The translations under genes and the position numbers were made by a program. Below, one piece after another: positions 1 to 64,000 of a DNA stretch of 64,000 nt; position 1 is the stretch's first letter; every line of letters starts with the position of its first letter. This DNA comes from Nitrosomonas sp. (GTDB lineage: Bacteria > Pseudomonadota > Gammaproteobacteria > Burkholderiales > Nitrosomonadaceae): positions 372,001 to 436,000 of the forward strand of contig JAMXAG010000001.1 of assembly GCA_024281675.1 (NCBI GenBank), read 5' to 3'. Below the pieces are notes generated by a model. That model did no database searches and was not told where the DNA came from. It saw nothing but the letters and a program-made list of their open reading frames with translations.

Positions 1-455
1 GTGTCCTCAGACTTCATGGATTCGATCTGGTCTTCATTGAGGATTTTTTCCAATGGTTCTGAAGCTAGCGCAGCAGGTTGGATGTTCAATTTATTTTGCA
101 ACGCATTGATGGCAAGTGTCCCTAGCATCGCTAATGCACCGCCACCCAACGCACCTTTGATCGAGGAACTGCCTCCCCCTAGTATAGCTCCAGCAATAGC
201 ACCGATACTGCCGATTTGGCCCGATGTCATATTATTGGTAGCATTTGCCGCTGTATTAACAGCGTTTGTAACTTCTTTTGAGCCAAATAATTTTTTAAAA
301 ATTCCCGTGATGCCTTCTTCTTCAGCATTTGCATGAGTACTCCCACTGATACTGCCCCCCGAATTTATTGAATTTCTTGCCATATGCTCAAGTCTTGTTT
401 TACCTTCTTTTGCCAGCGCTTTTATTAGATTTTCGACAATAGATCCGTATGCCAT
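1..455 (-). CDS. DUF533-like protein, cut by left window edge
   Basis: This reading frame begins with an ATG at 455 behind a clear AAAGGAG ribosome binding site and runs off the left edge, so only about the first 151 residues are visible. The N-terminal third is polar. From about residue 70 there is a Gly/Ala-rich hydrophobic stretch (GAIAGAILGGG, then GALGGGALAMLGTLA), followed by an acidic tail. That layout resembles DUF533/YebE proteins, which carry a glycine-rich membrane-like segment before a TerB-type helical domain; the TerB part would lie outside the window. Function is unknown. The plus-strand frame over the same bases is a shadow. Confidence 0.6.
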   Translation of the reverse strand, partial: MAYGSIVENLIKALAKEGKTRLEHMARNSINSGGSISGSTHANAEEEGITGIFKKLFGSKEVTNAVNTAANATNNMTSGQIGSIGAIAGAILGGGSSSIKGALGGGALAMLGTLAINALQNKLNIQPAALASEPLEKILNEDQIESMKSED

Positions 456-527
456 TTTATACTCCTTTGAATTAGAAACTTAATATTCCGGAACGCAAAT
501 ACTGCAATTATTTTCATTCTTTTTGTA

Positions 528-1367
528 TCAAATACCCGCCTCACAATCGTTTAAATTTTTTGCCTGAAGTCCCTGATTTAACCAGTTCATTCGATCTTTG
601 GCAGAACCATGTGTAAATGCTTCGCGGCGAGGTGGGATACCAGCTTGACGCATAATATTATCATCGCCAACGGCCGCAGCAGCTTGCATAGCTTCTGCTA
701 GATCTCCATTTTCTAGGAACTGCGTCCTTTTTTGCGTGTATTGTATCCACACGCCAGCTAAACAATCAGCTTGCAGCTCCATTTTAACCTGAATTGCATT
801 CGCGCCAACCCGGGTCGACTGACTTTGTAAATCTCTCACTTTGTGAGAAACACCTGTCAAAGTTTGCACATGATGTCCTACTTCATGTGCAATGACATAG
901 GCCACTGCGAGGTCGCCACTGGCACCCATGCGTTGCAGCTGTTTTAGGAAACTCAAATCGAGATAAATTTTTTGATCGCCTGGGCAATAAAATGGGCCAG
1001 ATGCGGCTTGCCCCGTCCCACATGCAGTAGGAGTCATATCGGTAAAGACGACTAAGCTTGGTGGTTTATAGATTTGCCCAGTTTTTTGGAAAATTTGACC
1101 CCAGGTATCTTCTGTATCTGCCAAAACGACACTGACGAAGTTGAAAATTTCTTGTTCTTGATCACTGGGTTGGTAGGGCTCTGATCTTGAAATCGATCCA
1201 TTTTGCTGTTGCAAACTTTGCAGCACCACGAGAGGATCTTGTCCAAAAATAAATACTGCAATCAATGCTATGATAATACCACCGCTACCAATCGCAGTTC
1301 CACCACGCACAAACTGACCACGCCTGTCTTCAACGTTGTTACTTTGTCTTCTTCCACGCCAAAGCAT
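528..1367 (-). CDS. Neutral zinc metallopeptidase, YpfJ/KPN_02809 family
   Basis: A 279-residue protein with a short cytoplasmic N-terminus (residues 1-27, Arg-rich), one membrane helix (about 28-42), and a long periplasmic domain. The zinc signature HEVGH lies at residues 161-165 and is followed by a second conserved block in which ELQADC supplies the probable third ligand (Glu or Asp). Length and architecture fit the YpfJ family of predicted neutral zinc metallopeptidases, whose substrates are unknown. It stands alone, with about 70 bases to the DUF533-like gene downstream on the same strand. Family assignment is firm; the biological role is not known. Confidence 0.9.
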   Translation of the reverse strand: MLWRGRRQSNNVEDRRGQFVRGGTAIGSGGIIIALIAVFIFGQDPLVVLQSLQQQNGSISRSEPYQPSDQEQEIFNFVSVVLADTEDTWGQIFQKTGQIYKPPSLVVFTDMTPTACGTGQAASGPFYCPGDQKIYLDLSFLKQLQRMGASGDLAVAYVIAHEVGHHVQTLTGVSHKVRDLQSQSTRVGANAIQVKMELQADCLAGVWIQYTQKRTQFLENGDLAEAMQAAAAVGDDNIMRQAGIPPRREAFTHGSAKDRMNWLNQGLQAKNLNDCEAGI

Positions 1368-1523
1368 ACATCTCCCACAGCAATTATTGCTTAATAATTT
1401 TGGATTATCATATCAGATTGAAATGTTTGTGTGGTTTAATTAAACCTTGTAGCCTGTGGCGGTAAATTCTTTTGATTGGTGTATATCCCCCACATTCGCG
1501 AATTCATTATTTATGGAGGTATC

Positions 1524-2063
1524 ATGCGTATTCTTTTGGCACTCATAGCGACTTTTCTGTCCTTTTCTGTCTGGGGTTGCAAAAGCAATTTGCTCGATCA
1601 AAATTTTCGACGTCTTGCGTCATCGGAAACGGTCAATCTATGTCAGGAATTTTCGGGTAAAGTATTATTGATCGTCAATACAGCCAGCAAATGCGGTTAT
1701 ACACCCCAATACGAAGGATTAGAGCGGCTGCATGAAAAATATCAGCAACAAGGTTTGGTGGTTCTGGGTTTTCCATCTAATGACTTTATGGGACAAGAAC
1801 CAGGTACCGAAGCAGAAATACAAGATTTCTGTCGTTTGACTTATGATGTCAAATTTCCAATGTTTGAAAAAACCCCCGTAAAAAAAGAACATGCGCACCC
1901 GTTTTATGTGCAGCTTGCACAATTATCCGGGACCTATCCGAAGTGGAATTTTCACAAATACCTAATCGGGCGCGATGGTCAATTAATCACGCAATTTAGT
2001 CCCCATACTAAGCCATTTGATAGTGAAGTGATTGCGATCATTGAGCGTGCTTTACAGCAGTAA
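1524..2063 (+). CDS. Glutathione peroxidase family protein (Cys type), exported
   Basis: A thiol peroxidase of the glutathione peroxidase family, which reduces peroxides using glutathione or thioredoxin. The catalytic set is visible: Cys57 in NTASKCGYT, Gln91 in FMGQEPG, and Trp141-Asn142 in KWNFHKY. The in-frame ATG at 1476 is possible, but the ATG at 1524 has a GGAGG site just upstream and starts a signal peptide (MRILLALIATFLSFSVWGC), so I chose it. Cys19 at the end of that segment could be a lipidation site, although the preceding residues are not an ideal lipobox. The protein has 179 residues, close to family length. It would act in the periplasm or at the outer membrane. Confidence 0.9.
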   Translation: MRILLALIATFLSFSVWGCKSNLLDQNFRRLASSETVNLCQEFSGKVLLIVNTASKCGYTPQYEGLERLHEKYQQQGLVVLGFPSNDFMGQEPGTEAEIQDFCRLTYDVKFPMFEKTPVKKEHAHPFYVQLAQLSGTYPKWNFHKYLIGRDGQLITQFSPHTKPFDSEVIAIIERALQQ

Positions 2064-2081
2064 AATTCAAACCATTATGGG

Positions 2082-2699
2082 ATGTTTGATTACAGAATTC
2101 GTATGAGTCTGCTAGCTATTTTTGGATTATCGTTATCAATGGGATTGATTGCAGGAGCGGGTATCAATGAGACTTTCATTGTGCCTGCAACTGTCTGTGC
2201 TGCGGCCATTCTTTATTTTTCAAAAAATAAAATCGCCACCCAGGAGGTATCGTGGCAAGGCAATCAGCGCATGGATCATTGCGTTACAATTGATCAAACA
2301 AAAACTTATTTTGCATGGCCGGAAAGAAAAAAATTTGATTGCCAAGTATCCGGAGAGCTTTATTCAGATCATATCCATCAATTGATACATGACATTCAAA
2401 CTGATCATGAATCTTTCCAAATTCGCAGTGAAGGACACATTGAAATTTTTTTGTTAACAGCTTATCTCATGCCATTTGATAGTAAAGTTCGAATCATAAT
2501 CCGAAATAAGATTCTGGGGGCGTTAACGCAGGAAAATAGCGAGGCATTTTGTCTGCGGTTGGAAAAACAGAATTTACAACAGCAGATAACAACATGCCAA
2601 GCCATCATTCAAAAGAACGTTCTGGTTGAAGAAGAAGCACTTATTTTTCGTGTGCTGCTTGATATTGAACCATTTAGCGATCAAATGGATAGAATTTAA
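2082..2699 (+). CDS. Hypothetical membrane-anchored protein
   Basis: A 205-residue protein that I do not recognise. Residues about 8-50 contain two closely spaced hydrophobic segments (SLLAIFGLSLSMGLIAGAG and TFIVPATVCAAAILYF) that probably form a membrane hairpin; the remaining 150 residues are soluble and mixed alpha/beta. It begins 18 bases after the glutathione peroxidase gene, so the two may be co-transcribed. It converges on the yggS-type gene and overlaps its 3' end by four bases. An alternative start lies at 2103. No catalytic motif is evident. Confidence 0.6.
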   Translation: MFDYRIRMSLLAIFGLSLSMGLIAGAGINETFIVPATVCAAAILYFSKNKIATQEVSWQGNQRMDHCVTIDQTKTYFAWPERKKFDCQVSGELYSDHIHQLIHDIQTDHESFQIRSEGHIEIFLLTAYLMPFDSKVRIIIRNKILGALTQENSEAFCLRLEKQNLQQQITTCQAIIQKNVLVEEEALIFRVLLDIEPFSDQMDRI

Positions 2700-3445
2700 C
2701 CTAATCCAGGCCAATAATGACTATCTGGCAATGGTCGTTTGCCAAAGATCGCTTGGCCGACGCGAACCACGGTCGCACCTTCTTCAATGGCTAATTCATA
2801 ATCGCCGGACATGCCCATCGACAGTTCATCAAATGATAAGCCGCTAGGTGCTTCTTGGCGAAGCATCGCTTGAATTTCGCGCATTTTGATAAAGCATTCC
2901 CGTACCCGATCGTGATCGGAAGAAAAAATCGCCAACGTCATAAGACCTTTGATGCGTAACGACGAATAGCTGGGTAGTTCTTTGACAAAATCCCGTACCG
3001 CCTCTGGCGGTAAACCGAATTTACTTTCTTCACCTGAACTGTTGACTTGCACATAGACATCAATTGCGCGTCCTTCATTTTGTAATCTTTTATCGAGTTC
3101 TGCTGCAACTTTAAGGCTATCTAATGCTTGGAATTCATTGGCAAAGCGTGCCAGATATTTGGCTTTATTTGTTTGCAAATGTCCGATCACGGCCCATTTG
3201 ATGTCGAGATCATTTAGTGCCTCGGATTTTTCACGTGCTTCTTGAATTTTATTTTCACCCATTTCATGGCAGCCTGCGGCATAAGCAAGCCGCAATTTTT
3301 CCGCAGGGACTGTTTTAGTTACTGGAAGCAATCGTACGCTGGCAGGATTGCGACCCATTCTTTGGCAGGTATCTACAATGCGCTGTTTGACAGTCGCCAA
3401 ATTATTCTTGATTTCATTAAGTTGCTGTTCTTGAGTCGTATCCAT
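2696..3445 (-). CDS. YggS/PLPBP family pyridoxal 5'-phosphate homeostasis protein
   Basis: A single-domain TIM-barrel PLP-binding protein of 249 residues, the usual length for the YggS/YBL036C/PROSC family. The PLP lysine is Lys44 in LLPVTKTVPAEK. Other family blocks are visible: GENKIQEAREK, WAVIGHLQTNKAKY, VNSSGEESKFGL, LSMGMSGDYELAIEEGATVVRVG. These proteins have no known enzymatic reaction and are thought to buffer PLP and affect amino-acid and keto-acid balance. The gene often sits beside proC or pilT in proteobacteria; here it is followed at the 5' side by a small NTF2-like gene on the same strand. Confidence 0.95.
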   Translation of the reverse strand: MDTTQEQQLNEIKNNLATVKQRIVDTCQRMGRNPASVRLLPVTKTVPAEKLRLAYAAGCHEMGENKIQEAREKSEALNDLDIKWAVIGHLQTNKAKYLARFANEFQALDSLKVAAELDKRLQNEGRAIDVYVQVNSSGEESKFGLPPEAVRDFVKELPSYSSLRIKGLMTLAIFSSDHDRVRECFIKMREIQAMLRQEAPSGLSFDELSMGMSGDYELAIEEGATVVRVGQAIFGKRPLPDSHYWPGLG

Positions 3446-3481
3446 TAAAATTTCTCCTGTTCTGAACTCCTGGGTTTTTGC

Positions 3482-3853
3482 CTAACTTTTCCTAGATGCT
3501 TGATGAAATGTCATTTTCCATTGCTGATCTTGATACTGCCAAATCGATGACCGGATTGATTCATTTCTGATATAGGCTGGGTCATGGTGCTTGGATGCAG
3601 TATAAATCGCTAACACGCAATCATGTGTTAACAATTTGATTCGAAAATTAACCAAAAACCATCGAATGGTTTTATCTTTGTGTAATAACCACTGGATAAC
3701 ATCATTTCTTGAGTGAGCGATACCGTTGGTATCGATTTCTTCAAAATCGGCAGATAGCAGTTGATCGATCGATTCGGGATTTTCTGTCCAATCATGATGC
3801 AATAGTTTAAGTTCAAGTTGTTGAATGCACTCTGTAATATCGCGAGACTTCAT
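3482..3853 (-). CDS. DUF4440 / NTF2-like small protein
   Basis: A 123-residue protein with the cone-shaped alpha+beta pattern of the NTF2-like/DUF4440 family: an N-terminal helix pair (ITECIQQLELKLLHHD), the characteristic LLSADFEEIDTNG segment, then strands ending in IWQYQDQQWKMTFHQAS. This fold binds small ligands or works as a lyase or isomerase, but DUF4440 proteins have no common reaction. It starts six bases from the end of metG, on the same strand and downstream of it, so it is probably co-transcribed with metG. Role unknown. Confidence 0.8.
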   Translation of the reverse strand: MKSRDITECIQQLELKLLHHDWTENPESIDQLLSADFEEIDTNGIAHSRNDVIQWLLHKDKTIRWFLVNFRIKLLTHDCVLAIYTASKHHDPAYIRNESIRSSIWQYQDQQWKMTFHQASRKS

Positions 3854-3859
3854 GAGGTG

Positions 3860-5965
3860 TTATTTTATACGCATTCCGGGTTGTGCACCGGAGTCTGGCG
3901 AAAGAATAAACAATTCCCCCGAATGACTTCCTCCTGCAGCTAATACCATGCCTTCCGATAAGCCGAATTTCATTTGACGCGGTGCAAGATTTGCGACCAT
4001 AACGGTTAAACGTCCTTTGAGTTGCTGCGGATCATAGGCCGATTTGATGCCGGCAAAAACGGTACGTTGTTCATGGCCAAGATCAAGTGTCAGCTTCAAG
4101 AGCTTTTCCGCTCCTTGGACGTGTTCGGCATCAGCAATTCTCGCAACGCGTAAATCAATTTTGCTAAAGTCATCGATGGAAATGGTCTCAGCGATTGGTG
4201 CAAAAGTTTGTGGTGTTTTCGCGGATTGCTCGATATTCCCTGGTTTATCACTGGAAAATAGGCTTTGTTTATTGGCCGCAATCAAAGCATCGATTTGTTT
4301 GACGTCAATACGGGTCATCAGGTGTTGATAGGGGTTAATCATGTGTCCAGAAGGCAACAATAATTCGGAGACCGGTTGCTCCTCTGATAAGGCTGGCCAA
4401 GTCAGTGGTTCGCAATTAAGAAAATATTCAATTTTTTCTATGGTGCCGGGTATGACGGGCTTCATATAGCGCGATAGCAGGTAAAATAGTTGAATTCCTA
4501 AGCTGCATGCACGATGCAATTCATCATCTTGTCCTGGTTTTTTGGCAATTTCCCACGGTGTAAGCTGATGGATCATTTCGTTGGCTGCATCGACGAATTT
4601 CATAATTTGCCGCATTGCGGCGGCATAATCCCGCTCTTCAAATGCATTTTCGATTTGCGTTGGTCGCCAAGTAGCAAAATGTTCGTCAATGATCGTTCGC
4701 AACTGCTGATATTGCGTGCCATCGACTAATTTACCGTTAAAGCGTTTGGTAATAAAACCGGCACAGCGGCTCGCAATGTTGATAAATTTACCGATCAAAT
4801 CGGAGTTTACACGTGCAATAAAATCTCCCAAATTCAAATCGATATCTTCCATCGTGCCATTCAGTTTTGCTGCGTAATAATAGCGCAGCCATTCGGGGTT
4901 CAAATCTTGTTTCAGGTAGCTTTCAGCGGTAATAAAAGTGCCGCGTGACTTGCTCATTTTTTCTCCGTTAACCGTGAGAAAACCGTGTGCAAAAATTTTT
5001 GTTGGCGTGCGATAACCTGAGTTTTCCAGCATGGCAGGCCAGAATAGCGCATGAAAATATAAGATGTCTTTGCCGATGAAATGATACAGTTCGGTCGTGG
5101 TGTCTTTCTGCCAGAACTGCTCAAAATCAATTTTTTTTTGCTCGCATAAATACTTGAAACTACCCATATAGCCGATCGGTGCATCCAACCAAACATAAAA
5201 ATATTTACCAGGTGCATCAGGAATTTCAAAACCGAAATAAGGGGCATCGCGTGAAATATCCCAGTCAGAAAGTTTGTTTTCTCCCGCATTCCCCAGCCAT
5301 TCGCGCATCTTATTCGCAGCTTCGGATTGCAAGTGATCAGCTTCGCGCGTCCAGCGACGCAAAAAATCCGCGCAGCGAGAATCTGATAAATTGAAGAAAT
5401 AATGCTCGGAAGATTTTTGTATTGGTTTAGTGCCCGAAACGGCCGAATAAGGATTTTTTAATTCCGTTGGGGCATACGCCGCACCACACGCTTCACATGA
5501 ATCGCCATACTGATCTTTAGCGCCGCACTTGGGGCATTCGCCTTTAACAAACCGGTCGGGCAGAAACATGTTTTTGACTGGATCGTACAATTGTTCAATC
5601 GCACGAATCGAAATCAAATTTGCTTGTTTGAGCTTGTGATAGATATCCTCGGAGAAAGATCGAGTTTCGGATGAATGTGTGCTGTGATAATGGTCGAATT
5701 GGATATGAAATCCATTGAAATCGCTCAAATGTTCCTTCTGAACGCGCGCAATAAGTGCTTCGGGTGTAATTCCTTCTTTTTCCGCTCGTAACATCACGGG
5801 TGTACCATGCGTATCATCCGCACATACATAATAAACCGTGTGCCCACGCATTTTCTGGAAGCGCACCCAGATGTCTGTTTGAATATATTCCACCAAATGG
5901 CCCAGATGGATACTGCCATTGGCATATGGGAGCGCTGAAGTGACCAGAATCTTTCGTTCGTTCAT
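3860..5965 (-). CDS. metG: Methionyl-tRNA synthetase
   Basis: Charges tRNA-Met with methionine in the cytoplasm. The 701-residue protein has the class I signatures HLGH (residues 20-23) and KMSKS (336-340). A zinc-knuckle region [18 protein letters not shown] lies in the connective domain, followed by an anticodon-binding helical domain. A C-terminal EMAP/Trbp111-like tRNA-binding domain (from about residue 600, [14 protein letters not shown]) marks it as the long, dimerising form. It is transcribed divergently from apbC, with 121 bases between the start codons, a common arrangement in proteobacteria. The NTF2-like gene follows six bases downstream. Confidence 0.98.
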
Positions 5966-6086
5966 TACTTCTACCTACGCAACAATAAAAACCTTCATTG
6001 TAACAAACTGTGTAAGCCATTCCCGATATTTGTTACCATCAACTATTTCATTATTTACGTGCATAAAAGATGCAAAGAGGTTTGTT

Positions 6087-7175
6087 ATGGCAATTTCTGA
6101 ACAGGATATATTATCGATTCTTAATCAAACAATTGATCCAACGATTGGTAAAGACTATGTAACAACAAAAACTGTCCGCAATATTCGCATTGATCAAAAC
6201 AATGTTTGGGTTGAAATAGAATTGGGTTATCCCGCCAACTGTGTTCGAAGCGATGTTGAGCAGCAGATTGTAGGCGCACTGAAGTTACTAGCAGGTATTG
6301 GTAATGTCCAGGTCGCCGTGAGCAGCAAGATTGTTTCTCACAGTGTGCAACAAGGCGTGAAACTGATCTCAGGTGTAAAAAATATCATTGCGGTGGCTTC
6401 GGGCAAAGGAGGGGTGGGAAAATCCGCTACGGCTGTCAATTTGGCGTTGGCATTGGCAGCCGAAGGTGCCTCGGTGGGAATTCTGGATGCTGATATTTAT
6501 GGCCCATCGCAACCACAAATGCTGGGAATTACGGGGCACCCTGATTCTTTGGATGGAAAAACGATGGAGCCGGTTCGAGCGCACGGTATTCAGGCTATTT
6601 CCATCGGATTGTTGATCGATGTCGAAACGCCGATGGTTTGGCGCGGCCCAATGGTTACTCAAGCATTGCAACAATTACTCCATGACACTAACTGGAAAGA
6701 TGTGGATTACTTAATCATTGATTTACCTCCAGGAACGGGTGACATTCAGTTAACGTTGGCGCAAAAGATTCCGGTTACCGGTGCTGTGATTGTCACGACC
6801 CCACAAGATATTGCTCTGCTTGATGCCCGTAAGGGACTTAAAATGTTTGAGAAAGTAGGTATTCCGATTTTAGGTATCGTGGAAAACATGAGTACGCATA
6901 CGTGTTCGCAATGCGGACATACGGAACCTATTTTCGGTACCGGCGGCGGTGAAAAAATGTGCCGCGATTACAACGTAGAATTACTCGGCTCATTGCCGCT
7001 TGATATCAAAATCCGGCAACATACTGATGAAGGAATTCCCACTGTTGTTGCAGAACCCGATGGAACAATCGCGGCGACTTATCGACTGATAGCTCGACGC
7101 ATCGCAGCCAAAGTAGCGGAATCCGCTGAAGACCATTCGGCATTGTTTGCGAAAATTATTATGGAAAATGATTAG
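6087..7175 (+). CDS. apbC: Iron-sulfur cluster carrier protein ApbC/Mrp
   Basis: A P-loop NTPase that carries and transfers [4Fe-4S] clusters to apoproteins. The N-terminal 90 residues are a DUF59/MIP18-like domain. The deviant Walker A motif GKGGVGKS follows at 106-113, and the cluster-binding CSQC pair is at 273-276. The frame is open further upstream, but the ATG at 6087 fits family length (362 residues) and has an AAGAGG site 9 bases before it. It faces metG divergently and is followed 29 bases later by dcd, suggesting a short operon. Confidence 0.96.
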
Positions 7176-7204
7176 CTAGGATCATTGCGAAGAATAGGAA
7201 GAAA

Positions 7205-7771
7205 ATGAGCATAAAATCAGATAAATGGATACGCAGAATGGCGCTTGAACACGGCATGATCGCACCTTTCGAGCCTGATCAAATTCGACAAAATAATGGC
7301 CAACGCATCGTTTCCTATGGCACTTCAAGCTATGGTTACGATATTCGCTGCTCTGACGAATTTAAGTTATTTACCAATATCAACTCTACCATTGTAGATC
7401 CAAAAAATTTTGATTCCAATTCATTTGTAGACGTCAAAAGTGATGTTTGTATCATTCCGCCTAACTCTTTTGCATTAGCACGCACTGTGGAGTATTTTCG
7501 TATTCCACGCAATGTACTCACGATTTGCCTTGGCAAATCCACGTATGCACGCTGTGGAATTATCGTCAATGTCACACCATTTGAGCCTGAATGGGAAGGA
7601 TATGTCACACTGGAATTTTCCAATACAACACCATTACCCGCCAAAATATATGCCAATGAAGGTGTTGCACAAGTGATATTTTTTGAATCGGACGAAGTAT
7701 GCGAGATATCTTATAAAGATCGTGGTGGAAAATATCAAGGACAACACGGTGTTACGCTGCCGAAGATATAG
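7205..7771 (+). CDS. dcd: dCTP deaminase
   Basis: Deaminates dCTP to dUTP, feeding dUMP and so thymidylate synthesis. The 188-residue length is typical of the trimeric enzyme, and the conserved blocks are present: [17 protein letters not shown] near the N-terminus, [25 protein letters not shown] in the middle (containing the catalytic Glu), and [12 protein letters not shown] at the C-terminus. It follows apbC closely on the same strand. A thyA-folA pair lies 2.2 kb downstream on the other strand, so much of the dTMP route is clustered here. Confidence 0.97.
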
Positions 7772-8062
7772 TTCTGGCAAAATTGACCGCTGCGGAAATT
7801 TTGAAATGGTTTATGGAAGAATTTGCATTTGCTGTGGGACTATTTAAATCAACTTCCAGGTAATAAAAATAAAGCTATAACGTAAACAGAATGAAGGAAT
7901 ATTACGTTAATACCAATGTCGGAATTAAATGTAACATGTCTGGGTAGAAGGCTTTGGTATCATTTTCTACCAAAGTTTTCCGTTAAGAGGAACGTCAACT
8001 AGTGGGACTCTGTTTTTTTAAAGGTTGTTTGTGTTGAATCTTGTGCTCAGAGTTAAAAGCAT
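7772..8062. other. Intergenic region dcd to ornithine decarboxylase leader
   Basis: No convincing gene. The only structure I see is an 8-bp perfect inverted repeat, CTTTGGTA at 7952-7959 and TACCAAAG at 7968-7975, followed by TTTT. It could be a weak terminator for the apbC-dcd unit, though it lies 180 bases past dcd. Confidence 0.4.
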
Positions 8063-8090
8063 TTGATTTGCATTTAACGGAGACTATAAT
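8063..8090 (+). promoter_or_regulatory. Probable sigma-70 promoter of the ornithine decarboxylase unit
   Basis: A perfect -10 hexamer TATAAT at 8085-8090 is preceded by TTGATT at 8063-8068 with a 16-base spacer. Transcription would start near 8097, giving a leader that contains the small open frame at 8139-8204 before the decarboxylase gene. Confidence 0.5.
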
Positions 8091-8138
8091 GCGCGCGAAC
8101 AAAAGTAGTGTTATCTATTTTGAAATAAGGAGGTCATC

Positions 8139-8204
8139 ATGAGAAATATCAAGAGCTTTTTTGCTTCAGCAGATTTAGTCAATATCCATATTCCTGAAAC
8201 GTAG
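8139..8204 (+). CDS. Possible 21-residue leader peptide upstream of ornithine decarboxylase
   Basis: A 21-codon open frame (MRNIKSFFASADLVNIHIP, then ET and stop) with a near-perfect Shine-Dalgarno AAGGAGGT five bases before its ATG. That is a stronger site than most genes in this window have. It ends 23 bases before the ornithine decarboxylase ATG and lies downstream of a good promoter. Known precedent: in enterobacteria the short leader speFL upstream of speF senses ornithine through ribosome stalling. The sequence here is not obviously similar to SpeFL, so a regulatory role is inference. It could also be a small protein in its own right, or chance. Confidence 0.45.
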   Translation: MRNIKSFFASADLVNIHIPET

Positions 8205-8227
8205 TCATTCTTAAAAGGAAGACCTCA

Positions 8228-9406
8228 ATGTACGCATTTTCATCTACGCTGCAAAAAACAAGCTCATCTACCGAAGTTTTATTTGATACGCACCCCGAAA
8301 TTACCCTGGACTTTAAATACGTTCAGGATGAATTAAAAAAAGGTTATCAAAAACCATTCTTGCTGGTTGACAGCAATATTATTCGCAATAAAACGCAACG
8401 ATTTAAAGCCGCAATGCCACGGGTACACCCGCATTATGCGGTAAAAGCCAATCCTGATCGACGCGTGCTAGAAGCATTAATTGAAGAAGGAACAGGATTT
8501 GAAATTGCTTCAATCGCTGAGCTTGATTTGTTATTGGAGCTCGGTGTGCTCGCCCACGAAATCTTCTATAGCAATCCGATGAAATCTCGCGCGTATCTTG
8601 AATATGCAGCTGCCAAAGGCGTCGAATGGTTTGTGATTGATAGTGTCGAAGAGTTGCGCAAAATTGTGAGTGTCAAAGCAGATGCAAAAATGTATTTGCG
8701 CATAGACACGCCAAATATTGGTAGTGATTGGCCATTAGCTGGAAAATTTGGAACGCACCTCGGCGATATCTATGAAATCATCCAAGAGGCCTCGGAACTC
8801 GGAGCAGATCTGGCCGGGGTAACGTTTCATGTGGGCTCGCAGTGCCGTAATCCCCAGAACTGGCGAGTTGGCATTGAGCGTGCAAAAAAAGTTTTTGACG
8901 ACATGCGAGCTATGGGATTGAAGCCAAGGTTACTTAATATCGGTGGAGGTTATCCAGTACGTCATACTAAACCTATTCCTTCGATTGAAATCATCGCCAA
9001 TGTTATTAATGAAGCCATTGCTGATTTGCCTGACAGTATTCGTATTATGGCAGAACCCGGCCGCTATCTGGTGTCGGATTCGGCCTATTTCGTTTGCCGC
9101 ATTGTAGGAACCGCCACTCGAAATGGTAAGAAATGGATGTATTGGGATGCGGGTATGTTTGGTGGCGTAATTGAAATTACTGAAGGCTTGCGCTATGAAA
9201 TTATTACAGATCGTAGTGGAAATCCTACTCCTTGGTCAGTTGCGGGACCCACATGCGATTCCGTGGATGTGCTCGTTCACGATATGATGTTACCAAGCGA
9301 TATGCAAGAGGGTGATTTTATTTACATTCCTAATGCTGGCGCCTACACAACCGCCTATGCGAGTAATTTCAATGGGTTTCCATTACCTGATGTAAAAGTC
9401 ATCTGA
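8228..9406 (+). CDS. Ornithine decarboxylase (fold type III PLP enzyme)
   Basis: Decarboxylates ornithine, possibly also lysine or diaminopimelate, to the diamine; the first step of putrescine synthesis. At 392 residues it has the alanine-racemase-fold layout of the eukaryote-like ODC group. The PLP lysine is Lys73 in HYAVKANPD, followed by HVGSQ, GGGYP and EPGRYLV. The active-site cysteine, probably Cys343, lies in GPTCDSVD, and a C-terminal FNGF is present. GPTCDSVD and FNGF favour ornithine over diaminopimelate, but substrate choice cannot be settled by reading. A strong promoter and a small leader frame lie upstream. A spermidine-synthase-like gene 3.3 kb away is a plausible functional partner. 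Confidence 0.9.
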   Translation: MYAFSSTLQKTSSSTEVLFDTHPEITLDFKYVQDELKKGYQKPFLLVDSNIIRNKTQRFKAAMPRVHPHYAVKANPDRRVLEALIEEGTGFEIASIAELDLLLELGVLAHEIFYSNPMKSRAYLEYAAAKGVEWFVIDSVEELRKIVSVKADAKMYLRIDTPNIGSDWPLAGKFGTHLGDIYEIIQEASELGADLAGVTFHVGSQCRNPQNWRVGIERAKKVFDDMRAMGLKPRLLNIGGGYPVRHTKPIPSIEIIANVINEAIADLPDSIRIMAEPGRYLVSDSAYFVCRIVGTATRNGKKWMYWDAGMFGGVIEITEGLRYEIITDRSGNPTPWSVAGPTCDSVDVLVHDMMLPSDMQEGDFIYIPNAGAYTTAYASNFNGFPLPDVKVI

Positions 9407-9479
9407 AAACGTATGAAAAACAGAGCGATAATATCATTGTCGTTCTGTTGTCTTTTGATAAAAGATAAACGGATATTGT

Positions 9480-10001
9480 TTAAGTTGAAGAGGGTGTTTT
9501 TCGATCGAGAATTACCAAATGATATTCTAGCTGTTCGATACCCTCAGAAAAATGTATGGTACGCTCGGCTTCACGCCATTCTTGTGAATTCAATGCTGGG
9601 AAAAAAGTATCGCCATCAAATGTTTTTTGTATCTCAGTGAGATAAATGCGTTGACTGAATGTTAAAGCTTGATGAAAAATTTCTTCGCCACCAATCACAA
9701 AAGCTTCATTTTTCGCTGAGTTTTCTTCGAGCCCTGCAGCAAAAGCACTTTGAATCGAATCGACTACAATCGCACTTGGGATAACATAGTTTTTTTGTCG
9801 AGTGACAATAATATTGGTCCTGCCAGGCAATACTTTTCCAATCGATTCATAGGTTTTTCGGCCCATGATGATAGGATGTCCCATGGTAAGTGCTTTGAAG
9901 TGTTTGAGGTCTTCGGGTAGATGCCACGGAAGTTGGTTGTTTTTACCAATGACCCGGTTTTTGGACATTGCCACCAGCAAAGATAGAAACGGTAATTTCA
10001 T
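9480..10001 (-). CDS. folA: Dihydrofolate reductase
   Basis: Reduces dihydrofolate to tetrahydrofolate with NADPH. The 173-residue protein shows the standard blocks: [23 protein letters not shown] at the N-terminus (substrate pocket), then [23 protein letters not shown] (cofactor binding), and [13 protein letters not shown] near the C-terminus. Its ATG overlaps the stop codon of thyA by four bases (ATGA), so the two are translationally coupled. ThyA makes the dihydrofolate that this enzyme recycles. Confidence 0.97.
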
Positions 10002-10792
10002 ACGGCGATTGGTGCTTTGATTGCCGGATGTGGGCGATAATTTTCTAAAACAAAATCTTCAAAATTGAACTTTAGAATATCTCGTCGATCAGGATTTAAT
10101 GTCATGATCGGCAATGATCTTGGTTCTCTCGTCAACTGTTCCCTAGCTTGATCTAAATGATTGAGGTATAAATGCGCATCACCGAAGGTATGCACAAAAT
10201 CCCCGGGTTGTAAATCACAGACCTGCGCAATCATGAGCGTCAATAAAGCATAGGATGCAATATTGAAAGGCACGCCCAGAAGTACGTCTGCGCTGCGTTG
10301 GTAAAGCTGGCAGGATAATCTGCCTTCGACAACATAGAATTGGAAAAGCGCATGGCATGGTGCCAGTTTCATTAGATGTAATTCACCTACGTTCCAGGCA
10401 GAAACTAGCATGCGCCTTGAGTCCGGTGTATTTTTTATTTGCTCGATGAGCAATTGGATTTGATCAATTTCGTTCTTGTTTGCAGTACCCCAGGATCGCC
10501 ATTGATGTCCATAGATTGGCCCTAAATCCCCATTTTCATCAGCCCACTCGTCCCAAATTGTCACGCCATGCTCATTTAAATATCGGATATTCGTGTCGCC
10601 GCGCAGAAACCAGAGCAATTCATAAATGATTGATTTAACGTGACACTTCTTGGTGGTTACTAAAGGAAAACCATTGCTCAAGTTAAAGCGCATTTGGTAA
10701 CCAAAAATTGACAACGTGCCAGTGCCGGTACGATCAGATTTTGTGTGACCATGATCAAGAATGTGTTGCATTAACTCTAGATATTGTCGCAT
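9998..10792 (-). CDS. thyA: Thymidylate synthase
   Basis: Methylates dUMP to dTMP using methylene-tetrahydrofolate. The length is exactly that of the E. coli enzyme (264 residues). The catalytic Cys146 sits in [13 protein letters not shown], and the substrate blocks [32 protein letters not shown] and [15 protein letters not shown] are intact. It is the first gene of a thyA-folA operon with a four-base overlap. The presence of ThyA explains the need for folA and fits the nearby dcd. Confidence 0.98.
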
Positions 10793-10948
10793 GTAATGTG
10801 TGGCTTTCTTTTTATAAAAGATTAGGAAGTTGGCAGATTGGCTTTCAATTTTAGCCTAAATTTCTATATTTTTTCAGAGTTGCTTAATTACTTGTGAGCA
10901 ACCCCTATCTAAAAGAGCGGTAATGTTTATGCTGATGTAGTACTTGGG

Positions 10949-11950
10949 TTATGACGGAATTGTCAGAACGATCTTGCCAATAGGATGATTTTGCTCTAAA
11001 TACTGTTGTGCGTCAGCTGCTTCCGATAAGTTGAAAACCCTCGCTACTTCGATGGTTAATTGATTGGCATCAAACAACTGCGCACACTGACGTAGTATTT
11101 CAGCTTGATGTGATTTTCCTTCCGGCAGTTCCAGCAAAACAGGTGATAACATCATTTCCATGCTGAACCGCGTATTGCGCAATCGTGCATCACTCCAATT
11201 CATATCGCTGGTGGGTTGTAGAATCGTCACGACATCGCCATACGGTTTGATACAACTAAAACAGCTTTGTAGTGTATTCGATCCAACTGTATCGAATGCA
11301 ATATCAACGCCTTTGCCATTTGTCCAGTCTAGTACAGCAGTAATGACGTCTTGACTGCAATAATTGATTACATGGTCTGCACCTAAGTGCTTAGCGAAGT
11401 TCGCTTTTTGTTCATTGCTCACAGTCGTGATCACCTGGGCACCGACCAATTTGGCTAATTGAATCGCCACGTGTCCGACGCCACCAGCACCGGCGTGGAT
11501 CAAAATGGTTTGGCCGCTGCATAGGTTGGTGCGGTCGTGCAGCGCTTCCCACGCCGTGATCAAAACCAGTGGTGCTGCTGCGGCTTGTTCAAATGACAGG
11601 CTACGTGGCTTGAGTGCAAGCAAATCATCATCGACCAATACATATTCAGCATAGCTACCTTGGCGACCATTAAATCCAGGTTGAGAAAAATACACTTCAT
11701 CGCCCGGTTTGAAATGCTGCACTTGCGTGCCGACTGATTCAACGGTTCCAGCGCCATCGCAGCCGGGGATGACCGGGAAAGTCACCGGAAATCGATCAGG
11801 TGCTGTCCGTATTTTGATATCAATTGGATTGATGCCGATAGCTTTGATGCGAACGAGGACCTGGTGATCAGTGCAATATTGGGGAGAGGGCATCTCGCCA
11901 TATTGCAAAACATCGCTACGGCCACCACTGTGAAAAAAGATAGCTTGCAT
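10949..11950 (-). CDS. MDR-family NAD(P)-dependent oxidoreductase (quinone reductase-like)
   Basis: A 333-residue medium-chain dehydrogenase/reductase. The N-terminal GroES-like domain contains IGINPIDIKIR and PGCDGAGTVESVG; the Rossmann domain contains the nucleotide-binding AGAGGVGHVAIQLAKLVGA. The cysteine ligands for structural and catalytic zinc found in alcohol dehydrogenases are absent, so it belongs to the zinc-free quinone reductase or enoyl reductase side of the family. Substrate unknown. It is a lone gene, 142 bases from the end of the ArsR-type regulator gene upstream. Confidence 0.88.
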   Translation of the reverse strand: MQAIFFHSGGRSDVLQYGEMPSPQYCTDHQVLVRIKAIGINPIDIKIRTAPDRFPVTFPVIPGCDGAGTVESVGTQVQHFKPGDEVYFSQPGFNGRQGSYAEYVLVDDDLLALKPRSLSFEQAAAAPLVLITAWEALHDRTNLCSGQTILIHAGAGGVGHVAIQLAKLVGAQVITTVSNEQKANFAKHLGADHVINYCSQDVITAVLDWTNGKGVDIAFDTVGSNTLQSCFSCIKPYGDVVTILQPTSDMNWSDARLRNTRFSMEMMLSPVLLELPEGKSHQAEILRQCAQLFDANQLTIEVARVFNLSEAADAQQYLEQNHPIGKIVLTIPS

Positions 11951-12091
11951 GCTTGTGTGCTTTAGTTGGTGTGAGTGATTTTACAAATAAACTTCTTGCT
12001 TACTAACGGTACGGTTAGTTCGAAGGCTTTATTGCAGATTGCATCAAAAATATTTGAATGGCAATCTATCGATATACCTATTTTCAAAAAC

Positions 12092-12412
12092 TCAAAGAGT
12101 GTGAGTATTACAATAAAGATCAGAAAGTGTGTGCATGATTTTTATCGCTTGAGGGCTTGCTAAGCTGTAATAGATATATTTACCTTTGCGTTCCGTTGTG
12201 ACCAAATTTTCTTCTCGTAGGACGGTGAGCTGCTGAGAAAGTGTCGGTTGATGTATGTTTAAAAGTTCTTCGAGTTCTCCTACATTTCGTGTGCCTTGGT
12301 TGAGTTCACATAAGATTAGCAATCGGTCTTCATTAGCTAGAATTTTTAATAAAGCACATGCATCTGATGCAGCTGATCGCAATGATGAAATTTCATGTAC
12401 CGTCGTATTCAT
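12092..12412 (-). CDS. ArsR/SmtB family repressor, BigR/SqrR/YgaV-like
   Basis: A 106-residue winged-helix regulator. The recognition region is NIHQPTLSQQLTVLREENLV and the wing is TTERKGKYIYYSL. It lacks the metal-box cysteines of ArsR, CadC and SmtB, but it has a Cys35 in LLILCEL and a Cys101 in DLYCN, matching the two-cysteine pattern of persulfide or redox sensors such as BigR, SqrR and YgaV. That match is by position and surrounding sequence, so the sensor function is inference. A perfect AT-rich palindrome, TATAAT-AG-ATTATA, lies at 12447-12460 just upstream of its start and is a good autoregulatory operator candidate. No sulfide-oxidation gene is adjacent. Confidence 0.85.
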   Translation of the reverse strand: MNTTVHEISSLRSAASDACALLKILANEDRLLILCELNQGTRNVGELEELLNIHQPTLSQQLTVLREENLVTTERKGKYIYYSLASPQAIKIMHTLSDLYCNTHTL

Positions 12413-12446
12413 GATTTGTTTTGATGGGTCAGTAAGGTGCCTAAAA

Positions 12447-12460
12447 TATAATAGATTATA
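12447..12460. promoter_or_regulatory. Palindrome TATAAT-AG-ATTATA, candidate ArsR-type operator
   Basis: A perfect 14-base hyphenated palindrome 34 bases upstream of the ArsR-type repressor start. ArsR-family repressors bind AT-rich inverted repeats overlapping their own promoters, so autoregulation is the natural guess. Confidence 0.4.
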
Positions 12461-12574
12461 GGTTTATTCTATGGATATCTTTAATTCTAATTTATTCTCT
12501 AATGGCTTTGTTGGTTATTTATCTGTCTTTGTCAGCGTAGGAACTGATTTTTAGCTTTTTTTCTTCATTGTAGC

Positions 12575-12591
12575 TGCGACATTTTGTCGCA
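12575..12591. promoter_or_regulatory. 17-base palindrome TGCGACA-TTT-TGTCGCA
   Basis: A perfect inverted repeat with 7-base arms in the divergent region between the ArsR-type gene and the spermidine-synthase-like gene. It is followed by a second perfect hairpin, GCCTCT-TGTT-AGAGGC, at 12638-12653. Neither has the T-run of a terminator. The first looks like an operator for an unidentified regulator; the second would lie in the 5' leader of the downstream gene. Confidence 0.35.
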
Positions 12592-12707
12592 TTACTAATG
12601 CTACCGTTTTTACATACAATTCTCTAATGTGCGTTAAGCCTCTTGTTAGAGGCATTTGTCATTGTTAAATACCTTGGTTTGTTATCAATATCTCGAATCA
12701 TTCTAGT

Positions 12708-14252
12708 ATGAATTCATTCTCTACAAAAAAGTTAAATAAATTTTGGCTGTATGGTACGGTGTTTTTTACTGGTGCGGCGGTGATGGTCATTGAGCTTCTA
12801 GGAACGCGCCTGATTGCACCATTTTATGGCGCTAGCCTTTATGTTTGGACATCGCTCATATCGGTTACGCTGATTGCATTGGCTTTGGGGTATTATCTTG
12901 GGGGAATCTGGGCTGATCGTACTCGTTTCGGCTTATCATTGATTATCGCTTTGTCTGGTTTGCTCACGCTGATTATTCCTGGGCTGGTTGGTCCGGTATT
13001 GCTAGCGACTGATCCCTTGGGCTTGCGATTGGGTAGCTTTATCAGTACGTTAATTTTGTTTTCTCCCAGTTTAATCATGTTGGGTATGGTGGGACCCTTT
13101 GCAGTTAAATTAGCAACTTCTACTTTATCAGATGTAGGGACGAGTACCGGCTCTATTTATGCGGTCAGCACGGTGGGCAGCGTGGTGGGTACATTATTTC
13201 TGGGGTTTTATCTATTTCCAATAATCGGGTCACGTGAAATTTTTGTGGGTGTCGGTATTGCGCTGTTGTTATTGTCCTTGGTGGTAATTCTAATTGAGCG
13301 CCGTCATTTGAAATCAACCAAAACGCTTGTTGCAACCGTTGTTGTAATTGTTACCGGTATCGGCTTGTCTCTTGTGGTGATTACTTCCAGTAAAATGGTA
13401 CCGAGTGACCAACTGCATACACAGTTTGAGCAAGAAAGTTTATATGGTTGGGTAAGAGTGATCGATAAGCCGAAAGAAAACATTCGCTTGTTGACGGTAG
13501 ACGCATCGACCATTGGTGCAGCAAGTATCAGCCATGGGGATAATTTATTAACTTACCAAAAGATTGTGGCACTGATTCCACAATTGTTGCCGGATATCAA
13601 AAGAGCTTTATTGATTGGTCAAGGTGCTGGGCATATGGCAATGACGCTGAAGCAATATGACGTGGTGACAGACACCTTGGAAATTGATCCAGCAGTTGCT
13701 GAGGCTGCCCGGAAATACTTCGGTTTTACATCGAATGGCAACACAATTATCGGTGATGCACGTTATGAAATTCGCCAGTTACAGCAGCCGTATGACCTTA
13801 TCATTATGGACGTTTTTACCGGTGGCTCAGAACCTTCGCATTTATTGACGGTTGAAACACTTCAACAACTTCGCAATTTACTGGCAGAGAGCGGAATGTT
13901 GGCATTGAATTTTGTTGCATTTTCGGACAATGGTACGAATCCAGCGCTTGCCTCGGTTGCAAAAACGTTATCGCGGGTTTTCCCTCATCAACAAGTTTTT
14001 ATTTCAAATCCTGGCGAAGATTTTAACGATTTTATTTTTCTTGCGACTCACGAAGCATTTGATATTGAAAAAGCAAAGCTTTCAAATGACAGTTATCATT
14101 GGTTAAAGCAGCGCCTGCTGACACTTGATCTAACGCAAGGCGTTGTCTTAACCGATAATCTTAGCCAACTTGAACGTTTGCAAATCCGAAAATCAGAGCA
14201 TTATCGACGCATGATCGTGGATTCACTAGGCGTCAATCATTTCATTCGTTAG
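12708..14252 (+). CDS. Membrane-fused spermidine synthase-like protein
   Basis: A 514-residue fusion. Residues 1 to about 230 hold seven or so membrane helices (starting LYGTVFFTGAAVMVIELLG), typical of the fused MFS/spermidine synthase proteins. The C-terminal half is a class I methyltransferase-fold domain with the SpeE-like blocks LLIGQGAGHMAMTL, TLEIDPAVAEAARKYF, GDARYEIRQL and LIIMDVFTGGSEPSHLLT. Such proteins may make or move polyamines, but activity has been shown for few of them. The ornithine decarboxylase gene 3.3 kb away could supply putrescine. The hydrophobic half is an anchor or transporter of unknown substrate. Confidence 0.85.
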   Translation: MNSFSTKKLNKFWLYGTVFFTGAAVMVIELLGTRLIAPFYGASLYVWTSLISVTLIALALGYYLGGIWADRTRFGLSLIIALSGLLTLIIPGLVGPVLLATDPLGLRLGSFISTLILFSPSLIMLGMVGPFAVKLATSTLSDVGTSTGSIYAVSTVGSVVGTLFLGFYLFPIIGSREIFVGVGIALLLLSLVVILIERRHLKSTKTLVATVVVIVTGIGLSLVVITSSKMVPSDQLHTQFEQESLYGWVRVIDKPKENIRLLTVDASTIGAASISHGDNLLTYQKIVALIPQLLPDIKRALLIGQGAGHMAMTLKQYDVVTDTLEIDPAVAEAARKYFGFTSNGNTIIGDARYEIRQLQQPYDLIIMDVFTGGSEPSHLLTVETLQQLRNLLAESGMLALNFVAFSDNGTNPALASVAKTLSRVFPHQQVFISNPGEDFNDFIFLATHEAFDIEKAKLSNDSYHWLKQRLLTLDLTQGVVLTDNLSQLERLQIRKSEHYRRMIVDSLGVNHFIR

Positions 14253-14614
14253 TGACGAATGCCTTTCTAATTACCTGCACCAAGTGTAAGGAGCAGCGGC
14301 CTTGTTGTATGCTGCTCAATGGAATAGTTTGTGAGAAATTTCACAGAATCCTTTTTCCTAACGAGATAACCTTTTTGCAGCAAGTGTAAACAGCAAGTTC
14401 AATGAACACTTGTAACAATATGCATACAGTTCAATCAGAAAGCGGGTGATGAATAGCTCTTACTCAGAATTCAAGTAGTGTGAACTGAAATTATGCTATG
14501 AAATACCAAAAAGGCAGGAAATAAGCTAACGCACAGGGGATGTGGTTACTATTTCTGGTCCTATCACTGCTAACGTAGCAGGTACATTTTTATGATAGAG
14601 AGGTAACTACTAAT
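14253..14614. other. Intergenic region with several inverted repeats upstream of the RTX gene
   Basis: No gene seen. It holds a perfect 7-bp hairpin (GAGCAGC at 14291-14297, GCTGCTC at 14311-14317) and a CRP-type site at 14330-14345. The motif CAAGTGTAA occurs at 14281-14289 and again at 14381-14389, the second copy paired with an inverted ACACTTG at 14406-14412. A hairpin CTGCTA-ACG-TAGCAG lies at 14567-14581, just before the RTX gene's ribosome binding site. Confidence 0.4.
14330..14345. promoter_or_regulatory. Perfect CRP-consensus site TGTGAGAAATTTCACA
   Basis: Matches the CRP/Vfr core TGTGA-N6-TCACA at every consensus base. It lies 270 bases upstream of the RTX protein gene and 78 bases after the spermidine-synthase-like gene. 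Whether a CRP-like regulator acts here is inference. Confidence 0.45.
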
Positions 14615-16156
14615 ATGGCAATTATTAATGGTACACAATTTAATGATAACAATACATTCAATGGTGGTGCTTTCCGCTTTGGTTTAATCGGCACTCCTGA
14701 TTCTGACATCATCAACGGCTTGGCAGGCAATGACATATTAGACGGTGGGGATGGAGATGATCAATTAAAAGGTGGAATTGGCAACGACACTTTACGGGGT
14801 GGTGATGGTAACGACTCACTGGATGGCGGTGCAGGTGGGGATAACATGGATGGCGGTGATGGAACCGACACCTACTTTGTCAGTAATGTCGGAGACGTTG
14901 CCGCTGAAACCAATAATACAGCTACCGGAGGATTCGATACGGTTATTGCAACGGTTTCACATACTCTGGGTTTCGCTATCGAAGATCTTTTCCTATCTGG
15001 CAATGCATCAATCAACGGTAAAGGCAACGACAAAGACAACCATATTGTTGGCAATGGCGCTGCCAATATACTCAATGGTGTTGCCGGCGCTGATCGCATG
15101 ATCGGGGGCAACGGCAATGACACCTATATTGTCGATAATATTGGTGATGTCGTGATCGAAGATTTTGAGGATCCTATCGCTGGCATTGATACCGTCAATG
15201 CATCAGTCGATTTTTCACTAAGCTTCGGCATCAATAATCTTAAACTGACCGGTATTGGCGCTATTGATGGTTTCGGTAACGAACTCAATAACATAATTTC
15301 TGGAAATGCTGCCGCTAATTTTATTGATGCTGGATTAGGTAACGATACCATTAATAGTGGTGTCGGAAATGACATATTGAGAGGCAGTGATGGTAACGAC
15401 ACGCTTAATGGTGGTTCTGGAGCGGATAACATGGATGGAGGCGATCAGAATGATACTTACATCGTCGATAATGCAGGTGATGTCGCGGCGGAGCAATCTA
15501 TTGGCAATCAATCGGGCTATGATGTGGTTCAGTCATCCGTAAGCCATACTTTAGGCTTTGGAATTGAAAAGCTTCTTTTGACAGGAAGTGCGGTCATTAC
15601 TGGCATCGGTAACGATCTTAACAATTTGATTGAGGGTAACGGAGCAGCAAATGTATTACATGGTGAAACGGGTAATGATCAGCTTTATGGAAGGGGTGGC
15701 AACGATAGGCTTTTGGGCGGCGATGGAAATGATTTTTTGAGTGGCGAGTCAGGTAACGATACACTTACTGGTGGCAATGGGAATGATCGGCTGAGTGGTG
15801 GATTAGGTAACGATACGCTTTTTGGTGATCTAGGTGAGGATGAATATGGATTTTTCGGTCCATTAGGTGTGTCGAATGTCGATCAAATCAATGGATTTTC
15901 TTCGGCATCTGATGCGATTGCATTAATCGATACGACCTTCTCTAAATTACCATCTGGCATCGTTGCTCCTCAATATTTCCGTGCGAATGCTACTGGTACT
16001 GCAGTCGATGCCAATGATTTTCTGCTCTACAACACGACCACCGGCGGATTATTTTATGATTCCAATGGTAATGGTGCCGGAGGGGCGGTTCAATTTGCCA
16101 TTTTAAGTGGAGCACCGATAATATCGGCTGCCGATTTCAGCGTTATGGGGCTTTAA
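14615..16156 (+). CDS. RTX-type calcium-binding repeat protein
   Basis: A 513-residue, acidic, Gly/Asn/Asp-rich protein with four blocks of RTX nonapeptides (GGxGxDxLx), at about residues 35-90, 145-185, 230-295 and 345-420. Between them are three copies of a unit of roughly 100 residues containing xDTVxxSVSHTLGFGIE and GNGAANxLxG. RTX proteins bind calcium in a parallel beta-roll and leave the cell through type I secretion using an uncleaved C-terminal signal; no N-terminal signal peptide is visible here, as expected. There is no recognisable enzyme domain, so it may be a surface-layer, adhesion or matrix protein. No type I exporter genes are nearby. Start supported by an AGAGAGG site. Confidence 0.9.
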   Translation: MAIINGTQFNDNNTFNGGAFRFGLIGTPDSDIINGLAGNDILDGGDGDDQLKGGIGNDTLRGGDGNDSLDGGAGGDNMDGGDGTDTYFVSNVGDVAAETNNTATGGFDTVIATVSHTLGFAIEDLFLSGNASINGKGNDKDNHIVGNGAANILNGVAGADRMIGGNGNDTYIVDNIGDVVIEDFEDPIAGIDTVNASVDFSLSFGINNLKLTGIGAIDGFGNELNNIISGNAAANFIDAGLGNDTINSGVGNDILRGSDGNDTLNGGSGADNMDGGDQNDTYIVDNAGDVAAEQSIGNQSGYDVVQSSVSHTLGFGIEKLLLTGSAVITGIGNDLNNLIEGNGAANVLHGETGNDQLYGRGGNDRLLGGDGNDFLSGESGNDTLTGGNGNDRLSGGLGNDTLFGDLGEDEYGFFGPLGVSNVDQINGFSSASDAIALIDTTFSKLPSGIVAPQYFRANATGTAVDANDFLLYNTTTGGLFYDSNGNGAGGAVQFAILSGAPIISAADFSVMGL

Positions 16157-16319
16157 ACTGGCGTAATAAGCTCCGCATTTAATGTCGGGGTTTATTACCT
16201 AGCGTTTTGCAAAATGTTACACAATGACCGAAACGACTATCCCGTTAAACTATTCCAGCGCACTATGGAATTAAACAATGTAACCAGCATTTGATTGATT
16301 TTAATTGCTTTGCTTAGAG

Positions 16320-18011
16320 TTATGAGTGTTTAATTTTAATCGATGAAACACTGCGCAGCATTTCCGCTGCATGCTGACGTGTGGTTTCTGTGATTGTAAT
16401 GCCTCCCAGCATACGTGCAATTTCTTCTATGCGTTGCTGCTGGTTCAGGACACTAATCTCACTCAGAACGGGTTGATTGTTCTTCTGGCTTTGCACTTTT
16501 ATGACTTGCCATTGTTGATCGCCTGCCGCTGCAACTTGTGGCAAGTGCGTAATGCATAAAACCTGTCGTTCTTGTCCCAGTTTTTTAAGTAAATTGCCAA
16601 CGATTTCCGCGACCTTGCCTCCGATACCGACATCGACTTCGTCAAAAATTAATGTGGGTATTTTAATGGTTTTACTGGCGATGACTTGTAAGGCTAAGCT
16701 GATGCGCGATAATTCGCCGCCTGATGCAACTTTACTCAATGGTTGTAGTGGTAGGTTTTTATGTGCGGCGATATGAAATTCAATGTGTTCCAAACCAGTC
16801 GCGTTGCCAGCTGGTAAAGGGGTCAAAACTACTTCGAATTGCCCACCATTCATAGCTAGTGTTTGCATAGCGGTCGTGACATTGTTCGACAGTAATTCAG
16901 CTGCCTTGGCGCGAACAGCACTCAGCATTTTTGCTTGTTGATGGTAGATCGATTGCGCCTCCATTTCCAGTGCCTTTAGTTTTTCGATATTCGATTTGGC
17001 ATCAAGTGTTTCAAGCTTCTTTTCAAGTGTGGTTTTGAATTGAGGTAATTCTTCGGGTGGTAAGCGGAACTTTCGAGCCAGATTGTGAATTGTAGATAAG
17101 CGCTGTTCGGCATCCAGTAGCAGTTGTGGATCAAGATCCAGCGATTGGCGGTAATCGCTTAAAGCGTAGATGCTTTCTTGTAGTTGAATGGTGGTTGAAT
17201 CAAGTAAATCAACGATTTCTTTCAGTTGCGGATCATACTCCAGCAATTGTTGTAATTGGCTATGTACGGCATTAATCTGTGAAAATGCGGCGTGCTCGCT
17301 CTCGGAGAGTTGCTCGATACCATTTTCAGCGGCTGCCAGTAAAGCGGCGGCATGAGAAAGCCGTGTATGATCAGATTGTAAGTTTTGCCACTCTTCGACA
17401 GCCAGGTTTAATGCAGATAATTCTTGTAATTGCCATTCGATTTGTTCATGTATGGTTTGAGACTCTATGATTGACTGTTCCGCAGAGATTCTTTGCTGCA
17501 AGATGGTTTGCCAGTTTTGGTAAGTATCTCGAACAGTTTTTGGTAGATCTTCGCATTGCGCATACGCATCCAATAGCTCACGTTGTGCGTCACGGTGCAA
17601 CAGTGATTGATGCGCATGTTGACTGTGGATGGCGACAAGAAAATTTCCGGCTACACGTAATTGTTGTTGGGTGACACTATGCCCATTGATATAGTTGCGG
17701 GAGCGTCCATTGACATCAATGATTCGCCGCATCAGGCATACTCCCGGATCACCTTGTAAATCATTGTTGTTCAGCCAGTCGATGAGATTTTGCTGTGACT
17801 GAATATCAAAAGCTGCATTGATTTCCGAACGTTCGCAGCCTGGGCGTATTTGCTGAATGTCACTGCGCTCGCCAAGTGCGAGCATCAATGCATCCATCAG
17901 AATAGATTTGCCAGCACCGGTTTCACCGGTTAGTACGGTGAAACCTGGTAAAAATTCCAGTTCGATGTGATCGACAATAACGAAGTCGCGAATGCTGAGA
18001 TGTTTAAGCAT
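16320..18011 (-). CDS. recN: DNA repair protein RecN
   Basis: An SMC-like ATPase for double-strand break repair. The Walker A motif GETGAGKS is at residues 29-36. The middle holds long coiled-coil arms. The C-terminal half carries the ABC-type signature KVASGGELSRISLALQ and the Walker B stretch PTLIFDEVDVGIGGKVAEIVG. The 563-residue length is normal. The gene begins 21 bases after nadK ends, forming a nadK-recN operon of the kind common in proteobacteria, and it converges on the RTX gene. No clear terminator is visible in the 163 bases between them. Confidence 0.97.
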   Translation of the reverse strand: MLKHLSIRDFVIVDHIELEFLPGFTVLTGETGAGKSILMDALMLALGERSDIQQIRPGCERSEINAAFDIQSQQNLIDWLNNNDLQGDPGVCLMRRIIDVNGRSRNYINGHSVTQQQLRVAGNFLVAIHSQHAHQSLLHRDAQRELLDAYAQCEDLPKTVRDTYQNWQTILQQRISAEQSIIESQTIHEQIEWQLQELSALNLAVEEWQNLQSDHTRLSHAAALLAAAENGIEQLSESEHAAFSQINAVHSQLQQLLEYDPQLKEIVDLLDSTTIQLQESIYALSDYRQSLDLDPQLLLDAEQRLSTIHNLARKFRLPPEELPQFKTTLEKKLETLDAKSNIEKLKALEMEAQSIYHQQAKMLSAVRAKAAELLSNNVTTAMQTLAMNGGQFEVVLTPLPAGNATGLEHIEFHIAAHKNLPLQPLSKVASGGELSRISLALQVIASKTIKIPTLIFDEVDVGIGGKVAEIVGNLLKKLGQERQVLCITHLPQVAAAGDQQWQVIKVQSQKNNQPVLSEISVLNQQQRIEEIARMLGGITITETTRQHAAEMLRSVSSIKIKHS

Positions 18012-18032
18012 ACGATTGCGATCAAAGATAGA

Positions 18033-18905
18033 TCAAGGAAATTCACCCCAGCCGAGTTTTTCTCTGAGCATGCGATAGTAACTATGATTGATCGAATGTA
18101 GCAATCGGGCCGTTTGAGGATGGCGCTTAATCACGATGTGATCAGTTTGTTCTAGATCAAAATAGGCATGGCTATCGCAATTGATACCCACGTTGACCGA
18201 ACTGCGCATGTTGATTTCTATATTAGCATCAGCGCCGACCACAATCGGGCGATTACTCAGCGTATGTGGGCACACTGGTACCAATGCGATGAGATTCAGG
18301 CTTGGAAACAAAATCGGGCCGCCTGCAGACAATGCGTATGCGGTGGACCCAGTTGGCGTTGCGATAATCAAGCCATCCGAGCGTAAAGTGTTCATGTATT
18401 CGCCGTCGATTCTGACCTCAAGCTCAATCATGCCGCTACTAACACCGCGGTGCAGCACCACATCGTTAAAAGCAAGGCTATTAAATTTGCTGATTCCTGC
18501 ACGAGAGACTTGTGCTGAAAGTAACATGCGTTCTTCAGTTTCAAATTGACCTGCCAATATTTCATTTAATATCTCAAACATATTGTCTAGGGATAAGTCG
18601 GTCAGAAACCCCAATCTTCCCTGGTTGATTCCAATTAAAGGTACATCGTATGACACCAGCTTGCGAGCGATATTTAACATGGTGCCATCGCCACCTATTA
18701 CAATGGCGAGATCAGCCCGCTGAGCGATTTCTTCGAGCGGCAAAGTTGAATAGGTTTCGGCTACAATCTGCGAGGCAGTTAGTTGATCAATGAGAATTTG
18801 ATGCCCTTTTTTCGCTAAATATTCAGCGAGCTTCAACAGCGGAACTGTAATTTCCGGTTTCTTAAACTTACCGATTAACGCAATGGTTTCAAATGTGGAG
18901 TTCAT
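18033..18905 (-). CDS. nadK: NAD kinase
   Basis: Phosphorylates NAD to NADP with ATP or polyphosphate. The 290-residue protein carries the GGDGTML motif (GGDG at 71-74), the GINQGRLGFL block, and the C-terminal NAD-binding stretch SDGLIIATPTGSTAYALSAGG. It is the first gene of a nadK-recN unit and is divergent from hrcA. A 15-base perfect palindrome, CTGTATC-A-GATACAG, sits ten bases upstream of its ATG. Confidence 0.97.
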   Translation of the reverse strand: MNSTFETIALIGKFKKPEITVPLLKLAEYLAKKGHQILIDQLTASQIVAETYSTLPLEEIAQRADLAIVIGGDGTMLNIARKLVSYDVPLIGINQGRLGFLTDLSLDNMFEILNEILAGQFETEERMLLSAQVSRAGISKFNSLAFNDVVLHRGVSSGMIELEVRIDGEYMNTLRSDGLIIATPTGSTAYALSAGGPILFPSLNLIALVPVCPHTLSNRPIVVGADANIEINMRSSVNVGINCDSHAYFDLEQTDHIVIKRHPQTARLLHSINHSYYRMLREKLGWGEFP

Positions 18906-18915
18906 GTGCCGAGCA

Positions 18916-18930
18916 CTGTATCAGATACAG
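18916..18930. promoter_or_regulatory. Palindrome CTGTATCAGATACAG upstream of nadK-recN
   Basis: A perfect 15-base palindrome 11 bases before the nadK start. It resembles a LexA box (CTGT-N8-ACAG) but has N7 rather than N8. The binding factor is unknown; the hairpin would also lie in the nadK leader. Confidence 0.35.
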
Positions 18931-19165
18931 GTTTATTTTTGTTTTTACTAGCTTTAATGAATTTTCCGTTACCATGAAACTCGTAGTTTCGGTTGTGATT
19001 ACGAAATTAGAATATAGGATTGTTTTTTGGATATAGATGCCCATATCAGTGATTCCATCAAATAGATGATTTTATTTTTAAAAGTCTAACATAGAAAGAT
19101 TAAAAGCCTGTATTCATAAGCTACATCAGAGTAATAAAACAGTCTTGTTGGTGTAAAATGGCCAT

Positions 19166-20185
19166 ATGTTAAATGAACGTGCGCAAATACTACTAAAAAC
19201 ATTGATCGAGCGATATATCCACGAGGGGCAGCCGGTGGGTTCACGTACCTTGTCTAAATTTTCAGGCTTAGATTTGAGTTCTGCAACAATCCGAAATGTT
19301 ATGGCTGATCTTGAAGAAATGGGCTTAGTTGCTAGTCCGCATACTTCAGCTGGTCGTGTTCCAACAGTCCAAGGTTATCGTTTCTTTGTGGATACGTTGC
19401 TAGTCGTGCAGACTTTAGATAGAACCGAACTGAATCATTTGGAAAGTCATTTGCATCCTGATAATCCGTCTCGTCTCATTAATGTTGCATCGCATCTGCT
19501 TTCCGAACTAACACAATTTGCTGGCTTGGTGATTACGCCCAAGCATAAAGGCGCGGTATTTCGTTATATCGAATTCATGGCGCTGTCTGAGAAACGTATA
19601 TTATTGATTATTGTAACCCCGGAGGGGGATGTACAAAACAAAATTATCTTTACCCAGACACCTTATAGCCAGGCAGATCTGATCGAAGCTGGAAATTTTA
19701 TCAATCAGCATTATGCGGGTTGTACGTTGGATGAGATTCGCGGTCGTTTAGATAATGAACTCAAACAATTGCGCGGTGAGTTGTTTAGTTTAATGAGTGC
19801 AGCAATTGAGGTGAGTGGTAGCGCAGTGAATGAAAATAGTGAAGCTGTTGTAGTTGCCGGCGAGCGAAATCTACTTCAAGTAAATGATTTGACAGAAAAC
19901 TTATTGGGATTAAAGAAGCTCTTTGAATTGTTCGAACGTAAGACAAAGTTATTGCAATTGCTCGAATTAAGCCGAAAAGCTCATGGCGTAAAAGTGTTTA
20001 TCGGTGGCGAGTCGGATGTCGCGTCTCTGGAAGAGTTCAGTGTGATCGCTGCACCCTATGAAATCGATGGGGAAGTTGTCGGTACTGTTGGTGTCATTGG
20101 TCCAAGGCGTATGGCTTATGAACGTGTAATTCCGATCGTTGATATTACTGCGAAGCTTCTATCGAGCGGATTATCGCAACACTAA
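19166..20185 (+). CDS. hrcA: Heat-inducible transcription repressor HrcA
   Basis: The repressor of class I heat-shock genes, which binds CIRCE elements. The 339-residue protein has the N-terminal winged helix (LLKTLIERYIHEGQPVGSRTL and SSATIRNVMADLEEMGLV) followed by SPHTSAGRVPTVQGYRFFVD, all hallmarks of the family, then the GAF-like domain and the C-terminal VGTVGVIGPRRMAYE block. It is divergent from nadK and 84 bases before hemH. I found no CIRCE palindrome in this window, so its targets must lie elsewhere. Confidence 0.97.
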   Translation: MLNERAQILLKTLIERYIHEGQPVGSRTLSKFSGLDLSSATIRNVMADLEEMGLVASPHTSAGRVPTVQGYRFFVDTLLVVQTLDRTELNHLESHLHPDNPSRLINVASHLLSELTQFAGLVITPKHKGAVFRYIEFMALSEKRILLIIVTPEGDVQNKIIFTQTPYSQADLIEAGNFINQHYAGCTLDEIRGRLDNELKQLRGELFSLMSAAIEVSGSAVNENSEAVVVAGERNLLQVNDLTENLLGLKKLFELFERKTKLLQLLELSRKAHGVKVFIGGESDVASLEEFSVIAAPYEIDGEVVGTVGVIGPRRMAYERVIPIVDITAKLLSSGLSQH

Positions 20186-20203
20186 ACCTGCTTCTGGCAG
20201 GTT
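20185..20203 (+). terminator. Hairpin after hrcA (weak terminator candidate)
   Basis: A perfect 7-bp stem AACCTGC/GCAGGTT with a 5-base loop begins at the hrcA stop codon. Only a short T-containing tail follows, so termination would be partial at best. Confidence 0.35.
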
Positions 20204-20269
20204 GTTCTAAAACGAATACGGGTCGTTCAACGATGACCGCCTTTTATATGATTAACCTATAATTTATCC

Positions 20270-21355
20270 ATGAACTCAAAATCGATTTACTGTCACGGCG
20301 ATGCTTCCCAAATAGGTATTTTGTTGATCAATTTGGGAACACCGAATGCACCAACCGCAGAAGCATTGCGGCCTTATTTAAAAGAATTTCTCAGTAACCC
20401 ACGCGTGATTGAAGTGCCTAGGGTAATTTGGTGGCCAATATTGTATGGATTCATCCTGCCATTTAGACCCAAAAAATCCGCTGAAAAGTATGCCAAAATC
20501 TGGTTGCCCGAAGGCTCGCCATTGAAAGTGCATACCGAGCGTCAAGCTAAGCTTTTGCGCGAAGCACTGCAAGTGCATTACAAAAATGCTCCTTTGGTTG
20601 AATATGCCATGAATATTGGTGAACCTTCGATTGCAACAGTACTGGAGAAAATGCAACAGCAAGGTTGTGACCGTATACTGGTTTTGCCATTATTTCCGCA
20701 ATATGCCGCCAGCAGCACGGCTGCAGCGATCGATGGCGTCTTTGCTGTATTGGCGCGCATGCGCAATCAACCTGCTCTTCGTACGATTAAGCATTATCAT
20801 GATCATCCAGGTTATATTGCTGCTTTAGCGCAAAATATTCGTGATTATTGGGCATCATATGATCGGCCTAATAAACTGATTATCAGCTTTCATGGCACCC
20901 CCCGTGCCAATCTAGATAAAGGTGATCCCTATCATTGCTATTGTCAAAAGACGGGTCGGTTATTAGCAGAAGCATTGCAATTAGCGGGTGATCAATATCA
21001 GATCTGCTTTCAATCGCGCTTTGGCAAAGCGCAATGGTTGATGCCTTACACGTCTGACACTTTAATCGCGCTTGGGAAGCATGGAGTCGAGCGAGTTGAT
21101 GTGGTGTGCCCTGGATTTGTTTCGGATTGCCTGGAAACGCTTGAGGAAATTGCGATAGAAGGTAAGGATCTTTTTATTCGGGCTGGCGGACAAGAGTTTC
21201 ACTACATTCCGTGTCTCAATGAGCGCGTAGACTGGATTCAAGCACTGGTCGATATAACGCGAGAGCACTTAGCTGGTTGGGACAATCTGGAACCATCGCA
21301 GGAATCGTTACAATTATCACGCAAGCTTGCATTGCAACTGGGCGCCAAAGATTGA
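20270..21355 (+). CDS. hemH: Ferrochelatase
   Basis: Inserts Fe(II) into protoporphyrin IX, the last step of haem synthesis. The 361-residue protein has the N-terminal [22 protein letters not shown] block, the metal-site His in [33 protein letters not shown], and the acidic [16 protein letters not shown] block. It lies between hrcA and the ATP synthase operon on the same strand. Haem supply matters in a genome region that encodes at least four haem enzymes 12-25 kb downstream. Confidence 0.97.
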
Positions 21356-21410
21356 ATGTTTCGCAATCTATTTTTATGTAAGATCTCAATTTAAGATTTG
21401 AACAGTTCGA

Positions 21411-21439
21411 TTGACGGGTTTATTAAATTAGGCTAACAT
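21411..21439 (+). promoter_or_regulatory. Promoter of the ATP synthase operon
   Basis: TTGACG at 21411-21416 and TAACAT at 21434-21439 with an optimal 17-base spacer, ending 87 bases before the atpI start. It matches the sigma-70 -35 box at five of six bases and the -10 box at four of six. Confidence 0.55.
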
Positions 21440-21526
21440 CGCGCTCCATATTTTAAGCAACAAAAAAGACACGAAAATATGACTGACCGAGCTATTTCTA
21501 TTAAGCAATGAAATAGAATATAGAAT

Positions 21527-21898
21527 ATGCTTGAGATTAAGAATAAACCTCTTGCGGTTGTATTAAGAATACAATTTCTTTTCATCCTGGCAACAGCAAT
21601 TATTTTTGGATATTGGCTTGGGGTGCATGGAGCAATATCTGCGATTTTGGGTGGTGGGGTTAGTTTTGTATCGGGTATGGTATTTGGTTTAATCATCTCT
21701 CGTCATCAGGGATTTTTACCGGATGAAGTAATTAAAACAGCCCTAAAAGCAGAAATACTCAAAATTAGTATTATTGTAATATTGTTGTGGTTAATATTTA
21801 AGTTCTACGTGAGTGTTATTCCAACTGTATTCATCGGAGTTTTTGTGTTGACGGTACTGTTGCATAGCGTGGCATTATTTGTGGTTAATGAGAAATAA
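21527..21898 (+). CDS. atpI: ATP synthase protein I
   Basis: A 123-residue membrane protein with four hydrophobic segments, leading the atp operon, as AtpI does in most proteobacteria. AtpI assists assembly of the c-ring and is not part of the finished enzyme. It is recognised by position and by its hydrophobic profile ([41 protein letters not shown]); the family is poorly conserved. No strong ribosome binding site precedes the ATG, fitting the low expression usual for this gene. Confidence 0.85.
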
Positions 21899-21933
21899 TT
21901 TTTCTAAAATTTAGTATCGAGCAAATTGTTTTT

Positions 21934-22743
21934 ATGGCATCAAATACAGAACTAACTCCAACATCGTACATAGATCATCACCTTACTAATCTTACCTTCC
22001 AAATTAAGGAGGGAGCTTTCTGGGTATTGCATGTTGATACGTTGATTACATCGGTAATACTGGGTGTTGTAAGTTTGGGATTCATGTGGTTAATCGTGCG
22101 TAAAGCAACCCCGGGAATCCCTTCTAAACGACAAGCGTTTGTTGAGCTTGCGGTCGAATTTATCGATAACGAAGTCAAGAATACCTTTCATGGGGATCGT
22201 AATGCGTTTGTTGCACCCACTGCTTTGACAATCTTCATTTGGGTATTAATGATGAATGCCATGGATATTTTGCCTATTGATATTATGGCGTGGATTTACG
22301 AACATGTATTTGGATTGCATAACTGGAGGACGGTGCCGACAACTGATGTCAATACAACTTTTGCACTGGCATTATCAGTTTGGTTTCTGATGATTTTCTT
22401 TAATGTCAAAGTAAAAGGGCTTGGCGGATGGTTGCATGAGTTGTTTTGTACGCCTTTTGGAAAGAACCCACTTCTCTGGATATTGAATTTACTATTTAAT
22501 TTCATTGAATATGTATCCAAACCTTTGTCGCACTCATTGCGTTTATTTGGTAACATTTATGCGGGTGAAATCATTTTCCTATTGCTCGGCATGTGGGCTG
22601 CAACTGGGATAAGCGGAACAATCTTTGGCACTTTACTTGGAGCTGGTTGGGCAATATTCCACATTTTAATTGTTACACTACAAGCATTCATCTTCATGAT
22701 GTTAACTGTTGTGTATATATCTATGGCGCATGAATCACATTAA
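21934..22743 (+). CDS. atpB: ATP synthase subunit a
   Basis: The membrane stator subunit that forms the proton half-channels with the c-ring. The 269-residue protein carries the functional helix [19 protein letters not shown] with the essential Arg, and the C-terminal [21 protein letters not shown]. Length and five-to-six-helix profile are typical. It lies second in an intact atpIBEFHAGDC operon. Confidence 0.98.
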
Positions 22744-22783
22744 TTTTTAAAGTTCAATCGTTACAAATTATTATTAATCTTAA

Positions 22784-23086
<303 letters not shown>

Positions 23087-23131
23087 TTGTATATTGTTTG
23101 CTACAGGTATTAGATATCATAAAGGCTTGTT

Positions 23132-23608
23132 ATGAATATTAATTTTACTTTAATTTCGCAAGCAATAGCCTTCGCAATATTTATCTGGTTTACAGTTAAG
23201 TATGTGTGGCCGCCATTGCTGCGCGCTATTGAAGAGCGTCAAAAAACAATTGCTGATGGATTAGCGGCAGGGGAGCGTGGGCGACATGAATTGGAATTGG
23301 CGAATCAGCGCTCTTCAGATGTTTTGAAAGATGCAAAACAACGTGCTACAGAAATAATATTGCAAGCTGAAAAACGCGCTACAGAAATTGTTGAAGAAGC
23401 GAAGAAAATTGCGAAAGAAGAAGGTGATCGAATAATTGTTGGAGCGAAGGCAGATATAGAACATGAGGTTTATAGTGCTAAAGAAGCCTTACGCAAGCAT
23501 GTGGCAGAATTAGCTGTTGCAGGTGCTGCAAAAATACTTCGTCGCGAAGTGGATATTAGAGTTCATGCTGATATGCTCAGTTCGCTAGAAAAAGATTTGA
23601 GAAAATAA
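23132..23608 (+). CDS. atpF: ATP synthase subunit b
   Basis: The peripheral-stalk subunit. The 158-residue protein has one N-terminal membrane helix (LISQAIAFAIFIWFTVKYVW) and then a long charged, Ala/Glu/Lys-rich helix that forms the right-handed coiled-coil dimer. Its last base is the first base of atpH, and the stop and start codons overlap (TAATG), so the two are coupled. Confidence 0.97.
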   Translation: MNINFTLISQAIAFAIFIWFTVKYVWPPLLRAIEERQKTIADGLAAGERGRHELELANQRSSDVLKDAKQRATEIILQAEKRATEIVEEAKKIAKEEGDRIIVGAKADIEHEVYSAKEALRKHVAELAVAGAAKILRREVDIRVHADMLSSLEKDLRK

Positions 23609-24144
23609 TGGCTGAAGCGATTACAGTTGCGCGACCATACGCAGAAGCAGTTTATAAACTGTCACTGAAAAGTAAAAATCTATCGCAATGGTCTAAAATG
23701 TTGCAATTAGCTGCGGATATTGCTGAGGAAAAGCAAATTAAGATGCTTATTGGTAATCCAAAAGTATCAGCAGAGCAACTTAGTCAATTATTCTTCGATA
23801 TCGGTAAAAACAATTTTGATAGCGAAGCACGTAATTTCCTTACGCTGCTGGCCGAAAATAAGCGAATAATGATATTGCCACAAATTAGTCAATTATATGA
23901 ACAATTGAAGGCGCAGTACGAAGGTGTTTTAGAAGCTAAAATTGCCAGTGCCTTTGAGATAGATACGAAGCAGTTAAAAAAATTAATCGATGACCTTGAA
24001 CAGAAATTTAATTGCAAGATTGAACCGAAAGTAAGTATTGATCCAGAGTTAATTGGTGGTATCAAGGTTGAAATTGGCGATGAAATTTTTGATGCATCTG
24101 TTCGAGGTAAACTTGAAGCTATGACTGTTGCCCTTAAAAGCTAG
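23608..24144 (+). CDS. atpH: ATP synthase subunit delta
   Basis: The 178-residue OSCP-like subunit that joins the b-dimer stalk to the top of the alpha3-beta3 head. The N-terminal helical domain starts [15 protein letters not shown], and the C-terminal block [25 protein letters not shown] is diagnostic. Starts within the atpF stop codon and ends 11 bases before atpA. Confidence 0.97.
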
Positions 24145-24155
24145 GAGTTAATGAA

Positions 24156-25697
24156 ATGCAGTTAAACCCATCCGAAATCAGTGAGCTGATTAAAAAAAGG
24201 ATTGAAGGACTTGCCGATACAGCAGAGATCCGCACACAGGGAACGGTAGTATCTGTTACAGATGGTATCGTCAGAATTCATGGTCTTTCTGACGTGATGC
24301 AAGGAGAGATGATAGAGTTCCCAGGAAATACTTATGGTTTGGCACTTAACCTTGAACGTGATTCTGTGGGTGCAGTTATCATGGGTGCCTATGAACATAT
24401 ACGTGAAGGTGATGTTGTTAAATGTACTGGGCGTATTTTAGAGGTTCCAGTAGGAGAAGGTTTGTTGGGGCGAGTTGTTAACGCTTTAGGGCAGCCTATA
24501 GATGGAAAAGGTCCAATAACGGCGGTAAAATCTGAGCCAATTGAAAAAATTGCTCCCGGCGTAATATGGAGAAAATCGGTTGATCAACCCGTGCAAACAG
24601 GATTGAAGTCTGTCGATTCGATGGTGCCGGTTGGACGTGGACAACGGGAATTAATTATTGGTGATCGGCAGACAGGAAAAACTGCGGTGGCGATTGATGC
24701 GATTATTAATCAAAAAGGCCAAAACATGTTATGTATCTATGTTGCGGTCGGTCAAAAGGCTTCATCAATTGCGAATGTGGTTCGTAAGCTTGAAGAGCAT
24801 GGCGCTATGGAATATACCATTGTAGTAGCAGCAACAGCATCTGAGTCTGCTGCGATGCAATTTATAGCACCTTATTCGGGTTGTACGATGGGTGAATATT
24901 TTCGCGATATAGGCCAAGATGCACTGATTGTGTATGATGATTTGACTAAGCAAGCCTGGGCTTATCGCCAAATTTCATTATTATTAAGACGTCCACCTGG
25001 ACGAGAAGCTTATCCTGGTGATGTTTTCTATTTGCATTCACGTTTACTTGAAAGGGCTGCACGTGTAAGCGCCGATTATGTTGAAAAGGCGACGAATGGC
25101 AAAGTACAAGGTAAAACAGGATCGCTTACAGCTTTACCTATTATTGAAACGCAAGCCGGGGACGTAACCGCATTTGTACCTACTAATGTTATTTCGATTA
25201 CCGATGGACAAATATTTTTAGAAACAGATTTATTTAATGCAGGCATACGCCCTGCAATTAATGCGGGGGTATCAGTTTCTCGTGTGGGTGGTGCTGCGCA
25301 GACTAAGGTTATTAAAAAGCTCGGTGGAGGTATTCGCTTGGCATTAGCGCAATATAGAGAATTGGCAGCATTTGCACAATTTGCTTCGGATTTGGATGAG
25401 GCGACCAGAAAACAACTTGAGCGTGGAAAAATGGCAACCGAGCTGATGAAACAGCCGCAGTACGCTACTCTAAGTGTATCGGAGATGGCACTTACATTGT
25501 TTACTATCAATAATGGTTATTATGATGATGTTGAAGTGAAACGTGCCTTGGCTTTTGAATCTGCATTGAAAAGCTATATTCGTAATCAGCACGGTGCAAT
25601 TTTAGAAAAAATCGAAAAAAATAAAGAACTGGATACAGAAACAGAAAAGCAATTAAGTGCGGCAATTCAAGAATTCAAGCAAAACGGAACATACTAA
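24156..25697 (+). CDS. atpA: ATP synthase subunit alpha
   Basis: The 513-residue regulatory nucleotide-binding subunit of F1. It has the P-loop GDRQTGKT, the Walker B region [18 protein letters not shown], and the signature [17 protein letters not shown] near residue 370. Length matches the E. coli protein exactly. It is followed three bases later by atpG. Confidence 0.98.
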
Positions 25698-25700
25698 GTC

Positions 25701-26585
25701 ATGGCTGGCAGTAGAGAAATACGCAATAAGATTAAGAGTGTAAAGAATACGCAAAAAATTACGCGCGCTATGGAAATGGTAGCAGCGTCAAAAATGCGAA
25801 AGGCTCAAGATCGCATGAAAAAGGCGAGACCTTATGGAGAAAAAATTCGTAACGTTGCCGCACACATGAGCGGTGCTAATACCGAATATCGCCATCCGTT
25901 CTTGATAGAAAGGGATACCGTTAAACGAGTAGGAATTATTGTTGTTACTTCTGATAAAGGGCTTTGTGGTGGCTTGAATACTAATGTTTTGCGTAAGGCC
26001 CTAAATCAAATGAAAATTTGGCAATCAGAGGGCGAGCAAATCGAGGTCTGTTGTATAGGTAATAAAGGTTTTGGATTTATGAGTCGTATCAATGCGACTG
26101 TTATTTCGCAGGTTGTTGGCCTAGGTGATACGCCCGATATGGCAAAACTTATTGGGGCAGTCAAAGTAATGCTGGATGGTTATACACAAGATCATTTTGA
26201 TCGTGTTTTCATTTATTATAATCGCTTTATTAATACCATGAAGCAAGAGCCTGTTATGGAACAGCTTCTTCCTTTGACTAATGAACGTATTCATGGCGAT
26301 AAAAAAGAAGATGATACATCAAGGGTTACGTGGGACTATCTTTATGAGCCTGAAGCAAAGCCGGTTATCGATGATCTTATGATCCGATATATTGAAGCTC
26401 TTGTTTACCAAGCAGTTACTGAAAATATGGCTTCAGAGCAATCTGCGAGAATGGTAGCTATGAAGGCTGCTTCGGATAACGCCGGAAACGTTATAGATGA
26501 GTTGACATTAATTTATAACAAGTCTCGACAAGCAGCCATTACAAAAGAATTGTCCGAAATTGTCGGTGGCGCTGCCGCTGTTTAA
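25701..26585 (+). CDS. atpG: ATP synthase subunit gamma
   Basis: The 294-residue central rotor shaft. The N-terminal coiled-coil helix starts [28 protein letters not shown] and pairs with the C-terminal helix [21 protein letters not shown], which contains the signature of the family. Between them lies the Rossmann-like domain with GLCGGLN. It sits between atpA and atpD as usual. Confidence 0.98.
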
Positions 26586-26605
26586 AAATATTTTTGTAAT
26601 TTTAG

Positions 26606-27994
<1,389 letters not shown>

Positions 27995-28013
27995 TTAAGG
28001 AAGGAGTGCGCCA

Positions 28014-28436
28014 ATGGGTACCGTTTTTCATCTTGATATTGTAAGTGCAGAGGAGTCAATTTATTCTGGACCAGTTGAGTTTGTGGTAGCTCCTGCCCAA
28101 ATGGGTGAGATAGGAGTTTATCCGAGACATACTCCACTGTTGACTCGAATTAAATCTGGAATGGTGCGTATCAAAGCACAATTGAAAGAAGAAGAACTCG
28201 TTTATGTCTCTGGTGGTATGCTTGAAGTGCAACCAGATGTTGTGACAATATTGGCTGATACTGCAGTTCGTAGCCATGATTTGGATGAGACAAAGGCAAT
28301 TGAGGCGAAGAAAGCCGCTGAAGAGGCTTTAAAAAACCGTGAGTCTGATATAGATTATGCTAAAGCGCAGGCGGAATTGATGGAAGCTATGGCACAATTA
28401 GCGGCAATTGATAAATTAAGAAAGCGTAAGCATTAA
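28014..28436 (+). CDS. atpC: ATP synthase subunit epsilon
   Basis: The 140-residue F1 subunit that couples the shaft to the c-ring and inhibits hydrolysis. The N-terminal beta-sandwich ([36 protein letters not shown]) and the C-terminal helical hairpin ([22 protein letters not shown]) are both present. It ends the atp operon 24 bases before a strong intrinsic terminator. Confidence 0.97.
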
Positions 28437-28460
28437 AGTTGAATTGCTTTTTATTTAATA

Positions 28461-28488
28461 AAAAAGCGACTTAAGTCGCTTTTTTTTA
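28461..28488 (+). terminator. Intrinsic terminator of the atp operon
   Basis: A perfect AGCGAC-TTAA-GTCGCT stem-loop flanked by an A-run and an eight-base T-run. The A-run makes the stem extendable and usable on both strands. Confidence 0.9.
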
Positions 28489-28623
28489 TGCCTTAATTAA
28501 TCTGCTAGTAAGATTACAATATCTTCTATTAGGCAAATGTTTTTTAATTTCTCTAAGTATTCAATTTCCCGTTGCTTGCGATGGGGTGCCTTATTCCATA
28601 AGTAATTTATTGAGATCGATCAT

Positions 28624-30018
28624 ATGAAATCTACACCTATTTCGAACAAACTCAATATTGTAATTCTAGCGGCTGGAGCTGGAAAACGAATGCAATCCAC
28701 GCTTCCAAAGGTGTTGCATACCTTGGCAGGTTACCCATTACTACGACATGTGATTAATACTGCTAGATTGCTATTCCCTAATAAAATTTGTATTGTAATT
28801 GGCCACGGTGGTGGAATGGTTAGAGAAGCGATTCCAGACGATGATTTAATTTGGATAACCCAAGAGCAGCAACTAGGTACAGGGCATGCAGTAATGCAAG
28901 CTTTACCACATCTCGATAAAGTTGAGCAAACACTGGTACTCTACGGGGATGTACCCTTAATTAACATAGTCACGTTAAAAAAATTAATACATGCTACAAA
29001 CAACAAGCAATGTGCACTAATGACTGCAATATTGCTTGACGCAACAGGCTATGGACGTATTGTGCGGGAAATGAAATCAAAAACTATTATGGCTATCGTA
29101 GAACAAAAAGAAGCCAATAGTGAACAATTGGCCATTTGTGAAATTAATACTGGGATTATGTTGCTTCCCAATCAATATTTACATGAATGGTTACCTAAAC
29201 TTAAAAATAGTAATGCACAAGAAGAATATTATTTGACCGATGTTATCGGTATGGCTGCAAAACTAGGTATTGAAATAGCATCTGCTCAACCCATCAACAC
29301 TTGGGAAGTGATGGGTGTCAATAATAAACGACAACTGGCTGAATTAGAGCGAATTTATCAAAAAGGACGAGCCAATGAATTACTTGAACAAGGTGTGAAA
29401 CTGATCGATCCAGATCGAATTGATGTACGTGGGAGCCTTTCCTGTGAATCTGATGTAGAGATTGATGCAAACTGTATTTTTGAGGGTACTGTAGCCCTTG
29501 GTAAAGGTGTAAAGATTGGTGCCAACTGTATACTAAAAAATGTCACTGTTGCCGCTGATACCCTTATTCATCCATATAGTTTGATTGAAGATGCTGAAAT
29601 CGCTGATAATTGTAGAATTGGTCCTTACGCACGAATTCGTCCTGGTACTAGACTTTCTAGTAAAGTTCATATTGGCAATTTTGTCGAAGTAAAAAATAGC
29701 CAAATTGCGTTAGGAACTAAAGCGAATCATCTTAGTTATATCGGTGATTCGATTATAGGAAAAGGTGTCAATATTGGTGCCGGAACCATTACGTGTAACT
29801 ATGATGGTGCCAATAAATATCAAACCATCATAGAAGATGATGTTTTTGTAGGATCAGATACGCAGCTTGTTGCACCCGTTAGGATCTCGAAAGGTTCTAC
29901 AATTGGTGCTGGATCAACAATCACTAAAGACACCCCTGAGAATGCATTGACTTTAGCAAGATCGAAGCAAATCAGTATTTCTGGATGGAAGCGTCCTACA
30001 AAAAGAACTAATAAGTAG
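28624..30018 (+). CDS. glmU: Bifunctional UDP-GlcNAc pyrophosphorylase / GlcN-1-P acetyltransferase
   Basis: Makes UDP-N-acetylglucosamine for peptidoglycan and LPS. The 464-residue protein has the N-terminal nucleotidyltransferase domain ([41 protein letters not shown]). From about residue 250 it has a left-handed beta-helix acetyltransferase domain with hexapeptide repeats ([30 protein letters not shown]). It lies between the atp operon and glmS, its pathway partner, as in E. coli. Confidence 0.98.
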
Positions 30019-30074
30019 AGAACAAGCATTTTCGTTTTTTCAATAGAAGTAATTGGAACAAGGAGAAACAAGGC

Positions 30075-31925
30075 ATGTGTGGAATAGTTGGTGCAATTGC
30101 TAAAGTAAATGTCGTGCCAATATTATTAGAAGGATTATCACGTCTTGAATACCGCGGCTATGATTCGGCTGGACTCGTTGTAACAAAAAATGGCTTGTTG
30201 GATAGAGTCCGTACCCAGGGTCGCGTGGCTGAGTTGAGTAAGCTTGCAGCAAATAGTGACAAGCAAGGTTTTGCTGGTATTGCGCATACCCGTTGGGCAA
30301 CGCATGGAGAGCCTTCTGAGCGTAACGCGCATCCACATTTCTCTGAAAGAAAATCCAAGATTGCGGTAGTACATAACGGAATTATCGAGAATCATGAAGA
30401 TATACGTACTGAACTCAAAAAACATGGCTATGAATTTTTATCTGATACCGATACCGAAGTCATTGTTCATTTGATCGCCTTTAAGCTTGAACAAGAAAAG
30501 GATTTATTCAAAGCGGTTTGCTTATCACTTACTGAATTACATGGCGCTTATGCGATTGCAGTGATGGAAGAAACTAATCCGGAACGGATTATCGTTGCGC
30601 GAAACGGCGCTCCTTTATTGATAGGAGTGGGGGAGAGTGGCAATTATATTGCTTCGGATACTTCTGCTTTGTTGCAGGCGACACGTAAAATTATTTATTT
30701 GGAAGAAGGCGATGTAGCTGAAATCAGCACGCATGGTTATCGTATTGTAAATTGTTTAAACAATCATTTGGGCGATCCAGTTGAACGTTCGATTCATGAA
30801 AGTCATTTATCGAACGAAGCACTTGAGTTAGGTCCCTATGCGCATTTCATGCAAAAAGAAATATTTGAACAACCAAGTGCTGTGGGTAATACCCTAGAGA
30901 TGGTATTCAATGCACAATCAATTTCTCCTAATTTATTTGGCAGTGAAGCAAAGGAAATATTTTCTCAAACAAAAGGCATTCTGATTTTAGCTTGTGGCAC
31001 CAGTTATCATGCTGGTTTAGTAGCGCGATATTGGCTTGAGACGGTAGCTGGAATGCCTTGTAACGTTGAGATTGCCAGTGAATATCGCTATCGAGATCCC
31101 ATTGCAGATCCGAATACATTGGTTATTGGTATTTCGCAATCCGGAGAGACCGCGGATACTTTGGCAGCATTGAATTATGCCAAAAAATTGGGGCATCGAT
31201 ATAGTCTTGCGATTTGTAATGTGCCTGAAAGTGCACTTGTGCGGCAAGCCGATTTGCGTTTCTTAACGCGTGCAGGACCAGAAATTGGTGTGGCATCGAC
31301 GAAAGCGTTTACCACACAACTTGCATCACTGTTGTTATTAACCATAACCTTGGCAAAACTCCATCGCAGCTTATCCGCAGACACTGAGCAGCAAATGATC
31401 GCAGCGTTACGACATTTACCGGTAGCATTGCAGCATGCTTTACAAGTTGAACCACAAGTAAAAGCTTGGGCAAAGAAATTTTCAGAAAAGCGCCATGCCT
31501 TGTTTCTCGGACGAGGTGTCCACTATCCCATTGCGATGGAGGGTGCATTAAAGCTCAAGGAAATTTCTTATATTCATGCCGAAGCATATGCAGCAGGGGA
31601 ATTGAAGCATGGTCCGCTCGCTTTGGTAGATAACGAAATGCCAATCGTCGCAATTGCACCTAATGATCAATTACTCGGTAAGCTTAAATCAAATTTGCAA
31701 GAAGTTCATGCACGCGGCGGGGAACTCTACGTGTTTGCTGATGCCGATTCGCAAATTGAAGAAAGCAAGAATGTTCATGTGATCCGGTTATCTGAGCATG
31801 CGGGTTTGCTGAGCCCTATACTTCACACGATTCCACTACAAATGCTGGCTTATCATGTGGCTTTAGAAAAAGGGACTGACGTTGATAAACCGCGTAATCT
31901 GGCGAAAGCAGTAACGGTTGAGTAA
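30075..31925 (+). CDS. glmS: Glutamine--fructose-6-phosphate aminotransferase
   Basis: Forms glucosamine-6-phosphate from fructose-6-phosphate and glutamine, the first committed step toward UDP-GlcNAc. The 616-residue protein begins MCGIVGAIA with the catalytic N-terminal Cys of a class II glutaminase domain. Two SIS domains follow ([16 protein letters not shown] and [38 protein letters not shown]), and it ends [12 protein letters not shown]. It follows glmU by 56 bases with an AAGGAG site, so the two probably share a transcript. Confidence 0.98.
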
Positions 31926-32740
31926 TGCTTTCAGGATTCTGAGCAAGCTCCTGAAGAAAATAATGTAAAGCCAGTTTCTTAGAAATTATCTGATGAAAAT
32001 GGATGGCTTGATTTTTAATCTATTTCTGAGATGGAGAATTCAATTGAATTAATAGGCAATTGAGTTTTTGAGAAAAAATCACTGCTGATTTTCGATATTG
32101 GAATATTTTGAGACTCCCAATAAACAATCTAGCATTTGTTTTTTCTCAACCGTAACATCATCCTTTGCTCTCAAATCTTCAACAATCTTTACCTATCGTT
32201 GAGTAAATTATGTAGTGGTTGGTCCATTCGTAAATCGTAACCAACATCCGTTGTCTCCTAAAAATTAGCTAAATTATCAGGAAAATTTCTTGGCGGAATA
32301 ATTTAAATTTTCTCCTTCCAGATAGATACCCTGGGTACTTGGATATATCATGCTGAAGCGATAGCAATTCATTGGCAGTAATTCCAAAAGAGTTACGTGA
32401 ATTTGGGTTCATAAAACTGTCTGTGCATTAATTCACATTGTTGTTTTTAGTTTGGGGTTATACTAAAACCTGAAAAGAGTGGTTTGTACGACCCAAGTAA
32501 TACTAACTAACCATATTCTTTTGATAAGTATACTCAATACAACTTTATCTCAATGAAAGATAAAATAAAAAAGTGATCAATATTATTAGACGAAGAACAA
32601 TTGAGATTTTTTAACATTGAATGCTGGTTTAATTACCGGAGTAAGGGGGTTTGTAGCTATCAGTAAATGTAAGATCTAATTAACCAGGCATTTTAATGCT
32701 GACCAAAGTTTGGCATTTGAATTTATAAGGGGTGATAAAA
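31926..32740. other. 815-base gene-free region before the oxidase cluster
   Basis: No supported gene. It is more AT-rich than its surroundings and has many stops in all frames. Minus-strand open stretches (for example 32269-32412, 47 codons starting ATG) show no ribosome binding site and no recognisable family; they could be a decayed gene. An inverted repeat GGTTGGT at 32217-32223 with ACCAAC at 32240-32245 is present. Any promoter for the downstream cluster should lie here, but I see no strong -35/-10 pair. Confidence 0.4.
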
Positions 32741-33196
32741 ATGAATAGCACAGTAAAAACCTTGTTAAGCAAATCCCGTGAAGAACTCGATGAAATCTAT
32801 CGTAATGCTACGCCGGGAGACATTCCATCTGGTGATACAAGTGGTACAGCGATTCTGGCAGGATCAATCTTCTCAAAAATTGTAGCGATTTTTGCGCGTC
32901 TCTTGGTGTGGCAAGGTAAAGTGTTCGATTTATTTTGCCCGGGTGGCCACGCGGGTTTGCTAGTCAATAAGATTACTCCGTTTGGTTTGACGTTTGTTGT
33001 CGCAAAGGTTTATCGTGACAAAAGCTGGCTCGATGGCAAAGACACCATCGTCATCGATTATTCTAAAACCTCATTTGTTGCCAAAGTGATCCGCGATGAA
33101 ATTCGTGAGATCGAACCGGGTGTTTATCTTGGAAAGGTATGGTGGGGCAAAACACGTATATTGGATTTTGCTTTGACACAGAATAAATCTGAGTAA
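32741..33196 (+). CDS. Hypothetical small protein, first gene of haem-oxidase cluster
   Basis: A 151-residue protein of unknown function. I chose the ATG at 32741 over the GTG at 32732 because AAGGGG lies eight bases before the ATG. A hydrophobic patch (SIFSKIVAIFARLLVWQGKVFDLF, residues about 46-70) may associate with a membrane. The conserved-looking C-terminal part reads IVIDYSKTS, then VIRDEIREIEPGVYLGKVWWG, a beta-rich pattern that suggests a small ligand-binding or lipocalin-like fold; that is only a guess. It is 29 bases from the next gene and clearly in its transcription unit. Confidence 0.7.
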   Translation: MNSTVKTLLSKSREELDEIYRNATPGDIPSGDTSGTAILAGSIFSKIVAIFARLLVWQGKVFDLFCPGGHAGLLVNKITPFGLTFVVAKVYRDKSWLDGKDTIVIDYSKTSFVAKVIRDEIREIEPGVYLGKVWWGKTRILDFALTQNKSE

Positions 33197-33225
33197 AAGT
33201 CGTCTAATTTTTGTGAGATAGAATT

Positions 33226-34530
33226 ATGACACCTCAATCGACTTTCATGATTGTCGCGACCGTAAGTGTTGGGCAATTAAAAAAACTAAGAGATTTATTA
33301 GGGGCCATGAATAAAATTCCCGGCCACGCTGATCCAGAAAATGCATTGATTCCGTTTTGTAAGTTTGATCAATTGCATTTTGCACGTTTTGTCATCATTG
33401 AAGCAAATACTGCGCATGAAATTCGTGAGTTTGGTGTAAATCCAAGACCTTGGAGGCCTGCTCTTGCTTTCCTGGGGGATGTTGATGGTGATATGCATGC
33501 TTTTCTTGCCGATCTTGTTAACAACGCCGAACCAGGATTGAAAGCAATCTTTTCGCATTGCGAAGATTTCTCGGAAGAAAATCTGGATATGCTGCAATGG
33601 TTGCAGGCACATGACATCAGGCCTAATGCTAACTACGTTAACTGGTTAGGCCGGACTGTTAAGCAAATTCGTGAAGAAGTAATCTTGCATCAAACCTTAT
33701 CCCGCTATTTGCAAGAAATTGCTCATGATGTTGACTGGGAAGATATTCGTACAGTACGGCAAAAACTCCTATCCCATGTTGAAATGGAAAAACATAAAGG
33801 TAGGCTTACGTTGTCACTACCGGAACCGACATCCAGAGAATGGAAAATCAGAAATCTATTCCACTTGTTAGGGGTGCCACTGATCTTATTGATTTTATCT
33901 CCACTTTTATTAATCGCTCTTCCTTTTTTTGCATTGCGTTTACGAATGTTGGAGCGTTCCGACCCAGAGCTCTTTATCCGGCCTAGTTACGAGCATGTCA
34001 AGGTGCTTTCGGTACAGGAAGACTGGGACGTTAGTAATCAATATAGTGTGTTTGGAGACGTAAAGCCGGGTTTATTCCGCCTATTAACGTTTAAATTCAT
34101 CCTGATGCTGACTAACTACTTTGCGAGACATGTCTACAATCGTGGATTTCTTGCACGAATAAAAACAATTCATTTTGCTCGCTGGGTATTTATGGACAAT
34201 AACCATAGAGTTTTCTTTGCCAGCAATTATGATGGTAGCCATGAAAGTTATATGGATGACTTTATCAATAAAGTTGGCTGGGGTCTAAATCTTACTTTTA
34301 GTAATGCTGTTGGTTATCCCACCACGACATGGATGATTAAAGAAGGTGCGCAGCGTGAACATGCATTCAAGTATACGCAACGGCGCCATCAAATACCTAC
34401 CGAAGTTTGGTACAAAGCTTATCCTGGATTAACAGCCGTTGATTTGGCACGTAATAGCCGTATTCGGCAAGGCATTGAAATCCGTCAAGAAAATGATGCT
34501 GAAATCCGTGAGTGGCTGAGGTTGATCTGA
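33226..34530 (+). CDS. Membrane protein of two similar halves, unknown function
   Basis: A 434-residue protein that I do not recognise. Each half carries a strand with the motif HFAR: residues 51-54 (LHFARFVIIEA) and 316-319 (IHFARWVFMD). Each HFAR strand is followed by an acidic, Gly-containing stretch, which suggests two copies of a ferredoxin-like alpha+beta domain, the fold that DyP peroxidases also use. Between them, residues 211-238 form a membrane hairpin (LLGVPLILLILSPLLLIALPFF). It lies 16 bases before the DyP-type peroxidase gene. The position suggests a membrane partner or substrate-presenting subunit for the haem enzymes. No haem ligand can be assigned. Confidence 0.75.
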   Translation: MTPQSTFMIVATVSVGQLKKLRDLLGAMNKIPGHADPENALIPFCKFDQLHFARFVIIEANTAHEIREFGVNPRPWRPALAFLGDVDGDMHAFLADLVNNAEPGLKAIFSHCEDFSEENLDMLQWLQAHDIRPNANYVNWLGRTVKQIREEVILHQTLSRYLQEIAHDVDWEDIRTVRQKLLSHVEMEKHKGRLTLSLPEPTSREWKIRNLFHLLGVPLILLILSPLLLIALPFFALRLRMLERSDPELFIRPSYEHVKVLSVQEDWDVSNQYSVFGDVKPGLFRLLTFKFILMLTNYFARHVYNRGFLARIKTIHFARWVFMDNNHRVFFASNYDGSHESYMDDFINKVGWGLNLTFSNAVGYPTTTWMIKEGAQREHAFKYTQRRHQIPTEVWYKAYPGLTAVDLARNSRIRQGIEIRQENDAEIREWLRLI

Positions 34531-34546
34531 GTTAGGAGTATAGGGA

Positions 34547-36064
34547 ATGAAAAAAACTAGTGACTTTGAATTCAATGACCTGCAAGGGCTATTGCGCTTT
34601 GGATATGGCGGTTTAACCGACACTTGTTTCATGCTGCTCGATGTTGTCAATGTCGATATGGCTAGAGAATGGCTTTCTACAGCGCCAATCAGTAGTGGAA
34701 TTAAAGCATCATCCTTACCTGATACTGCAATGCAAATTGCTTTCTCAAAGGAAGGATTGAGTGCATTGGAAATCAGTAAAACGATTATTGATGGATTTTC
34801 TGATGAATTCATTTACGGCATGGTTAGGAGTGACAATTGTTCTCGTCGGCTCGGAGATGTTGGGCATAATGCGCCAAAATCATGGAAATGGGGTAACAAT
34901 GCGGTACCGCATGTCCTATTGCTGCTTTATGCCAAACAAGGGGGTATCGATGCCTGGAGAAAAACTGTAGAAGATGAGCTGTTTAAGAAAGCTTTCCGGT
35001 TGATTAGACTTTTACCTACTACGGACACCGGTGGTAACCGAATGGAACCTTTTGGATTCGAAGATGGTATTAGCCAACCGACAATTGATTGGGCACTTCG
35101 CCAAGGTACTGATCCACATGAGCGTGATCGTTATTCCAATCTATTGGCCGCTGGAGAAATGGTGCTAGGTTACAAAAATGAATATGGTCAATATACAGAA
35201 CGACCACTGATTGATCCCGCAAAAGATCCATTAGCAGAACATTTGCCGAATGCTGAAGATGATCCGACTTTAAAAGATTTTGCTCGTAATGGTACCTATT
35301 TAATTCTTCGGGAATTAGGCCAAGATGTTCCAGGCTTTTGGCAATTTCTTGATAAAGTGTCAGACTCAGAACCCAATAAGCGCGAAAAACTGGCAGCATT
35401 TATGGTTGGTAGAGAACGTGATGGAACACCATTAATTGCCGAACACATCCCAGGAGTTTCACGAAAAGATCATGGTAATAATTTTACCTATGATCTTGAC
35501 GCTAATGGGGTTCATTGTCCCATTAGCGCACACGTTCGTCGAGCGAACCCACGTACAGGTGATCTGCCATCAGGTGTAACTGGTTTTATCAGTCAATTGA
35601 TCAGAATCCTTGGTTTTGGACAAAAGAATCATGATGCCGACCTTGTGGCATCATCTCGTTTTCATCGCATATTGCGTCGCGGCCGTAGCTATGGCCCGAC
35701 ACTTTCTCCGGAAGAAGCTATTCAACCGGATGCGCCAATTGCTGAGCGTGGGCTACAGTTTATTTGTCTTGCTGCCAATATTTCAAGGCAGTTTGAGTTC
35801 GTTCAAAACTCCTGGATTATCAATAGTAAATTTGGTGGGTTACAACAAGAAAGTGATCCCTTGCTGGGGGATCGAGAGCCATTACTGAGTGGCGAAAATA
35901 CAGACCAATTTAACCATCTTGATTCATTAGGAGCAAAGCAAAAAGTTTGTCATCTACCGAATTTTGTTACTGTTCATGGCGGTGGGTATTTTTTTATGCC
36001 GGGGCTGCGCGCATTGAAATATATCTCATCCTTAACTACTAAGGGGAGTCATAACGAGTCATGA
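34547..36064 (+). CDS. DyP-type peroxidase
   Basis: A haem peroxidase of the dye-decolourising family, 505 residues, at the long end of the family. The GXXDG motif is GFEDG at 170-174, supplying the distal catalytic Asp173. The proximal haem ligand is most likely His329 in SAHVRRANPR, and a conserved Arg-rich block RILRRGRSYGP follows at about 374-383. There is no Tat or Sec signal, so it is probably cytoplasmic. DyPs oxidise dyes, lignin-like phenols and carotenoids, and some act on haem; here the neighbours suggest a hydroperoxide or lipid-derived substrate (inference). Its stop codon overlaps the ATG of the catalase-related gene (ATGA). Confidence 0.9.
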   Translation: MKKTSDFEFNDLQGLLRFGYGGLTDTCFMLLDVVNVDMAREWLSTAPISSGIKASSLPDTAMQIAFSKEGLSALEISKTIIDGFSDEFIYGMVRSDNCSRRLGDVGHNAPKSWKWGNNAVPHVLLLLYAKQGGIDAWRKTVEDELFKKAFRLIRLLPTTDTGGNRMEPFGFEDGISQPTIDWALRQGTDPHERDRYSNLLAAGEMVLGYKNEYGQYTERPLIDPAKDPLAEHLPNAEDDPTLKDFARNGTYLILRELGQDVPGFWQFLDKVSDSEPNKREKLAAFMVGRERDGTPLIAEHIPGVSRKDHGNNFTYDLDANGVHCPISAHVRRANPRTGDLPSGVTGFISQLIRILGFGQKNHDADLVASSRFHRILRRGRSYGPTLSPEEAIQPDAPIAERGLQFICLAANISRQFEFVQNSWIINSKFGGLQQESDPLLGDREPLLSGENTDQFNHLDSLGAKQKVCHLPNFVTVHGGGYFFMPGLRALKYISSLTTKGSHNES

Positions 36065-37269
36065 GGAAAATTAAGGATCGTATACTAAAAAGTATTCACA
36101 ACTTTTTAATTCAATTGCTGCGCATTGAACGTCGATTAGAACCATGGTTTCGTCCGCAGTGGGATTTTCTATTCCGTGAACCCGGTTCAAGATTTATCCA
36201 GTTTCTTATCAATCGGCGACGTAAAAACGAAGGCTTGAAATTAGCCGAGGAAAGATTCGATCCAGATGAAGAAGAGAGCCTCAATAAAATTATCGACCAG
36301 ATGATGGATCAGATGCGCGGCCGTTTCAAACCAAGCGGATATGAGCGAGGGGGTAATACCAAAACACATGGTATCGTGCGAGCAACAGTAACCATACGAG
36401 ATGATCTTCCAGAGCACTGTCGTAAAGGTATTTTTGCAACTCCCGGAACCTATCCTGCCTATGTACGCTACTCTGGTCCTGGCCCCAATGTGCCCGCTGA
36501 TATCAATGATGTGGGTTTTATGAGTATGGCGGTTAAATTGATGGGGGTTCCCGGTACAAAACTCATGAGCGAAGAGAAGTATACGCAAGACTTTATAGCC
36601 ACAAGTGGCGGGGCAACATTTGTTACGCCTAATACGCGAGAAAATGCCAAATTACAGTATTGGAGTTTGGTGGATATGACACTCTACTATTTTCTTAATC
36701 CTAAGGATTCTCACTTACTTGATTTTTTCATGCAGAGTCTGTGGAATGCAACGCAATATAATCCTTTAGGACAGCGTTATTGGAGCTGCACGCCTTATCT
36801 ATTGGGTGAAGGACAAGCCATGATGTATTCATTTGTGCCGAAATCAGCATCGGAAGTGGAGACGCATATTCCTGAACTGCCGTTTGGCACTCCCCCATTT
36901 AATTATCTACGAGAGAATATGATCAAAACGCTGAATGAGAAAGATGTCGAGTTTGATCTTATGATTCAAGTACAAACGGATCCTCATTTAATGCCTATTG
37001 AAGACAGTTCAGTACGTTGGCCAGAAAAGCTTTCTTCATTTATTCCAGCTGCTACTGTGCATATCCCGAAACAGAAATTCGATTCTGATGCACAGTTTGG
37101 ATTTGGTAAGCAATTGAAAATGAATCCTTGGCATTGCCTTTCCGAGCACCGGCCATTGGGCAACATTAACAGGGCGCGTTTTAGGCTGTACTTTGAGTTA
37201 TCCAAATTCCGTCAAGAGATGAATGAAACGACACACGTTGAGCCAACAGGTGATGAAAAATTTGAATAA
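36061..37269 (+). CDS. Catalase-related haem protein (mini-catalase, AOS/HPL-like)
   Basis: A 402-residue haem protein of the catalase superfamily lacking the usual C-terminal extension. The distal His103 is in KTHGIVRA; it is preceded by Thr102, where true catalases have Val. In coral allene oxide synthase the same Thr-His pair is known, and changing that Thr to Val confers catalase activity. The proximal tyrosine ligand is Tyr377 in the RxxxY motif (Arg373-Tyr377) within LGNINRARFRLYFELSKFR. I do not see a clear distal Asn (the region reads FIATSGGATF). Such proteins convert fatty-acid hydroperoxides to allene oxides or aldehydes. Coupled to the DyP gene by a four-base overlap. Confidence 0.88.
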   Translation: MRKIKDRILKSIHNFLIQLLRIERRLEPWFRPQWDFLFREPGSRFIQFLINRRRKNEGLKLAEERFDPDEEESLNKIIDQMMDQMRGRFKPSGYERGGNTKTHGIVRATVTIRDDLPEHCRKGIFATPGTYPAYVRYSGPGPNVPADINDVGFMSMAVKLMGVPGTKLMSEEKYTQDFIATSGGATFVTPNTRENAKLQYWSLVDMTLYYFLNPKDSHLLDFFMQSLWNATQYNPLGQRYWSCTPYLLGEGQAMMYSFVPKSASEVETHIPELPFGTPPFNYLRENMIKTLNEKDVEFDLMIQVQTDPHLMPIEDSSVRWPEKLSSFIPAATVHIPKQKFDSDAQFGFGKQLKMNPWHCLSEHRPLGNINRARFRLYFELSKFRQEMNETTHVEPTGDEKFE

Positions 37270-37395
37270 CTAAATGAATTCATTAGAGAACCTTAATGCT
37301 TAGTATTTTCTAGGCTTGGTGATAAACATACATGTTCTTTAAGTTTCTCGTGCATTACAAAACAATATTCTAGTGGCAATTTTTAGGAGGCTATC

Positions 37396-40062
37396 ATGAA
37401 GAAATTTAACAAAATAATTGTTTTTCTCGGATTCAGTATGGGGGTCTTTCTCACCGGTTGTTTTGAAAAGCCGACTTTAAAAATTGCCAGTGAGTGTATT
37501 AAAGGTGGTACTCCGAAGACAGGATCAATTCTCGATGAGGCGTTATGCGTTAATCGAACAGCGGATAGTTTTCCTGGAGCGGATGAAGATTACTTTAAAG
37601 AGATGGACAATAAAATTTCTCAGCAGCCTGATAAAGTGGTTGCTGCTTTAGAGCCATTTATTCCGGGTATTTCGGGTAATCCGGATGAAGCTATCAAGTC
37701 ATTAGTGAGGGGGCGTAATAACTGGATTGTCTGGACTGGCGGCAATGATAAGTTTTGGGATTTTATGAATGTTAAAAGCCTGGGCAGTTTTGATCTGTTA
37801 AAAGTCTTGTCAAATCACCCTGGACTTCAAAAAGAACCGGGATATAGCCGCGATAATAGGTGGAATTGGTTCGGTATTGTCAATGAGCCATGTTTTATGA
37901 AAAACACAGATGCTCAAGGTAAATTGGTGGGTCACCCCGATCGCTTTGGGTTGTACTTGGATATCCGTGACTCAAATTGTGCTTCCGATCCTTTTGAAGA
38001 TGAGAAAAAATATCCTGGTGTTCAGATTGGGTCACGTGGAAAGACTGTACCTGTGGGTTCTTACTACGGATATGCAAGTGGTGTGATAGGTCTACGGTTG
38101 TTCCCTAATCCTGATTTCGATGAAGCTGCAAAGAAACATTGGAATCCTGAAAAATATTACAACGATCCTGCGTACTATACCAATCCCAAATTGGTTAGAC
38201 CTTATCGGGTAGGTATGTCGTGTGCGTTTTGTCATGTTGGACCTAATCCCACTAATCCACCTAAGGATCCAGAAAATCCTGAGTGGGCTAATCTGACATC
38301 TAATCCAGGTGCGCAATATTTCTGGTTCGATAAAGTATTTGCTTATGAAGCGGACAAATCAAGCTTCGCCTATCAACATCTTCATACCAACCGTCCTGGT
38401 GCTTTAGATACTTCATTGATTTCAACAGACTACATCAATAATCCTCGCACTATGAATGCAGTTTATAACCTTCCTGCTCGTATGTTGAATGCACTACGCT
38501 GGGGTCAAGAAGAAATAAATGGCGGTGAAAGAGATAATAGACAATTTAATCATTATGAAAAAATACCGGCGAATAGTCCTTTGAGAGATTTTTTTATTGA
38601 ACCGGATAAGGTGCTTACACCGAGAGTTCTTAAAGATGGCTCGGATTCAGTAGGCGGATTAGGTGCTTTAAATCGTGTTTTTGTTAACATAGGTTTATTC
38701 AGTGAGGAATGGTTACAGCACATTAATCCATTAGTGGGAGGAAAGCCCTTTACGCCTTTCCCGATTAAGGTAGCCAAACAAAATTCTAGCTATTGGAATG
38801 CCACTGAATTGCAAACCCTCGATACAGCGGTGTTTTTCCTGGCAGCTACTCCACCAGACCATCTGAGAGATACTTCGGTTGGTGATCAATATCTAACTCA
38901 AGATGAGGGAGTGTTAAAACGAGGAAAAGAGGTGTTTGCAGAAAACTGCGCAGCCTGTCATTCCAGCAAACTTCCAGAAGAAGCAACCAAATTCTTTCCA
39001 AATAAAGGATGCGTTGGGCCTAATTATCTGAGTTGCTGGAGTGAATATTGGACTTGGACCAACTCAGCTGAATTTAAGGAAAGCATGAAGAAAATCGTAT
39101 TAGAAGAAGATTTTCTCAAAGAAAACTACCTTTCGACTGAGTTGCGTGTTCCAGTCACCTTACTGGAAACCAACATTTGTGCTTCTATAGCGACTAATGC
39201 AATCAAGGGGGATACCTGGGATAACTTTTCATCAACTTCCTATAAAAAATTACCTCCAGTTGGAAGTGCTCTCATACATCATCCTGTTACTCGCAAGCCG
39301 CAAGAATATAAGATGCCGGATGGTGGTAGAGGTTACATTCGTCCGCCTTCCCTTACTAGTATCTGGTCAACGGCCCCTTTCCTATTGAACAATACCTTAG
39401 GTAAGTTTTATCCGTCAGGGTCCATAGAAGACCGCATGAAATCATTTGATATCAGTATTGAACAACTGCTATGGCCAGAGAAGCGCTACTGCGATCAAAG
39501 TGATTTATACGCTGAGTACGATAGTGGTCAATATGCGAAAAAATATGCATCAGGTGGTGCAGTAAACAGTTGTGAAGGAAAAACTTATCTGACTCGGTCA
39601 GGTAAAGAAATACCCGGTATCGTTGATCGTACAACAGAAAGAAGTTGGTTAAAGGTTCCGGAAAATTATTTACCTTGGTATGTAAGAATGCTTCCGATTG
39701 GAGATGGGCTAGAACTCGGGCCTTTCCCTAAAGGTACGCCAGTAAATCTAATTTCGAATATAAATATAGAAATGGGTTGGGGCGATCGGCTATCACTTGC
39801 AGCAGATTTCTTGAAAATTCTACCGTGGCATATATTGGATATGTGGAAAGCAAAAGAATATCCGGATAGTATTTCAGACGAAGAGCTACATCAGATTTTC
39901 GGAACGCTGGCGGATCCTTTACTGGAAGTAAACAAATGCCCGGACTTTGTTACCAATCGAGGACACTATTTTGGCACAGATTATTTACCGGTGTCAGAAG
40001 GCAGGGGAGTGCTTAACGATGGTGACAAACGTGCGCTCATCGAGTTTTTGAAAACGATGTAA
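37396..40062 (+). CDS. Large di-haem cytochrome c lipoprotein
   Basis: An 888-residue exported protein with a lipoprotein signal (LTGC, Cys22 lipidated) and two CXXCH haem sites: CAFCH at 276-280 and CAACH at 518-522. Two c-haems far apart in a long chain recall the CcpA/MauG/RoxA di-haem superfamily, whose members are peroxidases or, in RoxA, a dioxygenase that cleaves polyisoprene. It is longer than those (CcpA about 350 residues, RoxA about 680). It would sit on the periplasmic side and could donate or accept electrons for the dioxygenase lipoprotein encoded downstream, or itself oxygenate a substrate. A good TAGGAGG site precedes it. It is separated by 126 bases from the catalase-related gene. 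Confidence 0.85.
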   Translation: MKKFNKIIVFLGFSMGVFLTGCFEKPTLKIASECIKGGTPKTGSILDEALCVNRTADSFPGADEDYFKEMDNKISQQPDKVVAALEPFIPGISGNPDEAIKSLVRGRNNWIVWTGGNDKFWDFMNVKSLGSFDLLKVLSNHPGLQKEPGYSRDNRWNWFGIVNEPCFMKNTDAQGKLVGHPDRFGLYLDIRDSNCASDPFEDEKKYPGVQIGSRGKTVPVGSYYGYASGVIGLRLFPNPDFDEAAKKHWNPEKYYNDPAYYTNPKLVRPYRVGMSCAFCHVGPNPTNPPKDPENPEWANLTSNPGAQYFWFDKVFAYEADKSSFAYQHLHTNRPGALDTSLISTDYINNPRTMNAVYNLPARMLNALRWGQEEINGGERDNRQFNHYEKIPANSPLRDFFIEPDKVLTPRVLKDGSDSVGGLGALNRVFVNIGLFSEEWLQHINPLVGGKPFTPFPIKVAKQNSSYWNATELQTLDTAVFFLAATPPDHLRDTSVGDQYLTQDEGVLKRGKEVFAENCAACHSSKLPEEATKFFPNKGCVGPNYLSCWSEYWTWTNSAEFKESMKKIVLEEDFLKENYLSTELRVPVTLLETNICASIATNAIKGDTWDNFSSTSYKKLPPVGSALIHHPVTRKPQEYKMPDGGRGYIRPPSLTSIWSTAPFLLNNTLGKFYPSGSIEDRMKSFDISIEQLLWPEKRYCDQSDLYAEYDSGQYAKKYASGGAVNSCEGKTYLTRSGKEIPGIVDRTTERSWLKVPENYLPWYVRMLPIGDGLELGPFPKGTPVNLISNINIEMGWGDRLSLAADFLKILPWHILDMWKAKEYPDSISDEELHQIFGTLADPLLEVNKCPDFVTNRGHYFGTDYLPVSEGRGVLNDGDKRALIEFLKTM

Positions 40063-40074
40063 ATGTGGATCAAT

Positions 40075-40108
40075 CAAGTACTCTATGACACGTGTTGTAG
40101 AGTACTTG
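40075..40108 (+). terminator. Long hairpin between cytochrome c and GMC genes
   Basis: A perfect 11-bp stem, CAAGTACTCTA/TAGAGTACTTG, with a 12-base loop, beginning 12 bases after the cytochrome c stop. A CTTTTTCTCTT tract follows eight bases later. It probably terminates or attenuates transcription and splits the cluster into two units, or protects the upstream mRNA. Confidence 0.55.
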
Positions 40109-40264
40109 TCAACGAGCTTTTTCTCTTAGCGATGGTAGTGTCATTGATTGAAATTCAGAAAGCTTCTTGTTTTTGTGGGTAACAAATTTGTTTCTTTTCA
40201 ATTGACTTACCTTGCTCTTTGAAGTACTTGCTAATTATTTTGAAATGATTTAATAAAGGTAATT

Positions 40265-42157
40265 ATGGCGATGTCAGACTCTTTGAACACTGATCGGAAT
40301 GAAAACAGAGTGCACGAAAAGTATGATTTTATTGTTATAGGTTCCGGTGCGGGCGGGGGGCCGGTTGCCTGCAATTTGGCATTAAAAGGTTTTCGTGTGC
40401 TTCTGTTGGAAGCAGGAGGCGAAGATGAGCCCCTTGATTACCAAGTTCCAGCATTCCATGCACGCGCCTCAGAAAACGAAGCGCTTCGTTGGGACTACTT
40501 TGTTCGTCATTATGGCGATATCGATCAGCAAGAAAAAGATGAAAAATTCCGCAAGGAACAGGATGGAGTACTCTATCCGCGTTCTGGCACGCTGGGAGGA
40601 TGCACTGCCCATAATGCGATGGTCATGATGTATCCCCACAACAGTGATTGGGACTACATTGCCAAGTTAATGAATGATCCGACTTGGCATAGTAAAAATA
40701 TGCACAAGTATTTTAAGCGTCTAGAGCGTTGTGAATACATACCGAAATGGAAGTTTTGGAGCCGTTTGTGGAGCCGACATGGATTTGATGGCTGGTTACC
40801 AACCAGCATTGGAGATTCCACTATGTTACGCCAGGATAAGGTGTTGAAAAAGCTTATTGGTGCAGCGTTTAAAGAATCAATTTCGGAGTCATGGCATACG
40901 ACTCCGAACCCTATTAAAAGAATTTTCCGGATCATTTTAAAACTCAGGTCGCGCCTTGATCCTAACCACTGGCGTTTAATCCGTAGAAATCTAGAAGGAT
41001 TGAGCTCTATTCCCGTTACGATCCATCAAGGTAGAAGGGCAGGAACAAGAGAATACCTACAGCGGGTTCGTAAAGAATTTCCTGATAATTTAGTAATTAA
41101 GGCCAATACCTTGGTGCAGCGAGTGTTATTAGATGAGCATAACAAAGCTTATGGCGTCGAATATAGTATTGGCCCTCATCAATATCGCGCTGACCCAAAG
41201 CACAGGAAAGCAGATACTTTCAAAGCAGAGAAAGCTTTTGTAGAGAGAGAAGTAATCATTTCAGCAGGCGCCTTCAATACCCCTCAGTTGTTGATGCTGT
41301 CGGGAATTGGGCCTCGCGATGAACTAGAAAAACATCACATTGAAACTAAAGTCAATTTACCGGGTGTAGGGAAAAATCTACAAGACAGGTATGAAGTTGG
41401 CATTGTATCGAAACTCAAAGAAAATATACCCTTGATCAAAGGGATGAAATTACGACCACCCGAGGCCGGAGAAGAGGCCGATCCGCAATTTTCGTTATGG
41501 CTTCAGGGTGAAGGTCCGTACACAACCAATGGAGCCACAGTCGCACTCATAAAACGCTCTAAGCCTGACTTGCCAGATCCTGATCTACTCATCTTCGGAT
41601 TGTTGGGTAATTTTCGGGGCTACTATCCAACATACTCACAAGATATTGGTAAAGAAGAAAACATCTTTACTTGGGCTATTCTTAAAGCTCATACCAATAA
41701 TACTAATGGGTGTGTCAAATTAAGATCTAGTGATCCATGTGATACTCCCGACATTAATTTTCATTATTTTTTTGAGGGAGCAAACACAGAAGATGATCTT
41801 GAATCTGTTATCAATGGCGTTGAGACTGTAAGAAGAATTATTGATCGCTGTGGAGATTTGATAGAAAAAGAAATTTATCCTGGTGAAGCAATCAAAAATC
41901 GGGAAGATATCCGCAGCTTTGTTATGAACCAGGCATGGGGACACCACGCTTCCTGTACATGTAAAATGGGACCATCCAGTGATCTTATGTCAGTCGTTGA
42001 CAATCGATTCCGTGTCCATGGTACAAAAAACTTACGCATTGTAGATGCTTCTATTTTCCCCAAAATACCCGGCTTCTTTATTGTATCGGCTGTCTACATG
42101 ATTAGCGAGAAAGCAAGCGATGATATTATTGAGGATGCCATGCAAGACGATTTGTAA
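40265..42157 (+). CDS. GMC family FAD-dependent oxidoreductase
   Basis: A glucose-methanol-choline type flavoenzyme of 630 residues. The FAD dinucleotide-binding motif is IVIGSGAGGGPVA near residue 24, followed by LLLEAGG. The family blocks YPRSGTLGGCTAHNAM and EVIISAGAFNTPQLLMLSGIG are present, and a C-terminal WGHHASCTCKMG holds the catalytic His region. The usual second catalytic His/Asn segment reads KIPGFFIVSAVYMISEKA, a variant seen in a subset of the family. No signal peptide. It would oxidise an alcohol to an aldehyde or ketone; a hydroxylated fatty acid made by the neighbouring haem enzymes is a reasonable guess. The dioxygenase gene starts 13 bases after it. Confidence 0.9.
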   Translation: MAMSDSLNTDRNENRVHEKYDFIVIGSGAGGGPVACNLALKGFRVLLLEAGGEDEPLDYQVPAFHARASENEALRWDYFVRHYGDIDQQEKDEKFRKEQDGVLYPRSGTLGGCTAHNAMVMMYPHNSDWDYIAKLMNDPTWHSKNMHKYFKRLERCEYIPKWKFWSRLWSRHGFDGWLPTSIGDSTMLRQDKVLKKLIGAAFKESISESWHTTPNPIKRIFRIILKLRSRLDPNHWRLIRRNLEGLSSIPVTIHQGRRAGTREYLQRVRKEFPDNLVIKANTLVQRVLLDEHNKAYGVEYSIGPHQYRADPKHRKADTFKAEKAFVEREVIISAGAFNTPQLLMLSGIGPRDELEKHHIETKVNLPGVGKNLQDRYEVGIVSKLKENIPLIKGMKLRPPEAGEEADPQFSLWLQGEGPYTTNGATVALIKRSKPDLPDPDLLIFGLLGNFRGYYPTYSQDIGKEENIFTWAILKAHTNNTNGCVKLRSSDPCDTPDINFHYFFEGANTEDDLESVINGVETVRRIIDRCGDLIEKEIYPGEAIKNREDIRSFVMNQAWGHHASCTCKMGPSSDLMSVVDNRFRVHGTKNLRIVDASIFPKIPGFFIVSAVYMISEKASDDIIEDAMQDDL

Positions 42158-42170
42158 AAAAATACTGAGT

Positions 42171-45113
42171 ATGAGCACGCCCTATGGCTTGATTCATCGT
42201 ACTGGTTGTTCTAATCGGTTATTGTCCGTTCCTTGTTCGCGCATTCGCATCGTGTTGTTGTGTGTGATAGCTGGTTTTTCACTGCTCACTGGATGCAATG
42301 AATGGAAATCGGAGCAGCTATCCTGCCTCGAAGTACTCATGCAAGGCAATATTCAACAAGTTGCAAAAATAAGAGAGCAAAGATTTCTTGGGAAAATTCC
42401 GCCAAAAAGAGCCCATTGTTTGGGTGGAGATCATGCAGTAGCGCTTAATAGTAATCCTTGGTCTGATTGGCCAAATTATTGGGCTGCTGGAGATAAGACC
42501 TCACTGTCAATGGATGCGCCATTATTCGATACTATTTTTTTTAATTCTAATAAACGCGGGATCTTCGGGGCGCTCTACGAATTGGAATTACAGCGAATAG
42601 AACTGATCAAGTTTAATCTTTTTGACAATAACGGAACCTACGAAGCCTATATCAAAGGTTTCAACGATAAGCCTGGCCCAACGATACAAACTTGGCCAGA
42701 AATGCAGCTACCCCCAACGCACCCACATTTTAGCGAGATTGAAAATAACTCAGATGGGGTCTGTTCGGGAGAGTTGATTCGCTCCCGAACGATGACTGGA
42801 ATTTGCAATGATATCTATAATCCATTGATGGGCTCAACCCATCAGCTTTTTGCGCGCAATGTGCAATTTGAGTCTACTTTTCCTGAATTGGGATTGGATG
42901 AGTTAGCTAGAAATAGGCATGGAGAGCGGTTGGGTCTATTGAAGCCGGATCCACAAGTGATTAGCCGGAAATTATTCTCTCGCTTGCAATTGCAGCCCGA
43001 GAAATGTTTGAATGGTTATGGCTTGGATAGCAATACAAACGAAGCGGTATGTGATTACAGAGCGGTATCATCCTTTAATGTATTGGCAGCTTTCTGGATT
43101 CAGTTCATGACTCATGATTGGTTTTCGCACTTGGATGAAGAAGCCAATCAAACGGAGTGGATCAGTACGGGGTGTCATTCACAGCTAGAAAATGGAACTG
43201 ACCAACCGTTAACAGCCGCCATGATCGACAGCATCGGTTGTCGATCGGATGATAGGATCAATGCGGCGCCTGTTGCTGAAACTATATTTCCTGGCATGTT
43301 TACGCATGAAGGTAAACGTTATTTAAAACAAGCCCCGAAAACGACTCGAAACAATGTCACAGCTTGGTGGGATGCGTCGCAAATGTATGGATATGATGAA
43401 CGATCGACTCAGCGCGTGAAGCGAGATTCTGGCGATGCGGCTAAGCTATTGTTAGAGGGTATTGAAAACAATGCTGATGAGAGGAAGTCATTGGGTTATC
43501 TGCCCATTTTTGAATCAAATGATGCCATTAAACCAGAATGGTCGGGCCAAGAAGCAACGGCTTTTCCTGACAACTGGTCCATAGGGTTAAGTTTATTTCA
43601 TACCGTTTTTGCAAGAGAACATAATATTTTTGTTGATGCGTTCCGAAAGCAAGCAACTAGCACTCCACATGCGGATAGTGGCCTGAGAAATCCTTTGCAA
43701 CCTGAAACTGTTATTCGCTATAGGGATGTGACGCCCAACGAGTTATTCAATATTGCGCGGTTGGTTATTTCTGCTGAAATAGCCAAGATCCATACGATTG
43801 AATGGACAACACAGCTACTTTATAACGAGCCTTTATACCAAGGAATGAATGCTAACTGGTATGGTCTTTTTAAGGAACATGAAGGAATTACTGAAGCACT
43901 CAAAGAAATTACTCATCAACTGAATGATACTGGTGATGCTTATAAATCAAATAGCCTGTATTCAGTTTTTGCCAGTGGATCTGGTATTTTTGGACTAGGT
44001 AATCACCGTTACAAAGAAATACCCTTTTATTCGCTCACGAAGCAAACTCGCGAAGATTTATGGTCACTCAGAAATAATCATGATATTAATGGAGGAATCA
44101 ATCATTTCGGTTCTCCCTTTAATTTTCCTGAAGAATTTGTATCCGTATACAGATTGCATCCTTTGTTGCCCGATTTGATCGAGTATCGCGAGTGGAATCA
44201 CGATCCGAATGTTATTCAACAAAAAATACCCATTGTGGGTACTTTCCGAGACAAAGCAACCGAAGCGATGCGACAAAAAGGCCTGGCGAACTGGGCGTTG
44301 AGTATGGGGCGCCAGCGAGCAGGGGAATTAACGTTACGCAATCACCCATTGTTTTTGCAAAATTTGAAAATGCCGCATTTGCGCTCATTAACGCAGCAAA
44401 TTGATGTGGCTGCCCTGGATCTGATTCGTGATCGAGAACGAGGAATTCCTCGCTATAATGAATTTCGCAGACAATATGGGTTAAAACAACTCACTAGTTT
44501 TGAGGATTTCATTGATCCGAGATTATCCAAAGATTCTCCTGTACGACATGAGCAAGAGCAACTGGTAGAGACATTACGTGAACTCTATGGACAGCATCAG
44601 TGTGATGCATCTAAAAAGATTACCAATGCTCAGTTGAACGATGATCAATCTCCGATTAACGATTGTTTAGGGCACGAGCATGGTAGCGTCATCGACAACA
44701 TCGAAGATGTTGATACCATGGTAGGATGGCTTGCCGAATTCAAGAGACCACATGGATTTGCTATTTCGGAAACACAATTTGTGGTGTTTATTCTCAATGC
44801 ATCTCGAAGACTTTTTAGTGACCGGTTTTTTACTTCAAGTTTTCGCCCAGAGTTTTATTCAAACCTTGGAATCGAGTGGGTCATGAACGATGGGCCAGAT
44901 CCACAAATGATGGAACAAAGACCGTCCAATGGTCATCAGCAGCCAGTATCTCCGCTCAAACGTGTTTTTCTAAGGGTAATGCCAGAATTAACACATGAGT
45001 TACAGCATGTAATCAATGTATTCGATCCATGGAGAAGGGATCGTGGCGAGTATTACAGCACTCAATGGAAAATTAGATCTGAAATACAAAAGGATGACGT
45101 CGTGGACAAGTAA
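42171..45113 (+). CDS. Cyclooxygenase/alpha-dioxygenase-like haem dioxygenase lipoprotein
   Basis: A 980-residue member of the animal haem peroxidase superfamily, fatty-acid dioxygenase branch. The distal His315 is in FMTHDWFSH, the proximal His541 in AKIHTIEWT, and Tyr660 in VSVYRLHPLLPD aligns with the radical-forming Tyr385 of cyclooxygenase (LYxWHPLxPD). NNVTAWWDASQMYG is typical of the linoleate 10-DOX and alpha-DOX group. The N-terminus is a signal peptide ending LLTGC (Cys42), so it is an exported lipoprotein, unusual for this family. I chose the ATG at 42171; a 17-codon upstream extension would overlap the GMC gene. About 270 residues precede the catalytic domain and have no family I recognise. 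Confidence 0.9.
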   Translation: MSTPYGLIHRTGCSNRLLSVPCSRIRIVLLCVIAGFSLLTGCNEWKSEQLSCLEVLMQGNIQQVAKIREQRFLGKIPPKRAHCLGGDHAVALNSNPWSDWPNYWAAGDKTSLSMDAPLFDTIFFNSNKRGIFGALYELELQRIELIKFNLFDNNGTYEAYIKGFNDKPGPTIQTWPEMQLPPTHPHFSEIENNSDGVCSGELIRSRTMTGICNDIYNPLMGSTHQLFARNVQFESTFPELGLDELARNRHGERLGLLKPDPQVISRKLFSRLQLQPEKCLNGYGLDSNTNEAVCDYRAVSSFNVLAAFWIQFMTHDWFSHLDEEANQTEWISTGCHSQLENGTDQPLTAAMIDSIGCRSDDRINAAPVAETIFPGMFTHEGKRYLKQAPKTTRNNVTAWWDASQMYGYDERSTQRVKRDSGDAAKLLLEGIENNADERKSLGYLPIFESNDAIKPEWSGQEATAFPDNWSIGLSLFHTVFAREHNIFVDAFRKQATSTPHADSGLRNPLQPETVIRYRDVTPNELFNIARLVISAEIAKIHTIEWTTQLLYNEPLYQGMNANWYGLFKEHEGITEALKEITHQLNDTGDAYKSNSLYSVFASGSGIFGLGNHRYKEIPFYSLTKQTREDLWSLRNNHDINGGINHFGSPFNFPEEFVSVYRLHPLLPDLIEYREWNHDPNVIQQKIPIVGTFRDKATEAMRQKGLANWALSMGRQRAGELTLRNHPLFLQNLKMPHLRSLTQQIDVAALDLIRDRERGIPRYNEFRRQYGLKQLTSFEDFIDPRLSKDSPVRHEQEQLVETLRELYGQHQCDASKKITNAQLNDDQSPINDCLGHEHGSVIDNIEDVDTMVGWLAEFKRPHGFAISETQFVVFILNASRRLFSDRFFTSSFRPEFYSNLGIEWVMNDGPDPQMMEQRPSNGHQQPVSPLKRVFLRVMPELTHELQHVINVFDPWRRDRGEYYSTQWKIRSEIQKDDVVDK

Positions 45114-45156
45114 TTTGTATTATTCAGATCTAATCGTATTGAACACTTGAAGTAAG

Positions 45157-45215
45157 GCGTTACCAAGTTTGATATGGGTACTGAGTCCTTAAATCAAACT
45201 ACAGAGAGATAACGC
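45157..45215. repeat. Nested inverted repeat after the dioxygenase gene
   Basis: An inner 8-bp stem (AGTTTGAT 45166-45173, ATCAAACT 45193-45200) is enclosed by an outer 6-bp stem (GCGTTA 45157-45162, TAACGC 45210-45215). It lies between the convergent dioxygenase and DoxX genes. It may act as a terminator without a T-run, or be the relic of a small mobile element. Confidence 0.4.
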
Positions 45216-45260
45216 TTATGTTGCATAGTAACAATTCAAATTATTAAACACAAAGCAGGA

Positions 45261-45671
45261 TTACTCAATCTTTTCGAAGGACTTGTCTGCGGCATTCTTC
45301 GAGCTACGATTATCCAAACTGCAAGCACCTGCGCCATAAACAGCCAACAGCATTAATCCACCGGAAATCGCAATGTTTTTCATAAACATGATGGTTTGCA
45401 TTTGATCAGAAAAATTGTGATGAAAGAGTACGGCCGAGGCGATGGTAAATAGCGCGAGTGAGGCTGCAGCCAGCTTGGTTTGCCATCCGATGATAATGGC
45501 CAATCCTGCTCCAAGTTCCAGTAGTATTACCAGTGGCAGTAGCATGCCCGGCACTCCTACCGATTCCATGTAGCCTTGCGTGCCTTCATAGCCGCCTATT
45601 TTCTGCCACCCGGCGATTAAAAATAGGTGACCCAACATCATCCTTGCGATAACTTGTGTAATTTTTTCCAT
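45261..45671 (-). CDS. DoxX family membrane protein
   Basis: A 136-residue protein with four membrane helices, starting MEKITQVIARMMLGHLFLIAGWQKIGGYEG, which is typical of DoxX. The ATG at 45671 is preferred over 45710 because AAGGAA stands at the right distance. DoxX-like proteins are linked to redox or thiol stress and often share a transcript with pirin genes, as here: the pirin gene lies 45 bases upstream on the same strand. The reaction is unknown. Confidence 0.88.
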   Translation of the reverse strand: MEKITQVIARMMLGHLFLIAGWQKIGGYEGTQGYMESVGVPGMLLPLVILLELGAGLAIIIGWQTKLAAASLALFTIASAVLFHHNFSDQMQTIMFMKNIAISGGLMLLAVYGAGACSLDNRSSKNAADKSFEKIE

Positions 45672-45716
45672 TTTGAATTCCTTTTTTAAGCAGTGATAAA
45701 ATTGTTGCAATAAATA

Positions 45717-46586
45717 TCATGATTTCCGATTAACCCAGGCACGATTACGCACAAAATCATTGGCTTGGAAATCACGCATGGCTTGATCAATTTGTTCCTG
45801 TGTATTCATGACAAACGGGCCATGACGCGCAATGGGTTCATCAATCGGTTTACCGCTCCCAACAATCATGCGTGCGCCCTTTGGCCCAGCGACAAAATTC
45901 AGTGTGTTTTCCTCAGAATCAAGAATCATCAACGAATGTGTTGGTATATGTTGAGTGTTGGTGTGTCCAATCCCCTCAAAGACATACACAAAACTGTTAT
46001 TGCCTACTGGAAAAACATGGTGAAACTGTTTGCCAGGTTTAACTTGGATGTCAAAATGAACTACTTCTGTCAAATTATCCTCAATCGGTGCTTGGGCTTT
46101 GGCATATTGGCCGATTAAAACTTTCAAGCGGTAATCCGAAGTTTCCACAATGGGAAACGCATTTTCGGGAAACTCTTGATATTCCGGTTGATCCATTTTG
46201 TGTAAGGCAGGTAGGTTAATCCACAACTGGAAGCCACGCAGCAAGCCATTTTGTTGTTCCGGCATTTCAGAATGAATAATACCGCTTGCCGCTTTCATCC
46301 ACTGCGCCGATCCAGGCCCGAGGATACCGCTATTGCCCATGCTGTCCTGATGTTTCATCAAACCATCGATCATGTAGGTAAAAGTGCTAAATCCCCGGTG
46401 TGGATGAGATGGGAATCCAGCAATATAGTCGTTTGGATTATCGCTACTGATATGATCCAGTAATAAAAATGGATCAAAATTGCGCAATGTAGGTCCACCA
46501 ATGGTGCGATGTACGGTAACACCGGCGCCTTCCCGTACCGCTTCGGCGGGAATCAATCGTGCTGTGCTGATGACTGCTGTATCCAT
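45717..46586 (-). CDS. Pirin family protein
   Basis: A 289-residue bicupin. The N-terminal cupin carries the metal-binding His set in HPHRGFSTFTYMIDGLMKHQDS and later SEMPEQQNGLLRGFQLWINLP, both diagnostic for pirins; some bacterial members are quercetin dioxygenases and others regulate enzymes. The ATG at 46586 has an AAGGAGA site; the longer frame from 46643 adds 19 residues without support. It is divergent from a LysR-type gene and precedes doxX, a common regulator-target arrangement. Confidence 0.93.
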   Translation of the reverse strand: MDTAVISTARLIPAEAVREGAGVTVHRTIGGPTLRNFDPFLLLDHISSDNPNDYIAGFPSHPHRGFSTFTYMIDGLMKHQDSMGNSGILGPGSAQWMKAASGIIHSEMPEQQNGLLRGFQLWINLPALHKMDQPEYQEFPENAFPIVETSDYRLKVLIGQYAKAQAPIEDNLTEVVHFDIQVKPGKQFHHVFPVGNNSFVYVFEGIGHTNTQHIPTHSLMILDSEENTLNFVAGPKGARMIVGSGKPIDEPIARHGPFVMNTQEQIDQAMRDFQANDFVRNRAWVNRKS

Positions 46587-46649
46587 AATGATCTCCTTGA
46601 AAAAGTGGTTTGTCCTGACAGATGTGTCTGGAAGTATTATCATGGTTCT

Positions 46650-46665
46650 GTTTATAGGAATAAAC
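46650..46665. promoter_or_regulatory. LysR-type box GTTTAT-AGGA-ATAAAC
   Basis: A perfect inverted repeat containing T-N11-A, placed between the divergent pirin and LysR-type genes (64 bases from the pirin start, 49 from the regulator start). This is the expected position for a LysR-type regulator binding site. Confidence 0.5.
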
Positions 46666-46714
46666 TGTTTTTATAACAAATAATTGTTCTTGAATTTGCA
46701 ACAAAAGGGGTTCA

Positions 46715-47644
46715 ATGGATCGGCTTGAAAATATGAATGCCTTTGTGCACGTGGTTGAAGCTGGCAGCATCAGTGCTGCGGCAGATCGCATGAATGTAGC
46801 GAAATCTGTAGTCAGTCGCCGTTTAAAAGAGTTGGAAGAACACCTTGGCGTTGAATTATTTCATCGCACCACTCGGCAGATGAATCTGACTGACACCGGA
46901 CGCGCATTTTATCAACAGTGTGTGCGTATTCTCGAAGATGTTCTCGAAGCCGAGCATGCCATGTCGCAGTTCCACGGTGCTTTAAAAGGCAACTTGAAGG
47001 TGGCTGTGCCCCTGAGTTTTGGTTTGATGCATCTGGGACCGGCCATCCATGAATTTTTACACCTGCATCCGGACATCGAATTCAATTTGGATTTAAATGA
47101 CCGTCAAGTTGATCTGCTGGCCGAAGGTTTCGATCTGGCCATTCGTATCGCCAACCTATCGGACTCTAGCCTGATTGCACGTCGGTTGTCGCCGATTCAA
47201 GCCGTTATGTGCGCCAGCCCTGCTTATCTCGAACGTATGGGGATGCCACAAACACCGCAACAACTCATCCATCACCGTTGTCTGGTGTATAACCTAGTTA
47301 GCAATTTTGATCATTGGGATTTATATGATGACGATGGGCAGTTGACTAGCATCAAAATTGTTCCGTACTTAAAAGCCAGCAATGGCGAATTTCTCCGAGA
47401 TGCCGCCGTTGCCGGACTAGGGATCGTATTGATGCCGACGTTTATCGTCTACCAGGAAATCGAGCGCGGTGCACTGATCCCACTGCTGACTGAATTTCAT
47501 GCGCCACAACTGACCGCTTATGCCATTTATCCACAAACTAGGCACCTGTCGCAACGCGTCAGGGCATTGGTCGATTTTCTGGTTAAACGATTTGAGGGTA
47601 CACCGTACTGGGATGTGTGTTTACAAGACGAAAAAAAGACCTGA
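46715..47644 (+). CDS. LysR family transcriptional regulator
   Basis: A 309-residue regulator: N-terminal helix-turn-helix (FVHVVEAGSISAAADRMNVAKSVVSRRLKELEEHLGVELFHR) and C-terminal substrate-binding domain beginning near residue 90 (GNLKVAVPLSFG). It resembles the CrgA/AaeR-like subgroup. It is divergent from the pirin-doxX unit, which it probably controls, and an inverted repeat with T-N11-A lies in the shared region. A good AAAAGGGG site precedes its ATG. Effector unknown. Confidence 0.93.
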   Translation: MDRLENMNAFVHVVEAGSISAAADRMNVAKSVVSRRLKELEEHLGVELFHRTTRQMNLTDTGRAFYQQCVRILEDVLEAEHAMSQFHGALKGNLKVAVPLSFGLMHLGPAIHEFLHLHPDIEFNLDLNDRQVDLLAEGFDLAIRIANLSDSSLIARRLSPIQAVMCASPAYLERMGMPQTPQQLIHHRCLVYNLVSNFDHWDLYDDDGQLTSIKIVPYLKASNGEFLRDAAVAGLGIVLMPTFIVYQEIERGALIPLLTEFHAPQLTAYAIYPQTRHLSQRVRALVDFLVKRFEGTPYWDVCLQDEKKT

Positions 47645-47660
47645 GATGATGTTGCTTAAA

Positions 47661-47891
47661 TTACACTAAGAAGTCAGGGTGAAGTATTGAGATCACTGGC
47701 CTTTTCGGCGCAACATTGGTGATCCGCTGGTCGGAGAACCTGATTTGGCAATATTTCAGCGCAGGAATTACACATCGAAGTTGCCGTGTCATGCTACGCA
47801 GATAGGTCGCTTTCGTACTGCCATTGGGGAGCTTGGCGTTAGATGCATTGCTGATTTCATTCTCTTTTGTTTCTGATTTCTGAGAAATCAC
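47661..47891 (-). CDS. Possible small protein coupled to VOC gene (doubtful)
   Basis: A 76-codon frame whose GTG start overlaps the stop codon of the VOC gene by four bases (GTGA), the pattern of translational coupling. The product is basic, with no membrane segment, and resembles nothing I know. There is no independent ribosome binding site. It could be a real short gene, a decayed one, or chance; the region has no alternative gene. Confidence 0.25.
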   Translation of the reverse strand: MISQKSETKENEISNASNAKLPNGSTKATYLRSMTRQLRCVIPALKYCQIRFSDQRITNVAPKRPVISILHPDFLV

Positions 47892-48280
47892 ATGGAATGG
47901 AAGCCAATCATATTGCCTTCGGTATCCTTAGCGAGAACGATAAAACCGTGTTCGCCAATAGACATTTTTTCCTTGAAAATACTGCCACCATTCTCGGCAA
48001 TTCGAGCGGCTTCCACCGCGCAATCCTCACAAGCAAAATAAACGAGTGTGCCGCCACAGCCAGAGGGAACACCTTCCATTTTGACCAACATGCCGCATGC
48101 ACCGTAGGTAGTTTGAGCGGTGTCCTTATCTGCGGGAAAACTCCACATTTCCATATTCATTTCCGCTGTTGGTGCTGGCATTTTCTCCAACTTTATTGCG
48201 AGTACAGACTCATAGAAGGCTTTAGCGCGCTCCATGTCTTGTACGTAAATTTCAAACCAAACGACTGGATTATTTTTCAT
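47888..48280 (-). CDS. VOC (glyoxalase/bleomycin-resistance fold) protein
   Basis: A 130-residue protein of the vicinal oxygen chelate superfamily with two beta-alpha-beta-beta-beta modules: NPVVWFEIYVQDMERAKAFYESVL at the N-terminus and GGTLVYFACEDCAVEAARIAENGG in the second module, ending with GFIVLAKDTEGNMIGFHSM. This subgroup (PhnB/YdcJ-like short VOC proteins) is often called glyoxalase without evidence. Metal ligands would be His or Glu at the start and end of each module, but they are only partly evident. Function unknown. Confidence 0.85.
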   Translation of the reverse strand: MKNNPVVWFEIYVQDMERAKAFYESVLAIKLEKMPAPTAEMNMEMWSFPADKDTAQTTYGACGMLVKMEGVPSGCGGTLVYFACEDCAVEAARIAENGGSIFKEKMSIGEHGFIVLAKDTEGNMIGFHSM

Positions 48281-48570
48281 GGTGTTTTTCCTATAACGAA
48301 TCAGATTTAAAGCTTAGCGTAATCATAAGCTATTTATTAGCTTATAAGTCGTATCAATATTCGTGATTCTGTTGGTCTCAATTCTTAAGAATTGATTCTA
48401 ACAGTCAGGCAATGTTTTGTGCACAGGTTTTCTTTTTGAAACAGTATCAAATCGACTCATCACGATAGTGATAAATTTCTCGAATGGCCCAATCACTGCA
48501 TGATAAAATTCATCTAATTTTTGATTGTTTATTGAGCCAACCTAAAATATTGATTCCAGCTTTATCATCC

Positions 48571-48774
48571 ATGATACAACTTACCATTAATGGTCAATCT
48601 CAGCAATTTGAAGCACCGATTAACGTCACGCAACTGATTGATCATCTTGCTTTGCACGGCAAACGCTTTGCCATTGAACGTAATGGTGAAATTGTGCCGC
48701 GTAGCCAATTCTCCGAACAATTGTTGGTGCATGGCGATCAATTGGAGGTCGTTGTGGCAGTCGGTGGCGGTTAG
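48571..48774 (+). CDS. thiS: Sulfur carrier protein ThiS
   Basis: A 67-residue ubiquitin-like protein that carries sulfur as a C-terminal thiocarboxylate for thiazole synthesis. It starts MIQLTINGQ and ends VVAVGGG with the essential Gly-Gly. A longer frame from 48484 exists, but family length and the conserved N-terminus place the start at 48571. It stands 54 bases before thiG, its direct partner. I looked for a TPP riboswitch upstream (CTGAGA box) and saw none. Confidence 0.93.
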   Translation: MIQLTINGQSQQFEAPINVTQLIDHLALHGKRFAIERNGEIVPRSQFSEQLLVHGDQLEVVVAVGGG

Positions 48775-48828
48775 GTGCTTGGTTTATTTTGCTTGTTCAC
48801 AATTTAATTGCACGCAGTATAGGATTTT

Positions 48829-49647
48829 ATGGATAACTTAGTGATCGCCGGCAAATCGTACATTTCCCGCTTGCTGGTTGGCACAGGTAAGTACAAGGAT
48901 TTCAATGAAACGCGCACAGCGGTCGAGACCAGTGGCGCAGAGATTATCACCGTGGCGATCCGCCGTACCAATATCGGGCAAACAGCGGGTCAGCCGAATT
49001 TATTGGATGTTTTGCCGCCGTCACAATATACCTTATTACCGAATACCGCAGGTTGTTACACGGTTGACGATGCTGTGCGCACCTTGCGCCTGGCAAGGGA
49101 GTTATTAGACGGCCACAGTTTAGTCAAGCTGGAAGTGCTGGGTGATCCGAAAACGTTGTTTCCAAATGTGGTGGAAACCCTGAAGGCTGCAGAAATTTTG
49201 ATCAAGGAAGGCTTTGAAGTGATGGTGTATACCTCGGATGATCCTATTCTTGCCAAGCAATTGGAAGAGATAGGGTGTGTTGCCATTATGCCATTAGCGT
49301 CATTGATTGGTTCCGGCATGGGGATTCTGAATCCTTGGAATTTACAGATCATCATCGACAACGCAAAAGTGCCGGTGATCGTCGACGCGGGTGTCGGTAC
49401 GGCATCGGATGCGACCATCGCGATGGAATTGGGGTGTGATGGTGTGTTGATGAATACCGCCATTGCGGCAGCGAAAAATCCGGTACTGATGGCATCGGCG
49501 ATGCGCAAAGCGGTGGAGTCAGGACGTGAAGCGTTTTTGGCCGGGCGTATGGCGAAAAAGCTTTATAGCGCCAGCCCTAGTTCTCCTGTTGATGGCGTGA
49601 TTGCGAGAACCTCTGACGATAAAAAAGTCAATCAAAAATCTGCCTGA
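48829..49647 (+). CDS. thiG: Thiazole synthase
   Basis: Assembles the thiazole phosphate of thiamine from deoxyxylulose phosphate, dehydroglycine and ThiS-thiocarboxylate. The 272-residue TIM barrel shows [13 protein letters not shown], the Schiff-base region [16 protein letters not shown], and [26 protein letters not shown] with the phosphate-binding loop. Between thiS and trmB on one strand, with 6 bases to the next start. Confidence 0.97.
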
Positions 49648-49653
49648 TTTTCA

Positions 49654-50340
49654 ATGACGGGTATTTATCCAGCGACACAACAAGCGATTCGCAGTTTTGT
49701 TCTGCGTCAAGGCCGTTTGTCTAACGCGCAGCGCCGCGCTTGTGACACACTGTTGCCGCGTTTCGGTATTGTTTTTCAGCAAAATATTCTCGATCTTGAA
49801 AAAGTGTTTGGCCGTCAAGCGCCGAAAATATTGGAGATTGGATTTGGTATGGGAGAAAGCACTGCCACCATTGCGCATTCAAATCCACACAACGATTATT
49901 TGGGGCTTGAAGTACATACACCGGGTGTGGGCAGTTTGCTGAATAAAATTGAGGACTTAGGTTTGACCAATATGCGCATAATTCAACACGATGCGGTTGA
50001 GATTTTGCGCTACATGTTGCCTTCGGAATCTTTGGATGGCGTTCATATTTTTTTCCCCGATCCCTGGCCCAAAGCCAGACACCACAAGCGTCGCTTGATT
50101 CAACCTGGCTTGGTAAGCCGTTTGTGTGAATGCTTGAAGCCGGGTGGGTATATTCACATTGCAACCGATTGGGAAGATTATGCGATACATATCCTGCAAG
50201 TGTTGCAGCAAGAATCTTGTTTGCGAAACAGCGCGGATGATTTTTCGCCACGTCCTGATTACCGGCCGGTCACCAAATTTGAACAACGCGGTGTTAGGCT
50301 AGGCCACAACGTTTGGGATTTGATTTTTTTGAAGAAATAA
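49654..50340 (+). CDS. trmB: tRNA (guanine-46-N7)-methyltransferase
   Basis: Methylates G46 in the variable loop of tRNAs. The 228-residue protein has the SAM-binding [16 protein letters not shown], the active-site block [20 protein letters not shown], and the C-terminal [20 protein letters not shown] that contacts tRNA. It lies seven bases after thiG; thiS-thiG-trmB is a common run in betaproteobacteria. Confidence 0.97.
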
Positions 50341-50397
50341 GACTAAATCGATATGGCTATTAACAGAGTGTCTTTGATTGCTTACTATGGTCGCGCC

Positions 50398-50919
50398 ATG
50401 AAAATCCCTTCCGTATTAATTCTGTTCGGTGTGTTCATGTCATTTTCCGCATCTGCACATGAACATATTCGTGTTGGATTGTGGGAGGTTATCACGCGAT
50501 CTGATTTGCTGGCCCTGGTGCCGCATATCCCGGCTGAGAATATGCAACAGCTACAAAAGCTTGCTAACCAGTATGGCATTAAAATGCCAAAAATTGATAA
50601 CGGTGCGGCCATCTCGCACGTTTGTATCACGGCAGAAATGGCGCAGCAGGAAGTTCCCACGTATTTCTATGAGAATCGCTCAGGGTGTATCGTGCAAAAT
50701 GCTACGCGCATCGGCAATGATTACAAAATGGATTTGCACTGTAAAAATACCCATTTCCAAGGCAATGGAACGGCCCAAGGTACTTTTACTACACCGGAAA
50801 ATTTTACTGGTAGCACCGAATTTGATAGTACGGTTAAAGGTAGTCCAATCTTTGCATCGGCACAAATCACGGCACATTGGATTGCCGAACACTGTGTGGC
50901 AGTGAATCCGCTAAAATGA
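50398..50919 (+). CDS. DUF3617 family exported protein
   Basis: A 173-residue protein with a signal peptide (MKIPSVLILFGVFMSFSASA, cleavage after ASA) followed by HIRVGLWEVITRS, the start of DUF3617, with the paired cysteines VCIT, GCIV, LHCKN and EHCVA typical of this periplasmic family. An in-frame ATG at 50353 would lengthen it by 15 residues but would spoil the signal peptide. Function unknown. It follows trmB on the same strand. Confidence 0.85.
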   Translation: MKIPSVLILFGVFMSFSASAHEHIRVGLWEVITRSDLLALVPHIPAENMQQLQKLANQYGIKMPKIDNGAAISHVCITAEMAQQEVPTYFYENRSGCIVQNATRIGNDYKMDLHCKNTHFQGNGTAQGTFTTPENFTGSTEFDSTVKGSPIFASAQITAHWIAEHCVAVNPLK

Positions 50920-50957
50920 TTTCTAAGATTTTTAATTAAATATGGAGAAACAAATAG

Positions 50958-51344
50958 TTAACGTTTTTGAGTCAATTCTTGATAAATCCTTTGCATGACG
51001 TTGTTGTTATAGGCTTTTACAATTTGTTGCGCTTGAAACAGTGCGCCTAATTCAACCGCGCTGATCGCAATAATAAACGCTATGCCAACGGTTAGGTAAC
51101 CGGCGATAATCCATGCTATACCAATCAAGAAAATCATAATATTGATTGTGCCACGAACCCTTTTTCCTAGATAGAAATGGTGCAATCCAGCAATAAAAAT
51201 GAAATTGAGTACAGCGTACGTATCGGGATCTTTCAAATTTTCTTCGACTTGGTTATAAAAAATGGATCGTTGTTCATCGGGTAGTCCGCGCACTAGAATC
51301 CTGATTTCTTCTTCATCTTGTTCAAGTTGTTGTTTTGATTTCAT
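50958..51344 (-). CDS. TM2 domain-like membrane protein
   Basis: A 128-residue protein: a charged N-terminal helix (SKQQLEQDEEEIRIL), then two or three membrane helices with FIAGLHHFYLGKRVRGTINIMIF, the TM2-domain pattern, and GIAWIIAGYLTVGIAFIIAIS. The start at 51344 is chosen because the region before it (to 51407) is polar and unlike the family, but neither start has a good ribosome binding site. A DUF4177-like gene lies upstream on the same strand. Role unknown. Confidence 0.7.
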   Translation of the reverse strand: MKSKQQLEQDEEEIRILVRGLPDEQRSIFYNQVEENLKDPDTYAVLNFIFIAGLHHFYLGKRVRGTINIMIFLIGIAWIIAGYLTVGIAFIIAISAVELGALFQAQQIVKAYNNNVMQRIYQELTQKR

Positions 51345-51428
51345 AACAATTAATTTGATGTTGAATGTTGAAGTGGATGAGGAAAACCGATTGAGGTGTT
51401 CATGCAATCTTGCAACCCTGCTAGGTTC

Positions 51429-51650
51429 CTATTCGCGCGCCAGTGTTACGATGACAGCTTCTCTTTCCCAGAAAAGTAGAAAACGTTTCTTTTCAACAAA
51501 CTGAAAGACTAACGTCCAACCGTTTGCAGCTTCTTTGTTCAAAGTTGTTTCTAGCTGCTTGATGGGGATTCCGGATGAACCTAGAAACAGTGTGCCAATG
51601 CCGCCTTCAATGATGTGCAATACTTTATATTCTTTATACACTATGATCAT
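51429..51650 (-). CDS. DUF4177-like small protein
   Basis: A 73-residue protein that fits the DUF4177 pattern: YKEYKVLHI strand, then a helix IPIKQLETTLNKEAANGWTLV and a final strand WEREAVIVTLAR. DUF4177 proteins are small alpha+beta proteins of unknown role. The AAGGGAA site lies too close to the ATG and suits a GTG three codons later (51641) better. It probably shares a transcript with the TM2-like gene downstream. Confidence 0.65.
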   Translation of the reverse strand: MIIVYKEYKVLHIIEGGIGTLFLGSSGIPIKQLETTLNKEAANGWTLVFQFVEKKRFLLFWEREAVIVTLARE

Positions 51651-51804
51651 TTCCCTTTTTTAAGTGTGTTGATAAAATCAAGTTATATTTCAGATTCGGG
51701 CGATTTGCAATGTAAAATCTTAACAATTAAAAAAATGATGTTTGTAGTACTATTTAACCAATTACGTTGCTAATCTTGAATGACGCTTTATCGTAAGGAG
51801 TTTC

Positions 51805-52431
51805 ATGCCAACACAATCAATATCATCCTCACACAAAAATCAGATAATGGTGGGGATCTCAGTTTTCTTGCTTTTTATAACTTTTGGTGCATTGTATCAG
51901 GCCAGTTCTCAGGGAGATTTTTCGGATACCTATCCTAAAGGTTTTCGTGGCGGTGCTTGCACAATAGAAACCAGCTCGGCAACAATTGGTTATTCTGGTT
52001 ACTACCTTTCAAGTGATTACGAAATACCTGAAAATGCCATTCATACACCTAATCTTGCGATTCAATGCGGCAAAATGCCGGATCCAGGTATATTAGACAT
52101 TAGTATCGATTTGCTCTATCCAGAATCCATCCGTGATATTCCTTTGGCCTTGCGCCTAGTAAAAATCGATGATGAGAGCGAAAATGCGGGTGGCAATCAA
52201 GACAAGGCGTTTGTCAAGGAAGTGGAAATGTTGGATATTCCGGCACAAAAACATGCATCCGGTGTGATGACGCATACATTGAAACTCACAGATCTGGGGT
52301 ATTATGCGATTTATCTTATTGGGAAAGGTGCGGACGATAAGGAATTTACTATAAAAATCCCACTAAAAGTTGGGCAGGATTGGAAAGATCACTTTAAGAA
52401 AGCCGTATCGACATTCCTTAAAAAAGAGTAA
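51805..52431 (+). CDS. Hypothetical membrane-anchored or exported protein
   Basis: A 208-residue protein that I do not recognise. One N-terminal membrane helix (IMVGISVFLLFITFGALYQ, residues about 14-32) is followed by a soluble domain that is rich in beta strands and contains two cysteines (GACTIE, IQCGK) that could form a disulfide. The rhythm of strands and the closing TIKIPLKV suggest an Ig-like sandwich. A TAAGGAG site precedes the ATG. It is 71 bases upstream of the YjfB-like gene. Confidence 0.7.
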   Translation: MPTQSISSSHKNQIMVGISVFLLFITFGALYQASSQGDFSDTYPKGFRGGACTIETSSATIGYSGYYLSSDYEIPENAIHTPNLAIQCGKMPDPGILDISIDLLYPESIRDIPLALRLVKIDDESENAGGNQDKAFVKEVEMLDIPAQKHASGVMTHTLKLTDLGYYAIYLIGKGADDKEFTIKIPLKVGQDWKDHFKKAVSTFLKKE

Positions 52432-52502
52432 TAAGCTAGCTACTCAAATATTGGTGTATTGTTCCGTTAAGTTTATTACATTCCTAAAGTAAGGAGAATA
52501 TA

Positions 52503-52703
52503 ATGGACGTTACCGGCATTGCCAACATTGCAACCGCAATGAATGATGTAAAAACTGATCAGGCAATTAGTATTGCAGTGCTTAAAAAGTCTATGGATAT
52601 TAATGCGGCAGGTGCGCTTGCTTTGATTGAAGCCATGCCTGAGAATTTGCCCATACAAAGCTTACCACCACATCTAGGGCAGAATATTAATACGACCGCC
52701 TAA
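52503..52703 (+). CDS. YjfB-like putative motility protein
   Basis: A 66-residue protein matching the small YjfB family (putative motility protein): MDVTGIANIATAMN near the N-terminus and VLKKSMDINAAGALALIEAMP in the middle, with a proline-rich end. A TAAGGAG site lies upstream of the ATG. Genes of this family often lie near flagellar genes; none is seen here, so its role is open. Confidence 0.75.
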   Translation: MDVTGIANIATAMNDVKTDQAISIAVLKKSMDINAAGALALIEAMPENLPIQSLPPHLGQNINTTA

Positions 52704-52741
52704 ATAAATGCTGTTTCTCACCGATAGCACTGACGGCATAT

Positions 52742-52860
52742 TGTTACAAATAAGTAACATTCACTGCTTGTGGTAGTGACATTTGTCACAAAATTCGTTT
52801 ATTTCGCAGAAAAAATCAGATAAGATTCCAGCAGGTTACTGATATCCGTGAAAATATCAG
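52742..52860. promoter_or_regulatory. Three perfect palindromes upstream of the Lpp-like gene
   Basis: TGTTAC-AAATAA-GTAACA at 52742-52759, GTGACA-TT-TGTCAC at 52776-52789, and a hairpin CTGATAT/ATATCAG at 52839-52860. The first two look like operator sites; the third would fold in the 5' leader. No regulator can be assigned. Confidence 0.4.
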
Positions 52861-52932
52861 TGGCTAGTGAAATAGCGGATATTATGTATCTTATGTATCT
52901 TGGAAATAGAATCAATCACTGAGGAGATCGGA

Positions 52933-53211
52933 ATGAAAGTAAATACCCAGCATTCAATTCGCATGTTAACACTGGCGGTAGTATCAAGTGCTTTTATTGG
53001 GCTCACAGGTTGTGCTACTACTGCGCAATTTGAAGAATTACAAACTAAAATCAATGCTGTTGCGTCTGATGCGTCTTCTGCTAAAGCAGATGCAGCGGCA
53101 GCAAATTCTAAAGCAAGCGAAGCACTGAATATTGCGGATGAAGCTAACAAAAGATCACTTGCGACTGAAGAAAGACTTGGTCGCGCATTTAACAAATCAA
53201 TGTACAAATAA
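52933..53211 (+). CDS. Lpp/OprI-like alanine-zipper lipoprotein
   Basis: A 92-residue lipoprotein. Signal peptide ending GLTGC (lipidated Cys), then a heptad-repeat helix rich in Ala, Ser and Asp (SDASSAKADAAAANSKASEA), and a C-terminal Lys (NKSMYK). In Braun lipoprotein the terminal Lys is linked to diaminopimelate in peptidoglycan by an L,D-transpeptidase; such an enzyme is encoded by the convergent neighbour. The start at 52933 has a GAGGAGA site; the upstream extension to 52900 is not needed. Ends 24 bases before an intrinsic terminator. Confidence 0.9.
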   Translation: MKVNTQHSIRMLTLAVVSSAFIGLTGCATTAQFEELQTKINAVASDASSAKADAAAANSKASEALNIADEANKRSLATEERLGRAFNKSMYK

Positions 53212-53235
53212 GTTAATTTTTTTGTTTTATGAAAG

Positions 53236-53266
53236 AAGGCTCTATGAAATAATGGGGCCTTTTTTA
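53236..53266 (+). terminator. Terminator between lipoprotein and L,D-transpeptidase genes
   Basis: A 7-bp stem AAGGCTC/GGGCCTT with one G-T wobble and a 12-base loop, followed by TTTTTATT. It serves the lipoprotein gene; the convergent gene ends two bases later. Confidence 0.65.
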
Positions 53267-53267
53267 T

Positions 53268-54245
53268 TTACGGATTAATTGCTAAAGTATTTTCAATATC
53301 GGGGAGTGAGACTAAAACAGGTATTCCACTTTTTTCGTGTATGGCTTGCTTTAGAACTTCCTGATCAATCTCGATATCTTGCATTCTTTTATCACCTTGT
53401 GAAGCAAGAAAATCATTAATAAAAGCGATGACTTTTCGTTCATAATCTTGATATTTTTCTTGATCTTCTTCCAATGGAGGGTGTAATTCGATGAAAAGTG
53501 AATCGAATAACCAGCCAAGTTTTATGGGTTCATTAATGACGCGTACTTGAGTCCCGACAGGAATTTTGTTGAATAATGCTTCAATATCTTCAGGATACAT
53601 ACGAATACATCCTGCTGAAACGCGCATTCCTACTCCAAATGGTTTAATGGTTCCATGTATCAAGTAACTCCCTCCTGCTATGCTTAAACGCATGGCGTGT
53701 TTTCCTAAAGGGTTGGTTGGTCCTGGGGGTACAATACTCGGGTAGGGCTGCTCGCCATTGGCAATTCGATCCAGCTGAAGTGATTTGGGTGGTATCCAAG
53801 TAGGGTCTTTCTTTTTTTCTATGATCTTGGATGTTCCTAACGGCGTTATCCAATCCATTCTGCCAATACCAACGGGGTGGGTAATAACAACAGGCTTATT
53901 ACCATTTTGGGTTTCAGGAAAATAATAAACTCGCATTTCTGCTAAATTGATCACCAATCCTTTGCGATCAACGTTGGGAATAATGTAGCGACTCGGTAGA
54001 ATTACTTCATCATTATCTTCAGGCAGCCAACGATCAACGTTGGGATTTGCCAATAGGATTTCGGCTTGCCCTATATCATATTGTCGTGCAATGTCCAATA
54101 AAGTATCTTTGCTACTAACTTTTATCGTTTTAGTTTGACCAAATATGTCTACCCCGCTAGGTGGTAGAGTCCACGTTTCTGCGTAAGTAGATTTAATAAA
54201 AAAATTTGACGAAAGCAGAAAGAAAATAATAAGTAATTTATTCAT
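53268..54245 (-). CDS. L,D-transpeptidase (YkuD domain, ErfK/YbiS type)
   Basis: A 325-residue periplasmic enzyme. Signal peptide (LLIIFFLLSSNFFIKSTYA), then a LysM-like repeat (VSSKDTLLDIARQYDIGQAEILLANPNVDRW), then the YkuD catalytic domain with LVINLAEMRVYYF, LIHGTIKPFGVG and the catalytic Cys in SAGCIRMYPED. The LysM plus YkuD order and the TWIPPKSL-PPGPTNPLG region match the enterobacterial ErfK/YbiS/YcfS group, which joins Braun lipoprotein to peptidoglycan. The convergent Lpp-like gene is the likely substrate. It could also make 3-3 cross-links. Confidence 0.93.
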   Translation of the reverse strand: MNKLLIIFFLLSSNFFIKSTYAETWTLPPSGVDIFGQTKTIKVSSKDTLLDIARQYDIGQAEILLANPNVDRWLPEDNDEVILPSRYIIPNVDRKGLVINLAEMRVYYFPETQNGNKPVVITHPVGIGRMDWITPLGTSKIIEKKKDPTWIPPKSLQLDRIANGEQPYPSIVPPGPTNPLGKHAMRLSIAGGSYLIHGTIKPFGVGMRVSAGCIRMYPEDIEALFNKIPVGTQVRVINEPIKLGWLFDSLFIELHPPLEEDQEKYQDYERKVIAFINDFLASQGDKRMQDIEIDQEVLKQAIHEKSGIPVLVSLPDIENTLAINP

Positions 54246-54384
54246 AAATACAGGACTACTATAAATATTTAGAATGGAGTATGGTGATGATAGCCGAATT
54301 TATTTCTGATAAAGAAATGAAATGATAGCGAATATGGGAGTTAATTGGTTAAATGAATTGAATATTTATGAATGTTTTATAGTA

Positions 54385-54392
54385 AAGATTTA
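54385..54392. repeat. 8-bp target site duplication AAGATTTA (left copy)
   Basis: Directly repeated at 57095-57102 on the other side of the IS1595-family element. Eight bases is the usual duplication size for that family. Confidence 0.9.
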
Positions 54393-54990
54393 GGGGCTGT
54401 AGTAGATTAGGTTAAATTTGAGTCCAATTTTTCAATATTTTCAACTGTTGTTTAGGTGTTCCATAATTGAATCTAAATTCACATTCTTTGAGAAACAATG
54501 GAAATGATTCTTTGAGGATTCCATTGTATTTTCTTAAGACTCGTTTAGCCTGATTCCAAAAGTTTTCAATACCATTAATGTGATTCTTACCCTGCGCAAA
54601 TAGCGTAGAGTGATTGATTCGTTCATGATAGAAGTGGCTCACATCAAGTGCATTGTAACTACGATAACAGTCTGTATAAACTATGCTGTCTGGCGCGATT
54701 TTTCTCGTTATCAAAGGTATTAACGTTTCCGACTTCGTATCTCCTACAACCTTGGTGTAGACTTTGCCGCCTCGCTTCAATATGCCAAATACAGCAACTT
54801 TACCTGCAGCACCGCGACCAGGTTTACCTTTACGAACACCACCAAAATAGCTTTCATCCAATTCAACTACACCATCAAAGATTTCATGATGTCACCGACA
54901 ATGTAAAACTGACCCACTAACGACAAATTAAAATTGACCCACCTGGGGAAAAATAGCTGCTTTTGATGTTTTCAAAGGCGGTGTGATTGA

Positions 54991-56795
<1,805 letters not shown>

Positions 56796-57225
56796 GTCTA
56801 AATTGTAAGAGGTGGGTCAATTTTAAATTATCATTTTAGATAACTTAGTGGGTCAAAATTCAATTGCCGTTGACAATGAGATTCTTGTTCCAGATGGTAC
56901 GCAATAACCTCCCGTATTTTGCGATAAAACAGCGCTGCACTATTAGGCTGAATCCCCAATATATCTGCTGCTGATCTCGCTGTAACTTCCAGCACAAAAA
57001 ATTCCAGTAACCTTAACTGCATTTTCTTCAATAATCTACAATGACTTATCTTCATTTGATTAGCCTAACATCTAAGCTAATCTACTACAGCCCCAAGATT
57101 TAATATTGAAATGGGTATTCGGTTCTTAATTTTAATGGCTAACGACTTCCTTAAGTAATTAAGAATTAAGAAAATCTGTTGATGGTAAGTATTGACGTCG
57201 ATGTAATGCCAGTTACGGGGGGATT

Positions 57226-57583
57226 ATGGAACAGATACTGTATGGAAGTGCCCGTACAATAGAGTTGTGTATCGAGTGATACAACATAGTCAAAGATTGA
57301 ATGTTCTGGTGCAGCGGTACGGGATTAATCCTGAAGCCGTAGCGAAGTAGAAAAAAACAGCAGTTTGTCCACGATGCACCGATGGGTCTTAAGGATCTTG
57401 CTAAGCGATCTTGAAGTACGTAAAGAAGAATGATGGTTATAGTGTTCCGCAAGCATACGTTCCTATCGCTAAACGACTTGCTTGTGCACTTTGTAACTGA
57501 GTAGTATTCCGCACTAAACCGGTTCAAGTTTGCACCGCTGCTTTCAACGCCACGAAATTAGTCGCTTACATAACAGTCGTTGA
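57226..57583 (+). pseudogene. Decayed IS481-like transposase fragment
   Basis: Pieces of a familiar IS481-type N-terminus can be read across several frames and stops: MEQILYGSARTIE at 57226, then RYGINPEAVAK-like text, VHDAPMGLKDL, VFRKHTFLSLNDLL, and LHRCFQRHEISRL ending at 57583. Many stops and shifts show long decay. No catalytic domain remains and I cannot find its ends. A minus-strand 104-codon frame over this region is a shadow. Confidence 0.75.
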
Positions 57584-58001
57584 TAAGTATGACTGGTATA
57601 TGATTACCGCGGACAGATCCGAAGAATGACACAAATAATAGTCGATCATGCGATGTGAGCGCAAATCAATAACAATGCCAAGTATAAACAGCTTTGTAAT
57701 GTTCAGATGTAGGTAATATCAGTTGCCTATATCTGATAGGTTCTCCGGATCAAGCTTTCTATCTAGCATGTTAAGCGCAATTCGCAATTGAGCATGAATG
57801 CCCGTAGTCACAGCCAAAAGAAATTGAATATTGTTTTGCTTTTCATTGTAATCGTCATTGTCATGGGGCTTTCTGATTGTGGCATTTGAGTCTAATTTTA
57901 TTCCAGTTTTTTAGAGTTTTGAGTTTCTTCTATGAGAATAACATGATTAGTATGGGTAATCTTTATTTATCAATATGTTATTGTTTATTGGTGCTCGCTA
58001 A
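57584..58001. other. Intergenic region between IS481 remnant and porin FNR box
   Basis: Mostly non-coding with many stops. The only item noted is a 31-codon frame at 57794-57889, listed separately. No terminator or tRNA seen. Confidence 0.4.
57794..57889 (+). CDS. Possible 31-residue membrane peptide (doubtful)
   Basis: A short frame: a basic N-terminus (MNARSHSQKKLN), one strongly hydrophobic helix (IVLLFIVIVIVMGLSD), then Cys-Gly-Ile and stop. It resembles a truncated lipoprotein signal or a small hydrophobic peptide. The ribosome binding site is poor and it lies in a decayed region, so it may be chance or a gene remnant. Confidence 0.25.
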   Translation: MNARSHSQKKLNIVLLFIVIVIVMGLSDCGI

Positions 58002-58015
58002 TTGATATAAATCAA
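58002..58015. promoter_or_regulatory. Perfect FNR/Anr box TTGAT-ATAA-ATCAA
   Basis: Matches the FNR consensus TTGAT-N4-ATCAA at every defined base, 238 bases upstream of the porin start. It suggests oxygen-dependent control of the porin, if the transcript starts about 40 bases downstream. Confidence 0.6.
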
Positions 58016-58253
58016 ATGCTGGCATAGTCATAAAAACAACAATCATGTTGCTTGAATACAACAAAAAGAGTGTTTTTTTGGAAAAAAGAGCTAATTTTTC
58101 TTGCAGTACATGGCTGGGTTGTGCACAATCTGATCAAACCTTCCGAGATGTGAATTAAGTGTGGGGGGTCTGGATTAATGTTGTGCATTCTACTTTTTGA
58201 TTTTTAGTGGAATTGAACATCCCAATCGTTTTAACATTAAAGGAGAACTTCGT

Positions 58254-59468
58254 ATGAAGAAGAAACTTATCTCATTGGCGGTAGCTGGCGCGCTGGCAAC
58301 TCCAATGGTTGCATCAGCTCAAGGCACCAACGTAACAATGTTTGGTAGTGTGCAAGCTGAATATGCAACAGTTAATAAAGATGGACAAAGTAGCCAAGCA
58401 CATATTGGTGACGACACGGGGCGTTCAAAATTTGGCGCCCAAGTTACTGAAGAATTGGGTGGCGGATTGAAAGCTAAAGCGCGTGTTGAGTATGGTTTTA
58501 GTACAGGTAGTGGTGCGTTAGGTATTGCCCGTGAACGCTGGGTTGGGTTAGCTAATGATCAATGGGGTGAAATTAAATTTGGTCGTGTTCAATCGCCCTT
58601 TAAAGATTTCGCTGGTGGTATGACGATTGATCCATTTGCATATACGACGTTGCAATCATCTGGTAGCGGTGGTGTTATGACTGCTTCAGCGAATGGTTTA
58701 GGTGCTGGTGCGAATGGCTTTGTTAACAGTGCGATCCGCTATGATTCACCGCGTGTTGAAGGCTTTAGTATGGCAGGTATTTTGATGCCTGGTGATTCAA
58801 ATCGCTTGGATCCAGCTAATACTTTCGGACCAAACGGTGGTCATTCTGGTAGTCAAAGTAATTCAGGGGGTGAGGATGGCGAATGGGACTTCCAGGTAGC
58901 CGGTAAGTATGATGCCAAAGTACAAGATCACAATTTTGGTGTTTTCGGCGGCTACTCCCGTGACAACGTCAGCACTCGCCAAAGAACTACTTTGGGTTTG
59001 AGCAACAATGAGCATGTATGGCGCGGTGGTGCATTTTGGAATTTTCAAAACTTTAGATTGGCTGGGCAATATGAACGTGTAAGTAACGCAGTGGGTGCGG
59101 CAACTTGTACCAATTCAGCAGCTCTGGGAAATCCAGCAACAGGCTTGCAGGACACTCATGGACAGTGTAATTCTGCAATGCACTTAGGTGGTGATGGGCA
59201 ACTGTGGTTTGTCGGTGGTCAATACGATTGGGGTAACACCAGTCTTGTTGCGCAAGGTGGTATGTCACAGGCTAACGCGACTAACAATACTTTTGGTGCT
59301 TTTGGAAAACGTGAATTTAGTCAATTCACTGTGGGTTTAATCCATAATTTAAGCAAACGCTCAAGCTTGTTTGGTGGTTATCAACGCGGTATGGTTGATG
59401 ATAAAAACACTGGTGGTTTATTCAGAGACAGCAATACTTACACAGTAGGTATGCGTCACAATTTCTAA
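58254..59468 (+). CDS. General outer-membrane porin (Gram-negative type)
   Basis: A 404-residue beta-barrel porin of the betaproteobacterial OmpC/Omp32 type. Signal peptide MKKKLISLAVAGALATPMV with cleavage after ASA, first strand NVTMFGSVQAEYATV, the LGGGLKAKARVEYGFSTG and RERWVGLANDQWGEIKFGRVQSPFKDF blocks (the constriction-loop region), and a C-terminal strand ending MRHNF with the terminal Phe needed for BAM assembly. The ATG at 58254 has an AAAGGAG site; the frame upstream lacks support. A perfect FNR box lies upstream and a strong terminator follows. Confidence 0.95.
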   Translation: MKKKLISLAVAGALATPMVASAQGTNVTMFGSVQAEYATVNKDGQSSQAHIGDDTGRSKFGAQVTEELGGGLKAKARVEYGFSTGSGALGIARERWVGLANDQWGEIKFGRVQSPFKDFAGGMTIDPFAYTTLQSSGSGGVMTASANGLGAGANGFVNSAIRYDSPRVEGFSMAGILMPGDSNRLDPANTFGPNGGHSGSQSNSGGEDGEWDFQVAGKYDAKVQDHNFGVFGGYSRDNVSTRQRTTLGLSNNEHVWRGGAFWNFQNFRLAGQYERVSNAVGAATCTNSAALGNPATGLQDTHGQCNSAMHLGGDGQLWFVGGQYDWGNTSLVAQGGMSQANATNNTFGAFGKREFSQFTVGLIHNLSKRSSLFGGYQRGMVDDKNTGGLFRDSNTYTVGMRHNF

Positions 59469-59483
59469 TCAAGTTTGATTGAA

Positions 59484-59513
59484 TAAAAGAGGCACCTTCG
59501 GGTGCCTTTTTTA
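59484..59513 (+). terminator. Intrinsic terminator of the porin gene
   Basis: AGGCACC-TTCG-GGTGCCT stem with a stable UUCG tetraloop, preceded by AAAAG and followed by a T-run. Confidence 0.93.
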
Positions 59514-59621
59514 TTCATGTGAAACGAAGTATGGTAGATTATCCAAATAAGATGAATCACACGGTTTGATTCAAACATTTTGTGTAATAACTATCATAAT
59601 AAATAGAGAGGATAGAGTGTT

Positions 59622-60029
59622 ATGAGTATGAAAAAATGGACAGACGAAGAGCTGATTGCAACACGGGATAACATGGAAGCATTAAAAAAACGTCAGGAGA
59701 ATGGAGCAAACTCGAAATTAGGTTTATTGACCGCATTGATAGGTGCTTTGGCTATTTCTACCGGTGTGGCATTTATTTTTCTCGACGGCGTTGATGTTTT
59801 GAGTATGATTTTGATCATAATGGGCGCCATTACATGCGTATCGTGGTTTAAAAACGATAAAGTGCGTCGAGACAATATTACTTTCTTATTTGAAATCAAT
59901 AAAGAAATCAAATCGCGTAAATTGGATAAATCTGTAAAGAATGCAAATAAAGAGGATAAGCAAGATTCGGATACTGCACTAAAATTTCAATTAAATGAAG
60001 GTGCATCGGAAGTTGAAGAGAAAAAATAG
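59622..60029 (+). CDS. Hypothetical two-helix membrane protein
   Basis: A 135-residue protein I cannot assign. A charged N-terminus (WTDEELIATRDNMEALKKRQ) is followed by two adjacent membrane helices (LGLLTALIGALAISTGVAFIF and DVLSMILIIMGAITCVSWF), then a highly charged Lys/Glu-rich tail. Both ends should face the cytoplasm. It stands alone between the porin and a minus-strand lipoprotein gene. An AGAGAGG site precedes the ATG by 15 bases. Confidence 0.65.
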   Translation: MSMKKWTDEELIATRDNMEALKKRQENGANSKLGLLTALIGALAISTGVAFIFLDGVDVLSMILIIMGAITCVSWFKNDKVRRDNITFLFEINKEIKSRKLDKSVKNANKEDKQDSDTALKFQLNEGASEVEEKK

Positions 60030-60211
60030 GATAGACACTTCTAAAAAGTTAACGTTGGTAAATCAAGTATAGTCAGTGGGTTTTTGTGTATAAGATGTAC
60101 CGAAATTAATTCAATGGTGTCTCAGTTCTGAATTCAGTGCAAAATTCAAATTACTTTCAATTGTTTTTTAATTATGAGTAACTTTGCCAAGAAATTAATC
60201 TTGTGCCGGTA

Positions 60212-61099
60212 TTATTTTAATACAGCATGATTGATAGGGTTTTCAGCAATCAACATACGCATATCTATTTCCCAGCCTTTTAACTTGTCATGAGCATGAC
60301 GGCGTTGGTGCGGGGTGGTCAGGTTATGCATACGGGCGATAAAATTACAAGTATATTCAGTTAATTTTAGTTGATAAGCGCGGTATTCAGGGTCGTTGGA
60401 ACGGTGAGTGTGTTCAATCAGTTTCCGTAATGAAGCAATCGGTTGCTCAGAAGAGGTGGTTTCACTGATGAGTTGGCGTAGTGTTCGTAAGGTATCTTGC
60501 TGCCGACGTTGGCGCTCAATCATCCAGGCTTCGGGATTGAAAGGTGAGTTTTCAATGCTGGTAGCGATTAAATGCTGCTGTCGTTTATCGATGTCACCAT
60601 ACAGATTTTCAATACGTTTGATAGTTCGCTTGACGGATGCCTGTTTGCGCTCGTTCAGATCAGGTTGTAGAAAATCGCTTCGGAATTCGCTATTGCTCTT
60701 GCTGTAGCGTTGTTCGAGATGGTGTAATTGGGCGGCTTTTAGTTGCGGAATCAGTGGTGTTCCGAGTTGAACAGCTTGATCGAAAGCAGGTATGAGCATG
60801 TTTTGTAGTTGCTCCGACCAATTGCAAACTTGTGTTGATGTCAACGAACCGTCGATTTGACTGCGCACAGAAGCTAACCAGTCGGCATATTCAGGTAATT
60901 GAGTCGTACGATGCCAGCTAAACCAATTGTGGATTACTTGCTTGGCATGCGGAGTTTGCTCCTGGTTAAAATCGAGATAACTATCAATCCACCACCAAGC
61001 CAACTGCGGCCCCTGGTTATACCCCAATCGCATCAAACTACAGCCATTCAGTAGCAATAACAAGGCAAGTAACATTATTGTTCGACGGATATCCAGCAT
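60212..61099 (-). CDS. DUF6279-like lipoprotein
   Basis: A 295-residue lipoprotein with signal MLDIRRTIMLLALLLLLNGC (Cys20). The mature part begins SLMRLGYNQGPQLAWWWIDSYLDFN and is almost wholly alpha-helical with many Gln, Glu and Arg. The Trp-rich AWWWIDSYLDF motif right after the lipid anchor is characteristic of DUF6279 proteins, whose function is not known. Upstream in-frame starts at 61156 or 61135 would place a polar stretch before the signal, so I prefer 61099, although the ribosome binding site is weak. Confidence 0.8.
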   Translation of the reverse strand: MLDIRRTIMLLALLLLLNGCSLMRLGYNQGPQLAWWWIDSYLDFNQEQTPHAKQVIHNWFSWHRTTQLPEYADWLASVRSQIDGSLTSTQVCNWSEQLQNMLIPAFDQAVQLGTPLIPQLKAAQLHHLEQRYSKSNSEFRSDFLQPDLNERKQASVKRTIKRIENLYGDIDKRQQHLIATSIENSPFNPEAWMIERQRRQQDTLRTLRQLISETTSSEQPIASLRKLIEHTHRSNDPEYRAYQLKLTEYTCNFIARMHNLTTPHQRRHAHDKLKGWEIDMRMLIAENPINHAVLK

Positions 61100-61529
61100 A
61101 AAGTCACTTATTAATCCGGTGTGAGAAAATAGCATGTTACACAATCCTATATGCATGAGCCAAGAATTTCTCAGAGCTGAGGTGTTCTGTCAAAAATAGA
61201 ATCCATTGGTTTAAGCGGCGAGTAGATTTGTACGGTATCGCTGCGAAAATTATGCTGGTGACAAATAGCCTAATCTTTCTTGCTTGTTGTCGTATTTTGA
61301 ATCTCCGATGATGCACCAATTCTGTTTTAAGTATATTCCGAAAAGCTTTTCACTGAAGCATTATCAAGGTATTAAGTGTAAATAGAGAAGATCCTATGAC
61401 ACTGTAGTGTTGACTACTCAACCAATTTTCTTCATAGCATCCTGACTATCAAGGATATTGCAGCGTATAATGGCTTACTGATTTAAATAAGTTGTTATCG
61501 TGCTATAAGAATAATTAAAAATATATTTT
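61100..61529. other. Intergenic region between DUF6279-like gene and lysS
   Basis: Promoters of both divergent genes should lie here. I see no strong consensus pair, tRNA or clear repeat. A 60-codon minus-strand frame (61137-61319) has no ribosome binding site or recognisable family and may be a fragment of a decayed gene. Confidence 0.35.
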
Positions 61530-63041
61530 ATGACTCAGGAAGATTCTTCACTCGTTATTCAGGACGAGAACCAAATTATTGCCGAGCGGCGTGCTAAGTT
61601 GACCGAGCTACGAGGAGTAGGCAATGCTTTTCCGAACACTTTTCGACGTGAGCATTTAGCGGCTAAGCTGCATCACCAGTTTGATGACTATGCTAAGGAA
61701 CGACTTGAAGCAGAGGTTGTTGCGGTTAAAGTGGCGGGGCGCATGGTGCTTAAACGCGTGATGGGAAAAGCCAGTTTTGCAACGATCCAAGACATGAGCG
61801 GCAGGATTCAATTGTACATTTCCGATGACCATACTGGTGCAGGTGTGCATTTGGTTTTTAAACAGCATGATTTGGGTGATATTTTAGGTGCACAAGGCAC
61901 TTTGTTTAAAACCAAAACCGGAGAATTGTCGATTCGTGTGACACACCTGGAGCTTCTGACAAAGTCATTACGTCCGTTACCAGAAAAATTCCACGGCTTG
62001 ATTGATCAAGAGCAAAAGTACCGCCAGCGCTATCTGGATTTGATTACCAATGAAGCAGCACGTAAAACTTTCACGATACGCTCGAAAGTGATTCAAGTCA
62101 TTCGTGAATTCTTGGTTGCGCGTGAATATCTGGAAGTCGAAACGCCGATGATGCATTCGATTCCGGGCGGTGCTTCAGCGCGACCTTTTGCTACGCACCA
62201 TAATGCTTTAGATATGGAGCTTTATTTGCGTATTGCGCCTGAGTTATATCTCAAGCGCTTGGTGGTGGGTGGTATGGAGAAAGTGTTTGAAATCAACCGT
62301 AATTTTCGTAATGAAGGTATCTCTACCCGACATAATCCGGAATTTACGATGTTGGAATTCTATGAAGCCTATCAAGACTTTACTTACTTGATGGATTTGA
62401 CTGAACAAATGTTTGCGGATGTCGCACAGAAAGTCCTGGGTACTCTGCAAATGACTTACCAAGGAAAAACCATCGACTTGTCAAAACGTTTTTTGCGGTT
62501 GACGATTACACAGGCGATTCAGAAATTTCATCCGAGTTATACCGATGCGCAGCTTTGCGATCGAGGTTTTTTAATCGACACATTGGAATCGCTGAGTGTT
62601 CATTACAATAGCAACGATGGCATTGGTGGGCTGCAACTGTCGTTGTTTGATGAGACTACTGAGCATTTGCTGTTTGAGCCGACGTTTATTGTTGATTATC
62701 CGGCAGAAGTCTCGCCGTTGGCGCGACGTAACGATAGCAATGCAGATATTACTGACCGTTTTGAACTGTATATTGCCGGACGTGAAATTGCCAATGGTTT
62801 CTCTGAATTGAACGATCCAGAGGATCAAGCCGCGCGTTTCCTAGAACAAGTGAAAGCTAAAGACGCCGGTGATACTGAAGCGATGCACTATGATTCTGAT
62901 TACATCCGCGCGTTGGAATATGGTTTGCCACCAACGGCTGGAGAGGGTATTGGTATTGACCGTTTAGTAATGTTATTGACGGATAGCCCGAGTATTCGTG
63001 ATGTCATTTTGTTTCCACAGTTACGACGTGAGGATGGATGA
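61530..63041 (+). CDS. lysS: Lysyl-tRNA synthetase (class II)
   Basis: Charges tRNA-Lys in the cytoplasm. The 503-residue protein has an N-terminal OB-fold anticodon domain ([23 protein letters not shown]) and the class II catalytic core: motif 1 around [15 protein letters not shown], motif 2 [18 protein letters not shown], and motif 3 [21 protein letters not shown] at the C-terminus. Length is typical. It converges on the HAD gene, with 11 bases between the two stop codons and no visible terminator. Confidence 0.98.
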
Positions 63042-63052
63042 TGTTGCTGTTA

Positions 63053-63715
63053 CTAGCGTAAACTGATGATCGACCAATTATTTCTTTCCGCATGGTTTTT
63101 GAGTGTGACATCCGGATCCACTGCGACCGGATGTGTGACTTTACTCATGAGTGGCAAATCGTTGAGAGAATCGCTATAAAACCAACTACGCAGAAACGAC
63201 AACCATGTTAGATTGTGCTCGTCGAGCCATTTTTCCAGTCGTTCGATTTTTCCTTCCCGAAACGAAGGTGTGCCTGTAATCCTACCGGTGAACTCGCCTT
63301 CTTTCTGTTCCGGCTCAGTTGCAATCAGATGATCGATTCCGAATAATTGCGCAATTGGTGCAGTGACAAAGCTGTTAGTAGCGGTAATGATAATGCACAG
63401 ATCGCCATCCAATTGGTGCCTTTCGATCAAAGAACGTGCACCGGGAGCAATAATCGGCATAATTTTTTTCTGAACGAATTCGCTGCGCCAAGCTTCCAGT
63501 TGAGCGCGTGGATGACGTGCCAGTGGTTTGAGTTGAAAGTCTAGGAATTCATGGATGTCTAATGTGCCAGCTTTGTATTGCTCGTAAAACTCGATGTTTT
63601 TTGCTTCGTGTAATTCGCGATCTAGTACTTTTTTTGTAATCAGGAATTGTGCCCATTGAAAATCGCTATCTCCCGCAATAAGGGTGTTATCCAAATCAAA
63701 TAATGCTAAGTTCAT
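63053..63715 (-). CDS. HAD-IB family phosphatase (SerB-like)
   Basis: A 220-residue haloacid dehalogenase-type hydrolase. Motif I is FDLDNTL (nucleophile Asp7, acid/base Asp9); motif II lies in CIIITATNSFVTAPIAQLFG; motif III and IV correspond to the GKIERLEKWLDEH lysine and YSDSLNDLPLMSKV. This subfamily includes phosphoserine phosphatase and small-molecule phosphatases; the cap region (FYEQYKAGTLDIHEFLDFQLKPL) is of the HAD-IB type. The substrate cannot be told. Its ATG overlaps the stop codon of the hda-like gene by four bases. Confidence 0.93.
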   Translation of the reverse strand: MNLALFDLDNTLIAGDSDFQWAQFLITKKVLDRELHEAKNIEFYEQYKAGTLDIHEFLDFQLKPLARHPRAQLEAWRSEFVQKKIMPIIAPGARSLIERHQLDGDLCIIITATNSFVTAPIAQLFGIDHLIATEPEQKEGEFTGRITGTPSFREGKIERLEKWLDEHNLTWLSFLRSWFYSDSLNDLPLMSKVTHPVAVDPDVTLKNHAERNNWSIISLR

Positions 63716-64000
63716 GAAGATACCTGTAATAATTCTCGTAATAAAGGAACTGTAATATGGCGCTGGTTCGCAAGTGAGTAGCGATCCAATGCATCAATAA
63801 TCATCATCAGCGATGATAGATCACGCCGACCATGCTGCAACAAGTATAGGCAAACGTCTTGCGATAAATTGAAGCCGCTATTTGTAGCGTGCTTTTTCAA
63901 TGCGTGTATTTTTTCCTCTTCATTCAGATCGTGCACTTGATAGACTAAGCCCCATCCCAGGCGCGTTACCAAGTCTTGTCGCATATCCAAATATTTTGGC
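63712..64000 (-). CDS. hda: DnaA-related Hda-like protein, cut by right window edge
   Basis: Only the C-terminal 95 or so residues are visible; the frame stays open to the right edge (PKYLDMRQDLVTRLGWG). These are the lid-domain helices of an AAA+ ATPase of the DnaA/Hda group (LVTRLGWGLVYQV, DVCLYLLQHGRRDLSSLMMIIDALDRYSL, then PLLRELL at the end). There is no DnaA-type DNA-binding domain IV after it, which fits Hda. Hda stimulates DnaA-ATP hydrolysis after replication starts. Coupled to the HAD gene by ATGA. Confidence 0.88.
   Translation of the reverse strand, partial: PKYLDMRQDLVTRLGWGLVYQVHDLNEEEKIHALKKHATNSGFNLSQDVCLYLLQHGRRDLSSLMMIIDALDRYSLANQRHITVPLLRELLQVSS

Follow-up and report, generated by a model that had tools for sequence, protein, structure and literature searches.

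A haem-enzyme gene cluster of Nitrosomonas encoding two uncharacterised proteins: a possible oxylipin-type pathway

What is the function of a locus in which two uncharacterised proteins are encoded together with a DyP-type peroxidase, a catalase-related haem protein, a di-haem cytochrome c, a GMC flavoenzyme and a haem dioxygenase? The cluster occupies positions 32741..45113 of a 64,000-nt stretch of contig JAMXAG010000001.1 from Nitrosomonas sp. (GCA_024281675.1), referred to below as the window. An initial annotation had viewed its seven genes as one pathway that oxygenates and processes a lipid or isoprenoid, with electron transfer through the cytochrome. We lean towards reading the cluster as an oxylipin-type pathway, located at the inner membrane, that would make and convert fatty-acid hydroperoxides.

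Gene layout and protein families

All seven open reading frames, here called A to G, are present on the forward (+) strand in the order previously given. With the starts of the initial annotation the tight spacing that it reported is also correct, i.e. 29 bases between A and B, 16 between B and C, -4 (an overlap) between C and D, and 13 between F and G. With gaps of 126 bases (D-E) and 202 bases (E-F) on its two sides, E separates two tightly spaced blocks, A-D and F-G. In A and G the longest frame begins upstream of the start used (32732 and 42120 instead of 32741 and 42171), and the latter fit a 97%-alike relative (locus L020), in which F and G are also 13 bases apart and the starts were those picked nearest to the query. 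The E-F gap contains a palindrome at 40075..40108 (I5; 17+17 nt, 88% complementary, no loop), a candidate operator or hairpin. No RNA element scored above threshold in the window, and neither consensus promoters (28 versus 34.9 in shuffles) nor terminators (14 versus 11.1) gave a signal. Genes for pirin and DoxX lie downstream of the cluster.

A and B belong to two families for which Pfam has no model, and among the titles listed by searches of the open-licence PubMed Central literature we recognised neither this cluster nor the B family. A (32741..33196; 151 aa, no signal peptide) is a predicted beta barrel, weakly lipocalin-like, and a possible lipid carrier. B (33226..34530; 434 aa) is, as proposed before, a two-module membrane protein. 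That is, homologous modules at about residues 4-138 and 270-397, indicating an internal duplication, surround a hydrophobic helical hairpin at about 204-245. They have an ABM-type alpha+beta barrel fold, nearest to the ABM/SchA proteins of polyketide clusters. B was also considered as a DyP-like barrel of the chlorite dismutase-DyP-EfeB superfamily, a candidate that we set aside for want of a sequence signal (hhalign Prob 0.2 and 0.35 for the modules aligned with C); no DyP or chlorite dismutase appears among the matches listed for B (50 VIA rows), which by itself argues against nothing. B had no match in the phage collection.

The DyP and GMC assignments of C and F hold at profile level. C (34547..36064; 505 aa, no signal peptide seen) finds 8re3 (E 3e-80) and 8re2 (E 4e-79) in the PDB, and the GxxDG Asp, the proximal His and the distal Arg, which have catalytic roles in DyP peroxidases, are each kept in 76 of 76 rows (row counts for conserved residues take in the window protein throughout). 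F (40265..42157; no signal peptide seen) has GMC_oxred_N/C domains, its nearest solved relatives being 8b7s and fatty acid photodecarboxylases, and the His-His pair that serves in the GMC active site is kept in 38/38 rows. Among the starts of 37 F homologues, uncertain in several cases, there are two hydrophobic stretches, three twin-Arg-like motifs and three lipobox-like motifs. D (36061..37269; 402 aa) had been called catalase-related, and its profile does find coral allene oxide synthase and minicatalase (1u5u, 5.5e-8; 3dy5; 3e4w) and nothing else in the PDB at E<=0.01. Pfam misses the window protein, and its catalase model matches only 2 of 10 members of the D alignment. The RxxxY motif, whose Tyr is the proximal haem ligand in catalase-related proteins, is kept in all 76 rows, and the candidate distal His is His in 61, Gln in 13 and Tyr in 2. 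A second catalase-related protein, d, adjoins G in some loci; the distal His, which cAOS possesses, is absent from d in 24/24 cases, and a lipobox-like motif occurs in 2 of the 24 (starts uncertain).

E (37396..40062; 888 aa) agrees with its earlier description as a two-haem cytochrome c lipoprotein: the window protein starts with a lipoprotein-like signal containing a lipobox-like LTGC, and two CxxCH motifs, 242 residues apart, are kept in 42/42 rows. When 13 of its 41 homologues were scanned, the di-haem Ccp model NF040606 matched all 13, and RoxC and RoxA weakly matched three and one. Window E itself scores 40.9 bits against a 150-bit cut-off for NF040606 and is therefore only called a distant relative of the di-haem Ccp/RoxA oxygenases. 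RoxA was rejected as a close relative, since PDB searches with the E profiles retrieved its structure 4b2n neither at E<=0.01 nor at E<=10. G (42171..45113) belongs to the animal haem peroxidase superfamily (PF03098, E 2.9e-67). The initial annotation had taken it for a cyclooxygenase-like dioxygenase; the haem dioxygenase family stands, and cyclooxygenase does not, as none occurs among the 22 PDB sequences at E<=0.001. The best matches are the plant alpha-dioxygenases 4kvj, 4kvl and 4hhr (E 4e-70 to 8e-66), followed by lactoperoxidase at 7e-7, so that G is closest to plant fatty-acid alpha-dioxygenase. The three residues that are catalytic in alpha-dioxygenases, i.e. the distal His, the proximal His and a Tyr three residues ahead of the latter, are each kept in 27/27 rows. 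G, too, has a lipoprotein-like start, and both proteins may be exported in this strain; among homologues, with starts uncertain, a lipobox-like motif occurs in 19/41 for E and only 5/26 for G.

Linkage of the cluster genes across genomes

The named loci are the best 80 of 415 when ranked by their likeness to B over its full length, and this ranking makes the set favour the D type. In 51 of them the sequence extends 9 kb or more to either side of B (the full-flank set), and the 29 with a shorter flank were set aside. The check for co-occurrence elsewhere, suggested with the initial annotation, found A, DyP and D around B in every one of the 51. At an identity of at least 35%, E is present in 31, F in 27 and G in 24 of these loci; with no identity limit E is found in 32 and G in 26, and E is absent from 19. 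One part of what would refute the proposal, as stated with the initial annotation, was that the seven genes never co-occur elsewhere. They are found together in 7 of the 51 loci, six of them from Nitrosomonas, but not as a fixed unit: A-D are the core, and E-F and G are variable, the commonest set (20/51) being E and F without G. Among the best 80 of 415, DyP lies directly downstream of B in 79, and the remaining locus stops one base past B. A is absent from L089 and L118, whose upstream flanks of 8.0 and 9.6 kb point to true gaps or to A lying elsewhere, and D from five loci, i.e. L139 (10 kb downstream, 3.3 kb upstream) and four others that end early.

In a quick tree with 17 of 49 branches open, in which L079, L082 and L109 (matches below 35%) were scored as 'none', the E-F and G states are distributed mostly clade by clade, with 7 state changes over 52 rows. 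Both are present together in 7 loci, and an exchange of E-F and G for one another is thus only suggested. Of 61 Nitrosomonas genomes, 7 carry B, and precisely these 7 also have C (at least 66% identity) and D (at least 85%), which together with the full-flank counts rules out chance neighbours. Hosts of the relatives include many nitrifiers and methanotrophs, autotrophs among them; of 45 plasmid records, five were inspected.

A second set of 34 loci, five of which repeat genomes of the best 80 of 415, has B at <=1e-6 in 33 (L071 reaching only 4e-6). Here the partner is a P450 in 16 loci and D in 12, never both, with neither in 6. P450s usually have a catalytic acid in the I-helix motif, and it is absent from all 16. 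In some B relatives the P450 is even fused to B and DyP. A cyclase-like gene beside one P450-type locus gave a weak PADLOC match to PycC (E 0.0013). For the seven proteins and one P450-B-DyP polyprotein, PADLOC returned no family at E<=0.01, and anti-phage defence is ruled against by the absence of matches for the seven. Furthermore, lipoxygenase occurs in 6/61 Nitrosomonas genomes, all within the 7 that carry B, an overlap with a probability of 1.3e-7 if genomes were independent. Among the best 80 of 415, a lipoxygenase gene lies near B in 11 and a patatin phospholipase gene directly after D in 5, and these neighbours and the co-occurrence strengthen the lipid reading. The pairing of B with DyP, the choice of D or P450 and the lipoxygenase/B co-occurrence are all new relative to the initial annotation.

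Making and conversion of hydroperoxides

In an oxylipin-type pathway, G, and probably E, would insert O2 into fatty acids to yield hydroperoxides outside the membrane, with G and E as exported lipoproteins. The membrane-anchored double barrel B would hold C and D on the cytoplasmic side in a putative complex, and these would turn the hydroperoxides into secondary products, for example aldehydes, allene oxides, epoxides or ketones. A would carry the lipid, and F would oxidise alcohol or aldehyde products. Hydroperoxide making is suggested by the likeness of G to alpha-dioxygenases, with Tyr and both His, and by the di-haem Ccp matches of E; hydroperoxide use is suggested by the kinship of D to coral allene oxide synthase and by the P450 that takes its place elsewhere. 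Several points argue against this reading. G would act outside and C and D inside the membrane, and the lipobox counts among homologues leave the case for export weak; E and F without G are the commonest set, and E lies far below its family cut-off; the distal His of D is variable (Gln or Tyr in 15/76) and is absent from d. Two Nitrosomonas genomes that have no B (G006 and G026) carry distant homologues of G (41-55%, in pieces), and another such genome (G035) carries E. Moreover, lipoxygenases need polyunsaturated acids, and we know of no Nitrosomonas that makes them.

The DyP and catalase-related folds would suit detoxification, in which A, B, C and D destroy accidental lipid hydroperoxides and radicals while G and E serve this defence as peroxidases. 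Many hosts are nitrifiers or methanotrophs, strong oxidants are part of life for ammonia oxidisers and methanotrophs, and the downstream pirin and DoxX genes would fit. However, these two genes accompany B in only 1 of 34 loci searched, the close relative L020, G retains its dioxygenase Tyr in every row, and lipoxygenase, a hydroperoxide maker, tracks the core in Nitrosomonas. We regard detoxification as unlikely.

Less probable still is that F dehydrogenates alcohols or aldehydes and passes electrons through cytochrome E to the respiratory chain. E and F travel together, since of the 32 full-flank loci that have an E match of whatever identity 27 also have F, but window E looks exported and F does not, and the likeness of E to di-haem Ccp/RoxA oxygenases does not favour plain electron transfer as its role. 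Of the initial proposal, a conserved lipid-oxygenating unit that includes two uncharacterised proteins is supported, and electron transfer via the cytochrome is kept only as a rival. The RoxA-type similarity of E could faintly hint at an isoprenoid substrate. If E were a RoxA-like oxygenase that cleaves an isoprenoid or polymer from outside the cell, or helps to catabolise it, this would accord with the weak RoxC and RoxA matches (3/13 and 1/13) and with the RoxA-like cytochrome that L069 has close to B and DyP. Yet 4b2n is not retrieved by the E profile at E<=10, 19 of the 51 full-flank loci do without E, and autotrophs are among the hosts; we consider this explanation very improbable.

A bolder version of the oxylipin reading, which we put forward as a long shot, is that lipid hydroperoxides are converted by a membrane-anchored machine not described so far, which is built on A, B and DyP and can exchange its haem partners (catalase-related, P450, alpha-dioxygenase, di-haem oxygenase). 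B would itself be catalytic, cyclising an unstable intermediate into cyclic jasmonate- or prostaglandin-like signals.

Known counterparts and significance

One of the closest systems is that of Nostoc punctiforme, in which, according to the available part of PMC13049297, a linoleate 10S-dioxygenase works with a catalase-related hydroperoxide lyase. In both cases a bacterial dioxygenase compared with COX is found with a catalase-related protein, encoded by a separate gene, that takes the hydroperoxide or would do so; unlike its Nostoc counterpart, G is alpha-dioxygenase-like, and the cluster adds DyP, the double ABM membrane protein, the small beta-barrel protein, the di-haem cytochrome and the GMC enzyme. 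The plant and cyanobacterial alpha-dioxygenases, for which the available text of PMC8720084 describes the catalytic Tyr and His roles, include the closest solved relatives of G, which shares their catalytic Tyr and proximal His but differs in its lipoprotein-like start and in its fixed set of neighbouring genes; that available text mentions neither 'catalase' nor 'gene cluster'. E resembles the Pseudomonas aeruginosa oleate-diol synthases PA2077/PA2078 (FadCcp) and RoxA as a di-haem c-type protein with two CxxCH motifs, whose spacing in E (242) lies near that in PA2077/PA2078, at 245 and 235 residues (RoxA, 199; PMC4496055, as far as available), a likeness by spacing and not by pairwise alignment; E is larger and far below the family cut-offs. 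In the fungal linoleate diol synthase family (PMC13049297, same part) a hydroperoxide-forming part is likewise joined to a P450, whereas B relatives fuse the P450 to B and DyP and not to a COX-like domain.

If the oxylipin reading is true, free-living bacteria, including ammonia oxidisers and methanotrophs, would possess a set of genes for oxylipin chemistry that ties alpha-dioxygenase, lipoxygenase, catalase-related protein, DyP and P450 to two families that Pfam lacks. Since this set is small and partly present in cultured strains, it is directly testable. It would give one branch of the DyP peroxidases a physiological role, and it would provide a bacterial counterpart with which the dioxygenase/partner systems of eukaryotes could be compared.

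The cluster and its linkage in other genomes

All seven genes that the initial annotation had placed on the + strand of the window were found as ORFs at those positions. They are A (from 32741; small, weakly lipocalin-like protein), B (from 33226; double ABM-type membrane protein), C (DyP-type peroxidase), D (catalase-related haem protein), E (di-haem c-type lipoprotein-like), F (GMC flavoenzyme) and G (42171-45113; alpha-dioxygenase-like), with intergenic gaps from A to G of 29, 16, -4, 126, 202 and 13 bases. The genome carrying the window amounts to 2.81 Mb in 29 contigs, and the named relatives closest to it are Nitrosomonas (locus L073, 97% alike in B). Upstream of the cluster are glmU and glmS, with 815 bases (31926-32740) separating glmS from the cluster start, and downstream are DoxX, pirin and a LysR regulator. 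The end of glmS is an insertion site for Tn7-like elements; a repeat search of window 31900-45900 gave no obvious element ends. Repeat searching also revealed a 17+17 base palindrome at 40075-40108, in the E-F gap immediately past the E stop.

A scan of genome contigs returned 415 stretches encoding B relatives. The best 80 were retained and, by record title, belong to Pseudomonadota, Acidobacteria, Verrucomicrobia, Planctomycetota, Desulfobacterales/Desulfocapsa and Sulfurovum, several being represented solely by metagenome bins. Among these best 80 loci A was present in 78, C in 79, D in 75, E in 44, F in 38 and G in 33, and C followed B immediately on the same strand in 79, the remaining contig stopping one base past B. 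In the 51 loci with at least 9 kb on both sides of B, A, C and D were each found in every case, accompanied by E and F without G (20 loci), G with a second catalase-related gene (17), E, F and G together (7), E alone (5, one being a match below 35%) or G alone (2, both matches below 35%). The co-occurrence of A and B with DyP and catalase-related genes, which the initial annotation suggested checking, holds in 51/51 loci; G is present as well in 26 of the 51, or in 24 at 35% identity or more. In other Nitrosomonas the gene set stays linked while the orientation or order of E-F and G is turned, which argues for selection acting on the gene set, rather than for one old operon. A tyrosinase-domain gene adjoins E in three Nitrosospira loci (L085, L087, L088).

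Distribution in Nitrosomonas and the link to lipoxygenase

Full-length B was found in 7 of 61 Nitrosomonas genomes, and an eighth (G010) gave only a weak match, of P450 type. Matches to C at 66% or more and to D at 85% or more occurred in exactly the seven B-positive genomes. More distant DyP genes, present in 11 genomes, also occur without full-length B, as do catalase-related genes at 39% or less in 20 further genomes. The window's own genome carries a second, distant catalase-related gene (G000:C1:151925-152881; 37%) with one in-frame TAA, similar to genes in many Nitrosomonas. G at 63% or more was limited to six genomes, all B-positive; in the seventh (G818) a homologue at about 40% lies roughly 2.5 kb away from B, and comparably distant homologues are present in two B-negative genomes (G006, G026). 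E at 50% or more was present in eight genomes, seven of them B-positive.

Lipoxygenase was found in six of the 61 genomes, all B-positive, and on a contig separate from B in three (G000, the window's own, G024 and G813). Under independence this overlap has a probability of 1.3e-7; given the relatedness of the genomes, this value makes the association look stronger than it is. The only B-positive genome without lipoxygenase, G018, has its G in pieces in different frames (G018:C58:106930-109728), possibly reflecting decay of one pathway branch. Lipoxygenase also lay inside the fetched flanks of B in 11 of the 80 named loci, which come from Nitrosospira, Nitrosovibrio and some Nitrosomonas; in seven of them it adjoins a second animal-haem-peroxidase gene. 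The same pair is adjacent on contig 20 of the window's genome (L156:7488-10947), away from the cluster, and is 80% and 82% identical to Nitrosospira proteins. Patatin phospholipases lie immediately after D in five of the 80 loci. Two further lipase-like genes neighbour the cluster (L023:4891-7683, L090:14076-15626), one of them patatin-like and the other carrying a Tle1-like phospholipase domain. On contig 3 of the window's genome, an ORF of 1632 aa (L157:6896-11794) contains an animal haem peroxidase domain; similar ORFs of about 1590-1750 aa are also present in B-negative Nitrosomonas genomes.

P450-type and catalase-type loci

In a further set of 34 loci, which covers 5 plasmids and 29 genome stretches and mixes P450- and D-type, DyP was encoded in 34/34, together with a P450 in 16 or a catalase-related protein in 12, and never both. 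Among the six others, the tested neighbours included a degenerate P450 in L070, a RoxA-like cytochrome in L069 and, in both L019 and L060, a gene of the exo/endonuclease-phosphatase family. In 9 of the 16 P450 loci, P450, B and DyP form a single ORF of 1410 to 1544 residues. The ExxR and Cys motifs are conserved in all 16 P450s, but in place of the acid of the acid-alcohol pair there is Pro in 15 and Ala in one. The acid-alcohol pair is a usual P450 motif, and P450s without its acid often use hydroperoxides or peroxide. The presence of a catalase-related protein in the position of an acid-less P450 would fit a hydroperoxide-converting role for both partners.

The P450-type B-DyP genes sit after an adenylate/guanylate cyclase-related or 'SARP family' regulator gene in L015-L017, L032, L057-L059, L061, L063 and L064, hinting that this version may be under signal control. 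In PADLOC, the L016 cyclase-like protein gives weak matches to PycC and TPR.

A putative oxylipin-type pathway

Families, residues and linkage are direct observations, and the reading we consider most likely, with a modest lean in its favour, is that the cluster encodes an oxylipin-type pathway. Its substrates, products, order and topology we infer as follows: G, E and the lipoxygenase encoded elsewhere in the genome would make hydroperoxides, D and C would use them on the membrane platform B, A would serve as carrier and F would carry out a finishing oxidation. The predicted export of G and E is based on the window's own N-termini; among homologues, the starts of which are uncertain, a lipobox-like motif occurs in 5 of 26 for G and 19 of 41 for E. 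The weakness of this export evidence has slightly lowered our confidence in the oxylipin reading.

Alpha-dioxygenases are known in cyanobacteria (PMC8720084) and di-haem fatty-acid oxygenases in Pseudomonas (PMC4496055), and a Nostoc system pairs a dioxygenase with a catalase-related protein (PMC13049297). An A-B-DyP core, its alternative partners and a lipoxygenase link were not recognised in our searches of open-licence PubMed Central.
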